Below, in pieces: positions 1-64,000 of a stretch of 64,000 nucleotides of DNA. The notes under the pieces were generated by a model. It made no database searches, had not been told where the DNA came from, and worked only from the letters and a program-made list of their open reading frames with translations. The DNA comes from Phycisphaerae bacterium (GTDB taxonomy: Bacteria > Planctomycetota > Phycisphaerae > UBA1845): positions 1 to 64,000 of the forward strand of contig JAJDDT010000038.1 in the NCBI GenBank assembly GCA_029260165.1, in the 5' to 3' direction. Both the position numbers and the translations under genes were made by a program. How positions within the stretch are numbered: position 1 is the stretch's first letter; the number at the start of each line of letters is the position of its first letter.

Positions 1-73
1 CCGGCGGTATTCGTCGTCGAATCAGATTCCACTGCGCGTCCGTCAAGTCGCTGGGATAAGCATTCCTCGCCAT
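1..73 (-). CDS. IS5-family transposase, N-terminal fragment (runs off window)
   Basis: Reading leftward from the ATG at 73, the minus strand encodes MARNAYPSDLTDAQWNLIRR followed by RIPP, and is still open at base 1. The YPSDLTDAQW segment is the signature of the DUF4096 N-terminal domain of IS5-family (IS427/ISL2-like) DDE transposases, so this is the start of an insertion-sequence gene whose catalytic part lies outside the window. Its start codon overlaps in antisense the first bases of the open frame of the FG-GAP protein. Whether the element is intact cannot be judged from 24 codons. Confidence 0.85.
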   Translation of the reverse strand, partial: MARNAYPSDLTDAQWNLIRRRIPP

Positions 74-137
74 GGATCAGGCACTCCTTGCCAATTTCCA
101 TCCTTATCGGCGATATCCCTGCTTCTCACACACCCTC
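1..137. mobile_element. Left end of an IS5-type insertion sequence
   Basis: The transposase start at 73 implies that the element terminus lies a short way to the right. The minus-strand sequence GAGGGTGTGTGAGAAG (complement of 122-137) is a plausible IS5-type terminal repeat. Immediately right of it the plus strand switches from non-repeat sequence to a typical mid-repeat segment of an FG-GAP protein. The exact end is inferred to about 10 bases; the other inverted repeat and any target duplication are outside the window. Confidence 0.55.
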
Positions 138-1508
138 TCAGTGCTGCTAAACCACGGTGATGGCACGTTTGATGATGACGTGCGCTTCGACGCTGGAAAT
201 GGACCGTTGTCTGTGGTGATAGGCGATTTGGACAGTGACGGACATCCAGACCTCGCGGTCGCCAATGAAATCTTTGATAACTTGTCGGTCTTGCTGGATG
301 CCGGTGACGGAACTTTTCCCGAAGACGTGCTCTTGAGCGTCGGGGACCATCCTCACTCGGTGTCTATTGGCGATCTTGACGGGGATTCTCACCTTGATCT
401 CGCCGTAGCGAACGTGGACAGCGACAACATTTCGGTACTATTGAATCGGGGCGATGGCTCCATGGCGGCGGACGACCGTTATGACGTCGGCAGATTGCCT
501 TCCTCGATAGCAATTGGTGATGTGGACAGTGACGGTGATTTTGATCTCGCGGTGGCCAATTTCGGTGATGACAATGTTTCGGTGTTGCTGAATCATGGCG
601 ACGGTACATATGCGCCCCGCATTCAATACGGAGCTGGAAACGGGGCCGGGTCGGTAGCGTTCGGCGATTTGGATAGTGACGGCGATCTCGATCTTGTCGT
701 CGCGAATCGGATTAGCGATGACGTGTCGATACTACAAAATAATCTCAACGGAAATTTTGCTGCAGTGTTTACCTATCCGGCTGGCGATGCCCCCCGTGAC
801 GCTGCGATCGGCGATTTGGATGCTGATGGAGATTTAGACGTCGTAGTGGCAAATGAGCGCAGCGACGACGTATCGGTGCTGCTCAATCACGGTGGTGGAA
901 CATTCGCGTTGCCAGCGCATTATGACGCGGGATTTGAACCTCAGTCGGTTGTCGTTGGTGACCTTGATGGTGACGGCGATCTCGATCTTGCAGTTGCGAA
1001 TGGGTTCGTCAGTATCAACAACCTGTCGATTCTTCTGAACAACGGTGACGGTACTTTTCAGGGAAGGGTTGCCTACAACGCCGGTACATGTCCGAGTGCG
1101 GTTGCCATGGGGGACCTGGACGGCGATGGTGACCTTGACCTCGCCGTCGCTAACAGTGAGAGTTGTAATATCCTGGTGTTTTTCAACAACGGTGAGGGTG
1201 TGATGTCCGACGGTGTACCGTACCCTGTCGGAAATGAGCCAACATGGATTGCGTTGGGTGATTTGAACGGAGATGGCTATCTTGACGTGGCCGTATCCAA
1301 TGCTGGCGAATTCTTTCAAAACGGGAACATCTCGATTCTGCTGAATACTGGCGATGGGTCATTTTCTGAGGACCTGGTATTTCGCGCGGGGATTGCTCCA
1401 CGGTTCGTTGCCGTGGGTGACCTGGACGGTGATGGAGATGCCGATGTCGTCACGGCGAACATCAACAGCGATGACATTTCGGTCTTGTTAGGCGGTTGCA
1501 TTCCGTGA
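72..1508 (+). CDS. FG-GAP/VCBS repeat protein, 5' end lost to IS insertion
   Basis: From about residue 23 onward the protein is a run of roughly ten repeats of about 47 residues, each with a calcium-loop core such as GDLDGDGDLDLAVAN followed by an NISVLLNNGDGTF-type strand. This is the integrin-alpha-like FG-GAP (VCBS) beta-propeller, typical of large secreted or surface proteins. The first 22 residues (MDQALLANFHPYRRYPCFSH) are unlike the rest, contain no signal peptide, and are encoded by the transposase leader. The homologous part begins abruptly inside a repeat at about base 138. The original start, export signal and probably further repeats have therefore been lost, and the remnant is probably a pseudogene. 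The stop at 1506-1508 follows a normal-looking last repeat. Confidence 0.8.
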   Translation: MDQALLANFHPYRRYPCFSHTLSVLLNHGDGTFDDDVRFDAGNGPLSVVIGDLDSDGHPDLAVANEIFDNLSVLLDAGDGTFPEDVLLSVGDHPHSVSIGDLDGDSHLDLAVANVDSDNISVLLNRGDGSMAADDRYDVGRLPSSIAIGDVDSDGDFDLAVANFGDDNVSVLLNHGDGTYAPRIQYGAGNGAGSVAFGDLDSDGDLDLVVANRISDDVSILQNNLNGNFAAVFTYPAGDAPRDAAIGDLDADGDLDVVVANERSDDVSVLLNHGGGTFALPAHYDAGFEPQSVVVGDLDGDGDLDLAVANGFVSINNLSILLNNGDGTFQGRVAYNAGTCPSAVAMGDLDGDGDLDLAVANSESCNILVFFNNGEGVMSDGVPYPVGNEPTWIALGDLNGDGYLDVAVSNAGEFFQNGNISILLNTGDGSFSEDLVFRAGIAPRFVAVGDLDGDGDADVVTANINSDDISVLLGGCIP

Positions 1509-1743
1509 CGCGACCATGGCGATTCTGCGCGAAATAGATGTGACGACTGGACTGGTTTGCGGCAGATTGTACCCCAACTTCCATTGGTCCAAGCGTGATG
1601 GTTGTGGTCTCGCTTCGCGTCTGGCCATCGTCGAACGTCCGAAATGTAAATCGTCCTTGTTGGGGGACGTTGGTTTAGGGGTTGGGAACAAAATTTTAAT
1701 CGGCCTGTCGGGGGATTGGGGGGTTGGATTGTCCGGTAAATGT

Positions 1744-1769
1744 GGGGGCTGGATGGGGCTGGGCGGGGG
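1744..1769 (+). other. Potential G-quadruplex tract
   Basis: Four G runs on the plus strand are separated by loops of 6, 2 and 1 bases: GGGGG at 1744-1748, GGGG at 1755-1758, GGG at 1761-1763 and GGGGG at 1765-1769. A further GGG lies at 1775-1777. This meets the usual G3+N1-7 definition and sits in the non-coding gap before the flagellin gene. Function unknown. Confidence 0.55.
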
Positions 1770-2104
1770 TCGTCGGGTTATGGGAACAGGGTTGGGTCTG
1801 ATAAGTGGCGGGGGGTTATCAGGGTCACGATACAACGTCCAGGTTCGAGCTAAAGGGGCGTTATCGGGGTGACGATTCGAGACCTGACGCGATTGAGACA
1901 GCTATAGCGGTTGGATTCGATTGCGTGTTTGGCCCGGAAGTCCGGGCGGGCTGATCTGGAAGGATCACAGGTTGTTGAACGGTTGTGTTGCCTGTGATCA
2001 TTTCGAGGTTGGATCAGCTTTTTGAGATGAGAAATTACCGGCCCATGATCATCCGGACGTGGTGATCGGCTGACGGACGGAACCGAGGTCAGTTTTTCGG
2101 GCAT

Positions 2105-2125
2105 CCACGATGGTGGGCATCGTGG
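2105..2125 (+). promoter_or_regulatory. Leader hairpin upstream of flagellin
   Basis: CCACGATG, loop GTGGG, CATCGTGG: a perfect 8-bp stem ending 47 bases before the flagellin start codon and followed by the AGGAGG ribosome site at about 2157-2162. It has no T run, so it is not an obvious terminator. It could stabilise the mRNA or serve translational control of the flagellin. Confidence 0.45.
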
Positions 2126-2172
2126 TTTGATAATGGGACGCGAACGGTCGCGCTTCAGGAGGCACGACACAC

Positions 2173-3603
2173 ATGAGTCGGATCAATACAAATGTCCAGG
2201 CCCTTATCGCCACCCGCGTGTTCGGCAAGAACAATGCGGAGCTGAGTCAGTCGTTGAACCGCCTGAGCACCGGCTTGCGGATCAATTCAGGTCGAGACGA
2301 TCCCGCGGGGTTGATCGCGTCTGAGACGCTCCGGGCGTCGAAGGTGGCGATCACCGCAGCGACCGATAATGCACGTCGTGCCGATACGATCGTGGCGATC
2401 GCGGAGGGTGCGTTGCAGGAGGTGAACGCGCTGCTGCTTGAGTTGGAGGATCTGATCGATCGATCCGCCAACGAGGCGGGTCTGACCTCGACCGAGGTTT
2501 CTGCGAATCAGTTGCAGATCGACGCGATTCTCCAGTCAATCAACCGGTTGTCCAATTCGACGACGTTTGGTGATACGAAGTTGCTGGCTGGCGGCTTTGA
2601 TTTCGCCACGTCGGGTGTGGCGACGTCGGCGATTGCGGCGGTGCAGGTCAATTCAGCCAAGATACCCGACAATGCCAGCCGAACGGTCAATGTACAGGTT
2701 GTGACCGGGTCGGAATTTGCGGTGGTCAGTGCTGTCGGTGGGAATGCAACCGGCGAACTTTCCGCGACGGCCACCATTCAGGTTACCGGAAACTTCGGGA
2801 CTGAAGTATTCACGTTCGCATCCGGTACGACACAGGCTCAGATTGCGACGGCGATCAACTCGAGCACGCAGTTGACAGGTGTTTCAGCCGTCGTTTCCGG
2901 TCCCGCGGTAGCCTTCACCAGCACGACGTTCGGTAGCAAGGGACTGGTGGATATCAACGTTATCAACGATGGCGGTGCGACCGGGCTTACCCTGACCGGA
3001 AATGGTGAGGACAGCGGTGTTGACGGCACGATTATTATCAATGGCCAGCAGGCGACGGTTGATGGTCTGAACGCCACTGTTCGATCGGGGTCGTTGTCGG
3101 CTGATTTGACGTTGAATCAGGGTTTGGCGACGTTGGCTGGCTCGACAAGCAGTTTCGCGATCACCGGTGGTGGGGCGAAGTTCAACATTGCCCCTGAGGT
3201 CGGGTTGATCGGACAGGAGACCATTGGCTTGCAAAGCGTGTCGACAGGCTCGCTCGGTGACGCTGCGACCGGTTTCCTCTCAACGTTGCAAACCGGTCAG
3301 ACGAATGACCTGAACGGCGGCAATCTGGCGACGTCTCAGCGAATTGTTCGCTCTGCGATCGATCAGGTTTCCTCGCTGCGAGGTCGAATCGGTGCGTTCC
3401 AGCGAAATACGGTCTCGACGGCCATCAACTCCCTGTTGGTGACGTTTGAGAACACGGCGGCGGCGGAGAGTGCCATTCGTGACGCCGATTTCGCGGTGGA
3501 AACAAGCAATCTGACACGTTCGCAGATTCTGGTGAATTCCGCGACGTCGATTTTGCAACTGGCGAACGCACAGCCTCAAAATGTGTTGGCGCTTCTCGGT
3601 TAG
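2173..3603 (+). CDS. fliC: Flagellin
   Basis: 476 residues; subunit of the extracellular flagellar filament, exported by the flagellar type III system. The N-terminal D0/D1 helices start MSRINTNVQALIATRVFG and contain LNRLSTGLRINSGRDDPAGL. The C-terminal helix has the canonical AESAIRDADFAVETSNLTR and ends in LALLG. The middle (about 150-370) is variable and carries a flagellin-hook-IN-like segment (FASGTTQAQIATAINSS) also found in the neighbouring flagellin. An AGGAGG ribosome site ends about 10 bases before the ATG, which fixes the start. A strong terminator follows the gene, so it is probably a single-gene transcript, as is common for abundant flagellins. Confidence 0.95.
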   Translation: MSRINTNVQALIATRVFGKNNAELSQSLNRLSTGLRINSGRDDPAGLIASETLRASKVAITAATDNARRADTIVAIAEGALQEVNALLLELEDLIDRSANEAGLTSTEVSANQLQIDAILQSINRLSNSTTFGDTKLLAGGFDFATSGVATSAIAAVQVNSAKIPDNASRTVNVQVVTGSEFAVVSAVGGNATGELSATATIQVTGNFGTEVFTFASGTTQAQIATAINSSTQLTGVSAVVSGPAVAFTSTTFGSKGLVDINVINDGGATGLTLTGNGEDSGVDGTIIINGQQATVDGLNATVRSGSLSADLTLNQGLATLAGSTSSFAITGGGAKFNIAPEVGLIGQETIGLQSVSTGSLGDAATGFLSTLQTGQTNDLNGGNLATSQRIVRSAIDQVSSLRGRIGAFQRNTVSTAINSLLVTFENTAAAESAIRDADFAVETSNLTRSQILVNSATSILQLANAQPQNVLALLG

Positions 3604-3637
3604 GAACGTCGAAAACGCCTCCTGAAAATCCCATGAA

Positions 3638-3672
3638 CCCGTCCGGGAAATGGAATCCCGGGCGGGTTTTTT
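3638..3672 (+). terminator. Rho-independent terminator after flagellin
   Basis: An 11-bp stem (CCCGTCCGGGA at 3638-3648 with TCCCGGGCGGG at 3656-3666, one G-T pair), a 7-base loop and then TTTTTT at 3667-3672. It separates the two flagellin genes into different transcripts. Confidence 0.9.
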
Positions 3673-3950
3673 CCTGAGTGGTGTCCCGAGGTCCTATAAA
3701 GGTGTCGGCGATCAGTTTCTGACGGCGGGGCATGATTTTATCAACGCAAATAGCTAAAGCGTCGTGTTATCGGAGACGAAATCCAACTTAACGCGCGGGA
3801 ATCAATCCCGTGCTTCCCGGACGAGAGTCGGCCGGGAGAAAGACAACATGGTCGGGCGATTCGCCCCAGGTTGAGTTCACACGGGTTGCACAAGGCGGTG
3901 CGACAACGGGCCTGCGAATCATACCTGAGACCGTCATCACGGAGGATGAC
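3673..3950 (+). promoter_or_regulatory. Leader region of the second flagellin
   Basis: 278 bases between the terminator and the second flagellin. It holds two short hairpins: CGGGA/TCCCG near 3796-3810, and TCCCGG/CCGGGA spanning about 3814-3839. An ATG at 3810 is in frame with the flagellin but precedes a stretch with no flagellin character, so I treat it as leader. No clear promoter boxes were found. Confidence 0.4.
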
Positions 3951-5360
3951 ATGGCTCGCATCAATACGAATGTACCTGCTCTCACTTCGCTGGCGCAGTT
4001 GCGTCGAAACAACCTCGATCTGAATACGAGGCTTGAGCGTCTCAGCACGGGTCTTCGGATCAACCGCGGCAAGGACGATCCGGCTGGGTTGATTGCTTCG
4101 GAGACGCTCCGAAACGAGATTCGCGCGATTGATCAGGCGATCGACAACTCGAATCGTGCCATCAACGTGATCTCGACGACGGAGGGGGCGTTGAACGAGG
4201 TGTCGTCTCTCTTGCTGGACCTTCGTGGTCTGCTGCTGAGCAGCTCCAACTCCGGCGGGCTGACACAACCCGAAATCGAAGCGAATCAACTGGAAATCGA
4301 CTCGCTTCTGCAGAGTATTGATCGAATCGCGAATACGACGTCGTTTGGTAACAAGAAACTTCTTAATGGTGACCTTGGCTATTTCCTGTCGAGCGTGGAC
4401 CAGAATGCCCTTGCGTCGGTCGAAACATTTTCGGCCCGTGTTCCACAGGGGGGATCCCAAAGCGTTGTGCTGCAGGTGACGGCGTCGGCGGAGACGGCAC
4501 AACTGGTCTTCACCGGGGCGGCACTTCCGTCCGCGACAACGTTCGAGTTGGCGGGATCGAAGGGTGTCGAGATTCTGAGTTTTGCGAGTGGTTCCACGAT
4601 TGCGCAAATTGCGACGGGCGTCAATCAGAACGCGAGCGTGACCGGGGTCTCAGCCGTGGTCAGTGGGACATCGTTAGTTCTGAACTCGACCGAGTTCGGT
4701 TCTGATCAGTTCGTTCGCATCAAGGCGCTCCAGGGTGACTTCATTGCGTTGAACGGCGAGACGCAAATCGACTCGGGTGTCGACGTGACCGCGCTGGCGA
4801 ACGGGCAAATCACTGATTCCAGGGGATTGCGAATTGACATAAGAACGGTGGGACTTGACGCACGATTGTTCCTGGATTCGACGTTTGCCCAGGCGACGTC
4901 TTCGACGACGTACAACATCGTCGGCGGCGGAGCACGATTCCAGATTACGCCTCAGATCACTGTCGCGGGCGAGGTCAACATCGGCATGAATTCGGTTTCG
5001 ACCGCAAACCTGGGAAATTCCGTCATCGGTTTCCTGAGCACGATTCGGTCGGGAGGAAACAATTCGATCAGTTCGCAGCGGTTCATCCAGGGCGAAGCCA
5101 TCGTCAACGAAGCCATCCAGCAGGTCGCAAAGGCGCGTGGTCGCCTTGGCGGTTTGCAGAAGAATCAGATCGAAACGAACATCAACAGCCAGCAGGTTCA
5201 GTTTGAAAACGTCACCGCATCAGAATCGAGCATTCGTGACGCGGACCTCGCAGATGAAATCTCGAAGCTGACGCGCGCCCAGATTCTTGTGCAAAGTACG
5301 CAGTTGACCCTGGGTATCGCGAATCAGCAGCCACAGGCGGTGCTGCAGCTTCTCGGTTAA
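3951..5360 (+). CDS. Flagellin (second copy)
   Basis: 469 residues from the ATG at 3951, chosen because GGAGG lies 5 bases upstream and because the protein then begins MARINTNVPALTSLAQLRRN like other flagellins; an in-frame ATG at 3810 would add 47 unrelated residues. The conserved N-terminal block LERLSTGLRINRGKDDPAGL and the C-terminal block SESSIRDADLADEISKLTRA flank a variable centre that shares FASGSTIAQIATGVNQNASV with the first flagellin. The C-terminus ends in LQLLG. The two genes are clear paralogues. Different variable domains suggest that they form distinct filament sections or are used under different conditions, but that is inference. Confidence 0.95.
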   Translation: MARINTNVPALTSLAQLRRNNLDLNTRLERLSTGLRINRGKDDPAGLIASETLRNEIRAIDQAIDNSNRAINVISTTEGALNEVSSLLLDLRGLLLSSSNSGGLTQPEIEANQLEIDSLLQSIDRIANTTSFGNKKLLNGDLGYFLSSVDQNALASVETFSARVPQGGSQSVVLQVTASAETAQLVFTGAALPSATTFELAGSKGVEILSFASGSTIAQIATGVNQNASVTGVSAVVSGTSLVLNSTEFGSDQFVRIKALQGDFIALNGETQIDSGVDVTALANGQITDSRGLRIDIRTVGLDARLFLDSTFAQATSSTTYNIVGGGARFQITPQITVAGEVNIGMNSVSTANLGNSVIGFLSTIRSGGNNSISSQRFIQGEAIVNEAIQQVAKARGRLGGLQKNQIETNINSQQVQFENVTASESSIRDADLADEISKLTRAQILVQSTQLTLGIANQQPQAVLQLLG

Positions 5361-5417
5361 CCGCGACGACGCGATTCCCGGACGCGACATCTGACCGATT
5401 GACTCATTTCGTTTCGT

Positions 5418-5438
5418 AACGCGCAATTCCTGCGCGTT
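5418..5438. other. 8-bp hairpin between flagellin and fliD
   Basis: AACGCGCA, loop ATTCC, TGCGCGTT: a perfect inverted repeat 58 bases after the flagellin stop. There is no T tract on either side, so it is a weak terminator candidate or an RNA-stabilising 3' hairpin. Confidence 0.4.
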
Positions 5439-5537
5439 GTTCGGCAAATCCTGCTTCCAGCAAACCTTAACCCCCGTCGATATATTGTTCATGGGTCCGA
5501 ATATTGGCGGACTTTCCAACAGGGACCAGGGTGAATC

Positions 5538-8500
5538 ATGTCTGGAATTTCAAGCGGTGTGGGGTTGCTTTCGGGGCTGCCGACACAGGACATCATCAAT
5601 CAACTGATCCAACTGGATGCACGACCACTGTCAACCTTGCGGTCGCGTGTCCAGAATATTCAGGCACAGCGGGCAGCGCTGGCTGACGTCGGTGCCCGTC
5701 TGCTGGCCTTGAAGGGCACGATCGGTCGGTTCGACGAACAGAGCTTCTTTCGCAAATCAAAAGCGGGCAGCACGAACGAAAGTGTTCTAAGCGCGATCGC
5801 CAACGAGGGGGCTGTTCAGGGGACGTTTCAGCTTCAGGTGCGGTCACTCGTGACGAATCATCAGGTGATCAGCCGGGGATTCGCCAACTCGGACCGTCAG
5901 CCTGTCGGGACCGGCGAGCTTTCGTTTGAGATAGGCCATGGACAACTGAATCGCCCGACATCGCTGGCGAGCCTCAACAGTGGTGACGGTGTCCGGCGTG
6001 GGAGTTTCGAAATCACCGACAGCGCGGGGACGACCGCGGTGATTGACGTGACAAACGCGATCTCGATTCAGGACGTGCTGGACGAAATCAACTCCCGAAC
6101 GGACATTCGGGTGACCGCAAGGGCGGTGGGAGATCACCTGGTTCTGGAAGATGAAAACGGCGGACCCGGTTTGAATGTTCGAGACATCGGTGGTGGGTCA
6201 GCCGCGGGCGATCTGGGGATCGCGGAACAGGCTGATGCAAACGGTGTTCTCGTCGGTGGTCAGATCCTGCGCATCCACCAGGGTACGCGAATCAACCAAC
6301 TCAACGACGGCAATGGATTTGAAGCAGGGCGGACGAATGCGGATCTCGACATCGTTGTCGGAGACCGGACATTCACCGTCGGACTGAGCGGGTTGCTGAC
6401 CCGTGACACGCACATCGACGTTCTCAACAACGGCAACGGTATTCGCACGGGGACGTTTTCAATCACCAACCGTGCGGGAGAGACGGCTGACGTGACGATC
6501 GATGAAACGGTCGTGACCATCGGCGACGTGATCGATCAGATCGAAAGCGCCGACATCGACCTTGGTGTCACGATCGGTGCGGCGTTCGGCCAATTGATCC
6601 TGACGGACAATTCAACACCCACCGAGGGGACCGAAGACCCACCCCTGTTTACCATCGCGGATGTTGAAGGTGCTGCTGCGGCGGATCTGGGTATCGTGTT
6701 CGAGACCGAAGAGGGCGACCACAGCGGAAACATCATCCACCGTGTCGAAACAATCGGCGACGTGATTCGCGCGATCGATTTTGCGGTTGACGCCGACGGG
6801 AATCGCAACGATGTGATTCGGGCGGATTTTGGCGCGTCCGGACGGGGTATTCAACTGACCAGTATCGGCAACGTGGCCTTCTCGGTTGACGTAGCCGAGT
6901 CTGCCATATCGTCGAACGCAGCCGAAGCGCTGGGATTGATCGGGGAATCGGACGGCAGCACCGCCCTCAACGGAAACGATCTCATCGCGGGCATCAATTC
7001 CGTTTTGACGTCGTCGCTGCGCGGTGGGCAGGGTGTTGGGCTGGGGGTTGTGACGGTTGGGTTGGGGGGTGTTGGCGGCAATGACGGTGCTTCCGTGGAC
7101 CTGGCTGGTGCGAATTCTGTCCGGGAGATCATCGAGCGATTCAACCGCGTTACTGATCTGACCGACGTGCGTGCTCAATTCAACGACGCGGGCAACGGGA
7201 TCGAATTCGTGGATGTGTCCGATTCTGACGCGAGGATCATCCTCCGCGACAACAATGGCGGAACGACAATCAACGACCTGTTCGGATCAGAGGCGGTCGA
7301 ATCCGGGATCATTCAGTCAGAAGACGGGAAAAGTATTCAGACCGGAAACCTGCAATTGCAGTACGTCAGCCGATCGACCCAATTATCAACGTTGGGCAAT
7401 GGCAGGGGGGTGGCGGCTGGATCGTTCCGAATCACGACCTCGGATGGCCAGGCATCCACCATCAATCTGACCGACTCGCAAACAACGGTTGGCGATGTGC
7501 TGGACCGAATCAACACGCTTGGATTCGAGGGGATCGTCGCGCAGGTCAACGCCAACGGCGACGGAATCGAGCTGATCGATCAGACCGAGGGTGTTATCGA
7601 ATTCAAGGTCGAGTCCCTCGATGGAAGCACCACCGCCAGGGATCTGAACCTGTTGGGTGAATCGGTTTCGTTCGTCGATGAGGCTGGGGTTTCAAACAAG
7701 CGCATCGACGGGTCGTTTGAATACAAACTCAGCATCGACGCCGACGACGCGTTGGCGGACGTGCGAGCGAAGATCAATGAACTGGGGATCGATGTACGGG
7801 CAACGATCATCAACGACGGAAGCGACAACGCTCCGCACCACCTGATTCTGACCTCGGAGGTTTCCGGTACGCAAGGGGAACTCGTGTTCGATGCGGGCAG
7901 CACGGGTTTGACATTTGATACCCTGGTGCAGGCTCAGGACGCCATCGTTTTCTTCGGAGGCAGTGGAGCCGAGAATCCGGTCGTTCTCACGAGTTCGACG
8001 AATTCGCTCAACAACGTGCTGGAAAACGTCACCATCAACCTGAACGGCACCTCGGACGATCCCGTCGAGCTGTCGATCACCGAGGACACTGACGCCATCG
8101 TGGCTGACCTCAACAACTTCGTGAGCAGTTACAACGACGTCGTGGATCGCATCGACGATCTGACGGAATTCGACTCGGAGACGAACAGTCGGGCGATTCT
8201 GTTCGGGGATTCGACCGTGAACATCATCCAGAGTCGACTACGCGGACTGGTGACCAGACCGGTCGAGGATGCGGTCCCGGGTTTCAACAGATTGACCTTC
8301 GTCGGCGTGTCCATCGAGGCAGGGTCCAGACTGTCGTTCGACGAACAACGATTTCGCGAGGTGTTGGCCGAAAACCCGGAAGCCATCGAAAAACTGTTCA
8401 CCGACAGCGAGAATGGGCTGGGAAAGGCCTTTGAGGAGGCGTTGGATAATTTAACGCGTAGCTTTGATGGAACCCTCGCACGCAGGGACGACCTGCTCGA

Positions 8501-8663
8501 ATCACGCGAGGACCTCCTTGAAGACCGCATGAGCGCACTGCAGGACCAGTTGGATCGCAAGCGGCTGAGGCTTGAACGGCAATTCCAGGGGCTTGAATCG
8601 TCCCTGGCAGGCCTGCAGGGTGCCCAATCCTCGCTTGGCTCGATAGCAGCATTTGCAGGGTAA
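5538..8663 (+). CDS. fliD: Flagellar hook-associated protein 2 (filament cap), unusually large
   Basis: 1041 residues, against roughly 450-700 in most bacteria. FliD forms the cap under which flagellin is inserted into the filament. The N-terminal domain (SGISSGVGLLSGLPTQDIIN onward) and the C-terminal domain (about 840-1040, FVSSYNDVVDRIDDLTEFD, then a coiled coil and QGAQSSLGSIAAFAG) are standard. The extra length lies in the middle, where a hook-IN-like unit recurs at least four times, with cores GDGVRRGSF (about 150), GNGIRTGTF, GQGVGLGVV and GRGVAAGSF (about 615). Each is followed by a threonine/asparagine-rich strand and a DVLDEIN-type helix. AGGGTG precedes the ATG. It is followed by fliS, the usual order. 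Confidence 0.95.
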   Translation: MSGISSGVGLLSGLPTQDIINQLIQLDARPLSTLRSRVQNIQAQRAALADVGARLLALKGTIGRFDEQSFFRKSKAGSTNESVLSAIANEGAVQGTFQLQVRSLVTNHQVISRGFANSDRQPVGTGELSFEIGHGQLNRPTSLASLNSGDGVRRGSFEITDSAGTTAVIDVTNAISIQDVLDEINSRTDIRVTARAVGDHLVLEDENGGPGLNVRDIGGGSAAGDLGIAEQADANGVLVGGQILRIHQGTRINQLNDGNGFEAGRTNADLDIVVGDRTFTVGLSGLLTRDTHIDVLNNGNGIRTGTFSITNRAGETADVTIDETVVTIGDVIDQIESADIDLGVTIGAAFGQLILTDNSTPTEGTEDPPLFTIADVEGAAAADLGIVFETEEGDHSGNIIHRVETIGDVIRAIDFAVDADGNRNDVIRADFGASGRGIQLTSIGNVAFSVDVAESAISSNAAEALGLIGESDGSTALNGNDLIAGINSVLTSSLRGGQGVGLGVVTVGLGGVGGNDGASVDLAGANSVREIIERFNRVTDLTDVRAQFNDAGNGIEFVDVSDSDARIILRDNNGGTTINDLFGSEAVESGIIQSEDGKSIQTGNLQLQYVSRSTQLSTLGNGRGVAAGSFRITTSDGQASTINLTDSQTTVGDVLDRINTLGFEGIVAQVNANGDGIELIDQTEGVIEFKVESLDGSTTARDLNLLGESVSFVDEAGVSNKRIDGSFEYKLSIDADDALADVRAKINELGIDVRATIINDGSDNAPHHLILTSEVSGTQGELVFDAGSTGLTFDTLVQAQDAIVFFGGSGAENPVVLTSSTNSLNNVLENVTINLNGTSDDPVELSITEDTDAIVADLNNFVSSYNDVVDRIDDLTEFDSETNSRAILFGDSTVNIIQSRLRGLVTRPVEDAVPGFNRLTFVGVSIEAGSRLSFDEQRFREVLAENPEAIEKLFTDSENGLGKAFEEALDNLTRSFDGTLARRDDLLESREDLLEDRMSALQDQLDRKRLRLERQFQGLESSLAGLQGAQSSLGSIAAFAG

Positions 8664-8753
8664 CCGGGGTCCGGCTGATCCTCGCATTCAGGCTGGTTTT
8701 GCCCGGCTAATTTGCTTGATCCGTCCATCCTGCAGACCGATACCACGCGTAAG

Positions 8754-9227
8754 ATGAGTGTGAAAGCCCCAAACGACTACCTCCGCAACCGCATCATGCA
8801 AGCCAGTCCGGAGCAGCTCCATTTGATGCTCTACGACGGTGCGATTCGGTACGCCACCCAGGGCAGGGAAGCCATTCTTCGCAAGGACTACGAACAGATC
8901 TACGAGAAACTGACCCGCGCCCAGCACATCGTAACCGAGATGCAGGTGGGCCTCAGGCGGGAGGTCAACGAGGAACTCGTCGATCGCATGTCGGGTTTGT
9001 ACAACTTCATCTACCGCAAGCTCGTTGATGCCTGCATTCATCGCAACGCCTCAGACGTCGACGATGCTCTCAAGGTTCTCCGCCATCAGCGGGAAACGTG
9101 GGTCATGCTGATCGACAAAATCAGCGTCGAACGTGGGGAACAGGAATCCGGTCAGAACACGACAGGCTCTACTGCAGTACCTGTCGAACCCACGCCGACC
9201 CAGGGCGTACTGTCCATCGAAGGCTGA
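8754..9227 (+). CDS. fliS: Flagellar export chaperone FliS
   Basis: 157 residues from the ATG at 8754. FliS binds the C-terminus of flagellin in the cytoplasm to prevent premature polymerisation. The family core is clear: NDYLRNRIMQASPEQLHLML then YDGAI, helices with ILRKDYEQIYEKLTRAQHIV, and the RHQRETWVMLIDK helix. The tail (about 130-157) is a low-complexity extension. An alternative in-frame TTG at 8712 would add 14 residues; neither start has a good ribosome site, and the ATG gives the usual short N-terminus. The gene lies 90 bases after fliD and two genes downstream of flagellin, its client. Confidence 0.92.
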   Translation: MSVKAPNDYLRNRIMQASPEQLHLMLYDGAIRYATQGREAILRKDYEQIYEKLTRAQHIVTEMQVGLRREVNEELVDRMSGLYNFIYRKLVDACIHRNASDVDDALKVLRHQRETWVMLIDKISVERGEQESGQNTTGSTAVPVEPTPTQGVLSIEG

Positions 9228-9325
9228 GGGTTTGTCGGCAGGTTGACCAGGGTCCGGGGTCTCTCCTATAGTGACCCGTCAGTGTCCACGGACGGACGAA
9301 TGCTCCGTCACCCGGAGTTTGAGCC

Positions 9326-10420
9326 ATGCAGCGCGTCACACGTCCATGCTTTTGCCTTTGCTTCCTGGGTTTGCTACAACCATCTCTCCCAATCGTCGAA
9401 GCGCAGAACATTCTGAAGCCATCGGTGGAAAGCGATTCGTCGCGAGACAGCGAGTCTGTCAACGATGCGCTGGATCGGGCGATCATCGATATTCGGATCG
9501 CCGAGACGCGTGGGGATGGCTGGACCGAAGCCTTCGAGCGGTCCAAAGGCGCGGTGGCACACGCGTTGGAGCGAGACCCGGAGAGTCTTCGCGGGCGATT
9601 CTATCGTTCGCGACTGCTGATTCTTGCCGATCGCGAGCGAGAGGCCCGAAGCGCTCTGGAGGCGTGGGTCAAGTCTCGCGATGGCGCGAACGATTGGGAA
9701 GGGTTCCTGATCCTAGGCCAGCAGTATGCCGAGGGGCAGTTCTACAAACTCGCCAAACCAATGTTTCGCAAGGCATTGGATCTGAACCCACGAGACGCGC
9801 GGATCCTTGTCGGATTGGCACAATGTTCGATGAACCTCGTCCAGCGCGCCGAAGCCGTCCAATGGGCACGCGAAGCCGTCAAGGTCATGAGGGCTGGTGT
9901 CACCAGCGATGCCTATCTCCTCCTCGGCCAGGCACTGTTTGCCAACAAGCAACTGACTGATGCGGAGCGATCGGCGCAGTACGCCGTCGATCTCGACAAA
10001 GCCAATATTCGCAGGCACGGTCCGGACGTCGGGCGGTTGCAGTCACTGGACAGGAGCTTGTCTCAATTGCTCGCGACCAGACAGGCGATATTGCAACAAA
10101 ATCCTGACCGCACAGACCTGTACCTCGAGGTCTCAAAACTCGTGCAGGCACGAGCCGACGTCGCCTACCGCGTCTCCGCCAATCAGGCACTCGCCATCGC
10201 GTACGCCCCAATAACCCAGGCCAAATCCACACCGTCCGAAGAGCATGTGCTGCATGTGGTCAAACTGCTGATCCAGCTCGACCGCCTGACGGACGCCGCC
10301 GCACTGCTCACCAGAATGCTCGAGCAGCTCTATCCGAACAGCACGGAAGGGAAAATGCTGATGGAACGTCTGCAGACGGCAATCCCAAAAACCCCGGAAA
10401 CCGACGAGACAGGGAACTGA
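9326..10420 (+). CDS. Exported tetratricopeptide-repeat protein
   Basis: 364 residues. An N-terminal signal peptide (MQRVTRPCFCLCFLGLLQPS, predicted cleavage after VEA near residue 27) is followed by several TPR-like helix pairs, for example AKPMFRKALDLNPRDARILV (about 145-165) and AERSAQYAVDLDKANI (about 215). It is expected to act in the periplasm as a protein-interaction scaffold; no enzymatic motif is seen. It follows fliS by 98 bases in the same direction, so a link to flagellar assembly is possible but not shown. GGAG lies upstream of the ATG. Confidence 0.75.
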   Translation: MQRVTRPCFCLCFLGLLQPSLPIVEAQNILKPSVESDSSRDSESVNDALDRAIIDIRIAETRGDGWTEAFERSKGAVAHALERDPESLRGRFYRSRLLILADREREARSALEAWVKSRDGANDWEGFLILGQQYAEGQFYKLAKPMFRKALDLNPRDARILVGLAQCSMNLVQRAEAVQWAREAVKVMRAGVTSDAYLLLGQALFANKQLTDAERSAQYAVDLDKANIRRHGPDVGRLQSLDRSLSQLLATRQAILQQNPDRTDLYLEVSKLVQARADVAYRVSANQALAIAYAPITQAKSTPSEEHVLHVVKLLIQLDRLTDAAALLTRMLEQLYPNSTEGKMLMERLQTAIPKTPETDETGN

Positions 10421-10461
10421 GTCGTTGTCAGTTCCGGTGTGGCGTCACCCCGCCATTCTTC

Positions 10462-10488
10462 TGTAGCGTCACCCCTTGTGGGTGACGG
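10462..10488 (+). repeat. Dispersed palindromic element, copy 1
   Basis: TGTAGCGTCACCCCTTGTGG followed by GTGACGG. The core is a perfect 8-bp stem (CGTCACCC/GGGTGACG) with loop CTTGT. It lies between the convergent ends of the TPR gene and the HD-domain gene. Four further copies occur at 12267, 47001, 51988 and 52044. Confidence 0.85.
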
Positions 10489-10523
10489 GAAAACCAAAAG
10501 AGGTCAGCGAACCTATCGCACGC

Positions 10524-11087
10524 CTATTCACAACCCAGACCCAGGTCAGACTGAATCGCCGTCAACGCAGTGATGCAATTGGCGATGTGTTCATCGAGCG
10601 AAAGGCCCAGTATCTCCGCACCCTGCTGAATATCATCGCGTGAGACCGCCGCCGCGAACGATTTTGCTTTCATCTTCTTCTTCACGCTGCTCGGCTTCAT
10701 CCCGACGAGCCTGTCCGGTCGAACAAGTGCGACAGCCACGATAAAACCGCACAGCTCATCGACGGCGAAAAGCGTCCTGCGAAGCAGCGTGTCGCGCGGA
10801 TACCCGTCAAGGTTCCACTCCGCGTGTGACAGGACAGCCCCAACCACGACCTCGTCCACGCCGTTCTCGCGGAGAATCCTCGCTCCTTCACGCGTGTGCT
10901 CCGGTGGATTCGGAAATCGTTCGTAGTCGAAATCGTGCAGCAGGCCGACCAGTCGCCACAAATCCTCGTCTTCCTCGAAAAAACGCGCATAAAAACCCAT
11001 GGCTGATTCGACGGCGAGCATGTGTTTGATCAACGCGTCATTCCTGACGTATTCATGCAGCAAGGTGAGTGCGTCGTCTCGGTTCAT
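10524..11087 (-). CDS. HD-domain metal-dependent phosphohydrolase
   Basis: 187 residues. The HD superfamily pattern is visible: an early His in NDALIKHMLAVE (about 17-28), the HD doublet in GLLHDFDYE (about 50), a conserved His in LSHAEWN and a late Asp in FAVDELCGF. Such proteins hydrolyse phosphate esters using two divalent metals; the substrate cannot be told from sequence. The size matches the small stand-alone HDIG-type hydrolases often annotated as hydrolases of unknown substrate. It diverges from the phosphotransferase gene (92 bases between starts), so the two may share a control region. Confidence 0.85.
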   Translation of the reverse strand: MNRDDALTLLHEYVRNDALIKHMLAVESAMGFYARFFEEDEDLWRLVGLLHDFDYERFPNPPEHTREGARILRENGVDEVVVGAVLSHAEWNLDGYPRDTLLRRTLFAVDELCGFIVAVALVRPDRLVGMKPSSVKKKMKAKSFAAAVSRDDIQQGAEILGLSLDEHIANCITALTAIQSDLGLGCE

Positions 11088-11179
11088 TGTTTGACTTCAC
11101 ATCCGGGATGGTTACGATCGATCCGGAATCTACCAAACACCGGCCAATCAGGTTCGCATCCCCATTGTAAGGATTTCGA

Positions 11180-12223
11180 TTGTCAGGTCGAGACAGACAA
11201 CGCTTCGCCGCCGACGAACTGGCCGTCGTCCTAAGCCACTATGATTTGGGCGTCATTGAATCAATCACCGAGTTTGAACGTGGTTCGAGGCGCAGCCCGA
11301 AAGTGGGCATCGTCTGCGAACCCGGCAAGTTTCTGCTCAAGAAGCGGGCATTGGAGAGATCACGTCTCAAGCGGATTCAATTCGCACACGATGTGCAAAA
11401 ACACCTGACCGCCAAATCATTCTCGTTACCTCAAATTGTTCCAACACGCGACACACACGAGACGATTCTGTCCCTGGCGGGCGATATGTACGAATTGTTT
11501 CAGTTCATACCAGGTCACGACTACAATTCGACCATCGAACAAACCGCCAATGCAGGGCGAACACTCGGTTTTTTTCATAACGCATTGTTCGATTTCACCG
11601 TGCCGCAGGACGTCGGGCGTGGAACCTATCACGACGTGATCGGGGTGCGTACGTCGCTCAATGCGATTCCGACGTCCATCGCATCTCACGAAAGCGCCGC
11701 AGGAAAGGACGCCGAAATCCTCGGCCTGATCAATACCATTTTTGAGCAGTACGACAACGCCGCCGACAAGGCTGACGCGTTGGGCGTGACCGGTTTCGTG
11801 CCAAGCGTGATTCACGCCGACTGGCATCCGGGTAACATGCTGTTCAAGCGCGACGAGGTAGCCGGTGTGATCGATTACGACTCGTGTCGCGTCGCACAAC
11901 GCGTCATCGATATCGCCAACGGCATGCTCCAGTTTTCAATCATCGGAGGAGGTCATCCGAACGATTGGCCCGATCATGCGGACGAGCAGCGCCTCGAAGC
12001 GTTCGTGAAGGGTTATCTCTCGGAAACGACGTTGTCCGATGACGAGCGTCGAACACTGCCCCACCTGATGGTCGAAGCCATGATCGCCGAGTCCGTGCTC
12101 CCGGTCGCCAACACCGGGTCCTTCGGAAACATCTCCGGATTCGGTTTCATCCGCATGATTTCACGCAAGGCAAAATGGACCATCGAACACGCAGATCAAA
12201 TCATCGCCATCGCAACAGGTTAG
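11180..12223 (+). CDS. Phosphotransferase of the APH / homoserine-kinase-II family
   Basis: 347 residues from TTG at 11180, chosen because TAAGGAT lies just upstream. The aminoglycoside-phosphotransferase fold is evident from the catalytic loop VIHADWHPGNMLF (about 212-224) and the metal-binding GVIDYDSCR that follows about 12 residues later. An N-lobe lysine in GKFLLKKRALE fits the ATP-binding position. Relatives phosphorylate small alcohols such as homoserine, choline or sugar alcohols; the acceptor here is unknown. The gene stands alone, convergent with the ABC-ATPase operon and separated from it by a palindromic repeat. Confidence 0.85.
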   Translation: MSGRDRQRFAADELAVVLSHYDLGVIESITEFERGSRRSPKVGIVCEPGKFLLKKRALERSRLKRIQFAHDVQKHLTAKSFSLPQIVPTRDTHETILSLAGDMYELFQFIPGHDYNSTIEQTANAGRTLGFFHNALFDFTVPQDVGRGTYHDVIGVRTSLNAIPTSIASHESAAGKDAEILGLINTIFEQYDNAADKADALGVTGFVPSVIHADWHPGNMLFKRDEVAGVIDYDSCRVAQRVIDIANGMLQFSIIGGGHPNDWPDHADEQRLEAFVKGYLSETTLSDDERRTLPHLMVEAMIAESVLPVANTGSFGNISGFGFIRMISRKAKWTIEHADQIIAIATG

Positions 12224-12266
12224 GGCTGCACCGTCTTGATGTACCACCAACCCCCTGCGATCTTAA

Positions 12267-12293
12267 TGTAGCGTCACCCCTTGTGGGTGGCGG
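12267..12293 (+). repeat. Dispersed palindromic element, copy 2
   Basis: Same 27-base unit as at 10462 with a single A-to-G change in the right arm (GGGTGGCG), which replaces a T-A pair of the stem by T-G and so keeps the hairpin. It lies between the convergent ends of the phosphotransferase and ABC-ATPase genes. Confidence 0.85.
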
Positions 12294-12298
12294 AAACG

Positions 12299-13009
12299 CT
12301 AAACACCAACCGTCGCCCCAACGCGCTCGTCTGATACAACAAGCCCATCTCGAAGCGTGATGATTCGGTCACAGCGGTTGGCCACTGCGGATTCGTGCGT
12401 GACCATGATGATCGTCTTCCCCTCGGCTCGAAGGGTGTCGAACAGGTCAAGAATCATTTCCCCGGTGGTCGTGTCGAGGTTGCCCGTCGGTTCGTCCGCC
12501 AAAATCAGAATGGGATCGTTCACCAACGCCCGTGCGATCGCGACGCGTTGTTGCTGCCCACCGGAAAGCTCGTTCGGACGATGATCGGAACGGTCGGTCA
12601 ACCCAACGCTTTCGACGACCGCCATCGCGCGTCGCCGTCGCTCGGAAACGGGGATGCCCTGATAGAACATCGGGACCTCCACATTCTCCGCCACCGTCAA
12701 CTGCTGAATCAGATTGAAATTCTGAAAAACGAAACCGAGCTGCTCACCACGAAAAGCGGATAGACCATCGTCATCGAGGTCTGCAACATCCTGTTCACCA
12801 AGGAAATAGTGACCACTCGTGGGGCGATCAAGGCAGCCCAGGACGTTCATGAGCGTGCTCTTGCCCGAACCGCTCGCTCCACAAACCGCGACGCATTCAC
12901 CCCGAACAAAATCAACCGACACCCCTCGAAGCGCCTCGACCGCGATGGACGATCCGGGTTTGACGTAGACCTTGCGAAGTTGATGAACGCGGGCGATGTG
13001 ATCGGGCAT
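12299..13009 (-). CDS. ABC transporter ATP-binding protein, MacB/LolD type
   Basis: 236 residues with all nucleotide-binding motifs: Walker A GASGSGKST (about 40-48), the Q-loop region LGFVFQNFNLI, signature LSGGQQQR (about 141), Walker B ILILADEPTGNLD and the switch His in VTHESAV. The FQNFNLIQQLTVAENVEVPM segment is typical of the MacB/LolD/FtsE group, which powers mechanotransmission pumps across the envelope rather than ordinary importers. It is the last gene of a tolC-like/hlyD-like/ATPase operon (33 bases after the adaptor gene). The expected MacB-type permease is absent here, so the membrane partner must be elsewhere. Confidence 0.93.
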   Translation of the reverse strand: MPDHIARVHQLRKVYVKPGSSIAVEALRGVSVDFVRGECVAVCGASGSGKSTLMNVLGCLDRPTSGHYFLGEQDVADLDDDGLSAFRGEQLGFVFQNFNLIQQLTVAENVEVPMFYQGIPVSERRRRAMAVVESVGLTDRSDHRPNELSGGQQQRVAIARALVNDPILILADEPTGNLDTTTGEMILDLFDTLRAEGKTIIMVTHESAVANRCDRIITLRDGLVVSDERVGATVGV

Positions 13010-13042
13010 TGCGAACCTTACCGAGTGCGAAAAAACAAGTGA

Positions 13043-14710
13043 CTAGGAGCGACCTGGACCCTTGCCACGGTGTCGGCCTTTGGGACGGGAACGGCGACTC
13101 GGAGATGGGCGACGGGCCTTTGAGCTTGCGGCCGTCACTTCCGGGGTTGTCTCGTCGTCACCGATCAGATCGGTGATCTTCAGTCGGTCATTGGCTGAGA
13201 CCGCCAGCATCACGTCGACGCCCTCGGAGATTCCGTCAAGAATCTGAACGTATTCCGTACTCGACTGTCCGACCGAAACCAAAACAGGATCGATCGATCG
13301 ACCTTGTTTGACGAAGACGAACTGCCGACCCGCCTCACTAAAGACGGCCTGTACCGGAACCGCCAACTGATCGACCAACTCAGCCACAAAGATTTCCGCC
13401 CGCGCGGTCGAACCAGGCTTCAAGTCCTCGCGGGCATCCTCCAACGTGATTTCGGTTTCGTATTCTTTCAAATCCGGGTTAAGCCACGAGTTTCGCGAGT
13501 CCGCCAACGGAGCAATTTTCGAGATTTTCCCGGAAAATATCTCACCCGGAATACCCTGCACCTCGACGCGGACAGGCTGTCCGAGCTTGATCTTGTGGGT
13601 TTTGGCCTCGTGAATGCGAACGCTGATCACCATCACCGATGGATCGGGCAGCTTCACCAGCGTCTGACCCTCGTATACCTCCGCGCCAACATCGATGGAT
13701 TGCGGGTTGTATCGATGCCCGGTGTTGTAAACGACGATCCCCGGGGAGGGGGCGTGGATTTCGGCGAACTCTTTTTGTTCCCGGTATTTTTTCAACTCCG
13801 ACTGTACATTGAGAAGATTCGCCCGCTTCGCCTCGACGTCGGCTTTCTTTTGGGCTTTCTTGGCTAGTGCACTTTTCCTGACGCGTATAAGCTCCTTGCC
13901 AGCCTCGTCCTTATCGGACGTGTATCTCTTGATTTCCTTGGGGTGCGTGTATTCCTCGAGCGTTCGCTTGTTGCGATTGGCTTTCTCGACCGAGCGTTTC
14001 GCCTCATCGAGTTCAAACTTGTCCTGTAGAAGTTCGCTCCTGGTAATGAATTTCTTATCGAAAAGATCCACGGCAGCGTCATGGTCGATCCCGGCTCGTT
14101 CGAGCATGTCCAGAGATCGAGCGACTTCCGCGTCGGCATCCTCGGCTGCGTTGATCGCGTCGCCTTCGAGATATTTCTTCAGGTCTATCACGGACAATTC
14201 GAGTTTCAACTCGGCTTTCCGGATATCACTCGCGTTCTCGTCGACGAGGATTTCAAAATCCTTCTCCGAAGCTTCCAACGCCGCGACCGCGCTGGCAAGC
14301 TCAGCCTCCGACTTTCGGATACGGTCGTCGATCTGATCGCTGGACAACGAAACCAGCAACTCCCCCTTTTTAACAGTCCTGCCCTCCTCGATCACCCATT
14401 TAATGGTGGATCGGCCTTCAACCCTGCTCTTGATCTCGATGGTCCTGGCTGCTTTGAGTTCGCCTTTGGACTCTTCGATGATTGGAAAAGAGCGACGCGT
14501 CACACGGAAAGCAAGGTCGTCCCGCTCCCGCGAGGCGGTGTCCAGCAAATCAGTCGAAAACAAACCAATTGTGCCACCGGCTGCGACCACCAGCACGAAC
14601 AGAATCAGAGGCCAGCGTCGCTGTTGCCTGGCGGGAGAGGCGGTGTGCGATGCGCGGTCCGGACTGGAAATAGCGTCCGTGCCTGGTGCTGCTTCAAGGG
14701 TTGTGCTCAT
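13043..14710 (-). CDS. HlyD/MacA-family periplasmic adaptor (membrane fusion protein)
   Basis: 555 residues. One N-terminal membrane segment (RWPLILFVLVVAAGGTIGLF, about 33-52) anchors a periplasmic adaptor that links an inner-membrane pump to a TolC-type channel. Lipoyl-like halves (ARTIEIKSRVEGRSTIKWVI and FAEIHAPSPGIVVYN) flank a long alpha-helical hairpin (about 120-320) rich in Lys, Glu and Ala. Beta-barrel and membrane-proximal parts follow (ISVRIHEAKTHKIKLGQPV). The C-terminal 30 residues are a basic, serine-rich tail. It lies between the TolC-like gene and the ATPase gene in the same direction and is probably co-transcribed with both. Confidence 0.9.
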   Translation of the reverse strand: MSTTLEAAPGTDAISSPDRASHTASPARQQRRWPLILFVLVVAAGGTIGLFSTDLLDTASRERDDLAFRVTRRSFPIIEESKGELKAARTIEIKSRVEGRSTIKWVIEEGRTVKKGELLVSLSSDQIDDRIRKSEAELASAVAALEASEKDFEILVDENASDIRKAELKLELSVIDLKKYLEGDAINAAEDADAEVARSLDMLERAGIDHDAAVDLFDKKFITRSELLQDKFELDEAKRSVEKANRNKRTLEEYTHPKEIKRYTSDKDEAGKELIRVRKSALAKKAQKKADVEAKRANLLNVQSELKKYREQKEFAEIHAPSPGIVVYNTGHRYNPQSIDVGAEVYEGQTLVKLPDPSVMVISVRIHEAKTHKIKLGQPVRVEVQGIPGEIFSGKISKIAPLADSRNSWLNPDLKEYETEITLEDAREDLKPGSTARAEIFVAELVDQLAVPVQAVFSEAGRQFVFVKQGRSIDPVLVSVGQSSTEYVQILDGISEGVDVMLAVSANDRLKITDLIGDDETTPEVTAASSKARRPSPSRRSRPKGRHRGKGPGRS

Positions 14711-14879
14711 TGTTCGGTGGGTCTTTCAAAATCGTACTGACAGTTTGCCAGGGCTGGCAACATTCCGCAGTCGTGACTAACACCATTGTATTGATCGACG
14801 ATTGAATCACCAACGCTCAACACGGAATCCTTGTACATTCTTGTCAAATGATCCCGCCTGACGCGACCGATGCCGCGAG

Positions 14880-16715
14880 CTAGTTGGAACCGTCGCCCGC
14901 CGTCAATTCGTCCACAACCGCGTATTGACGCCATTTCCCCTCGTCATCGACGCGCAAAGTACCGGTAGACAGTAGAAAATCCAGCACCGCACTACGAAAG
15001 TCGGCCTCGGCACTCGCTCGGGAATTTTCGGCGTCGCGCAGATCGTTCAGGGCTTCGATAATGTCGCGGTTCGAGGTCAGTTGCCCACTCTCAAATTTGG
15101 CCTGGGCGAGCTTCTTTCGAAACCTGTTGATGCGAATTTGTTCGTCCTGAATACCGATCGTGAATTTTGACCGAACCAGTCGTCGCAACGCACGGCGAAC
15201 TTCCAGACTGACGATGTCCGTGGTGTTCTCGTAGGCACGCTCCGCACGACGCAGGGAAATCACGCTTCTTCGGTATGCGTTTCGCTCAGCCTGGCGATTC
15301 AGGGGAATTTCAAAATCGAGTGACGCTCGCCATGTGGACCGATCCGAGTCGAATTCGGTGACACGAGGTTTGTCGGGTTCGGTGTCGAATGTCACGCTGC
15401 CGTTGAAGTCCATTTGTGGGAGCAGATCGTTGTCGGCGTTGCGAACACCACGGCGCGCATCGTCAACGATGTCCTTGGCGGTCAGCAGATCGAGTCGGTA
15501 TCGAAAGGCGACGTCGACAGCCTGGGTCGGGTCGATTTCCGGGTCCATCAGGAACAGTTTCTCGATGTCTTCCTCCTGCTCGTCCGGTGTTGCATCGGGT
15601 ACGTCGATGGATTTGCTGACGGGCATGCCGATTCGGATTTTGAAAAAATCGAGGGAGGCGTAGTAGTTCTCCTGAGCACTGATGTACGAGTTTTGCGCAT
15701 TGAGCCAACTGACACGCGTTCGGTCTGCCTCGATGGGGAGAATCTTCTCCGCATCAGCGAGGGCCTGGTCGCGGGCGTAGTTCACACGCAGGGATTCCAT
15801 CTGTCCTTCCGCACTTGCGATTCGCGCCTTGAGACTCTGCAAGTCGAAATAGTCACCGGCGACGTCGACGAGAAACTGCCGACGGAAACGCTCAAACGTT
15901 CGTACGGCGTAGACCAGATCGCGTTCCAACTGGTAACGGGATTCGTACGCGACCGGTCCCGCACCGCGGAGAAGCGGAATGCGCGTTGAAATGCTGGCCT
16001 GGCCTGTCTCCAGGTCGGTGAGATTGTCGTCAACGTCGCGAATCAGCGTATTGATGACCCGGGCGGTCACCTCCCCACCGTAGGGCAGACGCTGCTCGAT
16101 GGCGAAATTGCTGACGGCGGTCAAAGCCTGGTCGAATTCGGAAACCTGACCATTGTTCAGATAGTCCACGCTGATAACGCTGTCGACAAACCGGGGGGTC
16201 CACAGGAATCGTTCGAGCGTCAGGTCCAACGCGGTCAGATACAGGGCTTCCTTTTGGGTTTGGTAGTCGCGGGAATGGCGAATGGCATGGCTTAATACGT
16301 CGCTCAGGGTCAGGGTTTGTGGTTCGCCGACCTCGGGCAATTGGGGTGGTGTCAGGAGTTGATTCTCCGTGTCGGGGTCGTCTGCTTCGGGGCCATCCCC
16401 CGCGACCTGCTTTTCCTGCCGGGCGTCGGTTGGTTTTGACGCCGCGTCGATATCGGGGGTTGCAGACTGGAACTCATCGGGGACAGAGGAGTCGATCGGG
16501 GAGGGTACGAAACGGTACATCGAATCGCGCGTGGAGACGTGGCCATCCTCTCGAGGAAGCGAGGTGTCGAAGGTTTCACCAATGGCAGCCAACTGGCGTT
16601 GCTCGATCAGCTCAGCCACCTCGCGGTCGGCTGAATCGAGAAACCACTGGCGACAGCCTGTCATCAGCATCAGAATGGTCGTGGCGAAAACGTATACCGG
16701 GGCGCGTCGTTTCAT
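14880..16715 (-). CDS. TolC-family outer-membrane efflux lipoprotein
   Basis: 611 residues from the ATG at 16715, which places a lipoprotein signal MKRRAPVYVFATTILMLMTG with lipid-acceptor Cys 21 at the N-terminus; a TTG at 16751 would bury it. Two long coiled-coil segments of the outer-membrane-efflux type are seen: LQSLKARIASAEGQMESLRV in the first half and RRSVISLRRAERAYENTTDI in the second. The linker after the signal is long and acidic (about 60-130). It is expected to form the outer-membrane channel and periplasmic tunnel of the tripartite pump whose adaptor and ATPase follow. The 169-base gap before the adaptor gene has no gene. Confidence 0.9.
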   Translation of the reverse strand: MKRRAPVYVFATTILMLMTGCRQWFLDSADREVAELIEQRQLAAIGETFDTSLPREDGHVSTRDSMYRFVPSPIDSSVPDEFQSATPDIDAASKPTDARQEKQVAGDGPEADDPDTENQLLTPPQLPEVGEPQTLTLSDVLSHAIRHSRDYQTQKEALYLTALDLTLERFLWTPRFVDSVISVDYLNNGQVSEFDQALTAVSNFAIEQRLPYGGEVTARVINTLIRDVDDNLTDLETGQASISTRIPLLRGAGPVAYESRYQLERDLVYAVRTFERFRRQFLVDVAGDYFDLQSLKARIASAEGQMESLRVNYARDQALADAEKILPIEADRTRVSWLNAQNSYISAQENYYASLDFFKIRIGMPVSKSIDVPDATPDEQEEDIEKLFLMDPEIDPTQAVDVAFRYRLDLLTAKDIVDDARRGVRNADNDLLPQMDFNGSVTFDTEPDKPRVTEFDSDRSTWRASLDFEIPLNRQAERNAYRRSVISLRRAERAYENTTDIVSLEVRRALRRLVRSKFTIGIQDEQIRINRFRKKLAQAKFESGQLTSNRDIIEALNDLRDAENSRASAEADFRSAVLDFLLSTGTLRVDDEGKWRQYAVVDELTAGDGSN

Positions 16716-16900
16716 GTGCAACACGACACCGCGTCGCGTTCGATATGTCAAGAACGGAATGTATCATTGTGTCATGGCTGAAACATTCGACAAGGAAGCA
16801 CCCCCGTCGTTTTTGTGGGTTCTCTCAATTCGTTGGCGACCATGGTTGAACGGTGCGTGATATTCGACTTTCTGAACCCGGAATTCGGGCTTCGGTAGGC

Positions 16901-17914
16901 CTAATGTTCGCTTCTTTGGCGTTCGGTTTCCTTCGCGAGGAGTTGTCGTTCCCTGGCGCTCAGGGAATCCATGCCGGTCTGTCGGATTTTTTCCAGGATG
17001 CGATCCACTTCCCGGCGGTGCTCTTCTGCTCTGGCCTGCTCTTTCGCGATACGGGCCTCTTCCCGGCGTTGCTTGAATTGCTGCCACCGGGACGGTTTCT
17101 TCCCGCCCTGCACGTCGCCCTTGTCCAGGCTGGTGTACCCCTGGGAAAAATCGTAGCCAAACTCGTTCTCACTTTCAAACATCCCGCTCTTGAGCATCTG
17201 TCGTTGTTGCCAACAGGTGATGTACCCGAAGATGGCGATGCCCAGCATGAGCGTTGCCTGCGAGATCAGCCCGACAAGCCCGATGAGGATGGCGCCGGCC
17301 ATTCCGACGCCGGTGGCAGTCAGTGTCGCCTTTGCGAAGCCCTGCCGGGACCACAAAATGCACTGGAGAATCCGCCCCCCGTCCAGCGGGAAAACGGGCG
17401 CGAGATTAAACAGCAGGATGATCCAGTTCAGGGAGAAGAAAACGATCAGCCAGCGCTGGATGGCAGACTCGAGCAGATAGCTCGGGAATGGATTGAACGG
17501 GTTCCACGGAATGGCGGACAGGCCACCGTACATGGTGACGAGCAGCAATCCGGTCGCGATGAGGTAGCCCACGTTGACTATCGGCCCGGCGACGACGGTG
17601 ATCAGGTGTCCCTTGACGGTGTGCGGGGGATTCGTGGTCGCCAACCCGCCGAGTGGCCAGAGCAGGATATCGGTGGCATCCCCGCCGGCGTAACGCGCAC
17701 CGAAACAGTGACCAAACTCGTGGGTCAGAACGATGAAGAAAAGCATGGCGATGCTGATGAACCGAAACGAAAGCCCCGCACTTCCACTGCCCAATTCCGC
17801 GGCGAGAAGGAACAGCGCAATCAACACGAACAGAACATGCACGCGGATGCGGATGCCGAAGAGTCGTCCACAGGGGAACGACCAGTTGATTGGATTGTCC
17901 AGACCTTTGCTCAC
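16901..17914 (-). CDS. Site-2 protease family (M50) membrane metalloprotease
   Basis: 337 residues, GTG start. Multi-pass membrane protein with the zinc-protease motif HEFGH (about 65-69) in a membrane helix, and the second motif NLAPVFPLDGGR (about 172-183), which supplies the aspartate ligand. Spacing and length resemble SpoIVFB/Rip-type enzymes, which cut substrates within the membrane during regulated proteolysis. After the last membrane segment there is a charged cytosolic tail (about 240-337) with a coiled coil and a small helix (VDRILEKIRQTGMDSLSARE) found at the C-terminus of related planctomycete and proteobacterial proteases. Apparently monocistronic; substrate unknown. Confidence 0.92.
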   Translation of the reverse strand: MSKGLDNPINWSFPCGRLFGIRIRVHVLFVLIALFLLAAELGSGSAGLSFRFISIAMLFFIVLTHEFGHCFGARYAGGDATDILLWPLGGLATTNPPHTVKGHLITVVAGPIVNVGYLIATGLLLVTMYGGLSAIPWNPFNPFPSYLLESAIQRWLIVFFSLNWIILLFNLAPVFPLDGGRILQCILWSRQGFAKATLTATGVGMAGAILIGLVGLISQATLMLGIAIFGYITCWQQRQMLKSGMFESENEFGYDFSQGYTSLDKGDVQGGKKPSRWQQFKQRREEARIAKEQARAEEHRREVDRILEKIRQTGMDSLSARERQLLAKETERQRSEH

Positions 17915-18090
17915 TACTCTTTCAACGTCAACAAGAACAACCTGACTTCACGAATTCGCGGGATGTGGAAGCTTCCACCCTCCCCCTGACACACCAGGGC
18001 TTGTTCCATTTTAGCAACCTGGTTGCGTGAACGCAGGGAATTCATCGCGAAGGGACGGTGTTCGTGATTTTGGCTACGCCGGGGTTTAGG

Positions 18091-18128
18091 GAAAACAACA
18101 TAACCCGTTTCCAGTAAAGGGGTTATGT
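18091..18128 (-). terminator. Probable terminator of the histidine-kinase gene
   Basis: Perfect 9-bp stem ACATAACCC (18098-18106) / GGGTTATGT (18120-18128) with a 13-base loop. On the minus strand it is followed by TGTTTTCCC, a T-rich tail, and it lies 52 bases beyond the stop codon of the kinase gene. The rest of 17915-18180 shows nothing else. Confidence 0.6.
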
Positions 18129-18180
18129 GGAATCTTGATTTGGGGTCCGCCGGGAGCGTGGTGGGGTCCTGACATTTCTC

Positions 18181-21100
18181 CTACGACAGTATCGCGGTTT
18201 CCTTTCTGGAGACGTATGTGCGTATCAGTTCGATCAGTTTCTGCCGGTCAACGGGCTTGGAGGCGAAATCATCGCAACCGCTGTCGATGCACTTCTCGCG
18301 ATCCGCTGCCATCGCGTGGGCGGTGACGGCGATGACCGGGCCTTTGTAACCCCTCTCTCGCAGCGACATCGTGGCTTTGTATCCGTCGAGAACCGGCATC
18401 TGCATGTCCATGAGGATCACATCAAACGGTTTGCCTTCGCTCACGGCGGCCATTGCGAGGTCGAACGCGATTTGCCCGTTCTCCGCGACGGTCACTTCCG
18501 CACCGGCTTTCTTGAGCACAAAGGAAATCAGTCGTTGATTGTCCGGTCCGTCCTCGGCAAGGAGGATGCGACAATCGAGCGGCTTGTTGCTTTGCGACGC
18601 CCCGGACGGTTTGGAGGAGGTTGTACCCCGAGTGGCTGTTACTGCGTCAACCATTCTGACACCTTCGAGTGGACCGGTCGCGATGGTCGTTCGGAATCGC
18701 GTGCCACACCCCGGTGCCGAATTCACAACACTGATGTTCCCGCCGAGCATTTCGGCGAAACTTTTGCTGATGGTCAGCCCCAGTCCTGTACCACCAAATT
18801 TCCGCGACATCGTGCTGTCTGCCTGGATAAATGCCTGGAACAGCCTGCCAACCTGCTCCTCGGTCAGGCCCACCCCGGTGTCAACGACGTCGAACTGCAT
18901 GGAAGGTGTCACCTGATCGGGCACAAATCGAGCGATGAGTCGTACACCGCCCTCATCAGTAAACTTGATCGCGTTACCGATGATGTTGATGAGAATCTGC
19001 TTCAGCCTCGTTGGGTCGGATTGAATCGTCTCCGGGATCGATCCAATGACTTCGGTGTTAAACACAAGATTTTTTGCGTCCGAGCGAATCTTCATGAGTT
19101 TGGCTGTGTCCGTCATGATTTCATGCACAGAACACGCGATCTGTTCCAGTTTCATCTTACCTGCCTCGATTTTGGACACATCGAGAATGTCATTGATGAG
19201 GCAGAGCAGGTGCCCACCGTTGTTGTGAATCGTTTCGATGGCTTCGTGAGTCTCCGATTCGGAAAGATCGCCGTTGCGGAGATTCTCGGAAAAACCGAGG
19301 ATGGCGGTCATGGGCGTGCGGATTTCGTGGCTCATGTTCGCCAGAAAATCGCTCTTGGCCTTCGTCGCCACGGTCGCTTCGACCCGCGCCGTTTCCAGAG
19401 CGGCGTTGATGATCAGCAGCTCGGCGTTCATCGCCTCGGCTTCCTCCTTCTGTCCTCCAAGCTCAAGGTTCGTGTTTTCCAGTTCCAGCGCGAAACGTCT
19501 GGCGTTCTCCTCAGCCTCCTTCACGCGCGTGATGTCCGTTCGTATCGCGACATACCGTTCGATGCGCCCATCCGCGTTCAGAAACGGTACGATGGTCTGG
19601 TCCACCCAATAGTGCGAGCCGTCCCTGGCGCGATTCCTGACCTCGCCCGACCAGACCCGCCCACCGGCGATGGTCTTCCATAATTCTCGATAGAACTCCG
19701 GTGGATGTTCGCCCGACTTGACCATGCGGTGGTTCTGTCCGAGCAACTCATCTCGCGAATGGCCACTAATCTCACAGAACTTGTCGTTGGCGTGGATGAT
19801 ATTTCCCCGGATGTCAGCGATACTGACGATGGCGTGCTCGTCGAGCGCGGATTTTTGGTTTGAAAGCTCGGCGAACATGTTCTTGAGGCTCGACACCATC
19901 TCGTTGAAGCTGCACGCCAGCTCCCCGATTTCGTCGGTCGCGCTCGTGTGCATTTCCTGGTTGAGGTCGCCTGCGGCGACCAGCCTGGCCACATGTGAAA
20001 GTCGCACGATCGGGCGAACGATGCGCCCTGTGATAATGATGGCGATGATCACAACCGTCACACCGGTGGCCAGCACGAGTGTGACCATCAGGTTTCTGAG
20101 GTGGGCAGCAGGTGCAAATGCAACCTCTTCGGGAATCTCGGCGATCAATCCCCAATTGACACCGGCGATAAAGAAATCCTTGTGAATGCCCAGGACGCGC
20201 GAACCGTCAGGCCCATCGTAGACGAAAGCACCTTCGTCCATTTCGGCGAAGTCGTTTCCTCCGGGGCCGTGTTCGCTGAACCACAGTCGAGTCTGCTCAG
20301 TGTCCACATATTGTTCCAGGTACCTCGACGAGTCATCCAACTGCAAGTCTCGACTCTGTGTGCCGCTTTCTGTCGGCACGATCCTGTCCACCCTCGAACG
20401 AAGAGTGACGCTGTCTGCGTCATGCGAAATTCCAATGACGTATGCATGAATGCCTGCGCCTTTTTCCTCCGCCGATTGCGTCGCGTGTTCGATGTGTTCG
20501 GATGTTATCTGGATGGCGAATGCACCGATCTTCTCGCCATTCTCGTCCATGATCACCTCAGTGAAAAACGCGGTGACGTCGTCGTTCGTCGGGGTGATGT
20601 GTTCAATATCCGAGAAGACGGGTCGCCCACTCTCGAGCGTCTCTCGAAATGCGGCTGCAAAATGCGTCCCGGCATACGGACCGTCGAACAAATTGGTCCC
20701 CATATCGCCTGCCTCGGCGACCGTGAAGAGAATGTTGCCTTCGACGTCGATCAGGAGAACGTCGTAATACCCGTAAAGCCTGCAAAACGTTTCCAGGTCT
20801 TCGCCCCGTTCGTCCGCAATAGCACGCCAACGGTTGCTCCGGGTGAACTTGCCGGGGTTCTCGCCACCAGACTTGAACGCGTCGCGAAGTTCCTGGAGGA
20901 ATTTTGAATTGCTGACACTTGTGGCCTGCGATTCCAGATCAACGAGCCGGTAATTGAACCAGTTATTGAAGAAAGCAGCCCGTTGCTCCACATCCCTGGC
21001 AACCGCGGCGTAGGCGTTGTCCCGCAGGCTTTTTTTCGCCGTGTAATAACTGATCGCGACGACCACGGACAACGGTACCAGTGACACCGCGAGAAACCAC

Positions 21101-21192
21101 GCGAGAAGCCTCAGCTTCAGGCTGCCACGACGTTGCGGCTGCGAGTGGGCGGCTGCGCGGTTGCGTTTTTCATGTGTCGGTTCAATCTTCAT
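18181..21192 (-). CDS. Hybrid sensor histidine kinase with dCache, HAMP, PAS and receiver domains
   Basis: 1003 residues from the ATG at 21192; an ATG at 21297 would add 35 residues of no clear character. Order: membrane helix (LLAWFLAVSLVPLSVVVAIS), extracytoplasmic sensor of dCache type (about 55-360), second membrane helix, HAMP (ending SFNEMVSSLKNMF), PAS/PAC (QSALDEHAIVSIADIRGNII), HisKA with phospho-acceptor His in ANMSHEIRTPMTAILGFSEN, HATPase with G boxes (DTGVGLTEEQVG and FGGTGLGLTISK), and a C-terminal receiver with the phospho-acceptor Asp in DVILMDMQMPVLDGY. It likely senses a small extracellular ligand and passes phosphate through its own receiver. No partner regulator or phosphotransfer protein is adjacent. 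Confidence 0.93.
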   Translation of the reverse strand: MKIEPTHEKRNRAAAHSQPQRRGSLKLRLLAWFLAVSLVPLSVVVAISYYTAKKSLRDNAYAAVARDVEQRAAFFNNWFNYRLVDLESQATSVSNSKFLQELRDAFKSGGENPGKFTRSNRWRAIADERGEDLETFCRLYGYYDVLLIDVEGNILFTVAEAGDMGTNLFDGPYAGTHFAAAFRETLESGRPVFSDIEHITPTNDDVTAFFTEVIMDENGEKIGAFAIQITSEHIEHATQSAEEKGAGIHAYVIGISHDADSVTLRSRVDRIVPTESGTQSRDLQLDDSSRYLEQYVDTEQTRLWFSEHGPGGNDFAEMDEGAFVYDGPDGSRVLGIHKDFFIAGVNWGLIAEIPEEVAFAPAAHLRNLMVTLVLATGVTVVIIAIIITGRIVRPIVRLSHVARLVAAGDLNQEMHTSATDEIGELACSFNEMVSSLKNMFAELSNQKSALDEHAIVSIADIRGNIIHANDKFCEISGHSRDELLGQNHRMVKSGEHPPEFYRELWKTIAGGRVWSGEVRNRARDGSHYWVDQTIVPFLNADGRIERYVAIRTDITRVKEAEENARRFALELENTNLELGGQKEEAEAMNAELLIINAALETARVEATVATKAKSDFLANMSHEIRTPMTAILGFSENLRNGDLSESETHEAIETIHNNGGHLLCLINDILDVSKIEAGKMKLEQIACSVHEIMTDTAKLMKIRSDAKNLVFNTEVIGSIPETIQSDPTRLKQILINIIGNAIKFTDEGGVRLIARFVPDQVTPSMQFDVVDTGVGLTEEQVGRLFQAFIQADSTMSRKFGGTGLGLTISKSFAEMLGGNISVVNSAPGCGTRFRTTIATGPLEGVRMVDAVTATRGTTSSKPSGASQSNKPLDCRILLAEDGPDNQRLISFVLKKAGAEVTVAENGQIAFDLAMAAVSEGKPFDVILMDMQMPVLDGYKATMSLRERGYKGPVIAVTAHAMAADREKCIDSGCDDFASKPVDRQKLIELIRTYVSRKETAILS

Positions 21193-21421
21193 CCGTCTTT
21201 TCGCCCTGGAGCGCATCCTGATGGAACTGGTCGCTGTTTGCCCGATTTGCCACGCTGTTGAACCCAACCCTTCGCGCACAGGGATTTCACAGCGCATCTG
21301 TTACATGGTCTATCGGGCAATCGAGAAGCCACAATGCGTAGTGAAAAATCGGCGGATGTCGCCGGAAGGGTCGATTATTGGCCCCGTTGATTCGTCGGCA
21401 CAGTGGGTGATGTTATGTGCC

Positions 21422-22171
21422 TCAGTCCGATAGCCGGGGAGATGGAGCCCTGCCTCTTTCAATGTTGTCGCGTTGGTAAGCGTTGGCGATCGCGTTCGGC
21501 ACGTCCCCGAGCAGGTCCATGGCGACCATCGCGATGTCGATGGCCAGGGTCGTCAGGATTCCACCGTTGTAAAATCGGCGGGCGCTGGTTTGCAATTCGG
21601 TGGTAACAAGCCTCATGTGTCCGACGCGCTGAGCTTTGGCACAGAGATGAGCATCTTCAAGGATGGGTTCGTCGCCGAAGCCGCCGATTTGATGAAACAC
21701 GCGTCGTCGGATGAAAATCCCCTGGTCGCCGAAATAGCGCCCGCTGCACCGATAGCGAATGCGATTCACCATTTCCACAAAACGTAACCGATATTCCGGG
21801 CCGTCGAGTTTGAACTCGAACGCTCCCCCGACGACACGGTCATCATTCAGGGTCCGCGCGATGAGTTGGTCGAAGCGAGCCGGTGGATCACCGTCCGCGT
21901 GTAGGAAAAAGAGCGTCGTTCCGATCGCAGCACCTGCGCCGGCGTTGCACGCGGTTGCGCGGGTTGACACGTCTCTTCCGGACACCAGTTGTGCATCACA
22001 CTCCTCGGCGATCTCAGGGGTGCCATCAATCGAGCCGCAATCGGCAACGATGATCTCGAGGCTGGTTCCCACCGCCTGGGTTCGGACGCGATCCATCGCA
22101 GTTCGGAGGTATGACGCTTCGTTAAGCGTGGGGATGATAACGCTCAGGACCGGTGGTGGTCGCACCGTCAT
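21422..22171 (-). CDS. Family-2 glycosyltransferase of the TIGR04283 type
   Basis: 249 residues. GT-A fold motifs: LSVIIPTLNEASYL at the N-terminus, a DCGSIDGT nucleotide-binding segment, DXD-like HADGDPP (about 91-97), and the acceptor-side FGDQGIFIRRRVF with the ILEDAHL motif. The HADGDPP/GDQGIF combination is characteristic of the TIGR04283 subgroup, whose members often sit beside DUF547 proteins, sometimes in arsenosugar-type clusters. Here it overlaps the DUF547 gene by four bases (ATGA), so the two are translationally coupled. No arsenic or radical-SAM gene is adjacent. Sugar donor and acceptor unknown. Confidence 0.88.
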   Translation of the reverse strand: MTVRPPPVLSVIIPTLNEASYLRTAMDRVRTQAVGTSLEIIVADCGSIDGTPEIAEECDAQLVSGRDVSTRATACNAGAGAAIGTTLFFLHADGDPPARFDQLIARTLNDDRVVGGAFEFKLDGPEYRLRFVEMVNRIRYRCSGRYFGDQGIFIRRRVFHQIGGFGDEPILEDAHLCAKAQRVGHMRLVTTELQTSARRFYNGGILTTLAIDIAMVAMDLLGDVPNAIANAYQRDNIERGRAPSPRLSD

Positions 22172-22977
22172 GCAATCGTCCAGTCGTACTCATCGTATCG
22201 AATCGCCACGGAGGCTGCCCGTCGAACGTCGTCGCGCATTCGGTCGTCGAGGAATTCCTCGACAGACGACAGTTGCCTGCGTCTGGTCCATCCGAAATCG
22301 CGAGCGTACCAACCCAGGAGGCGGGATATCACAATATCGCCACGCTCGTCGTCGATCCTGACGCCGCCCGAAGCAACGAAACTCCTCGAAGCCAGTTCCA
22401 GTTCAGCGTTCACATCACCGGCTGTGTAATGGCGAACGGGTGGACAGGACGCGGCACCGCAGTTGAGTGCAAAATGGATGCGTCTGTCGAAGGGACGGAT
22501 CGCGAGCGAACGTTTTGCGTCCCAGGGCATGAACTGTGGAACCAGGATTCTTAGCGGATGTCCCCGGTTTGCGCGCAGAACTCCATGCTCGATATCGTTC
22601 AGCGAGAGGAGGTGATCACCGACACGATAGGCAGCCCGCGAAAAGAATCCTTTGACCTCTCGTACGGACCGCCGCACGCGAAAATGCAAGGCTGCATGAA
22701 TCACGAGAGCGTTGTACAAATTGAGCCAGAACGCCGTCGCGACTTTTGGGTCCGACAGGTGTTCCCGTGGGTGCAGTGACGCCAGCGCGCCAGCCATTGT
22801 CCCCAACTTGCTCGCGGATCGTTCGGTTTCCGGACCGCAGCGCAACCCATCATCATCAATCGCTTCAGCCTTGGCCTCGCGGGCACGATCGAGCAGGTCG
22901 GCTGCGACTTTGTGAGGCACCCGCTGGCTCGTATTGGTGCTTTCAGATGGATCATTCAGGATCAATATTGTCGTCAT
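22168..22977 (-). CDS. DUF547-domain protein
   Basis: 269 residues from the ATG at 22977, upstream of which the sequence is an A7 run and a C9 tract rather than coding. The DUF547 core is clear: ATAFWLNLYNALVIHAAL, then FFSRAAYRVGDHLLSLNDIE with HGVLR, and HFALNCGAASCPPVRHYTAG. The conserved Asn, Cys and His of these blocks suggest a transglutaminase/papain-like catalytic fold, but no activity is established. No signal peptide is seen. It forms an operon with the GT2 gene (four-base overlap). Confidence 0.85.
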   Translation of the reverse strand: MTTILILNDPSESTNTSQRVPHKVAADLLDRAREAKAEAIDDDGLRCGPETERSASKLGTMAGALASLHPREHLSDPKVATAFWLNLYNALVIHAALHFRVRRSVREVKGFFSRAAYRVGDHLLSLNDIEHGVLRANRGHPLRILVPQFMPWDAKRSLAIRPFDRRIHFALNCGAASCPPVRHYTAGDVNAELELASRSFVASGGVRIDDERGDIVISRLLGWYARDFGWTRRRQLSSVEEFLDDRMRDDVRRAASVAIRYDEYDWTIA

Positions 22978-23021
22978 GCGTTCTTTTTTTGCGTCGAAAA
23001 AGAGGCCGGAGGCAACATGGT

Positions 23022-23030
23022 CCCCCCCCC
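23022..23030. repeat. C9 homopolymer tract (G9 on the coding strand of DUF547)
   Basis: Nine consecutive C on the plus strand, 45 bases upstream of the DUF547 start; a T7 run at 22984-22990 also lies in this leader. Such tracts slip readily during replication. Confidence 0.9.
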
Positions 23031-23122
23031 GGCGTGGGGAGGGAACCTGATTGGTGATCGTCGCACCGATCCGCTCCCACAAGCCTGGGAGATAAAATGT
23101 GCGCCCCTCGAACCTGGCTTAA

Positions 23123-25321
23123 TCAATTTCCATTGAAGAACCGTTGAAGGTCAGCGTAATCAAGCATATCCACGTCATTATCCTTGTCCGCATCAAATGC
23201 CGTGAGGCAGCCGTCGGCGGTGAGCGGCCCGTCCGGTTCGGGTGGTGTTACGGCGCCGCCAACACAGGCGTTGAACGCTGCCAGTGTGTGCAAGTCCCTG
23301 GCTCGCGGGAGAACGGTCACCGCCATCGACGTTGGGCCGTACTGCACGACGTACGGATAGATTCCCTGCACATCCACGACCTGTCCCTGAACAGTGCCGG
23401 TCTCGGTCGAGATAACGTCGAACACATGACCTGGTAGCGGAATGAATCCGTCGGTTGCGGCTATCTCGAATTGGCCTGAAAGGATGGCGTCGCCTGATAC
23501 ATCGAATCGGCTGGCGGATGCCGGGGACGCTTCGTTGACTTCAAGAATGAGTTTCGCGTCGTTTGACAATTCAAATTGATCGTTGCATTGCACATGTGAT
23601 TCCGCAGGCAACACGAACTCCACCAGCCCCGGACCCATTGTCAGCCCATTTACAGTTGTATCAGACGAGGGGCCTGTGATGGTGACCTGCGTTTGCGAAT
23701 CCACGAAGGTGTCATGAACCTGAGCTGGCAGAATGTTCAATTTCCAGTTGTTCGCCTCGTCCCAGTTTCCCGACACGCCGGTTCGCCAATGTGCGTCCGG
23801 AGTGAAGAGTGCCACGGCCTCAAGGTTGTTCGCAAGGACTGCCCGGTACGCAACCTGTCCAAGATCGTTCAACCCCGTACGCCGCGAGGAATTACCACCG
23901 ACAAACTCGACGCTTTCGATCGTGCTCCCGAGCAACGGGCCGCCGGTTCGTACGACTTCCAATGTTTCGGATGCATTGCTCAGGAATATGACCTGCTGTT
24001 GCAAGGGCAAGCCATGCAAGTCCGCCTGATACGCCACCAACCCCGAATGGCTCAGCGCGTACGGAGCGTCGCCCATCGCGGAAAAAATACCGCCACCCGG
24101 TGCAGGATCGCCTTGGCGTGCGACGATGGCAGGCACGTCAGCCGTGCTCAACATGATGCCAGTGCGGTCATTGGGCGCATCGTCCGTTTGCCAGAAAGAT
24201 GTTTCAAACGCCACCTGCGACGAGTTGTTGATCACCGGACCACGCATCGATGCCAACACGCCGTTCCCGTCAGGAGCGGGATCATCGGTCAACGCAACCT
24301 GCGTCGCACCGATCACAGCCTCATTCCGCTTGCGAAGCACCACCGACGGCGAGGTCGAAAAACTGCCGCCACCCACTGATCCTGAAAACGCCACCTCGAA
24401 TTGATCGTTGACGGATGACTCAAAACTCAAGCCCCTCAGAAATAATCCACTGATGTTGTCCCAGTTTCCGAATTCCGAGCCGACGGCAAATGGCTGACCA
24501 CCGGCAAACACCCGATGAATCCGCGATCGGAGTTCCGGAGTCTGGGCAAAGGCATAGTTGGTGACTTGCCCGAATGCGTTGAACCCGAAAGTCTGTCCAC
24601 AAGTGCTGTTCACGCCGCACAACACGACCGGTCGCACCCCAAACTCGAGGTCGCCGGTGCGGACGAGGCGAACCGACTGCCCCAGGAGAATAGCCGAGCG
24701 AATGAAGATGCCGAATTCGGTGACACCTGCGACGTCGATCTCCGCGTGAAAAATGACGCCGCCAAACTCGGCGATCCCCAACGAGCGGTTGAACGCGACG
24801 AGATTGCCAACGCCGTTCGGCGCGCTGAAATTCGTGAACGTTTGATGCAGCAGTCGGTTTCCATCCCACGCGTAGATGGCTTCCCAATCGTTGTCCGATT
24901 GGTCCCGCGTCCAGAAGGCCACCTGCCCAACGTTGTTCATCGCCAACTCCGCCCGCGACGCAACGTTTAGGAAGTCATCGTGAAATCGGTTGAAAATTCC
25001 AACCATTTGCGATCCCTCGCGGGCTAGGAGAATCAACGAATCGTCATCGCCCAGAAAAATCGCCGTATCCGCATCCGCCGTCGCCGTCCCAATCCGCCCG
25101 ACAAACGTAACTTGTGACGCATCGTTCAGCACCGGCCCACCGAAGCCGGAGAATTCCTCGCCGGCAATGCTCGCGTCCATTCGATACGCAACAACGACCG
25201 TGCCGCCCATTGCAGCGACGGGGTTCAGGACGAATATCACCGCAAGAATACACATGAAACTGAAGGCGTGGTCTGCTTCCAGGATGCGTCGTCTTGTCTG
25301 GAACGTCAGGTGTGTCAGCAT
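23123..25321 (-). CDS. Large secreted repeat protein with dockerin-like C-terminus
   Basis: 732 residues from the ATG at 25321, fixed by GGGAGGAG seven bases upstream. A signal peptide lies at about 20-40 (FMCILAVIFVLNPVAAMGG). The body consists of degenerate repeats of the form NDASQVTFVGRIG ... AIFLGDDDSLILLAREGSQ, that is N-x-x-G/S-Q-V-x-F units followed by glycine/proline loops such as DPAPDGNGV, a pattern of tandem repeats in planctomycete secreted proteins. A beta-sandwich segment (about 540-690) is followed by a calcium-loop tail FDADKDNDVDMLDYADLQRF, a dockerin-like or surface-sorting module. Function unknown; exported or surface-bound. Confidence 0.8.
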   Translation of the reverse strand: MLTHLTFQTRRRILEADHAFSFMCILAVIFVLNPVAAMGGTVVVAYRMDASIAGEEFSGFGGPVLNDASQVTFVGRIGTATADADTAIFLGDDDSLILLAREGSQMVGIFNRFHDDFLNVASRAELAMNNVGQVAFWTRDQSDNDWEAIYAWDGNRLLHQTFTNFSAPNGVGNLVAFNRSLGIAEFGGVIFHAEIDVAGVTEFGIFIRSAILLGQSVRLVRTGDLEFGVRPVVLCGVNSTCGQTFGFNAFGQVTNYAFAQTPELRSRIHRVFAGGQPFAVGSEFGNWDNISGLFLRGLSFESSVNDQFEVAFSGSVGGGSFSTSPSVVLRKRNEAVIGATQVALTDDPAPDGNGVLASMRGPVINNSSQVAFETSFWQTDDAPNDRTGIMLSTADVPAIVARQGDPAPGGGIFSAMGDAPYALSHSGLVAYQADLHGLPLQQQVIFLSNASETLEVVRTGGPLLGSTIESVEFVGGNSSRRTGLNDLGQVAYRAVLANNLEAVALFTPDAHWRTGVSGNWDEANNWKLNILPAQVHDTFVDSQTQVTITGPSSDTTVNGLTMGPGLVEFVLPAESHVQCNDQFELSNDAKLILEVNEASPASASRFDVSGDAILSGQFEIAATDGFIPLPGHVFDVISTETGTVQGQVVDVQGIYPYVVQYGPTSMAVTVLPRARDLHTLAAFNACVGGAVTPPEPDGPLTADGCLTAFDADKDNDVDMLDYADLQRFFNGN

Positions 25322-25507
25322 TGAATTCTCCTCCCGGGAATGGCCGAATTGGTCATTCTCCCATAATGGGCGTGACCAGATCAAGGCGAATAGAGCGAAT
25401 TTCACGTTTTCGGGTGCCACTCCCGGCATGTTTCCCACGCCCGGACAGCACGAATTCAGCCGCAAATACCGACCAGTAGCCAACATCGCCCATTCGCCCG
25501 ATTTGAA

Positions 25508-25969
25508 TCAGATTGTTTCTCTGCTTTCAAGAAATTTCTGCATGGCGGTGAGGGTACTGGGTGAGAGGTGGTGCTCGATGCCCTCCGCGTCGGTGTCGGC
25601 GTCCTTCCCTGGAACACCAAGGGCGATGAGGAAGTCGAGGACAAGGGTGTGTCGCGACCGTGCGTGCTCGGCGAGCTTTCTGCCCTTTGAGGTCAGGAAA
25701 ATGGAACGGTAGGGTTCCGACGTGACCAGGCCATCGCGTTTGAGACGTGCGACGGTGTTGGTGACGGTGACGTGGCTGACACCAAGATGCTTTGCGATAT
25801 CGACCGCCCGGGCTTCTTTTTTTTCGGTGATGAGGTCGTCGATCAGCTCGACGTAATCCTCCGCGAGTTCGCGGGCGTGGTCAGCGCGGGTACGCTCGTG
25901 TCCCCTGGCGGTGGTCGAGGATGAGCGTTTGGGGCGCGTGGTGTTGTTTTTTGTCGTTTTCCGGGCCAT
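25508..25969 (-). CDS. mntR: Manganese-responsive transcriptional regulator MntR (DtxR family)
   Basis: 153 residues. After a basic N-terminal extension (about 35 residues, as in proteobacterial MntR) come the winged helix (AVDIAKHLGVSHVTVTNTVA) and the dimerisation helix. All six positions that bind Mn in Bacillus MntR can be matched: Asp and Glu in AEDYVELI, His in SRHTLVLDFL, and Glu, Glu, His in AEGIEHHL. The Asp (rather than the DtxR Met) favours manganese over iron. No C-terminal SH3-like domain. The gene diverges from mntABCD, with a promoter and a palindrome between them, so it should repress the operon when Mn is plentiful. Confidence 0.92.
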   Translation of the reverse strand: MARKTTKNNTTRPKRSSSTTARGHERTRADHARELAEDYVELIDDLITEKKEARAVDIAKHLGVSHVTVTNTVARLKRDGLVTSEPYRSIFLTSKGRKLAEHARSRHTLVLDFLIALGVPGKDADTDAEGIEHHLSPSTLTAMQKFLESRETI

Positions 25970-26026
25970 TTCGGGGTCACTATAGCCGTTGGGGGTCCGT
26001 GTGCCAACGGGCGACAGGGTTGACGC

Positions 26027-26056
26027 TTGACAAGCGCACGCGTTCCGGATTATCAT
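26027..26056 (+). promoter_or_regulatory. Promoter of mntABCD
   Basis: Perfect -35 TTGACA at 26027-26032 and a -10 TATCAT at 26051-26056 (five of six consensus bases), 18-base spacing (17 if TTATCA is counted). Transcription would start near 26063, just before the MntR-type palindrome. Confidence 0.75.
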
Positions 26057-26073
26057 GAACAAAGTTTTGTAGT

Positions 26074-26094
26074 TTAGGCTTCATTTGAGCCTGT
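26074..26094 (+). promoter_or_regulatory. MntR operator
   Basis: TTAGGCTTCATTTGAGCCTGT: inverted repeat AGGCT (26076-26080) / AGCCT (26088-26092) around a 7-base centre, resembling DtxR-family sites of the TTAGGCT...AGCCTAA kind. It covers the predicted transcription start of mntABCD, where a bound repressor would block initiation. No other such palindrome was noticed nearby. Confidence 0.65.
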
Positions 26095-26160
26095 TCATTG
26101 ACCGATACTGAAAAAATAGAAAAGGGTGTGCGTAACCAAAGGACGACGCCTGGAGATCAG

Positions 26161-27129
26161 ATGATGAGGACAACGATGGTTGGAATTCTGGCGGTTTTGA
26201 TGGGATCGGTTGGTTTGGCGGATGGTCCCGGGAATTATCCGTACAAGATTGTTTGCACGACAGGGATGGTGGCGGACGTGGTGCGGAACGTAGCTGGTGA
26301 CCTGGCCGTCGTGAATGGGATCATTGGTGAGGGGGTCGATCCGCATTTGTATCAGGCGACGCGTGGGGACATTGGAAAGTTGCTCAAGGCGGACGTTGTG
26401 TTTTACAGCGGGTTGATGCTCGAGGGGAAGATGACCGATGCCCTGATTCGCGTGGCCAGGAAGAAGCCCGTGTTCGCGGTGACCGAGCTGTTGGATGAGA
26501 CGCTGCTGTTGGAACCGCCCGAGTTCGAGGGGCATCACGATCCACATTTGTGGATGGATGCGTCGCTATGGAAGCAGTGTACGAAGATGGCTGCGGACAC
26601 GTTGGCGGAGTTTGATCGAAAAAATGCAGCGACCTATCGAGCCAATTATGAACGCTACGCGGAGAGGCTGGACGCGTTGGACGATTATTCGCGACGTGCG
26701 CTGGGGAGTATTCCGGAAAAGAGTCGGGTTCTGGTGACAGCCCACGATGCGTTCAACTACATGGCGCGGGCGTATGGGTTGGAGGTGCGTGGGATTCAGG
26801 GGATCAGTACGGAGTCTGAGGCGGGCATTGATGATATCAATCGACTGGTGGATGAAATCGTGCGACGGGAGATTGGGGCGGTTTTTGTGGAATCGTCGGT
26901 ATCTGAAAGAAACGTGCGAAGTTTGATCGAAGGGGCCAAATCCCGCGAGCACGAGGTCGTAATTGGCGGGAAACTGTTTTCGGATGCGATGGGCAAGTCG
27001 GGGACGTACGAGGGAACCTATCTGGGGATGATTGATCACAACGTGACGGTGATCGTGCGGGCGCTCGGTGGGTATGCGCCGGAAAAGGGAATGCTCGGAA
27101 AGCTGAGCGAAACGTCGTCGCACAAGTGA
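26161..27129 (+). CDS. mntA: Manganese/zinc ABC transporter substrate-binding protein
   Basis: 322 residues from the ATG at 26161 (GGAG upstream). The signal peptide [20 protein letters not shown] ends before [20 protein letters not shown]. It is a cluster A-I (ZnuA/PsaA-like) periplasmic metal-binding protein. Ligand candidates are the His in GVDPHLYQ, the His in HHDPHLWMD, the Glu in [13 protein letters not shown] and the Asp in LFSDAMG. It lacks the long His-rich loop of zinc-specific ZnuA, which fits manganese. First gene of a four-gene operon controlled by the divergent mntR. Confidence 0.92.
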
Positions 27130-27160
27130 TGCTGCCAACAGGACATCGCGGGTTGAAATC

Positions 27161-27973
27161 ATGATATTGAACGAACGACGGGATGTGACAGCCGTGGCGG
27201 ACGATCATAATGCGTCGTCGCCGTTGTCGATTCATGACATGACCGTGGCGTATCATCGCAGGCCTGTGCTGTGGGATATTGACTACGCAGCTCCGGAGGG
27301 AAGCCTGATCGGGATCGTGGGCCCCAACGGGGCGGGCAAGAGCACGATGATCAAAGCCTGTCTGGATCTGGTGCCCCGGGCGTCCGGGAGCGTGCGGTTT
27401 CACGGTGGAACGTATCGCGCACAGAGACGATCGGTGGGGTATGTGCCTCAGCGGGAGAGCGTGGATTGGGATTTCCCCGCCAGCGCGCTGGACGTGGTGG
27501 CGATGGGTTGCTACGGGCGGATTCCGTGGTGTTGGCCTGTGCGCAGAAAGGATCGCGAAGCAGCGCGGGAGGCGTTGGATCGGGTGGGAATGGTCGACTA
27601 CGCGGATCGACAGATCAGCAAATTGTCGGGAGGGCAGCAGCAACGTGTGTTCCTGGCGCGGGCGTTGGTTCAGGATGCACGGACGTATCTGATGGACGAA
27701 CCGTTTGCCGGGGTTGATGCAGCCACTGAGGCAGCCATCGTGACGCTGCTGCGAACGCTTCGTGATGGTGGCAAGACGGTATTGGTGGTGCATCACGATT
27801 TGCAGACGGTGCCCGAATATTTTGATCATGTTGTGCTGTTGAATATGCGGATTGTGGCAGCCGGTGCGACGGCGGAAGTGTTCACACCGGAGAATCTGCA
27901 GAAGACGTATGGTGGGCGTTTGACGCTGCTGGACAAGGCCGCCCATGTGATGGCGAGCGGGGGACGGCGGTGA
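27161..27973 (+). CDS. mntB: Manganese/zinc ABC transporter ATP-binding protein
   Basis: 270 residues. Walker [10 protein letters not shown] (about 57), Q loop [15 protein letters not shown] (typical of Mn/Zn importers), signature LSGGQQQRV, Walker [13 protein letters not shown] and switch VHHDLQTV. The [12 protein letters not shown] segment is diagnostic for the MntB/ZnuC group. An N-terminal extension of about 20 residues precedes the domain. It starts 31 bases after mntA, and its stop overlaps the GTG of mntC (GTGA), so translation is coupled. Confidence 0.93.
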
Positions 27974-29439
27974 ATCCCCTTTTCGGTCGGCATTTCCCGA
28001 TGCGTGACGGATTCTGCCCTTGCCGCATGTTACGCATATTACACATGAGACGCGTCCTGTTTCCTGCCGTTGTGTTGTTCATCGGTGCGGGTGAAGCCCT
28101 CGGCGACGTGGGTGGGGCGATGGATGGCATTCTTGAAATAACCACATGGGGAAAGATTTGGCGGGCGTTGACGCTGGTGGATCATACGACGCGTGTTGTG
28201 GTCATCGGGACGACCGTGTTGGGAGCAGCCGCCGGTGTGGTTGGAACGTTTGCCTACCTGCGGAAGCGGGCGATGTTGGGTGATGCGTTGAGCCATGCGA
28301 CGTTGCCTGGGATCGCGTTGGCGTTCGTGATATTGGGCGAGAAGCGGTTGGGTTGGATGACGGTGGGAGCAGCCGTGACCGGGGTGCTGGGGGTGTTGGC
28401 GGTGTTGGGTTTGCGACGCGTGCCGCGGGTGAAGGAAGACGCGGCGATCGGCATCGTGCTGAGTGTGTTTTTTGGCGCGGGGTTGGTGCTGATGAGCCTG
28501 ATTCAACAGATGGGGTCGGGGGAAGAGGCAGGGTTACGAAGTTTCATCTACGGCAAAGCCGCGGCGATGTTAACGAACGACGCGTGGTTGATCGGTGTGT
28601 CTGCCGGGGTGGTGCTTGTCTGCTGCGTGCTGCTGTTCAAGGAGTTTCGGCTGATTTGTTTTGATCAGTCGTATGCGTCGTCGCAGGGCTGGCCTGTGGG
28701 GTTGATTGATCTGTTGATGATGGGTTTGGTGGTATTGACGACGGTCGTTGGGTTGCAGGCGGTCGGAATGATCCTGGTGGTGGCTTTGCTGATCGTCCCT
28801 GCGGCTGCCGCGCGGTTCTGGACCGATCGGCTGGGACGGATGACGGTGGCGGCGGGGGTGTTTGGCGCGTTGAGCGGTTGGTTGGGATCGACGATCAGCG
28901 CCGTGTTGCCAAGGATGCCGACGGGAGCGGTGATCGTGTTGTGCACGGGTGTGTTGTTCCTGATGAGTATGATTCTGTCGCCTCATCGGGGTGTGTTGGC
29001 TGGCTTGATTCGGCGGATGAGGCTCGCGAGACGCGTGGCGGATCAGCATTTGCTGCGTGCGCTCGCAGAAATCGAGGAGTCGCGTGGGGAGGGGACCCGG
29101 GTGGAGGAATCAGAGCTGTGGAAAATGCGAAGCTGGTCAGCCGCTGGTTTTTCACGGGTCATGGGTCGCGGGCAACGGAGGGGGTGGATTGATGGGGACG
29201 GTCGGCAGTGTCGATTGACCGCGACCGGGCGCACGTTGGCCAAACGCGTGTTGACAAACCACCGTCTATGGGAGCTGTATCTGATTCGGTATGCGGATAT
29301 CGCACCATCGCATGTGGATCGTGACGCCGATGAGATCGAGCACATTTTGAGCGAGGGATTGGTGCAGGAGTTGCGTCAGGCGCTGGCGGAGGAAACGACA
29401 ATCCCACCATCGCCGCACGTTGCCGGAGTGGGAATCTGA
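27970..29439 (+). CDS. mntC: Manganese/zinc ABC permease fused to a DtxR-like domain
   Basis: 489 residues, GTG overlapping the mntB stop; inner starts at 28000 or 28046 ([14 protein letters not shown]) are possible. Residues about 60-345 form an ABC-3 family permease with eight or so membrane helices ([40 protein letters not shown]). The cytosolic C-terminus (about 360-480) carries a winged helix ([20 protein letters not shown]) and the DtxR dimerisation/metal segment HRLWELYL ... DADEIEHIL, with the MntR His, Glu and His positions kept and Asp for the first Glu. The permease may therefore sense cytosolic metal directly. The stop overlaps mntD (TGATG). Confidence 0.92.
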
Positions 29440-30809
29440 TGGTGTGGGAGTGGTCGATCGACGGATGGATTCTGTTGGCTGGTGTGCTGAGCGCGTGCTC
29501 GTGCGCCCTGGTTGGCAATTTCCTGGTCTTGCGAAAACTGAGCCTGATGGGTGATGCGATTTCGCACGCCGTGCTTCCGGGGCTGGTGATTGCGTTTATC
29601 GTCACAAACAGCCGTGCGTCGTTGCCGATGTTTGTTGGGGCAGTCATCGTCGGGGTGTTGACGGCCTTCCTGACGCAGGTGATCACGCGACACGGAAAAG
29701 TCGAGCACGGTGCAGCCATGGGCGTCGTGTTTTCGATATTGTTTGCGTTTGGGTTGGTCTTGATTCGACGGGCACCGGGGGCGGACCATGTGGATCTGGA
29801 TCCGGAGTGCGTTCTGCTCGGAAACATGATGCAGATCGGAATGGCTGGTTTTGGGGGAATGTTTCCAACCGCCATAACGAATCTTCTGATCGTGATGGCA
29901 GCCAATATTCTGTTCGTCGGTCTATTTTACAAGGAATTGCGAATTTGTGCGTTTGATCCGGAATTGGCGACGTCGTTGGGAATACCCGCGTCCGTCATGC
30001 ACTACGCGTTGATGGTGATGGTAGCCATTACAACGATCGCCAGTTTTGAGGCGGTGGGGTCTATTCTGGTCATCGCAATGCTGATCGTGCCAGCCGTCAC
30101 AGCGCATCTGTTGGCTGATCGACTTGGTGCGATGATTTTTCTGAGTCTGATCGCAGCCGCGGTATCAGCCGTGATGGGTCATGTGCTGGCGATGTTTGGT
30201 CCGGGATGGTTGGGGATGAAAACGACGGTTGCGTCGTTGGCAGAAACATCGCCGATGACGGCGGAGACGTCGGCGATGATGGCGGTGGTGGCTGGCGCGT
30301 TGCTGTTGGCTGCGGTCCTGTTTTCGCCGGAGCACGGGTTGCTCGGACGGGCGTATCATCGTTTTGCACTGGCGACGCGCATCGTGGGACAGGATGTTCT
30401 GGGCTGGTTGTATCGCGGGCAGGAAGCGGGAAAACATGTGATGATGCGCACGGAGGTGATCCGCGTGATTGGGCGATCCTGGCAATCGCGATGGGCGCTA
30501 CGGCGATTGCAACACCAGGGTCTGCTCGATGTGGAAACCCATGAATCAGGGGAAGCGGGTTTGCGGTTGACGCAGCGCGGGCGGATTCAAGCGGAGCGGG
30601 TTGTGGGGTCGCACCGTCTTTGGGAATCGTACATGTCCGAGCATTTTGATCTGGCCGACGATCATCTGCACGAACCCGCAAATCGGATGGAGCATTTCAT
30701 TACGCCGGAATTGCAGGACGAGCTGAGGCGCGACGTGCCGGACGCAACACGCGACCCGCACGGGAAACCCGTTCCGCCGCTGAACGATTCGTTGCTCGAT
30801 GATTCCTGA
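29439..30809 (+). CDS. mntD: Second manganese/zinc ABC permease fused to a DtxR-like domain
   Basis: 456 residues. ABC-3 permease core at about 1-310 (LRKLSLMGDAISHAVLPGLV, EAVGSILVIAMLIVPAVTAH). It is followed by a cytosolic winged helix (RRLQHQGLLDVETHESGEAG, LRLTQRGRIQAERVV) and the segment HRLWESYM ... PANRMEHFI, the counterpart of the MntR metal-binding helices; the Glu-His pair is kept but the preceding acidic ligand is Asn. With mntC it probably forms a heterodimeric channel bearing two regulator-like domains. The last gene of the operon ends only 7 bases from the convergent membrane-protein gene, with no terminator between. Confidence 0.92.
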   Translation: MVWEWSIDGWILLAGVLSACSCALVGNFLVLRKLSLMGDAISHAVLPGLVIAFIVTNSRASLPMFVGAVIVGVLTAFLTQVITRHGKVEHGAAMGVVFSILFAFGLVLIRRAPGADHVDLDPECVLLGNMMQIGMAGFGGMFPTAITNLLIVMAANILFVGLFYKELRICAFDPELATSLGIPASVMHYALMVMVAITTIASFEAVGSILVIAMLIVPAVTAHLLADRLGAMIFLSLIAAAVSAVMGHVLAMFGPGWLGMKTTVASLAETSPMTAETSAMMAVVAGALLLAAVLFSPEHGLLGRAYHRFALATRIVGQDVLGWLYRGQEAGKHVMMRTEVIRVIGRSWQSRWALRRLQHQGLLDVETHESGEAGLRLTQRGRIQAERVVGSHRLWESYMSEHFDLADDHLHEPANRMEHFITPELQDELRRDVPDATRDPHGKPVPPLNDSLLDDS

Positions 30810-30816
30810 CGGATTT

Positions 30817-31497
30817 TCAGGTCAGATGTGGTGCCGGAAGGCGTAGTTGCGTTTTTCCCCTGAGCCCGAGGATCGCTCGAACGACCACAATGGGCGGCGT
30901 CAAACAGAAAACGAAAATGAAACCATTGAGCACAAGCAAATAAAGCGATTTGTGCATTCTGTTGATACAGGCAAGCCAGTGATAACCGAACGGGTTGTTC
31001 AGGCCGTGGGCATAATTGATGTTGAGATGGGTCGGCGTTGCTGCGTGGCAAATCAGCGTGAGTACCAGCCACAGCGTGGCTGCCGTTCCGACCGCAATCA
31101 ACGGGCATTGTCGCTGCCTGATCAGTGCCCAGGCGAGGACGGGCGTGAGATAGAAATGGTGCAGAGTCGCAAGCCAGGTGGATAGATCAGCACCATCCAG
31201 ATACCTCGTGGCGGAAAATGGAAACGTCCCCGTGCTCAGTCCCCACAGACAATCAATGCACCAGAGAGTGTGCAGTGTACAGACACACGAAAACGCGGTC
31301 GCAAGAACCACGGTGTGACGCGTCCACATTCCAACCGCAGCCAACAGAAGCGATACATGTGACAGCCACACCAGTTCAAGCGTGAGACCTTTGCTCACCT
31401 TGACAACGCAGACGACGGCGAATTGAGCAAACAGCAGCACCGCGACAAGCCTGTCAGAAGAAAATCCCTTCCCGCCTGCACTCACGCCCATCGTCAT
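30817..31497 (-). CDS. Multi-pass membrane protein of unknown function
   Basis: 226 residues with about six hydrophobic segments (for example LVAVLLFAQFAVVCVVKVSK, VGTAATLWLVLTLICHAATP, LLVLNGFIFVFCLTPPIVVV). Conserved-looking polar points include HHFYLTPVLAW and HLNINYAHGLNNPFGYHW, loosely reminiscent of TIGR02206/YwaF-type integral membrane proteins, but I cannot assign the family firmly. Its start overlaps the end of the pseudopilin gene by four bases (ATGA), so the two are co-translated; this suggests a role linked to the pilin or merely shared expression. Confidence 0.75.
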   Translation of the reverse strand: MTMGVSAGGKGFSSDRLVAVLLFAQFAVVCVVKVSKGLTLELVWLSHVSLLLAAVGMWTRHTVVLATAFSCVCTLHTLWCIDCLWGLSTGTFPFSATRYLDGADLSTWLATLHHFYLTPVLAWALIRQRQCPLIAVGTAATLWLVLTLICHAATPTHLNINYAHGLNNPFGYHWLACINRMHKSLYLLVLNGFIFVFCLTPPIVVVRAILGLRGKTQLRLPAPHLT

Positions 31498-32030
31498 GAC
31501 CCACCACCGCCGCCGCCACCTCCTCCACTGCCTCCTCCACCACCGTAATTCCCCAACAGCGTCTCATTCGACCAGTTGACAAGGTTGTAGAAATCGATGG
31601 TCGCAGCCGAGCTGCCCATGTCCGCCACGCGCGCCCTGACGTCGCCTGTGTTGCTGTTGTACCAGTAGGCGCCGGCGACTCCCGCCGCGATGACCTTCAA
31701 CGCAGGATGCCGGATGGTGTCGACGTTATAGACCTGAATGCTGGCGATGCCAAAGCCGTTTTGCGGATGCCTGGGAAGATTCTTGCCGGCGAACCAGTCT
31801 GACAGAATCGCAGCGGGGTAGCTGCCGTCGCTGGTTTCCTGTTTCTGATAATAGACCTGCTTCCGGATGGCGTTGATGTTGGACTGAAGCGTGACGATGG
31901 CTGATCGCTGCGCGGCAGAACTGAACTCGGGCACGACCATGAGCGCGAGAATCGACAGCACGAGGACGACCACAAGCACTTCCACGAGCGTGAAGGCACG
32001 ATCGTTGATTCGTTTGAAAGTTCTAATAAT
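31494..32030 (-). CDS. Type IV pilin-like protein (pseudopilin), start codon unusual
   Basis: The prepilin signature is DRAFTLVEVLVVVLVLSILA, with the cleavage site before Phe and the Glu at mature position 5, followed by a hydrophobic helix; such proteins form type II secretion pseudopili or type IV pili. In this frame the segment upstream of AFTLVE has no ATG, GTG or TTG before a TGA stop: only two ATT codons at 32030-32025, just after GAATCGAG. The nearest normal start (GTG 31985) lies inside the signature and would destroy it. I extend the gene to the ATT as best guess; a frameshift is the alternative. The mature part ends in a glycine/serine tail. Confidence 0.7.
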   Translation of the reverse strand: MIRTFKRINDRAFTLVEVLVVVLVLSILALMVVPEFSSAAQRSAIVTLQSNINAIRKQVYYQKQETSDGSYPAAILSDWFAGKNLPRHPQNGFGIASIQVYNVDTIRHPALKVIAAGVAGAYWYNSNTGDVRARVADMGSSAATIDFYNLVNWSNETLLGNYGGGGGSGGGGGGGGGS

Positions 32031-32175
32031 TACTCGATTCCATCAGGGCGATTCCTCGCCGGCACAGTCCCTCCCTGGAGCATCGTACGATTGGAGGGCT
32101 GAGTTTAGACGATCCATGTGCGCTATTATAAATCGTGGTACAATCCCAAATGATCGACACCGGGAACAAGGGGAA

Positions 32176-33450
32176 CTACTTAATGGACTCGTAAAGTGCC
32201 CAGGTTTTATCGGCCATCCCGATGTCGGTGTGGTGGGTTCGGGCAGTGTGACGTGCATTCGTCGCGAGGGTTTGTCGTTTGGCAGGGTCGGCGATCAGGT
32301 CGGAAATAGCCGCAGCAAGGGCGGACGGTGTGTCGTCGTTGTACAGGATCCCGGTGTTGTGCGGTTCGATGAGTTCGGGGAACGAGCCTTTTCGCGGTTG
32401 GATGGCGGGCACGCCCGCAGCGAAGGACTCGATGAGGTATTGCCCCTTGGATTCATGGTATACCGTTGGGACAGACAGAACGTGTAGCTGCGAAAGGAAT
32501 CGGCATTTCTGATCGCGGTCGACTTCACCCACGAACGAGCAGCGGTCAGCCAGACCCGCATCGGCCAGCTTGTCGCGAATTTGTTTGTAATAGCTGCGAT
32601 CAGCCGCACCGACGTAGCCTGCGACATGCAACCGGCAATCAACGTGCTGTCGGGCGACCTCGATAAATGCGTCCGCGAGGATGTGCAAGCCCTTGTCGTG
32701 GCAGATGCGCGCGAGAAAGCCAATGGTGAACGGCCGATCGGAGGACGTGGCAGACGTGTCGAAATCCTCAACGCGGACCCCCATCGGGATGACGTGGATT
32801 GAGTCGAAAGGGAGGCCAAAATGGGTGGCAGCGTGGGCAGCGTAGTATTGCGTCGGGGAAACAAACGCGTCGACGTATCGGGTTTTTTGGGCAATGAGAT
32901 CAAATGCCTGTCGGCGATAGGGTTCCCTGAGAACGTCGAGAAAAATGTCCTCGCCAGCCAGTGTACAAACAATCGGAATGTCCAATGCGTCCCTGATGGG
33001 TTTGGCTAATCCAGGCAGCATGAGGTTCGGGAGGTTGACGACATCAGGCTTGAGGGCAGCCAGCGTTGAGAGAACACGATCGACCTCCTTGGCCTGGTGC
33101 CCGTCAGGACCCCGAAGAACGGAAACCGTCAGCGGTCCGAGATCTGCGGGGTTCGTGGCAGAGGCCAACCGGGAAACGAATCGGAGCAGAAACCCGCTGT
33201 CGAGAATGCGGTCGATAACGGGAAGCGGTTTGCGAAAGAATGCAAAACGTTCTTCGAGAAACGCGCTGATTCCGCCGAACAGGACCGGCGATCGCGAAAC
33301 GTCCTCCTCATCGGTTCGAATGGGGGTGTAGAGGGGTAGTAAAAGAAAGTCACGCCCCTGAGATAGAAGCGTGACTGCAAGTCGGTTGTCTCGAAGACAC
33401 GCGCCACAATACATACCGCCGGCACCGGCGATCAGGTAAACGGCGCGCAT
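32176..33450 (-). CDS. Family-4 glycosyltransferase
   Basis: 424 residues with the GT-B fold. The N-terminal domain begins MRAVYLIAGAGGMYCGACLR. The C-terminal domain has FTIGFLARICHDKGLHILAD and the E-x7-E type donor-binding segment YHESKGQYLIESFAAGVPAI. Such enzymes use nucleotide sugars to build glycolipids or surface glycans on the cytosolic side of the membrane. The gene is followed by 145 bases before the pilin gene and preceded at 39 bases by a secreted protein gene in the same direction. Acceptor unknown. Confidence 0.9.
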   Translation of the reverse strand: MRAVYLIAGAGGMYCGACLRDNRLAVTLLSQGRDFLLLPLYTPIRTDEEDVSRSPVLFGGISAFLEERFAFFRKPLPVIDRILDSGFLLRFVSRLASATNPADLGPLTVSVLRGPDGHQAKEVDRVLSTLAALKPDVVNLPNLMLPGLAKPIRDALDIPIVCTLAGEDIFLDVLREPYRRQAFDLIAQKTRYVDAFVSPTQYYAAHAATHFGLPFDSIHVIPMGVRVEDFDTSATSSDRPFTIGFLARICHDKGLHILADAFIEVARQHVDCRLHVAGYVGAADRSYYKQIRDKLADAGLADRCSFVGEVDRDQKCRFLSQLHVLSVPTVYHESKGQYLIESFAAGVPAIQPRKGSFPELIEPHNTGILYNDDTPSALAAAISDLIADPAKRQTLATNARHTARTHHTDIGMADKTWALYESIK

Positions 33451-33489
33451 GAATCTGCCTTCAGGACGAAACGTTCGTCAAATTTCTGT

Positions 33490-34320
33490 TTACTGCGCGC
33501 CCGTGACGCGATTCTGGAATTCATCAAAATCAGCAGAATCAACATCGTTGTCCCGATCGAGATCGACCAGCTCGCAAACGTCGCCCAGGAAAGCAACGTC
33601 GGAACCTGTAAAGCACCGCTGCAACAGGGCGAAATCCGCCAAATCGACGTCAATGTCACCGTCGGTGTCGCCAATCCCGGTCACGACAAATTCGGTCACC
33701 ACCTTGCATGCATAGGAGAACCGCAGGGGAACCTTCGGATCGGTGGGATTCTGGAGTTCGCTCTCACCGCCCCAGACGAGTTCGACAGTGCCGGTGGTCG
33801 TGGGATCGCCACCCGCCGGTGTCGGATCGAAATTGATCGTGCCACGCGAGGTGCTCTCGAGAATGAACGGTGATTCGATTCCGAAGGCGGAGAGGTCACC
33901 ATCGAAACTGATGGCGTACAGATCCGTCGTGACGAATTCTCCTGTTTCCAGGTCGAATGTCTGTGCGACCGACCCGTCGATTTCGACCAGAATATCGCCC
34001 GTGCTGATTCCCGTGCCGTCGGGCCCCGGCAAGAAGAGCGGGGCAATGTTCTGGCAATAATCGACGAAACGCACCCCGTCCTGCGTGAACTCAACGCGCA
34101 AGACGAATTCGGTATCGTCGATGCCCGCTTCGGTCACGAATCCGAAGTCGATGAAATCCAGCTCGAAACCGTTATCCGTTCCCTTGCTCGTGTCGAGCGT
34201 GGCGAATGGATAGATCGGTTCCGCACCTGCATTGAACGCAAGTACAGACGTCGTGAGTAGCATTGACACGATGGATCGAGTGACGAGTCCGTTCGATGAC
34301 ATCATTCGCGTGGTTTGCAT
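33490..34320 (-). CDS. Secreted protein with dockerin-like C-terminus
   Basis: 276 residues from the ATG at 34320, supported by AGGAGCG upstream and a signal peptide (VTRSIVSMLLTTSVLAFNAG then AEP). The body (about 35-210) is beta-rich with no recognised enzyme motif (FELDFIDFGFVTEAGIDDTE). The C-terminus has two calcium-loop helices, DTDGDIDVDLADFALLQRCF and DLDRDNDVDSADFDEFQNRV, the dockerin-like module common in Phycisphaerae secreted proteins and matching the tail of the 23123-25321 protein. It is probably a surface-sorting or protein-attachment element. Function of the body unknown. Confidence 0.78.
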   Translation of the reverse strand: MQTTRMMSSNGLVTRSIVSMLLTTSVLAFNAGAEPIYPFATLDTSKGTDNGFELDFIDFGFVTEAGIDDTEFVLRVEFTQDGVRFVDYCQNIAPLFLPGPDGTGISTGDILVEIDGSVAQTFDLETGEFVTTDLYAISFDGDLSAFGIESPFILESTSRGTINFDPTPAGGDPTTTGTVELVWGGESELQNPTDPKVPLRFSYACKVVTEFVVTGIGDTDGDIDVDLADFALLQRCFTGSDVAFLGDVCELVDLDRDNDVDSADFDEFQNRVTGAQ

Positions 34321-34689
34321 GTGCGATCGCTCCTGAGTTTTTTGCGGTTCGACCCGACAGCATGATCCCGAATCAAGCCTGCCGATCGGTTCCTGACGCT
34401 CTGCTCGCCGTTTGTGGTTTGCCGTAACACAAATCAATTTAGTCATGACGTCGGCCATGACGCGAACCAAACCGATTTGGCTGTTCCCAACCGGGATCAT
34501 GATACGGCCGCCTCAAGCGAACACAAGTCTCAGGATTCTGATTCCCGAATGCAGGTCCATGGAAAAAAAAAGGGGGGGGGTGACCGACAACATCTTACAT
34601 ATCGGCAGCGTCGTCGAGTGTGCATTGGTTCACCGGGCGGATTGCGTTCCGTTGGATTCGATGGTGGAATGTCGTGCCGAGTTTATTGA
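34321..34689. other. Intergenic region with an A9G9 tract
   Basis: 369 bases between divergent genes. It contains nine A (34563-34571) directly followed by nine G (34572-34580), and a GTCATG/CATGAC inverted repeat near 34442. Small frames crossing the tract are not convincing genes. It must hold the promoter of the biosynthetic block that starts at 34690, but I cannot pick clear boxes. Confidence 0.6.
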
Positions 34690-36006
34690 GTGAAGCGATT
34701 GATGGCGTTTTTTGTGCCTGCAGAAGAGCGTTTGGACCGGGCTGGGTTGATTCACCTGCAGACCGGGAGGCTGCGTGGATTGCTCGATATGATCTCCGGT
34801 GCGGATACATTTTGGGGCGATCGGCTTCCGACGGGTCAGTCGATCCCGGGCGAGGGGGATGTGACAGCGCTGTTGCAGTGCATTCCGTTGACCTCGCGCG
34901 GTGATCTGGAAGCGGATCAAACCGCCCACCCGCCGTTTGGGACGCTGCCGACGTTCGATCTGTCGCGGTACAGTCGCTTCCATCAGACATCCGGTAGCTC
35001 CGGGGCACCGTTGCGCTGGCTGGATACGGCGGAGGACTGGGCCTGGTGGAAGAAATGCTGGTCCATTGTCTATCGTGGGGCCGGCTTGCGGGCGGATGAC
35101 CGGTTGGTGTTTCCATTTTCGTTTGGACCGTTTATCGGTTTTTGGGCTGCGTTTGAGGCGGCGGCTTCTTTGGGGAATTTGTGTCTGCCAGCTGGTGGGA
35201 TGACGACGTCGGGACGATTGGCCTACCTGCTTGAAAACGGGGTGACGATGGTTTGTTGCACGCCGACCTACGCGTTGCGAATGGCGGAGGTTGCCACGGG
35301 AGAAGGATTGGATTTGGCGGGGTCCGCTGTACGGATGTTGGTATTGGCGGGCGAGCCGGGGGGCAGTGTTCCCGGGATTCGGTCGCGGATTGAATCTGCC
35401 TGGGGAGCACGGGTGATCGACCATGCGGGGATGACCGAGGTCGGCGCTTGGGGGTTCGAGTGCGAGGAGAATCCCGGCGGACTGCATGTGATCGAGAGCG
35501 AATTCGTCCCGGAGGTGATCGATCCGGAGACGTGCGAATCGGTTGAGGACGGTCAGGCTGGGGAACTGGTGCTGACCAGTCTGGGGCGGGTCGGGATGCC
35601 GGTGATTCGATACCGTACCGGGGATCAGGTGACGTTGACGCGTGGCGTTTGTCCGTGCGGTCGATCGTTTGCCCGAGTCGAAGGCGGTGTCGCGGGCAGG
35701 GTCGATCAGATGTTGTTTGTTCGCGGAAACAACGTGTTTCCGTCGGCGATCGAATCGATCGTACGCGAGCACAACGGTGTGGCTGAGTTTCGGATGGTGG
35801 TCGATCGCCGCGGAACGATGTCGGAGTTGACGATCGAACTGGAGCCTGCAGATGGGGTGGATGGCGATTTGTTGGCTGATGGGGTGGCGTGTTCGGTGCG
35901 TGATCGGCTACATTTTCGCCCTGCGGTGCGGACGGTTGAGCGTGGCTTGTTGCCGCGCTTCGAGATGAAATCGAAACGGGTGGTGTTTCTCGATGCGAAA
36001 GACTGA
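34690..36006 (+). CDS. Phenylacetate-CoA ligase (PaaK) family adenylating enzyme
   Basis: 438 residues (GTG start; an ATG at 34702 is an alternative). PaaK-like ANL enzymes activate an aryl or other acid as adenylate and then thioester. The P-loop HQTSGSSGAPLRWL (about 98-110), the adenine-side DHAGMTEVGAWGFE, the hinge region MPVIRYRTGDQVTL and the C-terminal GNNVFPSAIE (about 350) are all present. CPCGRSFARV is the Cys pair usual in PaaK proteins. First gene of a dense plus-strand block; it overlaps the following beta-propeller gene by 14 bases. Substrate unknown; the nearby chorismate-lyase-like gene makes an aromatic acid a reasonable guess. Confidence 0.87.
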   Translation: MKRLMAFFVPAEERLDRAGLIHLQTGRLRGLLDMISGADTFWGDRLPTGQSIPGEGDVTALLQCIPLTSRGDLEADQTAHPPFGTLPTFDLSRYSRFHQTSGSSGAPLRWLDTAEDWAWWKKCWSIVYRGAGLRADDRLVFPFSFGPFIGFWAAFEAAASLGNLCLPAGGMTTSGRLAYLLENGVTMVCCTPTYALRMAEVATGEGLDLAGSAVRMLVLAGEPGGSVPGIRSRIESAWGARVIDHAGMTEVGAWGFECEENPGGLHVIESEFVPEVIDPETCESVEDGQAGELVLTSLGRVGMPVIRYRTGDQVTLTRGVCPCGRSFARVEGGVAGRVDQMLFVRGNNVFPSAIESIVREHNGVAEFRMVVDRRGTMSELTIELEPADGVDGDLLADGVACSVRDRLHFRPAVRTVERGLLPRFEMKSKRVVFLDAKD

Positions 36007-38266
36007 AATTCAAAAGAATGCGATGAGAAGACCGTTTGGTTGGGTCGCAGTGGTGTTGTGTTCGCAGGTGTGCGTCCCGGCGAATGATTGGCCTTCCTGG
36101 CGCGGTCCGGAACAGAGCGGATTGACCCGCGAGAACGGAATCGTCACAAGCTGGTCGCAGGACGGTGAGAACCTTTTATGGAAGGTGCCGGTGGGAGGTC
36201 GGACGACGCCGGTGGTGCACGATGGGCGCGTTTATTCGATCGGTCCGGTCGGTGAACGCGGCAGCCTGCAGGAACGTGTGATTTGTCTCGATGCGAACAC
36301 CGGGCGAACGATCTGGGAGTATCGGTTCAACGTTTTTCACACGGATATTGTGATGAACCGTGTTGGCTGGACCTCGGTGGCCGTCGATCCGGAGACCGGA
36401 AATGTCTATGCGCACGGGACCGGCGGCGAGATGTTGGCGCTCGATCGCGACGGCGGGTTGATCTGGTCGCACTCGATGACGGAGGAGTTCGGACGGATCA
36501 GCGGATATGGGGGTCGCCTGATGACGCCCGTTGTCGACGAGAATCGCGTGGTGGTCAGCTATCTGAATTCGAGCTGGGGACGGCAGGCCATGGGTCGGCA
36601 CCGTTACGTCGCGTTTGACAAGATCAACGGGGATGTTCTCTGGTGGTCGACACCGGGTGGGAAACCGTTGGACACGACGTATGCAACGCCGTTGGTTGCG
36701 GTGATCGATGGCGTGCGTATGCTGATCGCTCCGAATGCGGATGGCAATTGCTACGGGTTGGACGCGCGGACGGGTGAAAGGCTGTGGTCATTCAAACTAA
36801 GCAAACGCGGGTTGAATACATCGCCCGTGGTGTTTGAGAACCACGTCTATTTTTCGCACAGTGAGGAAAACCACGACACGACGAAAATGGGACGGATCGT
36901 CGCCGTAGATGCGTCGAAACGTGGGGATATTACCAAGGATGGCGAAGTTTGGCGGTTCGATGGTGTGACGGCTGGTTACAGCTCGCCCGCCGCTGCCAAC
37001 GGTCGCGTCTATTTCGTCGACAATTCCGCTAATCTTTACGCACTCGATGCCAGGACAGGCAGGCAATATTGGCAGTATGAGTTAGGTCGGGTGGGCAAGG
37101 GGTCGCCCGTTGTGACGGCGGACGGTGTCATCTACGTTGGTGAGCAGAACGGGGTCTTCCATATTCTCAAGGACGAGGGAGACAAGTGTGTGTCACTCGA
37201 TCGCGAGCAATTCTCGCGCGATGACAATCTCGTCGTGGAGTTGTTTGGTTCGCCCGCCGTCGCCGACGGCAGGGTGTATTTCATGACGCGGTACGAGACA
37301 TACTGCCTGGGCCAAAAGAGCACGCCGGGGCAGGAGGCTGCGATCCCGATCGTTGCGGAAAAGGTGTTGAAAGGGCCCGCTGCGATCGAAGCGGGCAAGT
37401 TGCAGATTCGCCCTGCGGAACTGACGTTTCGACCTGGCGAAACGGTCGACGTTCTCGCGTCGTTGGTTCTGCCCGGAAACAAACCGTTGGGCATCCGCAA
37501 CTGTTTTTGGACCGTGGATGGATTCGGAGGCAGAATTGACGTTGAAGGCAGCAAGGGTAATGCCAGGCTGATCGCTCCGGTTGCGTCAGAATACGCGGAG
37601 GGCACCGTGACAGCCGTATGGCAGGATCAGACGGTCAAGGCCCGGGTTCGTGTGATTCCGTCGTTGCCGATTTCGGTCGATTTTGAGTCGATGGCCACCG
37701 GGTCGGTTCCGCCCGGTTGGGTCGGCGTGAAGGGCAAGACGAAGGTTGTCGAACTTGATGGGCAGCATGTCTTGCAAAAACTGTCACCGAAAAAGCGACC
37801 AAGCCCACCGTTTATGCGCATGCGCGGTTACGCGACGCCGCCGATTGAAGGTGGTTGCACGGTGCAGGCCGACATGCTGAGCGAGCAGAAAAAAGTATTC
37901 AAGCCGGACATGGGTCTGATCAACAGCCGATACCGACTGATCGCCATGGGGATGGCGCGAAAGCTGCGAATCGATTCGTGGTCACCCATTCCCCGCGTGA
38001 TGCACGATGCCTCTTTCCAATTCAAACCGGACACATGGTACACAATGATCTTTGACGTCAGGAAACAAGGTAACAACACGCGGGTTCGTGGCAAAATCTG
38101 GCCTCGCGGAGAAGATGAGCCAGAGACATGGGCGATCGAATTCGTCGACACGCATCCAAACAAGAGCGGCAGCGCCGGGTTGTATGCTTATTCCTTCGGA
38201 ACGACGGCAGGCAAAGACGGACCAGCCACCTATTTCGACAATTTTCAGGTGAAACGCAATGATTAA
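35993..38266 (+). CDS. Exported PQQ-type beta-propeller protein with C-terminal lectin-like domain
   Basis: 757 residues; start at 35993 or, with a tidier signal peptide (MRRPFGWVAVVLCSQVCVPA), at 36023. Residues about 30-440 are a beta-propeller of PQQ/BamB-like blades (LDANTGRTIWEYRF, LDARTGERLWSFKL, LDARTGRQYWQYEL). The opening NDWPSWRGPEQSGLTRENGI is typical of planctomycete outer proteins of this class. Residues about 470-560 form an Ig-like domain and about 570-757 a jelly-roll segment. There is no evidence of bound PQQ or catalytic residues. It overlaps its neighbours on both sides (14 and 8 bases), so it is clearly part of the operon. Confidence 0.85.
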   Translation: MRKTEIQKNAMRRPFGWVAVVLCSQVCVPANDWPSWRGPEQSGLTRENGIVTSWSQDGENLLWKVPVGGRTTPVVHDGRVYSIGPVGERGSLQERVICLDANTGRTIWEYRFNVFHTDIVMNRVGWTSVAVDPETGNVYAHGTGGEMLALDRDGGLIWSHSMTEEFGRISGYGGRLMTPVVDENRVVVSYLNSSWGRQAMGRHRYVAFDKINGDVLWWSTPGGKPLDTTYATPLVAVIDGVRMLIAPNADGNCYGLDARTGERLWSFKLSKRGLNTSPVVFENHVYFSHSEENHDTTKMGRIVAVDASKRGDITKDGEVWRFDGVTAGYSSPAAANGRVYFVDNSANLYALDARTGRQYWQYELGRVGKGSPVVTADGVIYVGEQNGVFHILKDEGDKCVSLDREQFSRDDNLVVELFGSPAVADGRVYFMTRYETYCLGQKSTPGQEAAIPIVAEKVLKGPAAIEAGKLQIRPAELTFRPGETVDVLASLVLPGNKPLGIRNCFWTVDGFGGRIDVEGSKGNARLIAPVASEYAEGTVTAVWQDQTVKARVRVIPSLPISVDFESMATGSVPPGWVGVKGKTKVVELDGQHVLQKLSPKKRPSPPFMRMRGYATPPIEGGCTVQADMLSEQKKVFKPDMGLINSRYRLIAMGMARKLRIDSWSPIPRVMHDASFQFKPDTWYTMIFDVRKQGNNTRVRGKIWPRGEDEPETWAIEFVDTHPNKSGSAGLYAYSFGTTAGKDGPATYFDNFQVKRND

Positions 38267-39704
38267 ATCTCTCGCAAGAGTATTGACCCTGTTGGCGGTT
38301 TCCTCGCTGTGTCAGGCGGAGCCTTTGTCGGACGCGAAGCGCGGCGATTGGCCTATGTGGGGCGGATCGCCGGATCGGAACATGGTCTCCGGCGAGCGGA
38401 ACATGCCCGTCAAATGGGATGTCAAGAAGGGAACAAACATCAAGTGGAAAGCACCGCTTGGTTCGCAATCGTATGGCAACCCGGTCGTCGTCAACGGAAG
38501 AATCTACATCGGTACGAACAACAACGGACAACTCCGCAAGGGCATCGAGGGCGACAAGGGTGTGATCGCGTGTTTCAAGGAGACCACCGGCGAATTGCTG
38601 TGGCAGGCGACGCACGACAAGCTGCCGACCGGTCGTGTCAACGATTGGCCTGAGCAGGGAATCTGCTCGTCACCGTGGGTGGACGGAGATCGATTGTACT
38701 ACGTTAGCAATCGATGCGAGCTGGTCTGTGCAGACGTTGCCGGATTCACCGACGGGAAAAACGATGGTCCCTTCAAGGACGAAAAATACAACAAGCCCAA
38801 GGATGCCGACTTCATCTGGAAACTCGACATGATCGAGGAGTTGGGCGTCTTTCCGCACAACCTGGCCACCTCTTCGCCGGTCGGTGTGGGTGACGTCATT
38901 TTTGTCCAAACGTCCAACGGCGTGGATGAGGGACACCTCGTCATGCCCAATCCCTACGCACCCGCCTTCATCGCGGTGGACAAGAACACCGGGAAAGTGT
39001 TGTGGCAGCGCGCGGACCCGGGCGAAAACACGCTGCATGGCCAATGGTCGTCACCATCCTACGGCGTGGTTGACGGCGTGCCTCAGGTGATCTTCGCGGG
39101 TGGCGATGGCTGGTGTTATTCGCTCGATCCAAAGAATGGTGACATTCTGTGGAAGTTCGACCTGAACCCGAAAGGTTCGACGTGGGAACTTGGCGGCAGG
39201 GGAACCAAGAACAACGTCATCTCCACGCCCGTGGTCCATGAGAACAAGGTGTTTCTCGCCGTTGGACAAGACCCTGAGCACGGCGAGGGACCGGGACATC
39301 TATACGCCATCGACGCCACCAAACGCGGAGACATCACCGAATCGGGCAGGATCTGGCACACCGGCGGAGACGATTTCCATCGGACCATGTCCACGGTCGC
39401 CATCGCCGACGGACTGTTGTACATCTCCGATTTGAGCGGGTTTCTATACTGTCTGGATGCGAAAACAGGAAAGCGACACTGGCGATACGATACCTATGCT
39501 GCCATCTGGGGATCACCCTACGTCGTCGACGGAAAGGTGTACCTCGGCACCGAAGATGGCGAGATCATCGTGCTGAAACACGGCCCGAAAATGGAAAAAC
39601 TGGCTGTCAACGATTGCAGCAATTCCGTCTACACCACACCGGTCGCGTCCAACGGTGTGTTGTATGTGGTCAATCGGCGGATGCTGTTCGCGATCAAAAA
39701 GTAG
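38259..39704 (+). CDS. Exported PQQ-type beta-propeller protein
   Basis: 481 residues with signal peptide MIKSLARVLTLLAVSSLCQA. Propeller blades repeat as FKETTGELLWQATH, VDKNTGKVLWQRAD, LDPKNGDILWKFDL and LDAKTGKRHWRYDT. The N-terminal WPMWGGSPDRNM matches the class seen in the preceding gene. An insert at about 140-200 is rich in Lys and Asp. It is probably a periplasmic or surface scaffold, or a redox protein, with no visible active site. It overlaps the previous gene by 8 bases and is followed at 26 bases by a LuxE-like gene. Confidence 0.85.
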   Translation: MIKSLARVLTLLAVSSLCQAEPLSDAKRGDWPMWGGSPDRNMVSGERNMPVKWDVKKGTNIKWKAPLGSQSYGNPVVVNGRIYIGTNNNGQLRKGIEGDKGVIACFKETTGELLWQATHDKLPTGRVNDWPEQGICSSPWVDGDRLYYVSNRCELVCADVAGFTDGKNDGPFKDEKYNKPKDADFIWKLDMIEELGVFPHNLATSSPVGVGDVIFVQTSNGVDEGHLVMPNPYAPAFIAVDKNTGKVLWQRADPGENTLHGQWSSPSYGVVDGVPQVIFAGGDGWCYSLDPKNGDILWKFDLNPKGSTWELGGRGTKNNVISTPVVHENKVFLAVGQDPEHGEGPGHLYAIDATKRGDITESGRIWHTGGDDFHRTMSTVAIADGLLYISDLSGFLYCLDAKTGKRHWRYDTYAAIWGSPYVVDGKVYLGTEDGEIIVLKHGPKMEKLAVNDCSNSVYTTPVASNGVLYVVNRRMLFAIKK

Positions 39705-39730
39705 TCGCTTGTTCGGAGTCAGAAACGCAA

Positions 39731-40828
39731 ATGGTTCAAACGCAGGTGGATTCTGGTTTGGTGTCGAAAATCGACTCGTGGCGTGCACAACTTGACGCGC
39801 ACACGTGCGACATCGTCGCGTGGCATTTCGACCCCGCTACGGGTTGTCCGTTTTGGCTCTCCTACGCCGAAAAACTGGATTGGGACCCGCACAGGGAAAT
39901 TCAGTCGTTTGACGATCTGCGAAAGTTTGAACCGTTTCAAGATGAATGGCTCCGCGGCGGACCCGTTCGACGATGGGTGCCAAAAGCGTTTACCAACGAT
40001 CCTGTCTTCGTTTTTGAGACCGGTGGCAGCACGGGCGTGCCCAAAAGCCGAATCAACGTCAACGATTTTCGCACCGACTACGAACTGTTCAGCCAAACAC
40101 TCTCCGATACCGATTTCCCCCGCCACGCGGATTGGTTGATGCTGGGACCGAGCGGGCCGCGAAGGTTGCGGCTGGCGGTCGAGCATCTCTGTCAACATCG
40201 TGGCGGGATCTGCTTCTGCGTCGATATGGACCCACGCTGGGTGGTCAGGCTGATCAAATCCGGGCGCATGGACCTCATGCATGAGTACAAGGACCACGTC
40301 ATCAACCAGGCCCTGACTCTGCTCCGTGCACACGACAATATTCAATGCCTGTTCGCCACACCGAAACTGCTCGAAGCGCTTTGCGACCGCGTCTCGCTCG
40401 TGAAAATGGGCATCAAAGGCGTGTTCTGCGGCGGAACGCAACTGACGCGACAATTCCACCGATTCGCTCGCGAGGAACTTCTTGAAGAGAAAATTGCGTT
40501 CTGCCCGACCTATGGCAACACGCTGATGGGGTTGGCCTGTCACAAACCGTTCGACCCCGCCGACGACCACTGCGTCATTTATCATCCACCCTGCCCCCGC
40601 GCGATGATCGAGGTCGTCAAACCCGATGAAATCGACACGCTCGCTGATTACGGCGAAGTCGGCAGGGTCAGACTGACAACCCTGACGAAGGAATTTTTCA
40701 TGCCTGGGTTTCTCGAGCGCGACGAAGCCCTGCGACTACCGCCGTGCGAGAAATATCCCTGGGACGGGGTCGGTGATGTGCGACCGTTTTCCGGATTCGC
40801 CACACCCGTTGTTGAGGGTGTCTATTAG
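39731..40828 (+). CDS. LuxE/PaaK-like acyl-adenylating protein
   Basis: 365 residues from the ATG at 39731 (GGAG 12 bases upstream); longer in-frame reading to 39614 would overlap the previous gene and adds nothing recognisable. The phosphate-binding loop FETGGSTGVPKSRINV is of the ANL type, and the later CPTYGNTLMGLA fits the adenylate-binding Y-G-x-T motif. Size and partner (an ALDH/LuxC-like reductase next door) resemble LuxE, which activates an acid and hands the acyl group to LuxC for reduction to the aldehyde. The acid is unknown; with PaaK upstream there are two acid-activating proteins in one operon. Confidence 0.75.
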   Translation: MVQTQVDSGLVSKIDSWRAQLDAHTCDIVAWHFDPATGCPFWLSYAEKLDWDPHREIQSFDDLRKFEPFQDEWLRGGPVRRWVPKAFTNDPVFVFETGGSTGVPKSRINVNDFRTDYELFSQTLSDTDFPRHADWLMLGPSGPRRLRLAVEHLCQHRGGICFCVDMDPRWVVRLIKSGRMDLMHEYKDHVINQALTLLRAHDNIQCLFATPKLLEALCDRVSLVKMGIKGVFCGGTQLTRQFHRFAREELLEEKIAFCPTYGNTLMGLACHKPFDPADDHCVIYHPPCPRAMIEVVKPDEIDTLADYGEVGRVRLTTLTKEFFMPGFLERDEALRLPPCEKYPWDGVGDVRPFSGFATPVVEGVY

Positions 40829-40869
40829 TCCCGGTCAGCCAACGATGAAAATTTCCCGGCAGAAAAGCC

Positions 40870-42291
40870 ATGCTTCATATTCCAATACTGCGACAAGGTG
40901 TTCCATACAAGAGTGTCGAATCCGTTGAACTCGTCCATCATGCGACGGGCAAGCCGATGGCGGAGGTCAGCCAGGCCAACAGCGGGATGATCGTGCGAGA
41001 CGTCGGGCGGATGCCGGACGATGTGCTGGAATCGTTCACCGTGCGCGAGCTGTTTGAAATGTGTCGCAAGGCGGCCAACCTGTTCATGACAGCCTCGTTA
41101 CCGATCGGCGATCAGCAGCAGTCGTTCAAAGATTACGTCAATCAGTTGTCGGCAGGCACAGGGATGCCGATCACCTACTGTCGGAACAACGCCGGCAAGA
41201 TTCACCGCGTCATGGACGACATCGAAGTCGTCGTCGGCGGTCTGACGCGCGGGTTTGACGTCGGTATCCTCGACAAGGGATTTGGCCGGCACAACGGCGG
41301 AACGCTCAGCTATTTTCGCGATGGCCGGATTTTCGGCGCGGTGCTGCCAAGCAACTCACCGGGGGTGCATTCGCTGTGGATACCCGCGATCGTTCTGAAA
41401 GCACCGATCGTGCTGAAACCCGGACGCGAAGAACCGTGGACGCCCTACCGCATCATCCAATCCCTGATGGCTGCGGGCGTTCCGAAAGAAGCCTTCGGAT
41501 TCTACCCCACCGATCACGCGGGTGCGGGCGAACTGCTACGCGTCACCGATCGCTCGATGATGTTCGGCGACACCAGCACGACGCGTCCGTACGAGAACAA
41601 CCGCAACGTCGAAATTCACGGCCCCGGTTTCAGCAAAATCCTGCTCGACGATGATGCCTCCGAAAACTGGGAACCATTCGTCGATTTGATGGTCGCGTCG
41701 ATCGAGACCAATGGCGGACGGTCGTGCATCAATGCGTCTGCCATCTGGACCCCGAAAAATGGTCGCAGGATTGCCGACGCGGTGGCAAAACAACTCGCCA
41801 AACGAAACGCCCTACCCGCCGTCGATCCGAACGCGACGCTGGCTGCCTTCGCAAATCCGCTGGTAGCTGATCGCATTTCGGAGGTGATTGACCACGGTTT
41901 GCGCGAAGTCGATGCCATCGACCTGACCGAGCAATTCCGCGGGTCACCGCGTTTGGTGAAAAAAGGTCGGATCGCCTATCTGCTCCCGACGGTCGTGTGG
42001 TGTCCGGATCGCGAGCACCCGCTGGCCAACCGCGAGTTCCTGTTCCCCTACGCATCCGTCGTTGAATGTCCAACAGACCAGATGCCGCACGCCATCGGAA
42101 AATCGCTGATCGTGTCCGCCATCACCAGCGACGAGTCTTTCCAAAAATCGTTGATGGCCTGTTCAAACATCGACCGCCTCAACTTCGGTCCGATTCCGAC
42201 CTACAAAATCAGTTGGGATCAGCCACACGAGGGCAACCTTTTCGAACACCTGTACCGACAGCGGGCTTTTCAAAACGAGCCATCTGCATGA
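40870..42291 (+). CDS. Acyl-CoA reductase / aldehyde-dehydrogenase-family protein (LuxC-like)
   Basis: 473 residues. The ALDH fold is shown by the cofactor segment FGAVLPSNSPGVHSLWIPAI followed by LKPG, and by the nucleophile motif TNGGRSCINAS with Cys about 286. It would reduce an acyl thioester or enzyme-bound acyl group to the aldehyde with NAD(P)H. The pairing with the LuxE-like gene (41 bases upstream) and the iron alcohol dehydrogenase (four-base ATGA overlap) makes an acid-to-aldehyde-to-alcohol route the natural reading. The reverse direction, oxidising an alcohol, is possible. Confidence 0.82.
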   Translation: MLHIPILRQGVPYKSVESVELVHHATGKPMAEVSQANSGMIVRDVGRMPDDVLESFTVRELFEMCRKAANLFMTASLPIGDQQQSFKDYVNQLSAGTGMPITYCRNNAGKIHRVMDDIEVVVGGLTRGFDVGILDKGFGRHNGGTLSYFRDGRIFGAVLPSNSPGVHSLWIPAIVLKAPIVLKPGREEPWTPYRIIQSLMAAGVPKEAFGFYPTDHAGAGELLRVTDRSMMFGDTSTTRPYENNRNVEIHGPGFSKILLDDDASENWEPFVDLMVASIETNGGRSCINASAIWTPKNGRRIADAVAKQLAKRNALPAVDPNATLAAFANPLVADRISEVIDHGLREVDAIDLTEQFRGSPRLVKKGRIAYLLPTVVWCPDREHPLANREFLFPYASVVECPTDQMPHAIGKSLIVSAITSDESFQKSLMACSNIDRLNFGPIPTYKISWDQPHEGNLFEHLYRQRAFQNEPSA

Positions 42292-43439
42292 GACCCAGAG
42301 ACCCCGCACTTCCGCCCTGCCTGAAGGCGTCTCCGGTACGCGTCGAATTCGGGTTTGGCAGAATCGATTTGCTGGGACGAATCGCCCGCAACGAGGGTGC
42401 GACGAGGGTACTGGTCGTGACCGATCCCGGGATCGTCAAGGCGGGTCACCTCGAACACGCGAGCGCCTCGTTGAAACAGGCAGGACTCGTTTTTGTCGTG
42501 TACGACGGTGCGAAAGAGAATCCAACCGTCGATCAGATCACCCCAGGCCTCGACGCGGCAGAGCGCGCACACGTCGATTTCCTGATCGGGATAGGCGGCG
42601 GCAGCGCGATGGACTGCTGCAAAGGTATCAATCTTCTGCTGACCAACGGTGGGCGGATTGAGGACTATTGGGGCGTGAACAAACCGATCCAGCCCATGCT
42701 GCCCCAAATCATGGTACCGACGACAGCGGGAACGGGCAGTGAAGCCCAGTCGTTCGCGCTGATTTCCGATGTGCGGACGCACCAGAAGATGGCCTGCGGT
42801 GATCGGCGATTACCGACCGACGGTGGACTGCGACCGCGCGTCGCAATTCTGGATCCGGAGCTAACCTTGAGTGCCCCGGGAAAGGTCGCAGCCACCGCGG
42901 GTATCGACGCCGTCGCCCACGCCGTCGAAAGCGCGGGATGCAACGTCCGAACCGACGTGTCGCGAGCGTTTTCGCGCGAAGCGTGGCGACTGCTCGACTC
43001 GGTGTTCGAGACTTCCATGCTCGACTCGAAAAACGATCAGGCGCGGGCGGACATGCTGCTCGGAGCGCACCTCGCCGGCGCTGCCATCGAGTCGGCGATG
43101 CTCGGCGCAGCCCACGCTTGTGCGAACCCGCTAACCGCCCATTGTGGATTACCCCATGGCGAAGCCGTCGGTTTGATGCTCCCGCATGTGATCCGTTTCA
43201 ACGGAGCCAATGGCGAGAACCCATACAGCGACCTTTGCAGCGACACCGAGGAATTGATCTGGCGCGTGACGCGAATGCGGGAGGCTGCGGGACTGTCGTC
43301 GAGATTATCGGAACATCGCGTTACCGAGGACATGATCGACACATTGGCATCGGTCGCGGAAAGACAGTGGACCGCCCGGTTTAACCCTCGGCCTGTCGAC
43401 GCAGCCTCACTTGCCGGGATATACAGAGCCGCCTTTTGA
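42288..43439 (+). CDS. Iron-containing alcohol dehydrogenase
   Basis: 383 residues from the ATG at 42288, which overlaps the stop of the reductase gene. Family III ADH features: Rossmann-like GIGGGSAMDCCKGI (about 99-112), MVPTTAGTGSEAQSFAL, and metal ligands in GIDAVAHAVES and HCGLPHGEAVGLMLPH. It interconverts an aldehyde and an alcohol with NAD(P)H and Fe(II) or Zn. Last gene of the first part of the cluster; a 95-base gap with a promoter-like site follows. Confidence 0.92.
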   Translation: MRPRDPALPPCLKASPVRVEFGFGRIDLLGRIARNEGATRVLVVTDPGIVKAGHLEHASASLKQAGLVFVVYDGAKENPTVDQITPGLDAAERAHVDFLIGIGGGSAMDCCKGINLLLTNGGRIEDYWGVNKPIQPMLPQIMVPTTAGTGSEAQSFALISDVRTHQKMACGDRRLPTDGGLRPRVAILDPELTLSAPGKVAATAGIDAVAHAVESAGCNVRTDVSRAFSREAWRLLDSVFETSMLDSKNDQARADMLLGAHLAGAAIESAMLGAAHACANPLTAHCGLPHGEAVGLMLPHVIRFNGANGENPYSDLCSDTEELIWRVTRMREAAGLSSRLSEHRVTEDMIDTLASVAERQWTARFNPRPVDAASLAGIYRAAF

Positions 43440-43467
43440 CGCGGGCATGTCGTCAACAGCCCGGTGT

Positions 43468-43476
43468 GTTACAATG
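43468..43476 (+). promoter_or_regulatory. Possible extended -10 promoter before the radical-SAM gene
   Basis: TGTTACAAT: TACAAT (five of six to consensus) with TGn directly upstream. There is no -35 at a fitting distance; TTGACG at 43437 is 28 bases away. It would give a leader of about 50 bases ahead of the ATG at 43535. Confidence 0.3.
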
Positions 43477-43534
43477 CGGGCAGGTCAAGCGAGCGACGGT
43501 TTGAGACGAGATTTTCCAGGCGAAAGAGGTCGGC

Positions 43535-44857
43535 ATGCAATTGGACGTCGCAGGAGACGACGCGAAGACGGAAATCGGCAATTATTTCGTCTCGAATTAT
43601 CCCCCGTTCTCGACCTGGTCGCCCAAACATCTGCCGGCGGTCTCCGAGGTGTTGGCAGCGCCCGTGGCTGCCGACGACCGTCCTGTGGGGCTGTACATTC
43701 ACATTCCGTTTTGTCGCAAACGGTGCAAATTCTGCTATTTCCGCGTTTACACCGACAAAAACTCGAAAGACGTTGAGACGTACGTTCAGTCTTTGGCGAA
43801 TGAAGTGGCTTTGTACGCCGAGCAACGGGCGCTGGCGGATCGAACGTTTGAATTCGTCTATTTCGGTGGTGGGACACCGTCGTTTTTGAGCAGCGATCAG
43901 ATTGAAGGGCTGGTTGAACGAATCGGGCGTCACTGGTCGTGGGAAAAAGCGCGCGAGGTGACGTTCGAGTGTGAGCCTGGGACGTTGAAAAAGAGCAAGC
44001 TCGAAGCCATCAAACGGATTGGAGTGACGCGTCTCAGTTTGGGTGTCGAACATTTTGATGATGCGATTCTCGAGGAGAACGGTCGGGCGCATCATGCGCC
44101 GGAGGTTTATCGGGCGTACGCGTGGGCGCGCGAGGTGGGATTCGACCAGATCAATATCGATCTGATCGCGGGAATGGTGGGCGATACGGAGCCGACGTGG
44201 AAAGCGACAGTTGAGGAGGCGCTCAGACTCGAGCCTGACAGCGTAACGATTTATCAAATGGAGCTGCCGCACAATACGGTGATTTCACGGGGGATGAAGG
44301 AAACGGGGGCACCCACACCGGTGGCAGACTGGGCGACCAAGCGGGCGTGGGTGGCGTATGCGTTTGAGCAGTTTGAAAAGGCGGGCTATCGGGTCTCGAG
44401 TGCCTACACGATGTCCAGGCCATCCGAGCACAGTGGTTTTGTTTATCGCGACGCGGTGTGGCATGGGGCGGACCTGATCGGCACGGGGGTGGCGTCGTTT
44501 TCGCATTTGTCGGGTGTGCATTATCAGAATCTGGATAATTGGGGCGACTACGTTGATTACCTGCAACGGGGTGAGCTGCCGATTTCGCGGGCGTTGCCCG
44601 TGACGTCCAGACAATCGCTGATTCGCGAGTTGATTCTGCAGATGAAACTGGGCGAGGTGTCGGTCGGCTATTTTCGCGACAAGTTTGGCGAGGACGTGAC
44701 CGCGACGTATGCTGACGTATTGAAAAACCTGCGCGACAAGGGCTATCTTGATTTTGACGCGGACCATATTCGTCTGACGCGGGACGGACTGTTGCGTGCG
44801 GATGGGATGTTGCCCTGTTTTTTCGAGCCTGAGCATCGGGAGATTCGGTACACATGA
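43535..44857 (+). CDS. HemN/HemW-like radical SAM protein
   Basis: 440 residues. The 4Fe-4S cluster motif is CRKRCKFCYF (Cys 60, 64, 67), followed by VYFGGGTPSFL, FECEPGTL and RLSLGVEHFDD, the standard coproporphyrinogen-oxidase-like radical SAM barrel. A C-terminal HemN domain contains VWHGADLIGTGVASFSHLSG. Relatives include HemN itself, the heme chaperone HemW and class C methyltransferases in biosynthetic clusters. Its place between an alcohol dehydrogenase and a chorismate-lyase-like gene argues for a dedicated tailoring role rather than heme synthesis, but this is inference. AAAGAGGT precedes the ATG; the stop overlaps the next gene (ATGA). Confidence 0.87.
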   Translation: MQLDVAGDDAKTEIGNYFVSNYPPFSTWSPKHLPAVSEVLAAPVAADDRPVGLYIHIPFCRKRCKFCYFRVYTDKNSKDVETYVQSLANEVALYAEQRALADRTFEFVYFGGGTPSFLSSDQIEGLVERIGRHWSWEKAREVTFECEPGTLKKSKLEAIKRIGVTRLSLGVEHFDDAILEENGRAHHAPEVYRAYAWAREVGFDQINIDLIAGMVGDTEPTWKATVEEALRLEPDSVTIYQMELPHNTVISRGMKETGAPTPVADWATKRAWVAYAFEQFEKAGYRVSSAYTMSRPSEHSGFVYRDAVWHGADLIGTGVASFSHLSGVHYQNLDNWGDYVDYLQRGELPISRALPVTSRQSLIRELILQMKLGEVSVGYFRDKFGEDVTATYADVLKNLRDKGYLDFDADHIRLTRDGLLRADGMLPCFFEPEHREIRYT

Positions 44858-45435
44858 CGAGGCCGGGACAGGGGATTGAATCGGAAACGGACGGACTGCT
44901 GGGACTGGCGACGGTGTGTCGTGGTTTCTTTCAGGCGGACGATGCCTGCCGGTCGGCGCATGTGGTGACGTCGCGGGATGTTCCAGCGCCGTTTGACAGT
45001 CTGCTGGTTCACGAGAATCACATGACCTCAACGCTGGTCGGTCACTACGGGCAACCCGTCAGGCTCGATGTGCTCAAGGTCGAAGAGACGGATGACTGGT
45101 ATAGCCGACTGATTTTGTTGACGCTGGCGGAGACGGGTCAGGTGGTTGAGTTGGGGGTCGCGCGGATTCGTCTGGATACCCTTGGCGGTGACGTTCGGGA
45201 CATGGTCGTTTCGCAGCGTCAGCCATTGGGGGACATTTTGATCGAGCACGATGTATTGCGGACGATTCACCCGCAGTGGTATTTTCGATTTGGGGCGGAC
45301 CATCCGTTTCTGGCGCATTTTGATTCCAATGGCAAGACGGGGGGATACGGGCGGATTGGCGTGATCAGGGTTTCGGGCAAACCTGTGATCGATGTTTTGG
45401 AAGTGGTCGCGGATGTTTCGGTGGAGGGGAGATAA
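44854..45435 (+). CDS. Chorismate-lyase-like protein (DUF98 family)
   Basis: 193 residues. The DUF98/UbiC-like pattern is visible: FDSLLVHENHMTSTL (about 49-63), DDWYSRLILLTL, GQVVELGVARIRLDTL, and QRQPLGDILIEHDV with the conserved Gly. UbiC members split chorismate into pyruvate and 4-hydroxybenzoate; DUF98 relatives are less well characterised and may bind or make related hydroxybenzoates. Translationally coupled to the radical-SAM gene (ATGA) and 8 bases before the halogenase-like gene. If it makes a hydroxybenzoate, the PaaK, LuxE/LuxC and thioesterase genes of the block would fit as downstream steps. Confidence 0.72.
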   Translation: MTRPGQGIESETDGLLGLATVCRGFFQADDACRSAHVVTSRDVPAPFDSLLVHENHMTSTLVGHYGQPVRLDVLKVEETDDWYSRLILLTLAETGQVVELGVARIRLDTLGGDVRDMVVSQRQPLGDILIEHDVLRTIHPQWYFRFGADHPFLAHFDSNGKTGGYGRIGVIRVSGKPVIDVLEVVADVSVEGR

Positions 45436-45443
45436 CGACAGTC

Positions 45444-46709
45444 ATGGGTTCTGACGCAGGCAAATACGATTGCATCGTGATTGGTGGTGGACCGGCTGGA
45501 GCAACGGCGGCGACCGTCCTGGCAGACCATGGGCGTCGCGTGCTGGTGCTGGAGCGACATCGATTTCCGAGGCATCACGTCGGTGAGTCACTGATGCCGC
45601 AATCGTATGCGACGTTCAAGCGGATTGGTATGCTGGAGAAGCTGCGGGCGTCGAATTCTCCGGTCAAGGAGAGCGTGCAGTTTGTGTCCGCGTCCGGCAG
45701 GGAATCGCAGCCCTTCTTTTTTTTCGATCGCGATCCTGCGGAATGGTCGAGAACGTGGCAGGTCAGGCGGGATGAATTCGATCAGATGATGCTGGACAAC
45801 GCGGCTGATCACGGTGCGGAGATTCGATTCGGTGCGCGGGTCAAAAGCATTTTGTTCGATGGGGATCGCGCGGTGGGTGTGCGGGCAGTCGTTGACGGGC
45901 AGGAACGGGAGATCAGGGCAACGGTCGTCGTCGATGCGACGGGGCAGTCAGCCCTTCTGTCACGGCAACTGGACCTGCGCTATCCGGATGCGAGGCTCAA
46001 GAAGGCTTCGATCTATTCGTATTTCAAGGGCGCGATTCGTGACGAGGGTCGAAATGCCGGTGCGACGATCATTATCCACACACCTGATCGAAATGGCTGG
46101 TTCTGGTTTATCCCGCTGTCGGACGACACAGCCAGCGTGGGTGTTGTGGCGTCGCCATCGTATTTGTTCAGTGGACGGGGCGACGACCCGTCGGCGACGT
46201 TGCAGGAGGAGTTTGAGCAGTGCCCGGCGATCATGCGTCGCGTTGAGAAGGCATCGCGCGTCGGCAACGTTTTTGTCACGACCGATTTTTCCTGCCAATC
46301 GCGACGAATCACCGGTGACGGGTGGGTGTTGGTCGGCGATGCCTTCGGATTTCTGGACCCGGTTTATTCTTCAGGCGTCTTCCTTGCGTTGGTCAGTGGC
46401 GAGTGGGCGGCGGATGCGATTCACGATGCCCTTGACGCCGACGACGTCTCGGCGGATCGTCTGGGGCGGTTCGGGCCTCGATTCATGGCGGGCATGCAGT
46501 TGATGCGTCAGATGGTTTACGCGTTTTACGATCCGCGGTTCAGTTTCGCGACATTTTTGAAGTCGCATCCGGAGCATCACGACCGTTTGGTGCGGCTGCT
46601 GATCGGCGATGTGTTCAACGACGAGGTTGGTGAAATATTTGATGCGATGGGCGAGTGGGTCGATTTCCCTGATCCCATCGTGATGGAGCAGGAGCAGGCA
46701 GGACCATGA
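45444..46709 (+). CDS. FAD-dependent halogenase-like oxidoreductase
   Basis: 421 residues. FAD-binding IGGGPAGATAATVLADHGRR at the N-terminus and the second FAD motif GDAFGFLDP (about 298-306). The sequence GWFWFIP (about 218-224) is the W-x-W-x-I-P signature that separates flavin-dependent halogenases from monooxygenases, and FLDPVYSSG (303-311) matches the F-x-x-P-x-x-S-x-G motif of halogenases acting on phenolic or carrier-bound substrates. A geranylgeranyl-reductase-like enzyme is the main alternative. The four-base overlap with the following small gene shows operon membership. Confidence 0.82.
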   Translation: MGSDAGKYDCIVIGGGPAGATAATVLADHGRRVLVLERHRFPRHHVGESLMPQSYATFKRIGMLEKLRASNSPVKESVQFVSASGRESQPFFFFDRDPAEWSRTWQVRRDEFDQMMLDNAADHGAEIRFGARVKSILFDGDRAVGVRAVVDGQEREIRATVVVDATGQSALLSRQLDLRYPDARLKKASIYSYFKGAIRDEGRNAGATIIIHTPDRNGWFWFIPLSDDTASVGVVASPSYLFSGRGDDPSATLQEEFEQCPAIMRRVEKASRVGNVFVTTDFSCQSRRITGDGWVLVGDAFGFLDPVYSSGVFLALVSGEWAADAIHDALDADDVSADRLGRFGPRFMAGMQLMRQMVYAFYDPRFSFATFLKSHPEHHDRLVRLLIGDVFNDEVGEIFDAMGEWVDFPDPIVMEQEQAGP

Positions 46710-46939
46710 AATACCTCGTTTACGGATTGATTGTTGCCCTGGCTGTCCTGCATCAGGATTGGTGGAACTGGGACGATTCCGAGACGCTTGTGGGTGGTAT
46801 TATGCCCATCGGGTTGGCCTACCACGCCGGTGTGTCGGTGGCGGCGGCCATTTTGTGGGCGGCTGCGGTCAGGTTCTGCTGGCCTGCGGGCGTGGACGAG
46901 GTGGAGGCGTTGTCGGTGGAAGATTCGTCCTCCGTTTGA
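46706..46939 (+). CDS. Small DUF3311-like membrane protein
   Basis: 77 residues with two membrane helices (MKYLVYGLIVALAVLH and GIMPIGLAYHAGVSVAAAIL). The layout, with a first helix, a short polar loop with Trp and Asp, a second helix beginning GxxPIGLAYH, and the position just before a sodium:solute symporter gene, matches DUF3311 proteins, thought to be accessory subunits of such transporters. It starts inside the halogenase-like gene (ATGA overlap) and ends 152 bases before the symporter gene, the gap holding a palindromic repeat. Confidence 0.72.
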   Translation: MKYLVYGLIVALAVLHQDWWNWDDSETLVGGIMPIGLAYHAGVSVAAAILWAAAVRFCWPAGVDEVEALSVEDSSSV

Positions 46940-47000
46940 GTTGGTGCGGGTTTGTTGTGATTGGGCGCGTGATGCGCGGGATTGCATCTACTCGCATTTG

Positions 47001-47026
47001 CGTCACCCACAAGGGGTGACGCTACA
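47001..47026 (-). repeat. Dispersed palindromic element, copy 3 (inverted)
   Basis: Exact reverse complement of the TGTAGCGTCACCCC... unit at 10462 (26 bases), with perfect 8-bp stem. It sits between the DUF3311-like and symporter genes inside the otherwise tight cluster, so it may mark a transcript boundary or be a late insertion. The rest of 46940-47091 shows nothing else. Confidence 0.85.
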
Positions 47027-47091
47027 TTTGATACTGAGCTAATTGAGAAAACGGGTGGTGTGGTCCACCTTTCCTAAAACACGAGGCGCGT

Positions 47092-48804
47092 GTGACCCCA
47101 TTATTGATCATTGTTGCGTATCTGGCGTTGCTGTTGATTCTCGGCGTGGTGAGCAGTCGGTTTTTCAAGGGAACAGCCGCTGACTATTTCCTTGCGTCGC
47201 GCGGGATTGGTTCGTTCCTGCTGGTAATGTCGCTGTTTGGCACGACGATGACCGCGTTTGCGTTGATCGGAGCGTCGGGCGAGTCGTTTGCGGTCGGGAT
47301 CGGTGTCTATGGAATGATGGCATCGTGGGCGGGCATCATCCATTCCGCCTGCTTTTTTCTGGTTGGTATCAAACTGTGGTCATTCGGCAAACGGTACGGA
47401 TATACGACACAAATTCAATACTTCCGGGATCGGTTTGAATCGGACGGGCTTGGGTTGCTGCTTTTTCCGATTCTTGTCGGGCTGGTGATTCCGTATCTGT
47501 TGATCGGCGTGATGGGCGCGGGGGTGACGATCGAGAAAGTGACAGCCGGCGCGTTGCCATCGCTGTTTGCCGGATCGGGATCGGGTCCAACAGGGGTAGC
47601 GCCGGGGGCGATTCCGTACTGGCTTGGGTCCGCGGTGATTTGCCTGGTGGTCATGATCTATGTGTTCTTCGCGGGCGTGCGTGGAACCGCGTGGGCGAAC
47701 GCGTTTCAAACGATCGTGTTCATATTGCTGGGTATCGTGACGTTCACCGTTATTTCGGACAAGCTGGGCGGAGCCATGAACGCCACCGCGATGGTGCAGG
47801 CGGAGAATCCGCATATCCTGCGAAGAACGGTTCGCGCGGATGATTCGTTGACGCGCTATCACGGAATGGAGAAGAGCTACGATAAGAAGCTGGCAACGTG
47901 GGAGGAGAAACCGGCAGATCAACGAGGGGCGAAACCGCGAAAGCCGCACAAACCTCGCGGCATCGGAAAAATGCAGTTTCTTAGTTATTTGTTTATACCG
48001 TTGAGCGTCGGGATGTTTCCGCATTTGTTTCAACACTGGCTCACCGCGAAGTCGGCCAAGTCATTCCGTCTCGCGGTCATCGTGCATCCGTTGTTGATCA
48101 TGCTCGTGTGGGTGCCCTGTGTGATGCTGGGTGCGTGGGCAACGTCGGCGTACGTCAGCGGCAAGCCTGTCGTTCCGCCTGGATTCTCGAACCCCAATGC
48201 CGTGCTTGGGGAAATGGTGGCGGATTTGACGTCTCACGCGCTGAGCGGCCTGCTGACCGCGGGCATTCTGGCGGCGATTATGTCGTCGCTGGATTCACAA
48301 TTTCTGTGCCTTGGCAGCATTTTCACGAACGACATCGTGGGTCACTACATGGAAAAAGACCGTCTCTCCGATCGGCAGAAAGTCATGATCGGGCGTGCTT
48401 TCGTGGTTGTTATTGTGCTGGTCACCTATCTGCTCGCCCAAACGCGCCCGGGTGGGGTGTTCACCCTTGGCGTGTGGTGTTTCAGCGGATTTGCAAGCTT
48501 GTTTCCGCTCGTTTTCGCCTCCGTCTATTGGCGAGGAACGACGAAAATGGGTGCCTACGCGTGCGTTTTGACGACGGCGGGCATGTGGATCTATCTGTTC
48601 GCACAATCCGGCTATGGTGCCAATCGTGAATATCTCGTGGGCGGGATGATGCCGGTGGCGGTCATGACGGCTGCCTCGACCGTGGCGCTCGTCGTCGTGT
48701 CATGGATCACGTCCCCACCCTCAAACGCGACGATCGCAAAATTCTTCACCAACCCGCCCGAACTGTCGACGCACGCCAAGCCGGAACTGGAATTGGCTGG
48801 ATAA
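47092..48804 (+). CDS. Sodium:solute symporter family transporter
   Basis: 570 residues, GTG start. About 13 membrane helices; the N-terminal TAADYFLASRGIGSFLLVMS and SLFGTTMTAFALIGASGESF are typical of the SSS family (PutP/SglT/PanF relatives), which import small molecules with Na+. A hydrophilic loop of about 60 residues (about 245-300), rich in Lys and Pro, is inserted mid-protein. The substrate cannot be told. It is associated with the DUF3311-like protein upstream, as in many bacteria, and 6 bases before the thioesterase gene. Confidence 0.92.
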   Translation: MTPLLIIVAYLALLLILGVVSSRFFKGTAADYFLASRGIGSFLLVMSLFGTTMTAFALIGASGESFAVGIGVYGMMASWAGIIHSACFFLVGIKLWSFGKRYGYTTQIQYFRDRFESDGLGLLLFPILVGLVIPYLLIGVMGAGVTIEKVTAGALPSLFAGSGSGPTGVAPGAIPYWLGSAVICLVVMIYVFFAGVRGTAWANAFQTIVFILLGIVTFTVISDKLGGAMNATAMVQAENPHILRRTVRADDSLTRYHGMEKSYDKKLATWEEKPADQRGAKPRKPHKPRGIGKMQFLSYLFIPLSVGMFPHLFQHWLTAKSAKSFRLAVIVHPLLIMLVWVPCVMLGAWATSAYVSGKPVVPPGFSNPNAVLGEMVADLTSHALSGLLTAGILAAIMSSLDSQFLCLGSIFTNDIVGHYMEKDRLSDRQKVMIGRAFVVVIVLVTYLLAQTRPGGVFTLGVWCFSGFASLFPLVFASVYWRGTTKMGAYACVLTTAGMWIYLFAQSGYGANREYLVGGMMPVAVMTAASTVALVVVSWITSPPSNATIAKFFTNPPELSTHAKPELELAG

Positions 48805-48810
48805 CCTGTC

Positions 48811-49236
48811 ATGACCGAACCATTCGTGTACAAACGCCGCGTTCAGTTTGCCGAGACGGATATGGTTGGCGTGCTCCATTTTGCCAACTATTATCGATTG
48901 ATGGAGGAGTGTGAACACGCGTGGTGGCGGTCGCTGGGATTGAATGTTGTGATGGAGGACACGGACCCGCCGGTCAGTTGGCCTCGGGTTGCGACGGCGT
49001 GCGAGTATTTTGAGCCTGCACGTTTCGATGACGAGTTGGACCTGTCATTGATCGTCGAACATGTCGGATCGCGGTCAATGACTTATGAAGTCGTCTTTCG
49101 ACGGGGCGATGATCGGTTGGCAGCCGGTCGCGCGACGATCGTTTGTTGTGCGACGATCGACGGTCGGTTTCGTGCTGTCGAGATACCGAATGAACTGCGT
49201 GTGAAACTGCCCACGACGAGATCGACCGGCGGATGA
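48811..49236 (+). CDS. Acyl-CoA thioesterase, 4HBT hot-dog fold
   Basis: 141 residues. The active-site segment AETDMVGVLHFANYYRLMEE, with catalytic Asp about 17, is the signature of YbgC/4-hydroxybenzoyl-CoA thioesterases. These hydrolyse acyl- or aryl-CoA thioesters to free acids. In this cluster it could release an aromatic acid from its CoA ester or proofread the PaaK step. It lies 6 bases after the symporter gene and 16 before the next gene. Confidence 0.9.
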   Translation: MTEPFVYKRRVQFAETDMVGVLHFANYYRLMEECEHAWWRSLGLNVVMEDTDPPVSWPRVATACEYFEPARFDDELDLSLIVEHVGSRSMTYEVVFRRGDDRLAAGRATIVCCATIDGRFRAVEIPNELRVKLPTTRSTGG

Positions 49237-49252
49237 TGAACGGGAGCAACTG

Positions 49253-49771
49253 ATGAAGTGGTACTATTTTGTGATTTGCACGGTTCTGTGCTGGGGGACC
49301 TACGTCTCGACGCTGCATCATGGGCAGAAGGAGTTGGGCAAGGACTCGGCGCTGCGGGCGTTCTTGTTTGTCGGAACCGCGTATTTTCTCGTGACCGCGT
49401 GCGTCCTGGTCTATCTGTTCGCAACAAAGGAACCAATGACGTTCACACCCAGGGGTATCAAATTGTCGATGATCGCCGGCGTCCTGGGAGCATTCGGGGC
49501 GTTGGGGATTATTTTCGCGCTGAAATATCAGTCGCCGCTGGTCGTGGCACCGCTTGTGTTTGCGGGAACACCGTTGATGAACACGTTCGTCTCGATGTTG
49601 TGGGACAAGCAGGGTAACTGGGCGAACAAGGACAAAATGATGTTCATGACCGGGATTGTATTGGCTGCCGTCGGAACCGGGATCATCCTGCGTCACAAGC
49701 CCAAACCCGCGTCACCCCCAGGTCCGATTGTTACCGAAGTCAACATTCCCCCCGGCGAATCCACATCCTGA
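49253..49771 (+). CDS. Small membrane protein resembling half of a DMT (EamA) transporter
   Basis: 172 residues with five membrane helices (WYYFVICTVLCWGTYVSTLH, AFLFVGTAYFLVTACVLVYL, IAGVLGAFGALGIIFALKYQ, SPLVVAPLVFAGTPLMNTFV, FMTGIVLAAVGTGIILRHKP). The LVVAPLVFAGTPLMNTF segment resembles the EamA repeat; the length equals one repeat unit, so it might work as a dimer. The proline-rich C-terminus (about 145-172) is cytosolic or periplasmic. Directly between the thioesterase and beta-propeller genes (16 and 2 bases). Substrate unknown. Confidence 0.78.
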   Translation: MKWYYFVICTVLCWGTYVSTLHHGQKELGKDSALRAFLFVGTAYFLVTACVLVYLFATKEPMTFTPRGIKLSMIAGVLGAFGALGIIFALKYQSPLVVAPLVFAGTPLMNTFVSMLWDKQGNWANKDKMMFMTGIVLAAVGTGIILRHKPKPASPPGPIVTEVNIPPGESTS

Positions 49772-49773
49772 AC

Positions 49774-50925
49774 ATGTTTCGCACTTTCGCATCATTATGG
49801 TGTCTGATTCTTGTATCCGTTGGTCCGGCCATGGCGGGGGATCACGATTGGCCCGCATCGGTTTCGGCGACAAAAAACAGTTGGCCACTGTTTCGCGGCG
49901 ACGCACGTCAGGCCGGAGTCGCGAAAACATCGTTGGGCGACAACCTGTCATTGCGATGGCGACACGAGGTTGGCGACATGGTTTCGGGGACGGCTGCGAT
50001 CGCCAACGGACGTGTCTTTGTCGGCGCTGAAGACGGCAGGCTCTACGCACTCAACCTGGCTGATGGAAAAACCATCTGGACCTACGACACGGGCGAGATC
50101 ATTCAATCGTCACCGAGCGTGGTGAACGGTTTGATCGTGTTCGGAGACGGCGCGGGCGTGCTGCATGCGGTCCGCGAAACCGACGGCAGGAAACAATGGA
50201 CCGTCCAGATCGACGGTGAAATCGTCTCGTCCGCCAACTACACCAACGGACGGTTTGTCGTCGGCTCCTACGATGGATTGGTCTATTGCGTCAGCGCCGT
50301 CGACGGCAAGCTAATCTGGAAGTTCGAAACAGACGGTCGCGTCCACGGCACCCCTGCCATCGCGGATGACAACGTGATCGTCGCGGGTTGCGATCAGTAT
50401 CTGACCGTTATTTCGCTCGCCGACGGATCGGTCGTCCGCAAGGTCGATATGGAATCAGTCTCCGGTGCGTCAGCAGCCATCGCGGGATCGCGTGCGTTCG
50501 TCGGCACCTATGGCGAGCAGATTCGCTGCGTTGATTGGAAAACCGGCAAGGGGCTTTGGTCGTTTCGCGACCGGGACCGACAGTTTCCATTCCTGGCGTC
50601 GGCGACGATCGCCGGCAAGCTGATGATGCTCGGTGGACGCGACAAGCGATTCCGTGCACTCGACATCGACAGCGGCAGGGAAAAATGGCAGTTCCGCGCA
50701 CGCGGCAGGATCGATTCGTCTGCCGTCGTGGTTGGTTCACGCGTGTTCTTCGGCAGCGACGATGGCAATCTGTACGCCGTCGATATCGCGACCGGCAGGG
50801 AAACCTGGCGATACGAAACGGGGGCTGGTATCAGCGCCTCGCCCGCTGTCGCGGATGGCTGCCTCGTCATCGGCAACGCTGACGGCGTCGTCCATTGTTT
50901 TTCGGCTACGGCAACGGGCAAATAG
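49774..50925 (+). CDS. Exported PQQ-type beta-propeller protein (BamB-like)
   Basis: 383 residues with signal peptide MFRTFASLWCLILVSVGPAM then AGDHD. Seven to eight propeller blades read LNLADGKTIWTYDT, VRETDGRKQWTVQI, VSAVDGKLIWKFET, VDWKTGKGLWSFRD, LDIDSGREKWQFRA and VDIATGRETWRYET, close to BamB in length and regularity, but no lipobox Cys is seen. It is the third such protein in the cluster and the last gene of the plus-strand run, two bases after the DMT-like gene and ending 10 bases from a convergent gene. Confidence 0.87.
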   Translation: MFRTFASLWCLILVSVGPAMAGDHDWPASVSATKNSWPLFRGDARQAGVAKTSLGDNLSLRWRHEVGDMVSGTAAIANGRVFVGAEDGRLYALNLADGKTIWTYDTGEIIQSSPSVVNGLIVFGDGAGVLHAVRETDGRKQWTVQIDGEIVSSANYTNGRFVVGSYDGLVYCVSAVDGKLIWKFETDGRVHGTPAIADDNVIVAGCDQYLTVISLADGSVVRKVDMESVSGASAAIAGSRAFVGTYGEQIRCVDWKTGKGLWSFRDRDRQFPFLASATIAGKLMMLGGRDKRFRALDIDSGREKWQFRARGRIDSSAVVVGSRVFFGSDDGNLYAVDIATGRETWRYETGAGISASPAVADGCLVIGNADGVVHCFSATATGK

Positions 50926-50935
50926 CAAACTCCGC

Positions 50936-51808
50936 TCACCGACGCCCTTCGTCCAGGCACTCCAGAATCGCCCGTCGGTAGTTTCCGATCAGGAACATGA
51001 GCTTGATGCCCATGATAAACACAACAAGCCAACTGATCGCACCGAACATCGGGATGAAGCGTTTCAGCCCCTCGAGTGATCCAACACCACTGCGTGGCCA
51101 GGTGCCGCTGCAAAGCCAGACCACCACGACAAATCCGGCGAACGACCTCGCCGTGTTGATACCGGTCTTGGCGATGCGTGCATTCGGAATGCGATGCGCC
51201 AACGTTGCCAGATATCCGAACAGCGTCAGAATCATCACGAGCACGGAAATGCCCGCCAACGCTCCCGCGAGGATGATGCACACCTCCCCAACATCCTGCG
51301 ACATGTTGGCCGACAGAACGAGCCGTTCGGCTCCGATCCAAACGACGATTGTCCCGAGCATCGCGACGACCGTCACGCGTGCGACGCGGCGACGGGACGT
51401 CGGACCCTCGCTGAGCGACGCTCCCGGATCGGGCGCTGTCACCTTATACACACCAACGATGGCAAGGATCGGTGCCGCCAGCGCGGCAAGGCGGATAACC
51501 AGTCTGATGAGTGGGAACCAGGCATCGAAGACACCCGTCAGTCCCACGACCGAAAGGATCAGTATCCCGAACACCACGGTCCCCATCGTCATCAGACAGG
51601 CTGCGTACAGAAACGTCAGCCCGCCGCAAATCCGACGAACCCACTCGCGGTTCGCAAACGCAAGCCCATCCCCACGAACCGAGTCCGCCACCGCCGCCCC
51701 GCACTCGGGACAACGACCGTCCCGGTTTAACCCGAACAGGTTGTACCCGCAGTCGGTGCAAATGACGTGATCAACCACTGCCGATGATACCTTGTCCTCT
51801 GTCCGCAT
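50936..51808 (-). CDS. Membrane protein with N-terminal zinc ribbon
   Basis: 290 residues. The N-terminus has the zinc-ribbon pattern CTDCGYNLFGLNRDGRCPEC (Cys pairs at about 18/21 and 34/37), followed by about six membrane helices (for example MGTVVFGILILSVVGLTGVF, IVVAMLGTIVVWIGAERLVL). Proteins with the C-x-x-C-G-Y-N-L-x-G...C-P-E-C-G header and a multi-pass tail are common in Planctomycetota; their function is unknown. Monocistronic and convergent with the cluster. Confidence 0.8.
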   Translation of the reverse strand: MRTEDKVSSAVVDHVICTDCGYNLFGLNRDGRCPECGAAVADSVRGDGLAFANREWVRRICGGLTFLYAACLMTMGTVVFGILILSVVGLTGVFDAWFPLIRLVIRLAALAAPILAIVGVYKVTAPDPGASLSEGPTSRRRVARVTVVAMLGTIVVWIGAERLVLSANMSQDVGEVCIILAGALAGISVLVMILTLFGYLATLAHRIPNARIAKTGINTARSFAGFVVVVWLCSGTWPRSGVGSLEGLKRFIPMFGAISWLVVFIMGIKLMFLIGNYRRAILECLDEGRR

Positions 51809-51987
51809 TGGTCGTCACCATTTGTCCCGAGGCCAATCTGGTCGAAACTGTCCATGACATATTACCGGGAGCACTGTTTGTTTAACATGCCTCAATGCGA
51901 ATCTCGTCCGGATGACGCTGAACACGTCTCCTGGGGTGTGTGACAGAATCGGCGGGTACGATCGTGATGTCCTGCAGGCGACCATTC

Positions 51988-52014
51988 TGTAGCGTCGCCC
52001 CTTGTGGGCGGCGC
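51988..52014 (+). repeat. Dispersed palindromic element, copy 4
   Basis: TGTAGCGTCGCCCCTTGTGG followed by GCGGCGC: stem CGTCGCCC/GGGCGGCG with one T-G pair and loop CTTGT. Paired changes in both arms (A to G on the left, T to C on the right) keep the hairpin. As at 10462 it is preceded by CCATTCT. Confidence 0.85.
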
Positions 52015-52043
52015 GATTGCAGACAGACGTCGTTTTGTGTTCC

Positions 52044-52069
52044 CGTCACACACGAGGGGTGACGCTACA
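52044..52069 (-). repeat. Dispersed palindromic element, copy 5 (inverted)
   Basis: CGTCACACACGAGGGGTGAC followed by GCTACA: inverse orientation to copy 4, 29 bases away, making a head-to-head pair. Two changes from the consensus, one of which disturbs one stem pair. Confidence 0.8.
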
Positions 52070-52301
52070 GCGGTCCATTGCGTCCCGCCGAAATAGTCAT
52101 GCATCCCGTCTCTTGCGATGTTCAATATTTACTGCCAGGAGTAGTGATACCAGCGCACACCGCACCAAACGAGAAGTACATACACGGTAGCGATCATCAT
52201 CTGTGCATCAGCGCCCAGTTTCACCTGGTTCGCCCTGAAGTCGGCATTTTGTGTGCAGGAATCCTGCCGGAAATGTGTGCGGTAACGTCGTCTCTGACGG
52301 A

Positions 52302-52505
52302 CTACGCCCCAACGCAGGTGGCTGTGTTATCCAGTCCGGGGACGTTGCACGGATCGAGCACCGTCGCAGCCAACCCGATGAGACTCGCCTGGGCTGCGTT
52401 CACCAGCGCGTCGCTCAACTGCATTTGACAGCTCGATGGCAATACCGTCAGTAGAACCGAACCCATACCCAGGAATGTTACCGCCCGTGTCGTTGCTCTT
52501 TTCAT
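52302..52505 (-). CDS. Small exported protein, probably lipoprotein
   Basis: 67 residues: MKRATTRAVTFLGMGSVLLT then VLPSSCQMQLSDALVNAAQA. A positively charged start, hydrophobic core and Cys 26 fit a lipoprotein signal, though Pro-Ser-Ser before the Cys is a poor lipobox. CAGGATCA lies about 8 bases before the ATG. It precedes no gene on its strand but follows two similar-sized exported (lipo)protein genes and has the same kind of ribosome site, so I accept it as real. Function unknown. Confidence 0.55.
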   Translation of the reverse strand: MKRATTRAVTFLGMGSVLLTVLPSSCQMQLSDALVNAAQASLIGLAATVLDPCNVPGLDNTATCVGA

Positions 52506-52550
52506 GTTGTTGATCCTGTTGGCCGGTTCGCCGGCGTCGATGGTTAGCGA

Positions 52551-53201
52551 TTACTCGGTTGGACGACCGCTCAGGAACTGACTGGCTACATCAAACGTGT
52601 TCCGCGCCGTATTGTCAGGCTGATTTTCCCACGGAATGATAAACGCCTGAACACGGAAACCACCGGGCTGATTCACGCTCTGAATCGCACGATAGACAAG
52701 CGTATCACCACACCTGAAATCACCGTTCAATATATCGAGTGGATTGATGTTCCCGGGAACACCAAAACCCGGCACCACGTCATTGAACCCACCGATGAAC
52801 AATCCCGCGTCCGTCGAGGGCTGATTCAGGTTCCGACCCAGACCGATGCGCACGATCGGGTTGTTCTCGTCGCAGGGAAACAGCACGCCCGCTTCGTTTG
52901 AATTGGAACCGGGGCGGGTGAAAACCTCCGTCGTTTCTGAATTCGTAATCGTCGTCGCGTCACCGTCAGCCAATACCGTCGATCGCTCGACCGTGATCAA
53001 AAACGTGATCGGCTCGGTCGTGGCGTTGTTCGCACGAATCAGCAACAATCCCGTATCAGGTCTCGGTGCCAACGGGAACAGCACCCCACCCTCGATCTGG
53101 TTCACAAACGCGGGATTCAACAACAACGCAGCGTCCGCGCCACAACCAGCCATGCCGATCAACAGCGAAAAACGCAGAAGAATCATCACTTTTCGTTTCA
53201 T
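52551..53201 (-). CDS. Lipoprotein of unknown function (LNPAFV family)
   Basis: 216 residues with a lipoprotein signal MKRKVMILLRFSLLIGMAGC (Cys 20). The mature protein opens with ADAALLLNPAFVNQIEGGVL and continues with beta-rich sequence, including a CDENNPIVRIG segment and RCGDTLVYRAIQ. The LNPAFVN opening is shared with the next gene upstream (LNPAFVDVIG), showing two related lipoproteins in tandem. TCAGGATA precedes the ATG. Role unknown; membrane-anchored and exported. Confidence 0.75.
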   Translation of the reverse strand: MKRKVMILLRFSLLIGMAGCGADAALLLNPAFVNQIEGGVLFPLAPRPDTGLLLIRANNATTEPITFLITVERSTVLADGDATTITNSETTEVFTRPGSNSNEAGVLFPCDENNPIVRIGLGRNLNQPSTDAGLFIGGFNDVVPGFGVPGNINPLDILNGDFRCGDTLVYRAIQSVNQPGGFRVQAFIIPWENQPDNTARNTFDVASQFLSGRPTE

Positions 53202-53243
53202 CGAAATATCCTGATAAACAGGCTAATCGCCCGCCTTGTTATA

Positions 53244-54101
53244 CTATCTGATGCCAACATTCAGTTGATATCTGCCCGGACTTGTCGCACGTCCCTCGAT
53301 GTCGAAATCAAACACTCCGGGGACCAACTGGTTTTGCGCGTTTACCTCAAAGGGCAGTCGCATTGTTCCCGACAACACAATCGTTACGACCGATCCGCAA
53401 TTCGGACCAATCGCGGGACCAGGCACGTCACGAATGTCAAGATTCCGCTGCAAAAGTGTGTTGCCGTTCTGATCGACGTCGTCACGTTCCAACTGTTCAA
53501 ATTGTGGCTGAACCCGATTCACAAGCCGCGTAAACGGCGCGGAGTTTTCGTCACCCGGATCAACGGTGAGCGTTTCAAACACCGATGGTACGAAAACCCG
53601 AGGCAGTTCCACAAGTTCCACCCGCACAACGTCGCATTGAACGACGAGATTGTCCTGTTGGTTTCGAACCAGATCGGGGAATTGTGATATGTCCACCTCA
53701 GCCGACACAATCGTTGAGGAACCATCCACAAACTCAACATCCAGTGTTTCGTTGTCAGGGAAGGTGATCCGAACACGAACCGCCACACGCGGGCGAAGCT
53801 CCGCATCATCCAGCAACGTCGGGTCCAAACCGTCCTGAACCAGAAAAGCGAGCAACTGCTCGTCGAACACCGTGTCGTTGCGGAACGCGACCACCACATG
53901 TCCCGGCGACGTCGGCCCCGTCGGTTGACCCGCAATACCCGGACCAATCACGTCCACAAAGGCGGGATTGAGCGCGCTGCGAATGATGGCTGTGTCACAA
54001 CCCAATGCCAGACAAAAAACACCCGCACAGGCAAACATCAACCGCTGCCACCACGTTCCGCGAAAACACGCGACGAATCGCTCGTCTCGTTCCATCATCA
54101 T
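53244..54101 (-). CDS. Lipoprotein of unknown function (LNPAFV family)
   Basis: 285 residues from the first of three consecutive ATGs at 54101 (AAGGA five bases upstream). The signal runs to FACAGVFCLALGC (Cys about 35). Mature N-terminus DTAIIRSALNPAFVDVIGPG; then FRNDTVFDEQLLAFLVQDGL and several beta strands ending NCGSVVTIVLSG. It is paralogous in its opening and general plan to the downstream lipoprotein. The gene lies 42 bases upstream of that one, same strand, so an operon is likely. Function unknown. Confidence 0.75.
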   Translation of the reverse strand: MMMERDERFVACFRGTWWQRLMFACAGVFCLALGCDTAIIRSALNPAFVDVIGPGIAGQPTGPTSPGHVVVAFRNDTVFDEQLLAFLVQDGLDPTLLDDAELRPRVAVRVRITFPDNETLDVEFVDGSSTIVSAEVDISQFPDLVRNQQDNLVVQCDVVRVELVELPRVFVPSVFETLTVDPGDENSAPFTRLVNRVQPQFEQLERDDVDQNGNTLLQRNLDIRDVPGPAIGPNCGSVVTIVLSGTMRLPFEVNAQNQLVPGVFDFDIEGRATSPGRYQLNVGIR

Positions 54102-54361
54102 TGCGTCCTTATCATGCCGCGGAGTTTGAATCTCAGGGCGGAAAAACCCCGACCTGCCGCAATTATATCGCCAGCCCGCCAACGCTGCTCTGCGGATCCC
54201 TGCCTGTATCATGGTGACTCCAGGTGACCGGTCAAGGGCTGCAGGCCTGTCCACAGCCCAATTGAACGCGGGATCGATTCATCCGCGTGCGATGAATTCC
54301 CCGAACACCTGTCTTGACGAGCGCGAAAGGCCAGGTATGGTGTACCGCTGCACAAACCGAA

Positions 54362-54445
54362 GCGGATATGGCGGAATTGGCAGACGCGCTGGCTTCAGGT
54401 GCCAGTGGGGGTAACCCCGTGGAGGTTCGAGTCCTCTTATCCGCA
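54362..54445 (+). tRNA. tRNA-Leu (anticodon CAG)
   Basis: The acceptor stem GCGGATA (54362-54368) pairs with TATCCGC (54438-54444, G-T tolerated), discriminator A at 54445. The anticodon arm CTGGC-TTCAGGT-GCCAG gives anticodon CAG. A long variable arm (TGGGGGTAACCCCG) marks the leucine class, and the T arm GAGG-TTCGAGT-CCTC is standard. The CCA end is not encoded. Confidence 0.95.
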
Positions 54446-54486
54446 ATTCCTTGTCTGACAACCAGTTGCGACGCCAACCGACTCGC

Positions 54487-55695
54487 CTAAAGCACGAGTT
54501 GAAACTGCGATGTCGCCAATTCTTCAAGCCTGCCTTGATTGACCTCCACGCCCCAGCCAAGCCCGTCCAACGGACCGAGTTTGCCACCATACCTGAATCG
54601 CAGGGACCGATCGACAACGTCGTCGGTAAGAAGAAACCTGCCGAAATTGCTTTCCAGATATCGGACGTAAGGCACCAACTCCAGAAAACGCCTCCCCGCC
54701 GCGGAAAGGATGCTCGTCTCCCCGACCATACAGCCCAGTTGTAACGTGATACCATGCTTCATCGCCAGGTCTGCCAATCGCAGCGCGGGCAGGAACCCAC
54801 CGCATTTGCTGATGCGAATGTTGAATCCGTCCACGACGCTTGCTGCGATCAGTTTTTCGGCGTCGTCAATCGTCACCAGCGATTCGTCGAACATCAGAGG
54901 CTGATGCACGCAGGATTTGAGTTCGCCGAGATTCGCCTCGTCTCCTTTCGCCAACGGTTGTTCGACAAAAACAATATCATCATTCCGCCATTGCGTCAGA
55001 TGATCAATCGCCTGCTGCAACGACCAGGCTCCGTTGGCATCGATGCGCAATGACGCCTTCCCATGTTTGATCGCACCGGCCAGGTATCGCCGTGCGGTTT
55101 GCAGTCGTGCTTCATCGTTCGGTTCGCCAACTTTCAATTTGAAATCACGAATTCCATACCACCAGAAAAGACGTAGTTTTTTTTTCAATTTGTTCAGATC
55201 GCGGTTGGCCAGTACGCCGCTGCATCGTACGGAATTGATGCTGCCGGGTGCGCCGAAATTGTTCAGGCTTAACCAGCCAGCCGCATCGGCGATGGGTCTT
55301 TTGAAGTGACGGGAGAAGGCGTCCAGAAGCGCCAACTCGACGGCAGCGCGGGCGGCGGGGACGGGTTTTCCAATTGCGTCGCGCCACGGTAAATGGTGGG
55401 TTGCGTCCAGGGATTCAGCGAAACTTGACACTCTGATATCCACCAGATGGGGTGCGAAAACCTTCTCGATCGTGTCGATGGCTTGTTCAACGGTTTCACC
55501 GGTCACATAAGGTCGCGGGAGGGTTTCGCCGTATCCTGTAACACCCCCGTACAGTTCGACAGCGACGACGATTGGCTCGGAGACGTTGCGCTGCGACGCT
55601 GCGTGGGAGACCTTCGTGCGCAAAGGGACATCCAATCGATGCACACGGATGCTTTGGATGGCGACGTCGGATGATCGTGCGTTCCTGTTGGCCAT
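54487..55695 (-). CDS. Enolase-superfamily enzyme (muconate-lactonizing / dipeptide-epimerase type)
   Basis: 402 residues from the ATG at 55695. The capping domain (IRVHRLDVPLRTKVSHAASQ) is followed by the barrel with the K-x-K catalytic pair (RDFKLKVGEP), metal ligands Asp in LRIDANGAW, Glu in VFVEQPL and Asp/Glu in MFDESLV, and the second-side Lys in RISKCGG. This is the muconate-cycloisomerase subgroup, which includes o-succinylbenzoate synthase and L-Ala-D/L-Glu epimerases. The exact reaction cannot be read from sequence. It stands between the tRNA and a gene on the same strand. Confidence 0.88.
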   Translation of the reverse strand: MANRNARSSDVAIQSIRVHRLDVPLRTKVSHAASQRNVSEPIVVAVELYGGVTGYGETLPRPYVTGETVEQAIDTIEKVFAPHLVDIRVSSFAESLDATHHLPWRDAIGKPVPAARAAVELALLDAFSRHFKRPIADAAGWLSLNNFGAPGSINSVRCSGVLANRDLNKLKKKLRLFWWYGIRDFKLKVGEPNDEARLQTARRYLAGAIKHGKASLRIDANGAWSLQQAIDHLTQWRNDDIVFVEQPLAKGDEANLGELKSCVHQPLMFDESLVTIDDAEKLIAASVVDGFNIRISKCGGFLPALRLADLAMKHGITLQLGCMVGETSILSAAGRRFLELVPYVRYLESNFGRFLLTDDVVDRSLRFRYGGKLGPLDGLGWGVEVNQGRLEELATSQFQLVL

Positions 55696-55853
55696 TGCGG
55701 GGGCGAGTATACGCGCTGACCTGTGTTTCGTCGCATGATGTCGCGTCGTGATCAGGGTTTCAACTCTGACCCTACGGGTAAGTTCGCGGACTCCATGCCT
55801 CGAATTTCCCAATCGCAAAACATCCAGTGATGATCAGACCGCCGGAGGCGACA

Positions 55854-56966
55854 CTATCTCGCCATCTGCAGGGACATCATGCCGTAGGCGGTGCCGTAGG
55901 GTTTGTGGTATGTGTTGAAATAAAAGTCCCACATGCTGCCGTCGTTTTCCTGGGTCTTGATAATCTCTCCGGCGAGAAGCGGGGTGTACTTCCTGCGATC
56001 CGCTTCGGGCAACTCGTTGATTACCTGTGCGGCGTAGTAGTGTCCGAAGAAGTAGAAATAGCCCGAGTTGGCGTAGTAGGCTTCGTGTGGGATCGGCTTC
56101 TTTCGCGCGACGTCGAGAAATCTGTGGTGCTTGAAAAAATGGTCCAACCCGGTTCGCAAATCGTCCTGTGTGACGGGATACCCGCTCTTGAGCAATGCGA
56201 GGTTGCACACCTGAATCCGCGACAGCGAACCCTTGATCGTGTCGATCCATTCCGAATGACGCGGGGCGGTGATGGCGTTCACCGAATAGGTGTAGGCTCC
56301 GTTACGCATGCGGCAGTGCGCGACCGCTTTGGCTGCGATGCGAAGCATGTCGGGCGGAACATCGAGATCAGCCGCCCTTGCATCATGCAACGCGAGTACT
56401 GCGACGGCTGTCATGAAACTCGTTGCCCAGGCGGGCGTCGGTGCCTTCACCTCGAAATCGTAATAACCCCAGCCGCCCGACGGTGTCTGGTATTTTTGCA
56501 ATGCAGCGATCAGCCTGTTTCCAACGTCGCGCAGTTTGGCCAGTCGTGCTGTGTCGTTCGAGTATCGCGGGTTTTGAATCGCGCGGGCGACACCCTGCAA
56601 ACCATAGATGTACGCCCAGGTGTTGTCGGTGTCCCAATCGGACGGACGTTTGACGACGGCGTTGGCGATCAAATAGTCGACGCCCCTATCGTAGGCAGCC
56701 TGGATCTGTTCAGTTTGCGTCGCATCCTGGAACGCCATGCACCCCAGCGCGGTCGTGGCTGCGATCCACGATTTGTGCGTTTCGGGGTTGGACCAGAACT
56801 CATGAGCAGGCTTGTCCCACGATCCCCACGAGCCATCGTCGTTTTGATCCTCAAGGAGAAAATCCGTCGCACGCTGAATCGTCTTGTCGGACGATGTCGG
56901 GGCGTCGGTAGTTTGTGCGACGACCGAGCCGGCGAGAAGCGCGATCGCAATGACCTGGCGAATCAT
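55854..56966 (-). CDS. Exported alpha/alpha-toroid protein (squalene-cyclase/prenyltransferase-like)
   Basis: 370 residues from the ATG at 56966 (GAGAGG eight bases upstream), with signal peptide MIRQVIAIALLAGSVVAQ. The repeated motif of the terpene-cyclase toroid is visible: ATDFLLEDQNDDGSWGSWD, ALQKYQTPSGGWGYYDFEV and EIIKTQENDGSMWDFYF. The acid motif DxDD of true squalene cyclases is not seen, and the protein is exported, so it is probably a binding protein or a different enzyme of the fold. Same strand and 47 bases from the coiled-coil lipoprotein gene. Confidence 0.8.
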   Translation of the reverse strand: MIRQVIAIALLAGSVVAQTTDAPTSSDKTIQRATDFLLEDQNDDGSWGSWDKPAHEFWSNPETHKSWIAATTALGCMAFQDATQTEQIQAAYDRGVDYLIANAVVKRPSDWDTDNTWAYIYGLQGVARAIQNPRYSNDTARLAKLRDVGNRLIAALQKYQTPSGGWGYYDFEVKAPTPAWATSFMTAVAVLALHDARAADLDVPPDMLRIAAKAVAHCRMRNGAYTYSVNAITAPRHSEWIDTIKGSLSRIQVCNLALLKSGYPVTQDDLRTGLDHFFKHHRFLDVARKKPIPHEAYYANSGYFYFFGHYYAAQVINELPEADRRKYTPLLAGEIIKTQENDGSMWDFYFNTYHKPYGTAYGMMSLQMAR

Positions 56967-57013
56967 GATGAAATCCTCTCGCGTTGCATTTTGCAGTTTG
57001 CTGATCATCCGGG

Positions 57014-57787
57014 TTATTCGTCGTCTTTCTCAATCTGCTTAACTTCGTCTTTGGCGGTTTGGATATCCTCCTTGATCCGGATGATGTTGTTCTCGGCGGA
57101 CAGGAACGAAATCTGCTTCTGGACCATGTCAGACGTCGCTTTTCGCGAGGCGGCGTTGGCGGCTTTTTCGCTCAGATCAACCTTGTGTTCATGTTGGGCG
57201 ATTTCCAGTGGAATCGTTTCCGATTCAAGGATGTTCAATTCGGTCTTCCGGATTTCGAGATTCTGACGCGCACGCTCGATGCGGCGTTGACCGCGTCGGA
57301 TGACGATCTCAGCCGTCTTGTCCGCCAGGTCCTCTTCGGAGTACATCATTTGCAGTTGCTGAAGCTCTTCCTCCGCCTCCCTGAGCCTGTCGGTCGCGCC
57401 GATCAGGTTGAGACGCGTTTGTTCGATGCGAACCCTGATCTCGTGGTCCCTTAATTTGGCCAGCACCGCCTGGGCGAGTTCCACTTCACGACGCGCCTTG
57501 CCAAGATTCTCGTCGTTGGATTGGCGTTGGTGTTCGATGTCGAGACCAGCCTTGGTAACGGCTTCCTTCGCTTCGGCGAGGTCGCGTCTGAGCTTGGCGA
57601 GCTTTCGTTCCCCCTTTGCGATCTTCATCGCCGTTTCGGCTGCATCCTTCTCGTCGGATTTGTTATCCGATGCGTCGGAATCGCTCTGCTGAGGTGCGAA
57701 GCTTGCGGATTTGGTTTCGGGTGATTGGCAGCCGGTAAGAATCAGCGGCAGCGTCAGGATGGCGGTCAGGATTGAACGATTCGGCAT
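57014..57787 (-). CDS. Coiled-coil lipoprotein
   Basis: 257 residues. Lipoprotein signal MPNRSILTAILTLPLILTGC with Cys 20, then a disordered Ser/Asp/Lys stretch (about 21-50) and continuous charged coiled coil (about 50-255, for example RKLAKLRRDLAEAKEAVTKA, DRLREAEEELQQLQMMYSEE). The arrangement recalls the helical hairpin of adaptor proteins but without lipoyl domains. Probably tethered to a membrane and spanning the periplasm. It lies upstream of the toroid-protein gene, probably in one transcript. Confidence 0.75.
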   Translation of the reverse strand: MPNRSILTAILTLPLILTGCQSPETKSASFAPQQSDSDASDNKSDEKDAAETAMKIAKGERKLAKLRRDLAEAKEAVTKAGLDIEHQRQSNDENLGKARREVELAQAVLAKLRDHEIRVRIEQTRLNLIGATDRLREAEEELQQLQMMYSEEDLADKTAEIVIRRGQRRIERARQNLEIRKTELNILESETIPLEIAQHEHKVDLSEKAANAASRKATSDMVQKQISFLSAENNIIRIKEDIQTAKDEVKQIEKDDE

Positions 57788-57913
57788 CGGTTTGTCTCCG
57801 TGTGTTGAGGTTGTCGCTTGGCGAGTCGGATTGTAGCGGATGTCTCGGCTTGAGGAACAGGAAAAAACGGGCCGCCCGGGATATCGGGTTTTGTCGAACG
57901 CCGGCGGGCGTTT

Positions 57914-58432
57914 CTATTCGGAGCGTTCAAGTGTCGCGAGCGTTGCGTCGCGTTCGACGAGTTCTCCCTCGTGGCAACTTATCTGCCTGATGGTTGCGTC
58001 GGCTGGGGCGGACAGGGTCATTTCCATTTTCATCGATTCCATGATGATCAGCGGTTGATGGGCGGTGACGCAGTCGCCGGGGTCGACGAGAATCTTGAGG
58101 ATGGTGCCGGGCATCGGGGCTGTGATATCATTGCCCGCGGCGGCGGTTGAGGCTGCCCCGCTGCGACGCGGGACGTTGTTGACGGTATTGAATTTGAACG
58201 ATTGGCCATCGATCCAGACGAGGATACGGTCTCCGTCGCGATGTGTGACGTAGCGGTGGACCTGATGGTTGATGCGGATCAGACCTGCGTTTGCGGCGGT
58301 GGATTCGATATCGACTTCGTGTTGTTGGTCGCCGACGGTAACGATGGTTTGGGTCGGGGCGTTGGGGTTTGGTGTTTGTAATTCGACCGCGACAGGGTCC
58401 GGGGCGGATGGTGATGTCAGTTTGGTTTTCAC
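57914..58432 (-). CDS. accB: Biotin carboxyl carrier protein (biotin/lipoyl attachment domain)
   Basis: 172 residues from GTG at 58432, which follows the biotin carboxylase stop by two bases and has GGAGGG upstream; a GTG at 58468 would overlap that gene. The C-terminal 75 residues form the biotinyl domain with PMPGTILKILVDPGDCV and the biotin site ESMKMEM (Lys in the centre). The N-terminal part (about 1-90) resembles the linker and beta domain of acyl-CoA carboxylase alpha subunits. It carries CO2 from the biotin carboxylase to a carboxyltransferase that is not in this window. Confidence 0.88.
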   Translation of the reverse strand: MKTKLTSPSAPDPVAVELQTPNPNAPTQTIVTVGDQQHEVDIESTAANAGLIRINHQVHRYVTHRDGDRILVWIDGQSFKFNTVNNVPRRSGAASTAAAGNDITAPMPGTILKILVDPGDCVTAHQPLIIMESMKMEMTLSAPADATIRQISCHEGELVERDATLATLERSE

Positions 58433-58434
58433 GG

Positions 58435-59919
58435 TCAGGCGACCCTCCACGGGCCCAGCGTGTGCCACGGTGTGTCACCATCGACCGTTTGGGTTGATGA
58501 GGCTGATGTTGTTGTTGACTGTTTGCTTGTGGCGGCGGCGATGTAGGCTTCGACGGGTGGGTTTGGCGGTGATGCGTCGATGGTGTGCTCGGTGAGAAAA
58601 TGCGTGTGGGTGTTGCCCTTCGCGAATTCCAGATGATTGATTATGCGCCGGAGATAGGGGATGTTTGTGGTGGGTCCGAGGATGACGAAATTGTTGAGTG
58701 CGTTTGTCATTCCTGCGATGGCTTGCTCGCGTGTCGGTGCCCATGCGATGAGTTTGGCTACCATGGGGTCGTAGTAGACGGTTATTTCAGAGCCTGCGGT
58801 GACGCCCGAATCGGTGCGGATGTTGGGGCCTTGCGGTGGCTGGTAGGCGACGATTTTTCCGGTAGATGGAACGAAGTTGTTGGCTGGGTCTTCCGCATAG
58901 ACGCGACATTCGATGGCGTGGCCTGTTTGTTGGAGGCTGGATTGGGTGAACGGTAATGGTTGGCCTGCGGCGACGAGGATTTGGGCGCGGACGAGGTCCT
59001 GTTGGGTGGTCATTTCGGTGACGGGGTGTTCGACTTGCAAGCGTGTGTTGACTTCGAGGAAGTAGTATTGGCCTTCTGGGGCGAGGATGAATTCGACGGT
59101 GCCCGCGTTGGTGTAGTTGATGGCTTTTCCTGCAGCGATGGCGGAGTCGCCCATTTCTTCGCGTAGTTCTGGTGACAAGGCTGGTGAGGGTGTTTCTTCG
59201 ATGATTTTTTGGTAGCGACGTTGGATGGAGCATTCGCGTTCGAAGAGGTGGACGACGTTTCCCTCGTTGTCGCCGAATATTTGAAATTCGACGTGGCGCG
59301 GGTTTTCGATGTATTTTTCGAGGAAGACGCGGGCGTCTCCGAAGGCTGAGGCTGCTTCTCTTGCGGCGGACTGCCATGCTTGTTCGAGGTCTTCGGGTTT
59401 ATCGACGCGGCGCATGCCCTTGCCACCACCGCCTGCGGCTGCTTTGCAAAGGAGGGGATATCCGATTTTGTCGGCTTCTTTTTGGACGGTTGCGATCGGT
59501 GCGTCATTGTCGCCGGACCATCCGGGAACGGTGGGGACGTTGGCGTTTTGCATGGTTTTTTTGGCGGTGATTTTGTCGCCCATGGCGGAGATGGACTCGG
59601 GGGTGGGGCCTATGAAGGTGATGTTGGATTTTTGGCAACTGCGCGCGAAATCAGCATTTTCGGAGAGGAATCCGTAGCCTGGGTGGATGGCGTCTGCGCC
59701 GGATTGTTTGGCGATGTCGATAATGAGGTCTGCGCGGAGGTAGGTTTCGGCGGTGGTTTTTCCGGGGAACGGGTGGGCTTCGTTTGCGATGGCGACATGT
59801 GGAGCGGCTGCGTCCGGTTCGGAGTAGACAGCCACGACGGTGATGCCCATTTCACGAAGCGTGTGGGCGACGCGGACAGCGATTTCGCCACGATTTGCGA
59901 TGAGGACCTTCTTGAACAT
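58435..59919 (-). CDS. accC: Biotin carboxylase subunit of an acyl-CoA carboxylase
   Basis: 494 residues. ATP-grasp enzyme that carboxylates biotin using ATP and bicarbonate. N-terminal FKKVLIANRGEIAVRVAHTL, glycine-rich loop AAAGGGGKGMR (about 162-172), HVEFQIFGD, the catalytic region ECSIQRRYQKIIEE, and EVNTRLQVEHPVTEM are fully conserved. The C-terminal 35 residues beyond the AccC core are a Ser/Thr-rich linker. With the carrier gene two bases downstream this forms the usual biotin half of acetyl-, propionyl- or methylcrotonyl-CoA carboxylase; the acyl specificity lies in the missing carboxyltransferase. Confidence 0.94.
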   Translation of the reverse strand: MFKKVLIANRGEIAVRVAHTLREMGITVVAVYSEPDAAAPHVAIANEAHPFPGKTTAETYLRADLIIDIAKQSGADAIHPGYGFLSENADFARSCQKSNITFIGPTPESISAMGDKITAKKTMQNANVPTVPGWSGDNDAPIATVQKEADKIGYPLLCKAAAGGGGKGMRRVDKPEDLEQAWQSAAREAASAFGDARVFLEKYIENPRHVEFQIFGDNEGNVVHLFERECSIQRRYQKIIEETPSPALSPELREEMGDSAIAAGKAINYTNAGTVEFILAPEGQYYFLEVNTRLQVEHPVTEMTTQQDLVRAQILVAAGQPLPFTQSSLQQTGHAIECRVYAEDPANNFVPSTGKIVAYQPPQGPNIRTDSGVTAGSEITVYYDPMVAKLIAWAPTREQAIAGMTNALNNFVILGPTTNIPYLRRIINHLEFAKGNTHTHFLTEHTIDASPPNPPVEAYIAAATSKQSTTTSASSTQTVDGDTPWHTLGPWRVA

Positions 59920-60171
59920 AGGGGCGTATGGTAGCGGGGGCGGTGGGGGCTGTCACCGCAGATCAGGCTCGGGTTTCTCATTGATGTTGAGCGATTTGAG
60001 ATAGGGTGTCCCGTGAGACGTTTTACATCCTCGATCCGGATTCTCGATTTCGCGCGAAATTGATCATCGAGCCGCGGTGGTTCTGCAAGGACGGTCGAAA
60101 TCGTGTAGTTCGGGATGCCCGGGACGAGCAAGGCTGGACTTGTCATTGCGAGCGTTTTCGCGGAAGCATGT

Positions 60172-61029
60172 TCAAAGTGTTTCCTGTGATTGATCAAGGT
60201 CGATTGGTCTGGAGAGTCGCGTTTGTCGCATGTCGGACAGGAGTGTGTGGTGGATGGTGGGTGAGCCTGCAAGGAATGGCATCTCCTGGTTGGTGTAATC
60301 GGAAAGGTCGTACGGGAAGCGGGGCTGACCTGTCAGGTCGGTGCATGTTCCGCCCGATTCGGTGATGAGCAACCAACCTGCGGCGACGTCCCATATTTTA
60401 CATTCCAGACAGAAGGAAGCGTCGACGACGCCGCAAGCGACCTGCGCGAGATGCAGCGCGGTCGATCCGACGTTGCGCATGACGAATTGATCGACCCATC
60501 GGTTGATGATCGGCGAGATTGGAACACGACGACCCGAGGGGACAGCGATGATGGTGTCGGCATTGGGTTTGGTGTTGCTCAATACGACGCGCTCGCCGTT
60601 GCAGGTAACGCCGCCGCCTCGATGCCCGGAGGCGGTCCAGCCATTGACGTGGTCACGGATGACACCCATGACCGGTGTGTTGTTGTGAACCAATGCGACA
60701 GACGAGGCGAAGCAGGGGTATTGACGGGTGAAGTTTCGCGTGCCGTCGATGGGGTCGACGATCCAGCAGTATTCGTGAGGTTGATCGTCGTGTGGCGTTT
60801 GGGCGACGGGTGTGTCGGTGGTTTCTTCGCCGATGAAGGCGTGGTCGGGGTATTTTTCGGTGATGCGTTGCTGGAACATTTCCTGGATGCGACGGTCGGC
60901 TTCGGTGACCGGACTGTCGTCGGATTTGTGTTCGACGGTGGTGTGGCCCATGAGTTCGTGGGAGATTTTGGCGGCGTCTGCGGCGAGTGATTCGGCGAAA
61001 CGTCGGGCTTCTGAGAGATCGATCGACAT
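60172..61029 (-). CDS. Inositol-monophosphatase family phosphatase (possibly histidinol phosphatase)
   Basis: 285 residues from the ATG at 61029. Li+-sensitive phosphatase motifs: DDSPVTEADRRIQ (about 36-48), GEETTDTP, WIVDPIDGTRNFT (about 89-101) and the C-terminal WDVAAGWLLITESGGTCTDL. Two or three Mg2+ ions held by the Glu/Asp residues drive hydrolysis of a phosphate monoester. Similarity to HisN-type histidinol-phosphatases is plausible, since many of these are bacterial IMPase-like proteins, but the substrate is not settled. It diverges from the hydroxyacid dehydrogenase gene with 71 bases between starts. Confidence 0.9.
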   Translation of the reverse strand: MSIDLSEARRFAESLAADAAKISHELMGHTTVEHKSDDSPVTEADRRIQEMFQQRITEKYPDHAFIGEETTDTPVAQTPHDDQPHEYCWIVDPIDGTRNFTRQYPCFASSVALVHNNTPVMGVIRDHVNGWTASGHRGGGVTCNGERVVLSNTKPNADTIIAVPSGRRVPISPIINRWVDQFVMRNVGSTALHLAQVACGVVDASFCLECKIWDVAAGWLLITESGGTCTDLTGQPRFPYDLSDYTNQEMPFLAGSPTIHHTLLSDMRQTRLSRPIDLDQSQETL

Positions 61030-61100
61030 TGTCGAATGGTAAGGCAACGACGTGGGGTTGCCCACCGTGGCGGAGCATGCGACGATTCGGACAGGTGCAT

Positions 61101-62048
61101 ATGATAACGGATCGACCGGTGATATTGCTGACTGAAAGCTACGCGGCGGCTGCCATGGAGCGGCTTGCGACGGCGGGAGAGGTGCGCACGGTTGATGGGA
61201 CGGACGAGGCAGCGTTGTTGGGGGCGGTTGGGGATTGTGATGCGCTGGTGGTGCGGAGTTATACACGGGTCACGGCGGATGTGATCGCGGCGGCTTCGCG
61301 ATTGAAGGTGATCGGTCGGGCGGGTGTTGGTCTGGACAATATTGACGTGGACGCGGCGAGGGAGCGGGGGATTATGGTGGTGTATACCCCGGCTGCGTCG
61401 ACGCGTGCGGTGGCGGAGCAGACGTTGGGGATGATTTTGGCATTGGAGCGGCGGATTGTTGATGGGGACGCGATGGTACGCGATGGGCGGTTTGGTGAGG
61501 CGAGGCGGACGTTTGTGTCGCGGGAATTGCGTGGGTTGACGTTGGGGATCGTGGGGATGGGGCGGATCGGGCAGGCTGTCGGGCGAATTTGTGTGAATGG
61601 TTTCGGGATGCGGGTAGTGTTTAATGATATTCGCGACGTTGGCCAACTGAATTTCGATGCAACGGGCGTGGAGAATCGCGAATTGTTTGCAACGGCGGAT
61701 GTCGTGACACTGCACGTTCCGCTGACAAGTGCGACGCGCGGAATGATCGATGATGATGCGTTGAAACATTTCAAATCAACAACAACGCTGATTAATACAT
61801 CGCGCGGAGCGGTTGTGGATCAAAATGCGTTGGCGACAGCAATTGAGGAAGGGCGCATCGCGGGTGCGGCGTTGGATGTGTTCGATCCCGAACCACCGCG
61901 AATGGATGATCCGCTTCTGAGATTATCGAATTGTTTGTTATCACCGCATGTTGCGTCGCGCACGTCGCGGTCACTGGCCGCCATGGAAAACGTGGTCGAA
62001 GACGTCGTGGCTGTCCTGACGGACGGAAATCCAACCCATCCGGCGTAG
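61101..62048 (+). CDS. D-2-hydroxyacid dehydrogenase (phosphoglycerate-dehydrogenase-like)
   Basis: 315 residues from the ATG at 61101 (AGGTG just upstream). The N-terminal catalytic half contains VRSYTRVTADVIAAASRLKV and GRAGVGLDNIDVDAA. The NAD domain has GIVGMGRIGQAVGRI (about 155-169), and the catalytic Arg-Glu-His triad appears as INTSRGAVVD, DVFDPEP and LLSPHVASRT. It lacks the ACT domains of full-length SerA, so it is either a short phosphoglycerate dehydrogenase (serine synthesis) or a related glyoxylate/hydroxypyruvate reductase. Convergent with the large gene downstream; a terminator lies between. Confidence 0.92.
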   Translation: MITDRPVILLTESYAAAAMERLATAGEVRTVDGTDEAALLGAVGDCDALVVRSYTRVTADVIAAASRLKVIGRAGVGLDNIDVDAARERGIMVVYTPAASTRAVAEQTLGMILALERRIVDGDAMVRDGRFGEARRTFVSRELRGLTLGIVGMGRIGQAVGRICVNGFGMRVVFNDIRDVGQLNFDATGVENRELFATADVVTLHVPLTSATRGMIDDDALKHFKSTTTLINTSRGAVVDQNALATAIEEGRIAGAALDVFDPEPPRMDDPLLRLSNCLLSPHVASRTSRSLAAMENVVEDVVAVLTDGNPTHPA

Positions 62049-62086
62049 TAGTCGGACAATCCTCCGGTTATCAGGTCGCAACAGGC

Positions 62087-62123
62087 AAAAAAAGAGGCGT
62101 CGGTATTCAATAGTACCGACGCC
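62087..62123 (-). terminator. Rho-independent terminator of the large exported-protein gene
   Basis: Perfect 10-bp stem GGCGTCGGTA (62096-62105) / TACCGACGCC (62114-62123), 8-base loop. On the minus strand it is followed by CTCTTTTTTTGCC, a T7 run (A7 at 62087-62093 on the plus strand). It lies 28 bases past the stop codon at 62151 and may also stop plus-strand transcripts from the dehydrogenase gene. Confidence 0.9.
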
Positions 62124-62150
62124 CCGGATTGCCTGATTGAGTTGACGGCC

Positions 62151-64000
62151 CTACGGGGCAGGTACCCGAGCCGTGATACGCTCGATGAAGAACTCGCGGT
62201 CGAGTTCGACGCCTCGAACCGAGTTGGAACTGACGTTCCATGTGGTCAGGAGCGGGCCATTCAGGTCCGACGCGATGATGCTGCCGCCCACATACTCGAT
62301 GCCACCGATTCGCGGACCGGGAACGATCTGACGATTCGTAACCGGGTCAGCGATCATATTGACGAACGCCAGGGTTGAGTTGGCCAGCGTGACGGGATCG
62401 ATCGTCGGCAGGAATCGACAAATGCCCGACGTCGTCGTATTCCCGACGGTCAGACTGCACGACATCATGATGTGCGTACCATCCGTCGTCATGTCACCGA
62501 ACAGATCGTCAAACGCCTCGCCACCGCCTTCAATGATGCCCTCGAATCGGCCACCGTTGAAATTACTCGCTTCAAAACCCTTGTCCCAAAAGCGAATCTG
62601 CTCATTGGCATCATCAAGGACGTAAAGGATACCGTCCAACTCGGTCATGCCGGTCAGAACGGCGTTGGTGGACAGCGCCTCGATCAGACCGAACTGTTCA
62701 ACCGCACCAATACCGGTTTCGTCGGGATCAACCTTCGACAAGGTCCGCCGGACAGAAGGGCATGCGTTAGCACTGTTGGCATTTTGGCACTCCTCAACCG
62801 AGACCCAAAGCACATCGCCATCGTAGGCAATCAACGGTCTGGACGTGACCTTGGTTAATCGTCCGAAATCGTCGGGATCTGCCTCGGGATCGTGGAACAT
62901 CGGCACATTCGCAACAGACAGGTCCAACACGCGAATCGCTTTGCCAGTCGCCGGATCAAGCTCAAGAATCGGAGGATGGCTTGTCAATCGTTCATCAAGC
63001 GGATCAAGCAGGAACGTCTCCGTGTGAGCACCATCAAGCCCGCGACGTGTCGTCACGAACATACGCTCACCAGCAGCCGCGGACGCCTGAACCTGTGGCA
63101 TGACCGTCACCGTAAGGTTGTACCGACGCGCGAGCGTCACATTGGTACCGAACCGGCGCGATTGCGTCGTACCCGGTCGACGAGCATCAAACGGCGTGTT
63201 CTCGAACAGGTCCAATCGACCCGCATCGATACCCACCATCAGAAACGCCGTCGTAATCCCGGCTGGAACAGTGCCCACGATGGTCCCGGAAATCTCATCC
63301 TTGATGCCGCCGGTTCCGTTCGACCGCTCAAGAGAATAATCCTGATCGGCGAACACGAAGCCGTCCTGATCGAAGAACGCCATGAAACTGCGGACATTGT
63401 GATTCTCCGATTGAATCTGGCGGTCACCCATATTGGCGGAAATCAACCGGCCTGCCGCGAGGTTGTCGATTCGATAGAAATCAACGTCACCCTGCCACGC
63501 ACCATAGCGACCATTGCCCAAAACCGCCCGCGTCGGCGTCATGTCGTTTCCAAGACGATTCGCAGCGCTGATCGGGGTCGCATCATCGATGGAGTCGTTG
63601 CCGTTCGGACCCGCCGTCTCGGTTGAATCCGTCGGCGATTGCTGAGCCAGCGAACCGCTCGACGTCGAAATGCTGATCTGGTAGCACTGGTACCGCACCG
63701 GATCATCGCCCATATTCATTTGTTCTTCCGTCAGACAACCGAACAGGCGATCGGTCGGCAGGTTGTTCCTGCCACCAACGGATGGCCTCAGATCCGCCTC
63801 CTGCGTGCCCGCCACCTGAGTATCGTGAGGCGGATTGAAGATCGTCGGCGGATCCGCCCGCGTCAGGAAGTCGCAACTACCGTCATCACTATACAAATTA
63901 CGATCCGTGCCGAAGACCGCCAGATAGTAAATACCATCGGCGTCGGTCTTTGGGCCCGGGCCTTCAATGTTGGCTGCCAACTGACCACGGGACTGATCAT
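62151..64000 (-). CDS. Large exported protein with PPC-like domain, 5' end outside window
   Basis: At least 615 residues; the frame is open to base 64000, and the apparent TTG start at 63980 is not supported because QSRGQLAANIEGPGPKTDAD reads smoothly through it. An early segment (NGNDSIDDATPISAANRLGN ... GDVDFYRIDNLAAGRLISAN) resembles bacterial pre-peptidase C-terminal (PPC) domains. The C-terminal half has strands of the form DLSVANVPMFHDPEADP and LDGILYVLDDANEQIRFWD, suggesting a propeller-like fold. Cys pairs (ECQNANSANACPS) suggest disulfides, hence export. Function unknown; ends in a good terminator. Confidence 0.75.
   Translation of the reverse strand, partial: DQSRGQLAANIEGPGPKTDADGIYYLAVFGTDRNLYSDDGSCDFLTRADPPTIFNPPHDTQVAGTQEADLRPSVGGRNNLPTDRLFGCLTEEQMNMGDDPVRYQCYQISISTSSGSLAQQSPTDSTETAGPNGNDSIDDATPISAANRLGNDMTPTRAVLGNGRYGAWQGDVDFYRIDNLAAGRLISANMGDRQIQSENHNVRSFMAFFDQDGFVFADQDYSLERSNGTGGIKDEISGTIVGTVPAGITTAFLMVGIDAGRLDLFENTPFDARRPGTTQSRRFGTNVTLARRYNLTVTVMPQVQASAAAGERMFVTTRRGLDGAHTETFLLDPLDERLTSHPPILELDPATGKAIRVLDLSVANVPMFHDPEADPDDFGRLTKVTSRPLIAYDGDVLWVSVEECQNANSANACPSVRRTLSKVDPDETGIGAVEQFGLIEALSTNAVLTGMTELDGILYVLDDANEQIRFWDKGFEASNFNGGRFEGIIEGGGEAFDDLFGDMTTDGTHIMMSCSLTVGNTTTSGICRFLPTIDPVTLANSTLAFVNMIADPVTNRQIVPGPRIGGIEYVGGSIIASDLNGPLLTTWNVSSNSVRGVELDREFFIERITARVPAP

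Follow-up and report, generated by a model that had tools for sequence, protein, structure and literature searches.

The question raised by this locus is how a gene encoding a pilin-like protein might be translated when its prepilin signature is intact and ATG, GTG and TTG are all missing ahead of it. The locus lies in a 64,000-nucleotide stretch of DNA from a Phycisphaerae bacterium (hereafter the window), which is part of contig C51. The genome measures 4.43 Mb, is divided into 119 contigs and is the only assembly of the species that was available for comparison.

The pseudopilin reading frame and its leader

The 15 codons between a minus-strand TGA at 32045-32043 and the prepilin signature A^FTLVEV include no ATG, GTG or TTG. 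The codons after the TGA read TGG AAT CGA GTA ATT ATT AGA ACT TTC AAA CGA ATC AAC GAT CGT GCC TTC ACG CTC GTG, translating to the leader WNRVIIRTFKRINDRA^FTLV..., and the pilin continues as WNRVIIRTFKRINDRA^FTLVEVLVVVLVLSILALMVVPEF.... This reading bears out a preliminary description of the locus, in which the signature was stated to be intact in frame with no canonical start upstream and with the first GTG inside it. That GTG is at 31985, and the pilin begins only there in a mechanical list of open reading frames; a start at this codon was rejected because it would delete the leader and the cleavage site. The accompanying statement that only ATT codons could initiate translation was correct in that ATG, GTG and TTG are missing, but too narrow, as an ATC at 32009-32007 is a possible non-canonical start in addition to the ATT codons at 32030 and 32027. 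An ATG at 32117, in the same frame, opens an open reading frame of 24 codons that the TGA separates from the pilin frame. At its 3' end the pilin frame encodes a glycine-rich C-terminus and closes with a TGA overlapping the ATG of the downstream gene. The features of the locus are as follows.

30817-31497, minus strand: downstream partner gene encoding a hydrophobic protein of 226 amino acids, its ATG overlapping the pilin stop (ATGA)
31494-32030, minus strand: pseudopilin coding frame, 178 amino acids plus stop from the first ATT, 177 amino acids from the second ATT (32027)
31935-32006, minus strand: prepilin cleavage/methylation signature and hydrophobic helix, A^FTLVEVLVVVLVLSILALMVVPEF, matched by PF07963 in a whole-genome search
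32025-32030, minus strand: ATT ATT candidate start codons, positions -11 and -10 relative to the alanine preceding the cleavage site
32023-32043, minus strand: out-of-frame minicistron ATG GAA TCG AGT AAT TAT TAG (MESSNY) overlapping the ATT codons, read from the sequence
32043-32045, minus strand: in-frame TGA closing the frame upstream of the pilin, read from the sequence
32047-32060, minus strand: small hairpin GGCGA-GGAA-TCGCC, from pairing probabilities, enclosing a GAGG motif 5' of the minicistron ATG

The encoded protein scored 30.6 bits against PF07963 (N_methyl; cut-off 21.2) and 26.8 bits against TIGR02532 (cut-off 16.3), and has the cleavage/methylation signature, the glutamate at +5 and the hydrophobic helix that define type IV prepilins and pseudopilins. 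The signature and helix, scoring over both cut-offs, are shared with the pseudopilins of type II secretion and type IV pilus systems, from which the protein differs by the missing canonical start and by scores below the equivalog cut-offs for GspG of type II secretion (TIGR01710; 33.4 bits against 88.85) and for ComGC (33.6 bits against 75). Eight sequences of solved structures matched at an E value of 0.01 or better; the pilins were matched mainly at the N-terminal helix, and two of the eight are antibody fragments whose match falls on the glycine-rich tail. One place over the cut-off for prepilin peptidase (PF01478) and 14 for pilus-type ATPase (PF00437) were found in the genome. If ATT is the start, the leader would be short and positively charged as expected of a prepilin, its 11 or 12 residues being in line with the orthologues; no canonical codon is there to open it. 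Elsewhere, a homologue 35% identical to the window pilin (L031, G004:C36:206-634) lacks the usual prepilin signature in its N-terminus, which reads MEKVRPKQETRLIDCSIVVVGIGIIVVVLF, and is possibly a degenerate or non-cleaved pilin.

A profile search of the genome returned 31 PF07963 places, each of which was walked upstream as far as a stop codon. In thirty of them the open frame offers a canonical start (ATG, GTG or TTG) before the signature is reached, and the pilin described here is the only one of the 31 that has none. ATT occupies 1.3% of the trinucleotide places in the window, and ATT, ATC and ATA together 4.3%. In a related pilin of another genome (L017, G014:C203) the signature is preceded by TTG and GTG only, with no ATG.

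Orthologues and the position of the start

Full-length orthologues were obtained from four genomes (G004, G034, G072 and G073), all of one sister genus, with identities to the window protein of approximately 40-52% that vary with the stretch aligned. A tree of 21 sequences groups the window gene with these orthologues with a support of 0.977. All four begin with an ATG at codon -10, ten codons before the cleavage-site alanine, giving a leader of 11 residues, and in each case the ATG aligns without a gap with the second ATT of the window (32027). The start is followed by arginine in the window and in two of the four (G004 and G034). At the DNA level the sister-genus leaders were judged by eye to be too diverged for alignment. 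The nearest paralogue that this genome contains, located on C107, begins with ATG ATC CGA ACA as compared to ATT ATT AGA ACT in the window, and its alignment, which needs a one-residue gap, would put the start on the first ATT. Despite the resemblance of the two leaders (MIRT and IIRT), the C107 gene was rejected as an orthologue, since the tree groups it with a gene on C63 of the same-genus genome G001 (support 0.979). Belonging to another subfamily, the C107 gene was given less weight and serves as side evidence only.

The gap-free placement of the orthologous ATG codons on the ATT favors a change of ATG to ATT over a frameshift. That the initiator ATG was turned into ATT is well, but not decisively, supported. 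Of the three options in the preliminary description, namely a true ATT start, a frameshift from an upstream ATG and a decayed gene, the ATT start is the one best supported by the orthologues; a conserved non-canonical start was looked for in the same four orthologues and found in none, all having ATG. Our preferred, although tentative, explanation is a live accessory pseudopilin gene heading a two-gene unit, in which an ancestral ATG ten or eleven codons before the signature alanine became ATT by substitution and the protein is translated from AUU at a low rate. Initiation at AUU would yield a normal leader, fMet-R-T-F-K-R-I-N-D-R-A (11 residues) or a form longer by one residue (12), that prepilin peptidase would cut before the phenylalanine.

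The same substitution could lie in the right place and be non-functional: it could be a one-base consensus error or a strain polymorphism, or the start may have been lost very recently, silencing the gene. This alternative is plausible, if somewhat less so than the preferred one, as ATG is kept in all four orthologues and a base error is conceivable in a genome represented here by one assembly of 119 contigs. The sequence carries no direct sign of error, and the intact remainder of the frame, with a pattern of substitutions by codon position that looks selected, requires any loss to be recent.

A second alternative is that the true start is the out-of-frame ATG, located at 32043-32041 rather than at about 32042 as had been given, and that a frameshift leads from it into the pilin frame; this could be a length error in the sequence, a genuine mutation, or a shift programmed at TAT TAG. 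The codons ATG GAA TCG AGT AAT TAT TAG do read as described. Among the candidate starts, this ATG is preceded by the strongest ribosome-site match (-6.5 kcal/mol), and of 5000 random places only 270 had an ATG with such a site within 30 nucleotides upstream. The resulting leader of 16 or 17 residues departs from the 11 residues of all four orthologues, which makes a frameshift less likely, and the presence of ATT at the orthologous start position would be left as a coincidence. No long homopolymer occurs between the ATG at 32043 and the signature, and the sequence TAT TAG A shows no obvious prfB-like slippery site, which counts against a programmed shift. A frameshift is considered unlikely.

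Ribosome-binding sites, infC and the overlapping minicistron

No Shine-Dalgarno site was found ahead of the ATT, for which the calculated value was -3.3 kcal/mol compared to a background mean of -2.8. The ATG codons of the orthologues gave values from -2.8 to -6.7 kcal/mol, two being equally weak (-2.8 and -3.5), a range indicating that this pilin family is not rich in Shine-Dalgarno sites.

The gene for initiation factor IF3, infC, provided a comparison for ATT, ATC and ATA starts. It was found in 37 of 40 genomes, and 30 loci from this genome and relatives of the same order were examined. Within 12 codons of the conserved domain, 24 of these have ATT, ATC or ATA and lack any canonical start; the remaining six have a TTG or GTG nearby, accompanied in four by ATC or ATT. 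The 24 loci suggest that ribosomes of the order read such starts. The infC genes of the genome containing the window and of the same-genus genome G001 probably use TTG; loci L075-L104 have mostly ATC or ATT, and the genus of the window seems to have switched to TTG. The ATT, ATC and ATA starts of infC mostly have strong Shine-Dalgarno sites, with a median of -8.3 kcal/mol as against -3.3 for the pilin ATT; the median retains an unreliable value of 0.8 for L098, which was scored at an ATA unlikely to be the true start. With no such site at the pilin ATT, unlike infC of the same order, efficient use of AUU is disfavored, and the same difference is consistent with a non-functional substitution. 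It also weakens the suggestion, made in the preliminary description, of tight control as in infC, all the more as the non-canonical start of the pilin is not conserved. Of the features expected of a genuine AUU, AUC or AUA start, the locus has an aligned ATT in the place of any canonical codon; it has neither a strong Shine-Dalgarno site nor conservation.

Comparison with characterized systems leads to a similar assessment. The infC and pcnB genes of E. coli have proven AUU starts, as stated in PMC9410913, and the pilin resembles them in having ATT where the start is expected and ATG, GTG and TTG are unavailable. It differs from infC in that ATT, ATC or ATA starts of infC are widespread in the order and mostly have strong Shine-Dalgarno sites, while the pilin ATT lacks one and ATG is the start codon of the pilin orthologues. 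According to PMC13009471, cvfC1 of S. aureus has an AUU start, and this AUU and AUA starts, with extended Shine-Dalgarno sites, gave approximately 10% of AUG output in poor medium. An unaided AUU should be weaker still. Like the pilin, cvfC1 is the first gene of an operon; it differs in a very strong extended Shine-Dalgarno site, conservation of the start among staphylococci and demonstration by ribosome profiling and reporters (PMC13009471). In the coupled sigR-rsrA pair of Streptomyces, the GTC with which the first gene begins reduces its product relative to that of the partner, by way of IF3 (PMC5472188). The likeness is a cotranscribed, translationally coupled gene pair whose upstream member has a non-canonical start; the difference is that the sigR start was tested and is repressed by IF3 (PMC5472188), while that of the pilin is ATT and its coupling is suggested by the four-base overlap only. 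A literature search returned no paper on non-canonical starts in pilins, which does not in itself prove that there are none.

Ahead of the minicistron ATG at 32043 lies a Shine-Dalgarno match of moderate strength (-6.5 kcal/mol, in approximately the strongest tenth of the background), and pairing probabilities place this site partly inside the small hairpin. Termination on the minicistron followed by reinitiation is a coherent, if speculative, route to use of the AUU codons. In its strict form, this route would make pilin synthesis depend entirely on ribosomes that, having completed the six codons of the minicistron, move back to reinitiate on the AUU AUU that it overlaps. Output would then be throttled twice, by IF3 discrimination and by the hairpin holding the Shine-Dalgarno site, and the pilin would be kept below its coupled membrane partner in a manner similar to sigR-rsrA but with an upstream open reading frame. 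An ATG minicistron ending within 12 nucleotides occurs at 175 of 1674 ATT places in the window, 30 of them with a Shine-Dalgarno value of -6.4 or lower, in a post hoc and weak comparison. Minicistrons opened by ATG, GTG or TTG were sought in the four orthologues and found in none. Reinitiation stays speculative in view of the 30 comparable places and the result with the orthologues, and exclusive dependence on it is regarded as improbable. In the preferred explanation of low-rate AUU translation, ribosomes leaving the minicistron may assist initiation, and the weak start would keep the pilin under its partner.

The leader was also considered as a candidate RNA element. The whole 201-nucleotide leader folded no better than shuffled sequences (z -0.02), and in an Rfam search of the leader no family reached its gathering score, the best matches having an E value of 1.1 and lying on the opposite strand; an RNA element was rejected on these results. 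They also bear on readthrough of the TGA, by which the 24-codon open reading frame starting at ATG 32117 would be joined to the pilin. The two share a frame with one TGA between them, but the product would have a leader of approximately 40 residues compared to 11 in the orthologues, and the leader has neither a fold beyond shuffles nor an Rfam family at gathering score. Readthrough was rejected on leader length and is given almost no credence.

Integrity of the gene and the two-gene unit

The pilin frame is open over 178 codons, with residues conserved up to the glycine-rich C-terminus. Differences at codon positions 1, 2 and 3 numbered 71, 51 and 102 relative to G004, 79, 56 and 106 relative to G034, 73, 60 and 106 relative to G072, and 71, 52 and 105 relative to G073. 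Third positions are favored in all four comparisons, a pattern that looks selected. The partner gene adjoins the pilin gene in all five genomes compared, which represent two genera (the window, G004, G034, G072 and G073); the stop and start overlap by four bases in the window, G004, G072 and G073, and the genes are two bases apart in G034. From the four-base overlap we infer translational coupling of the pilin to its partner. The missing canonical start is what speaks for a long-decayed pseudogene, the third option of the preliminary description. Against it stand the intact 178-codon frame, the conserved residues, the third-position bias relative to all four orthologues and the conserved partner with its overlap, which together indicate that the gene is not an old pseudogene; long-standing decay is accordingly without support and very improbable.

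The partner protein (226 amino acids) is 33-37% identical to the product of the downstream gene in the four sister-genus genomes, and no Pfam match was obtained for it even at an E value of 1, nor any NCBIfam match. In a fifth sister-genus genome, G074, the partner lies at the very end of a contig and the pilin side is cut off. Of the 51 family genomes searched, seven gave a match to the partner gene, one of these only a weak one; the same-genus genome G001 is not among them, indicating that the unit is accessory. Loss of the pilin could be tolerated in so patchy a unit, a point in favor of a non-functional substitution. The upstream neighbor differs by genus, with a glycosyltransferase in the window and an AAA/ParA-type protein in G004.

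The glycine- and serine-rich tail of the pilin (31494-31560), with G-rich codons before the ATGA, may also serve the partner gene as its ribosome-binding region. Among the four sister-genus orthologues, three likewise end in a glycine-rich tail, and that of the fourth is short. Elsewhere in the window, 27970-30809 encodes two ABC-3 type metal permeases. In both, the membrane part is fused at the C-terminal side to an iron-dependent-repressor domain (PF02742), and a separate gene for a DtxR-like regulator lies beside them at 25508-26062.

If the ATT is an assembly error or a start loss, the locus is ordinary, and a pilin with an ATT start is in any case a modest curiosity and not a new kind of system. 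The infC set, with 24 of 30 loci having ATT, ATC or ATA starts and mostly good Shine-Dalgarno sites, offers a yardstick for other candidates with non-canonical starts. Should the AUU start be genuine, a pilus-type gene would be added to the short list of bacterial genes that start with AUU, and it would suggest that gene callers truncate or drop such prepilins, as with the open reading frame list used here, which begins inside the signature and loses the leader.
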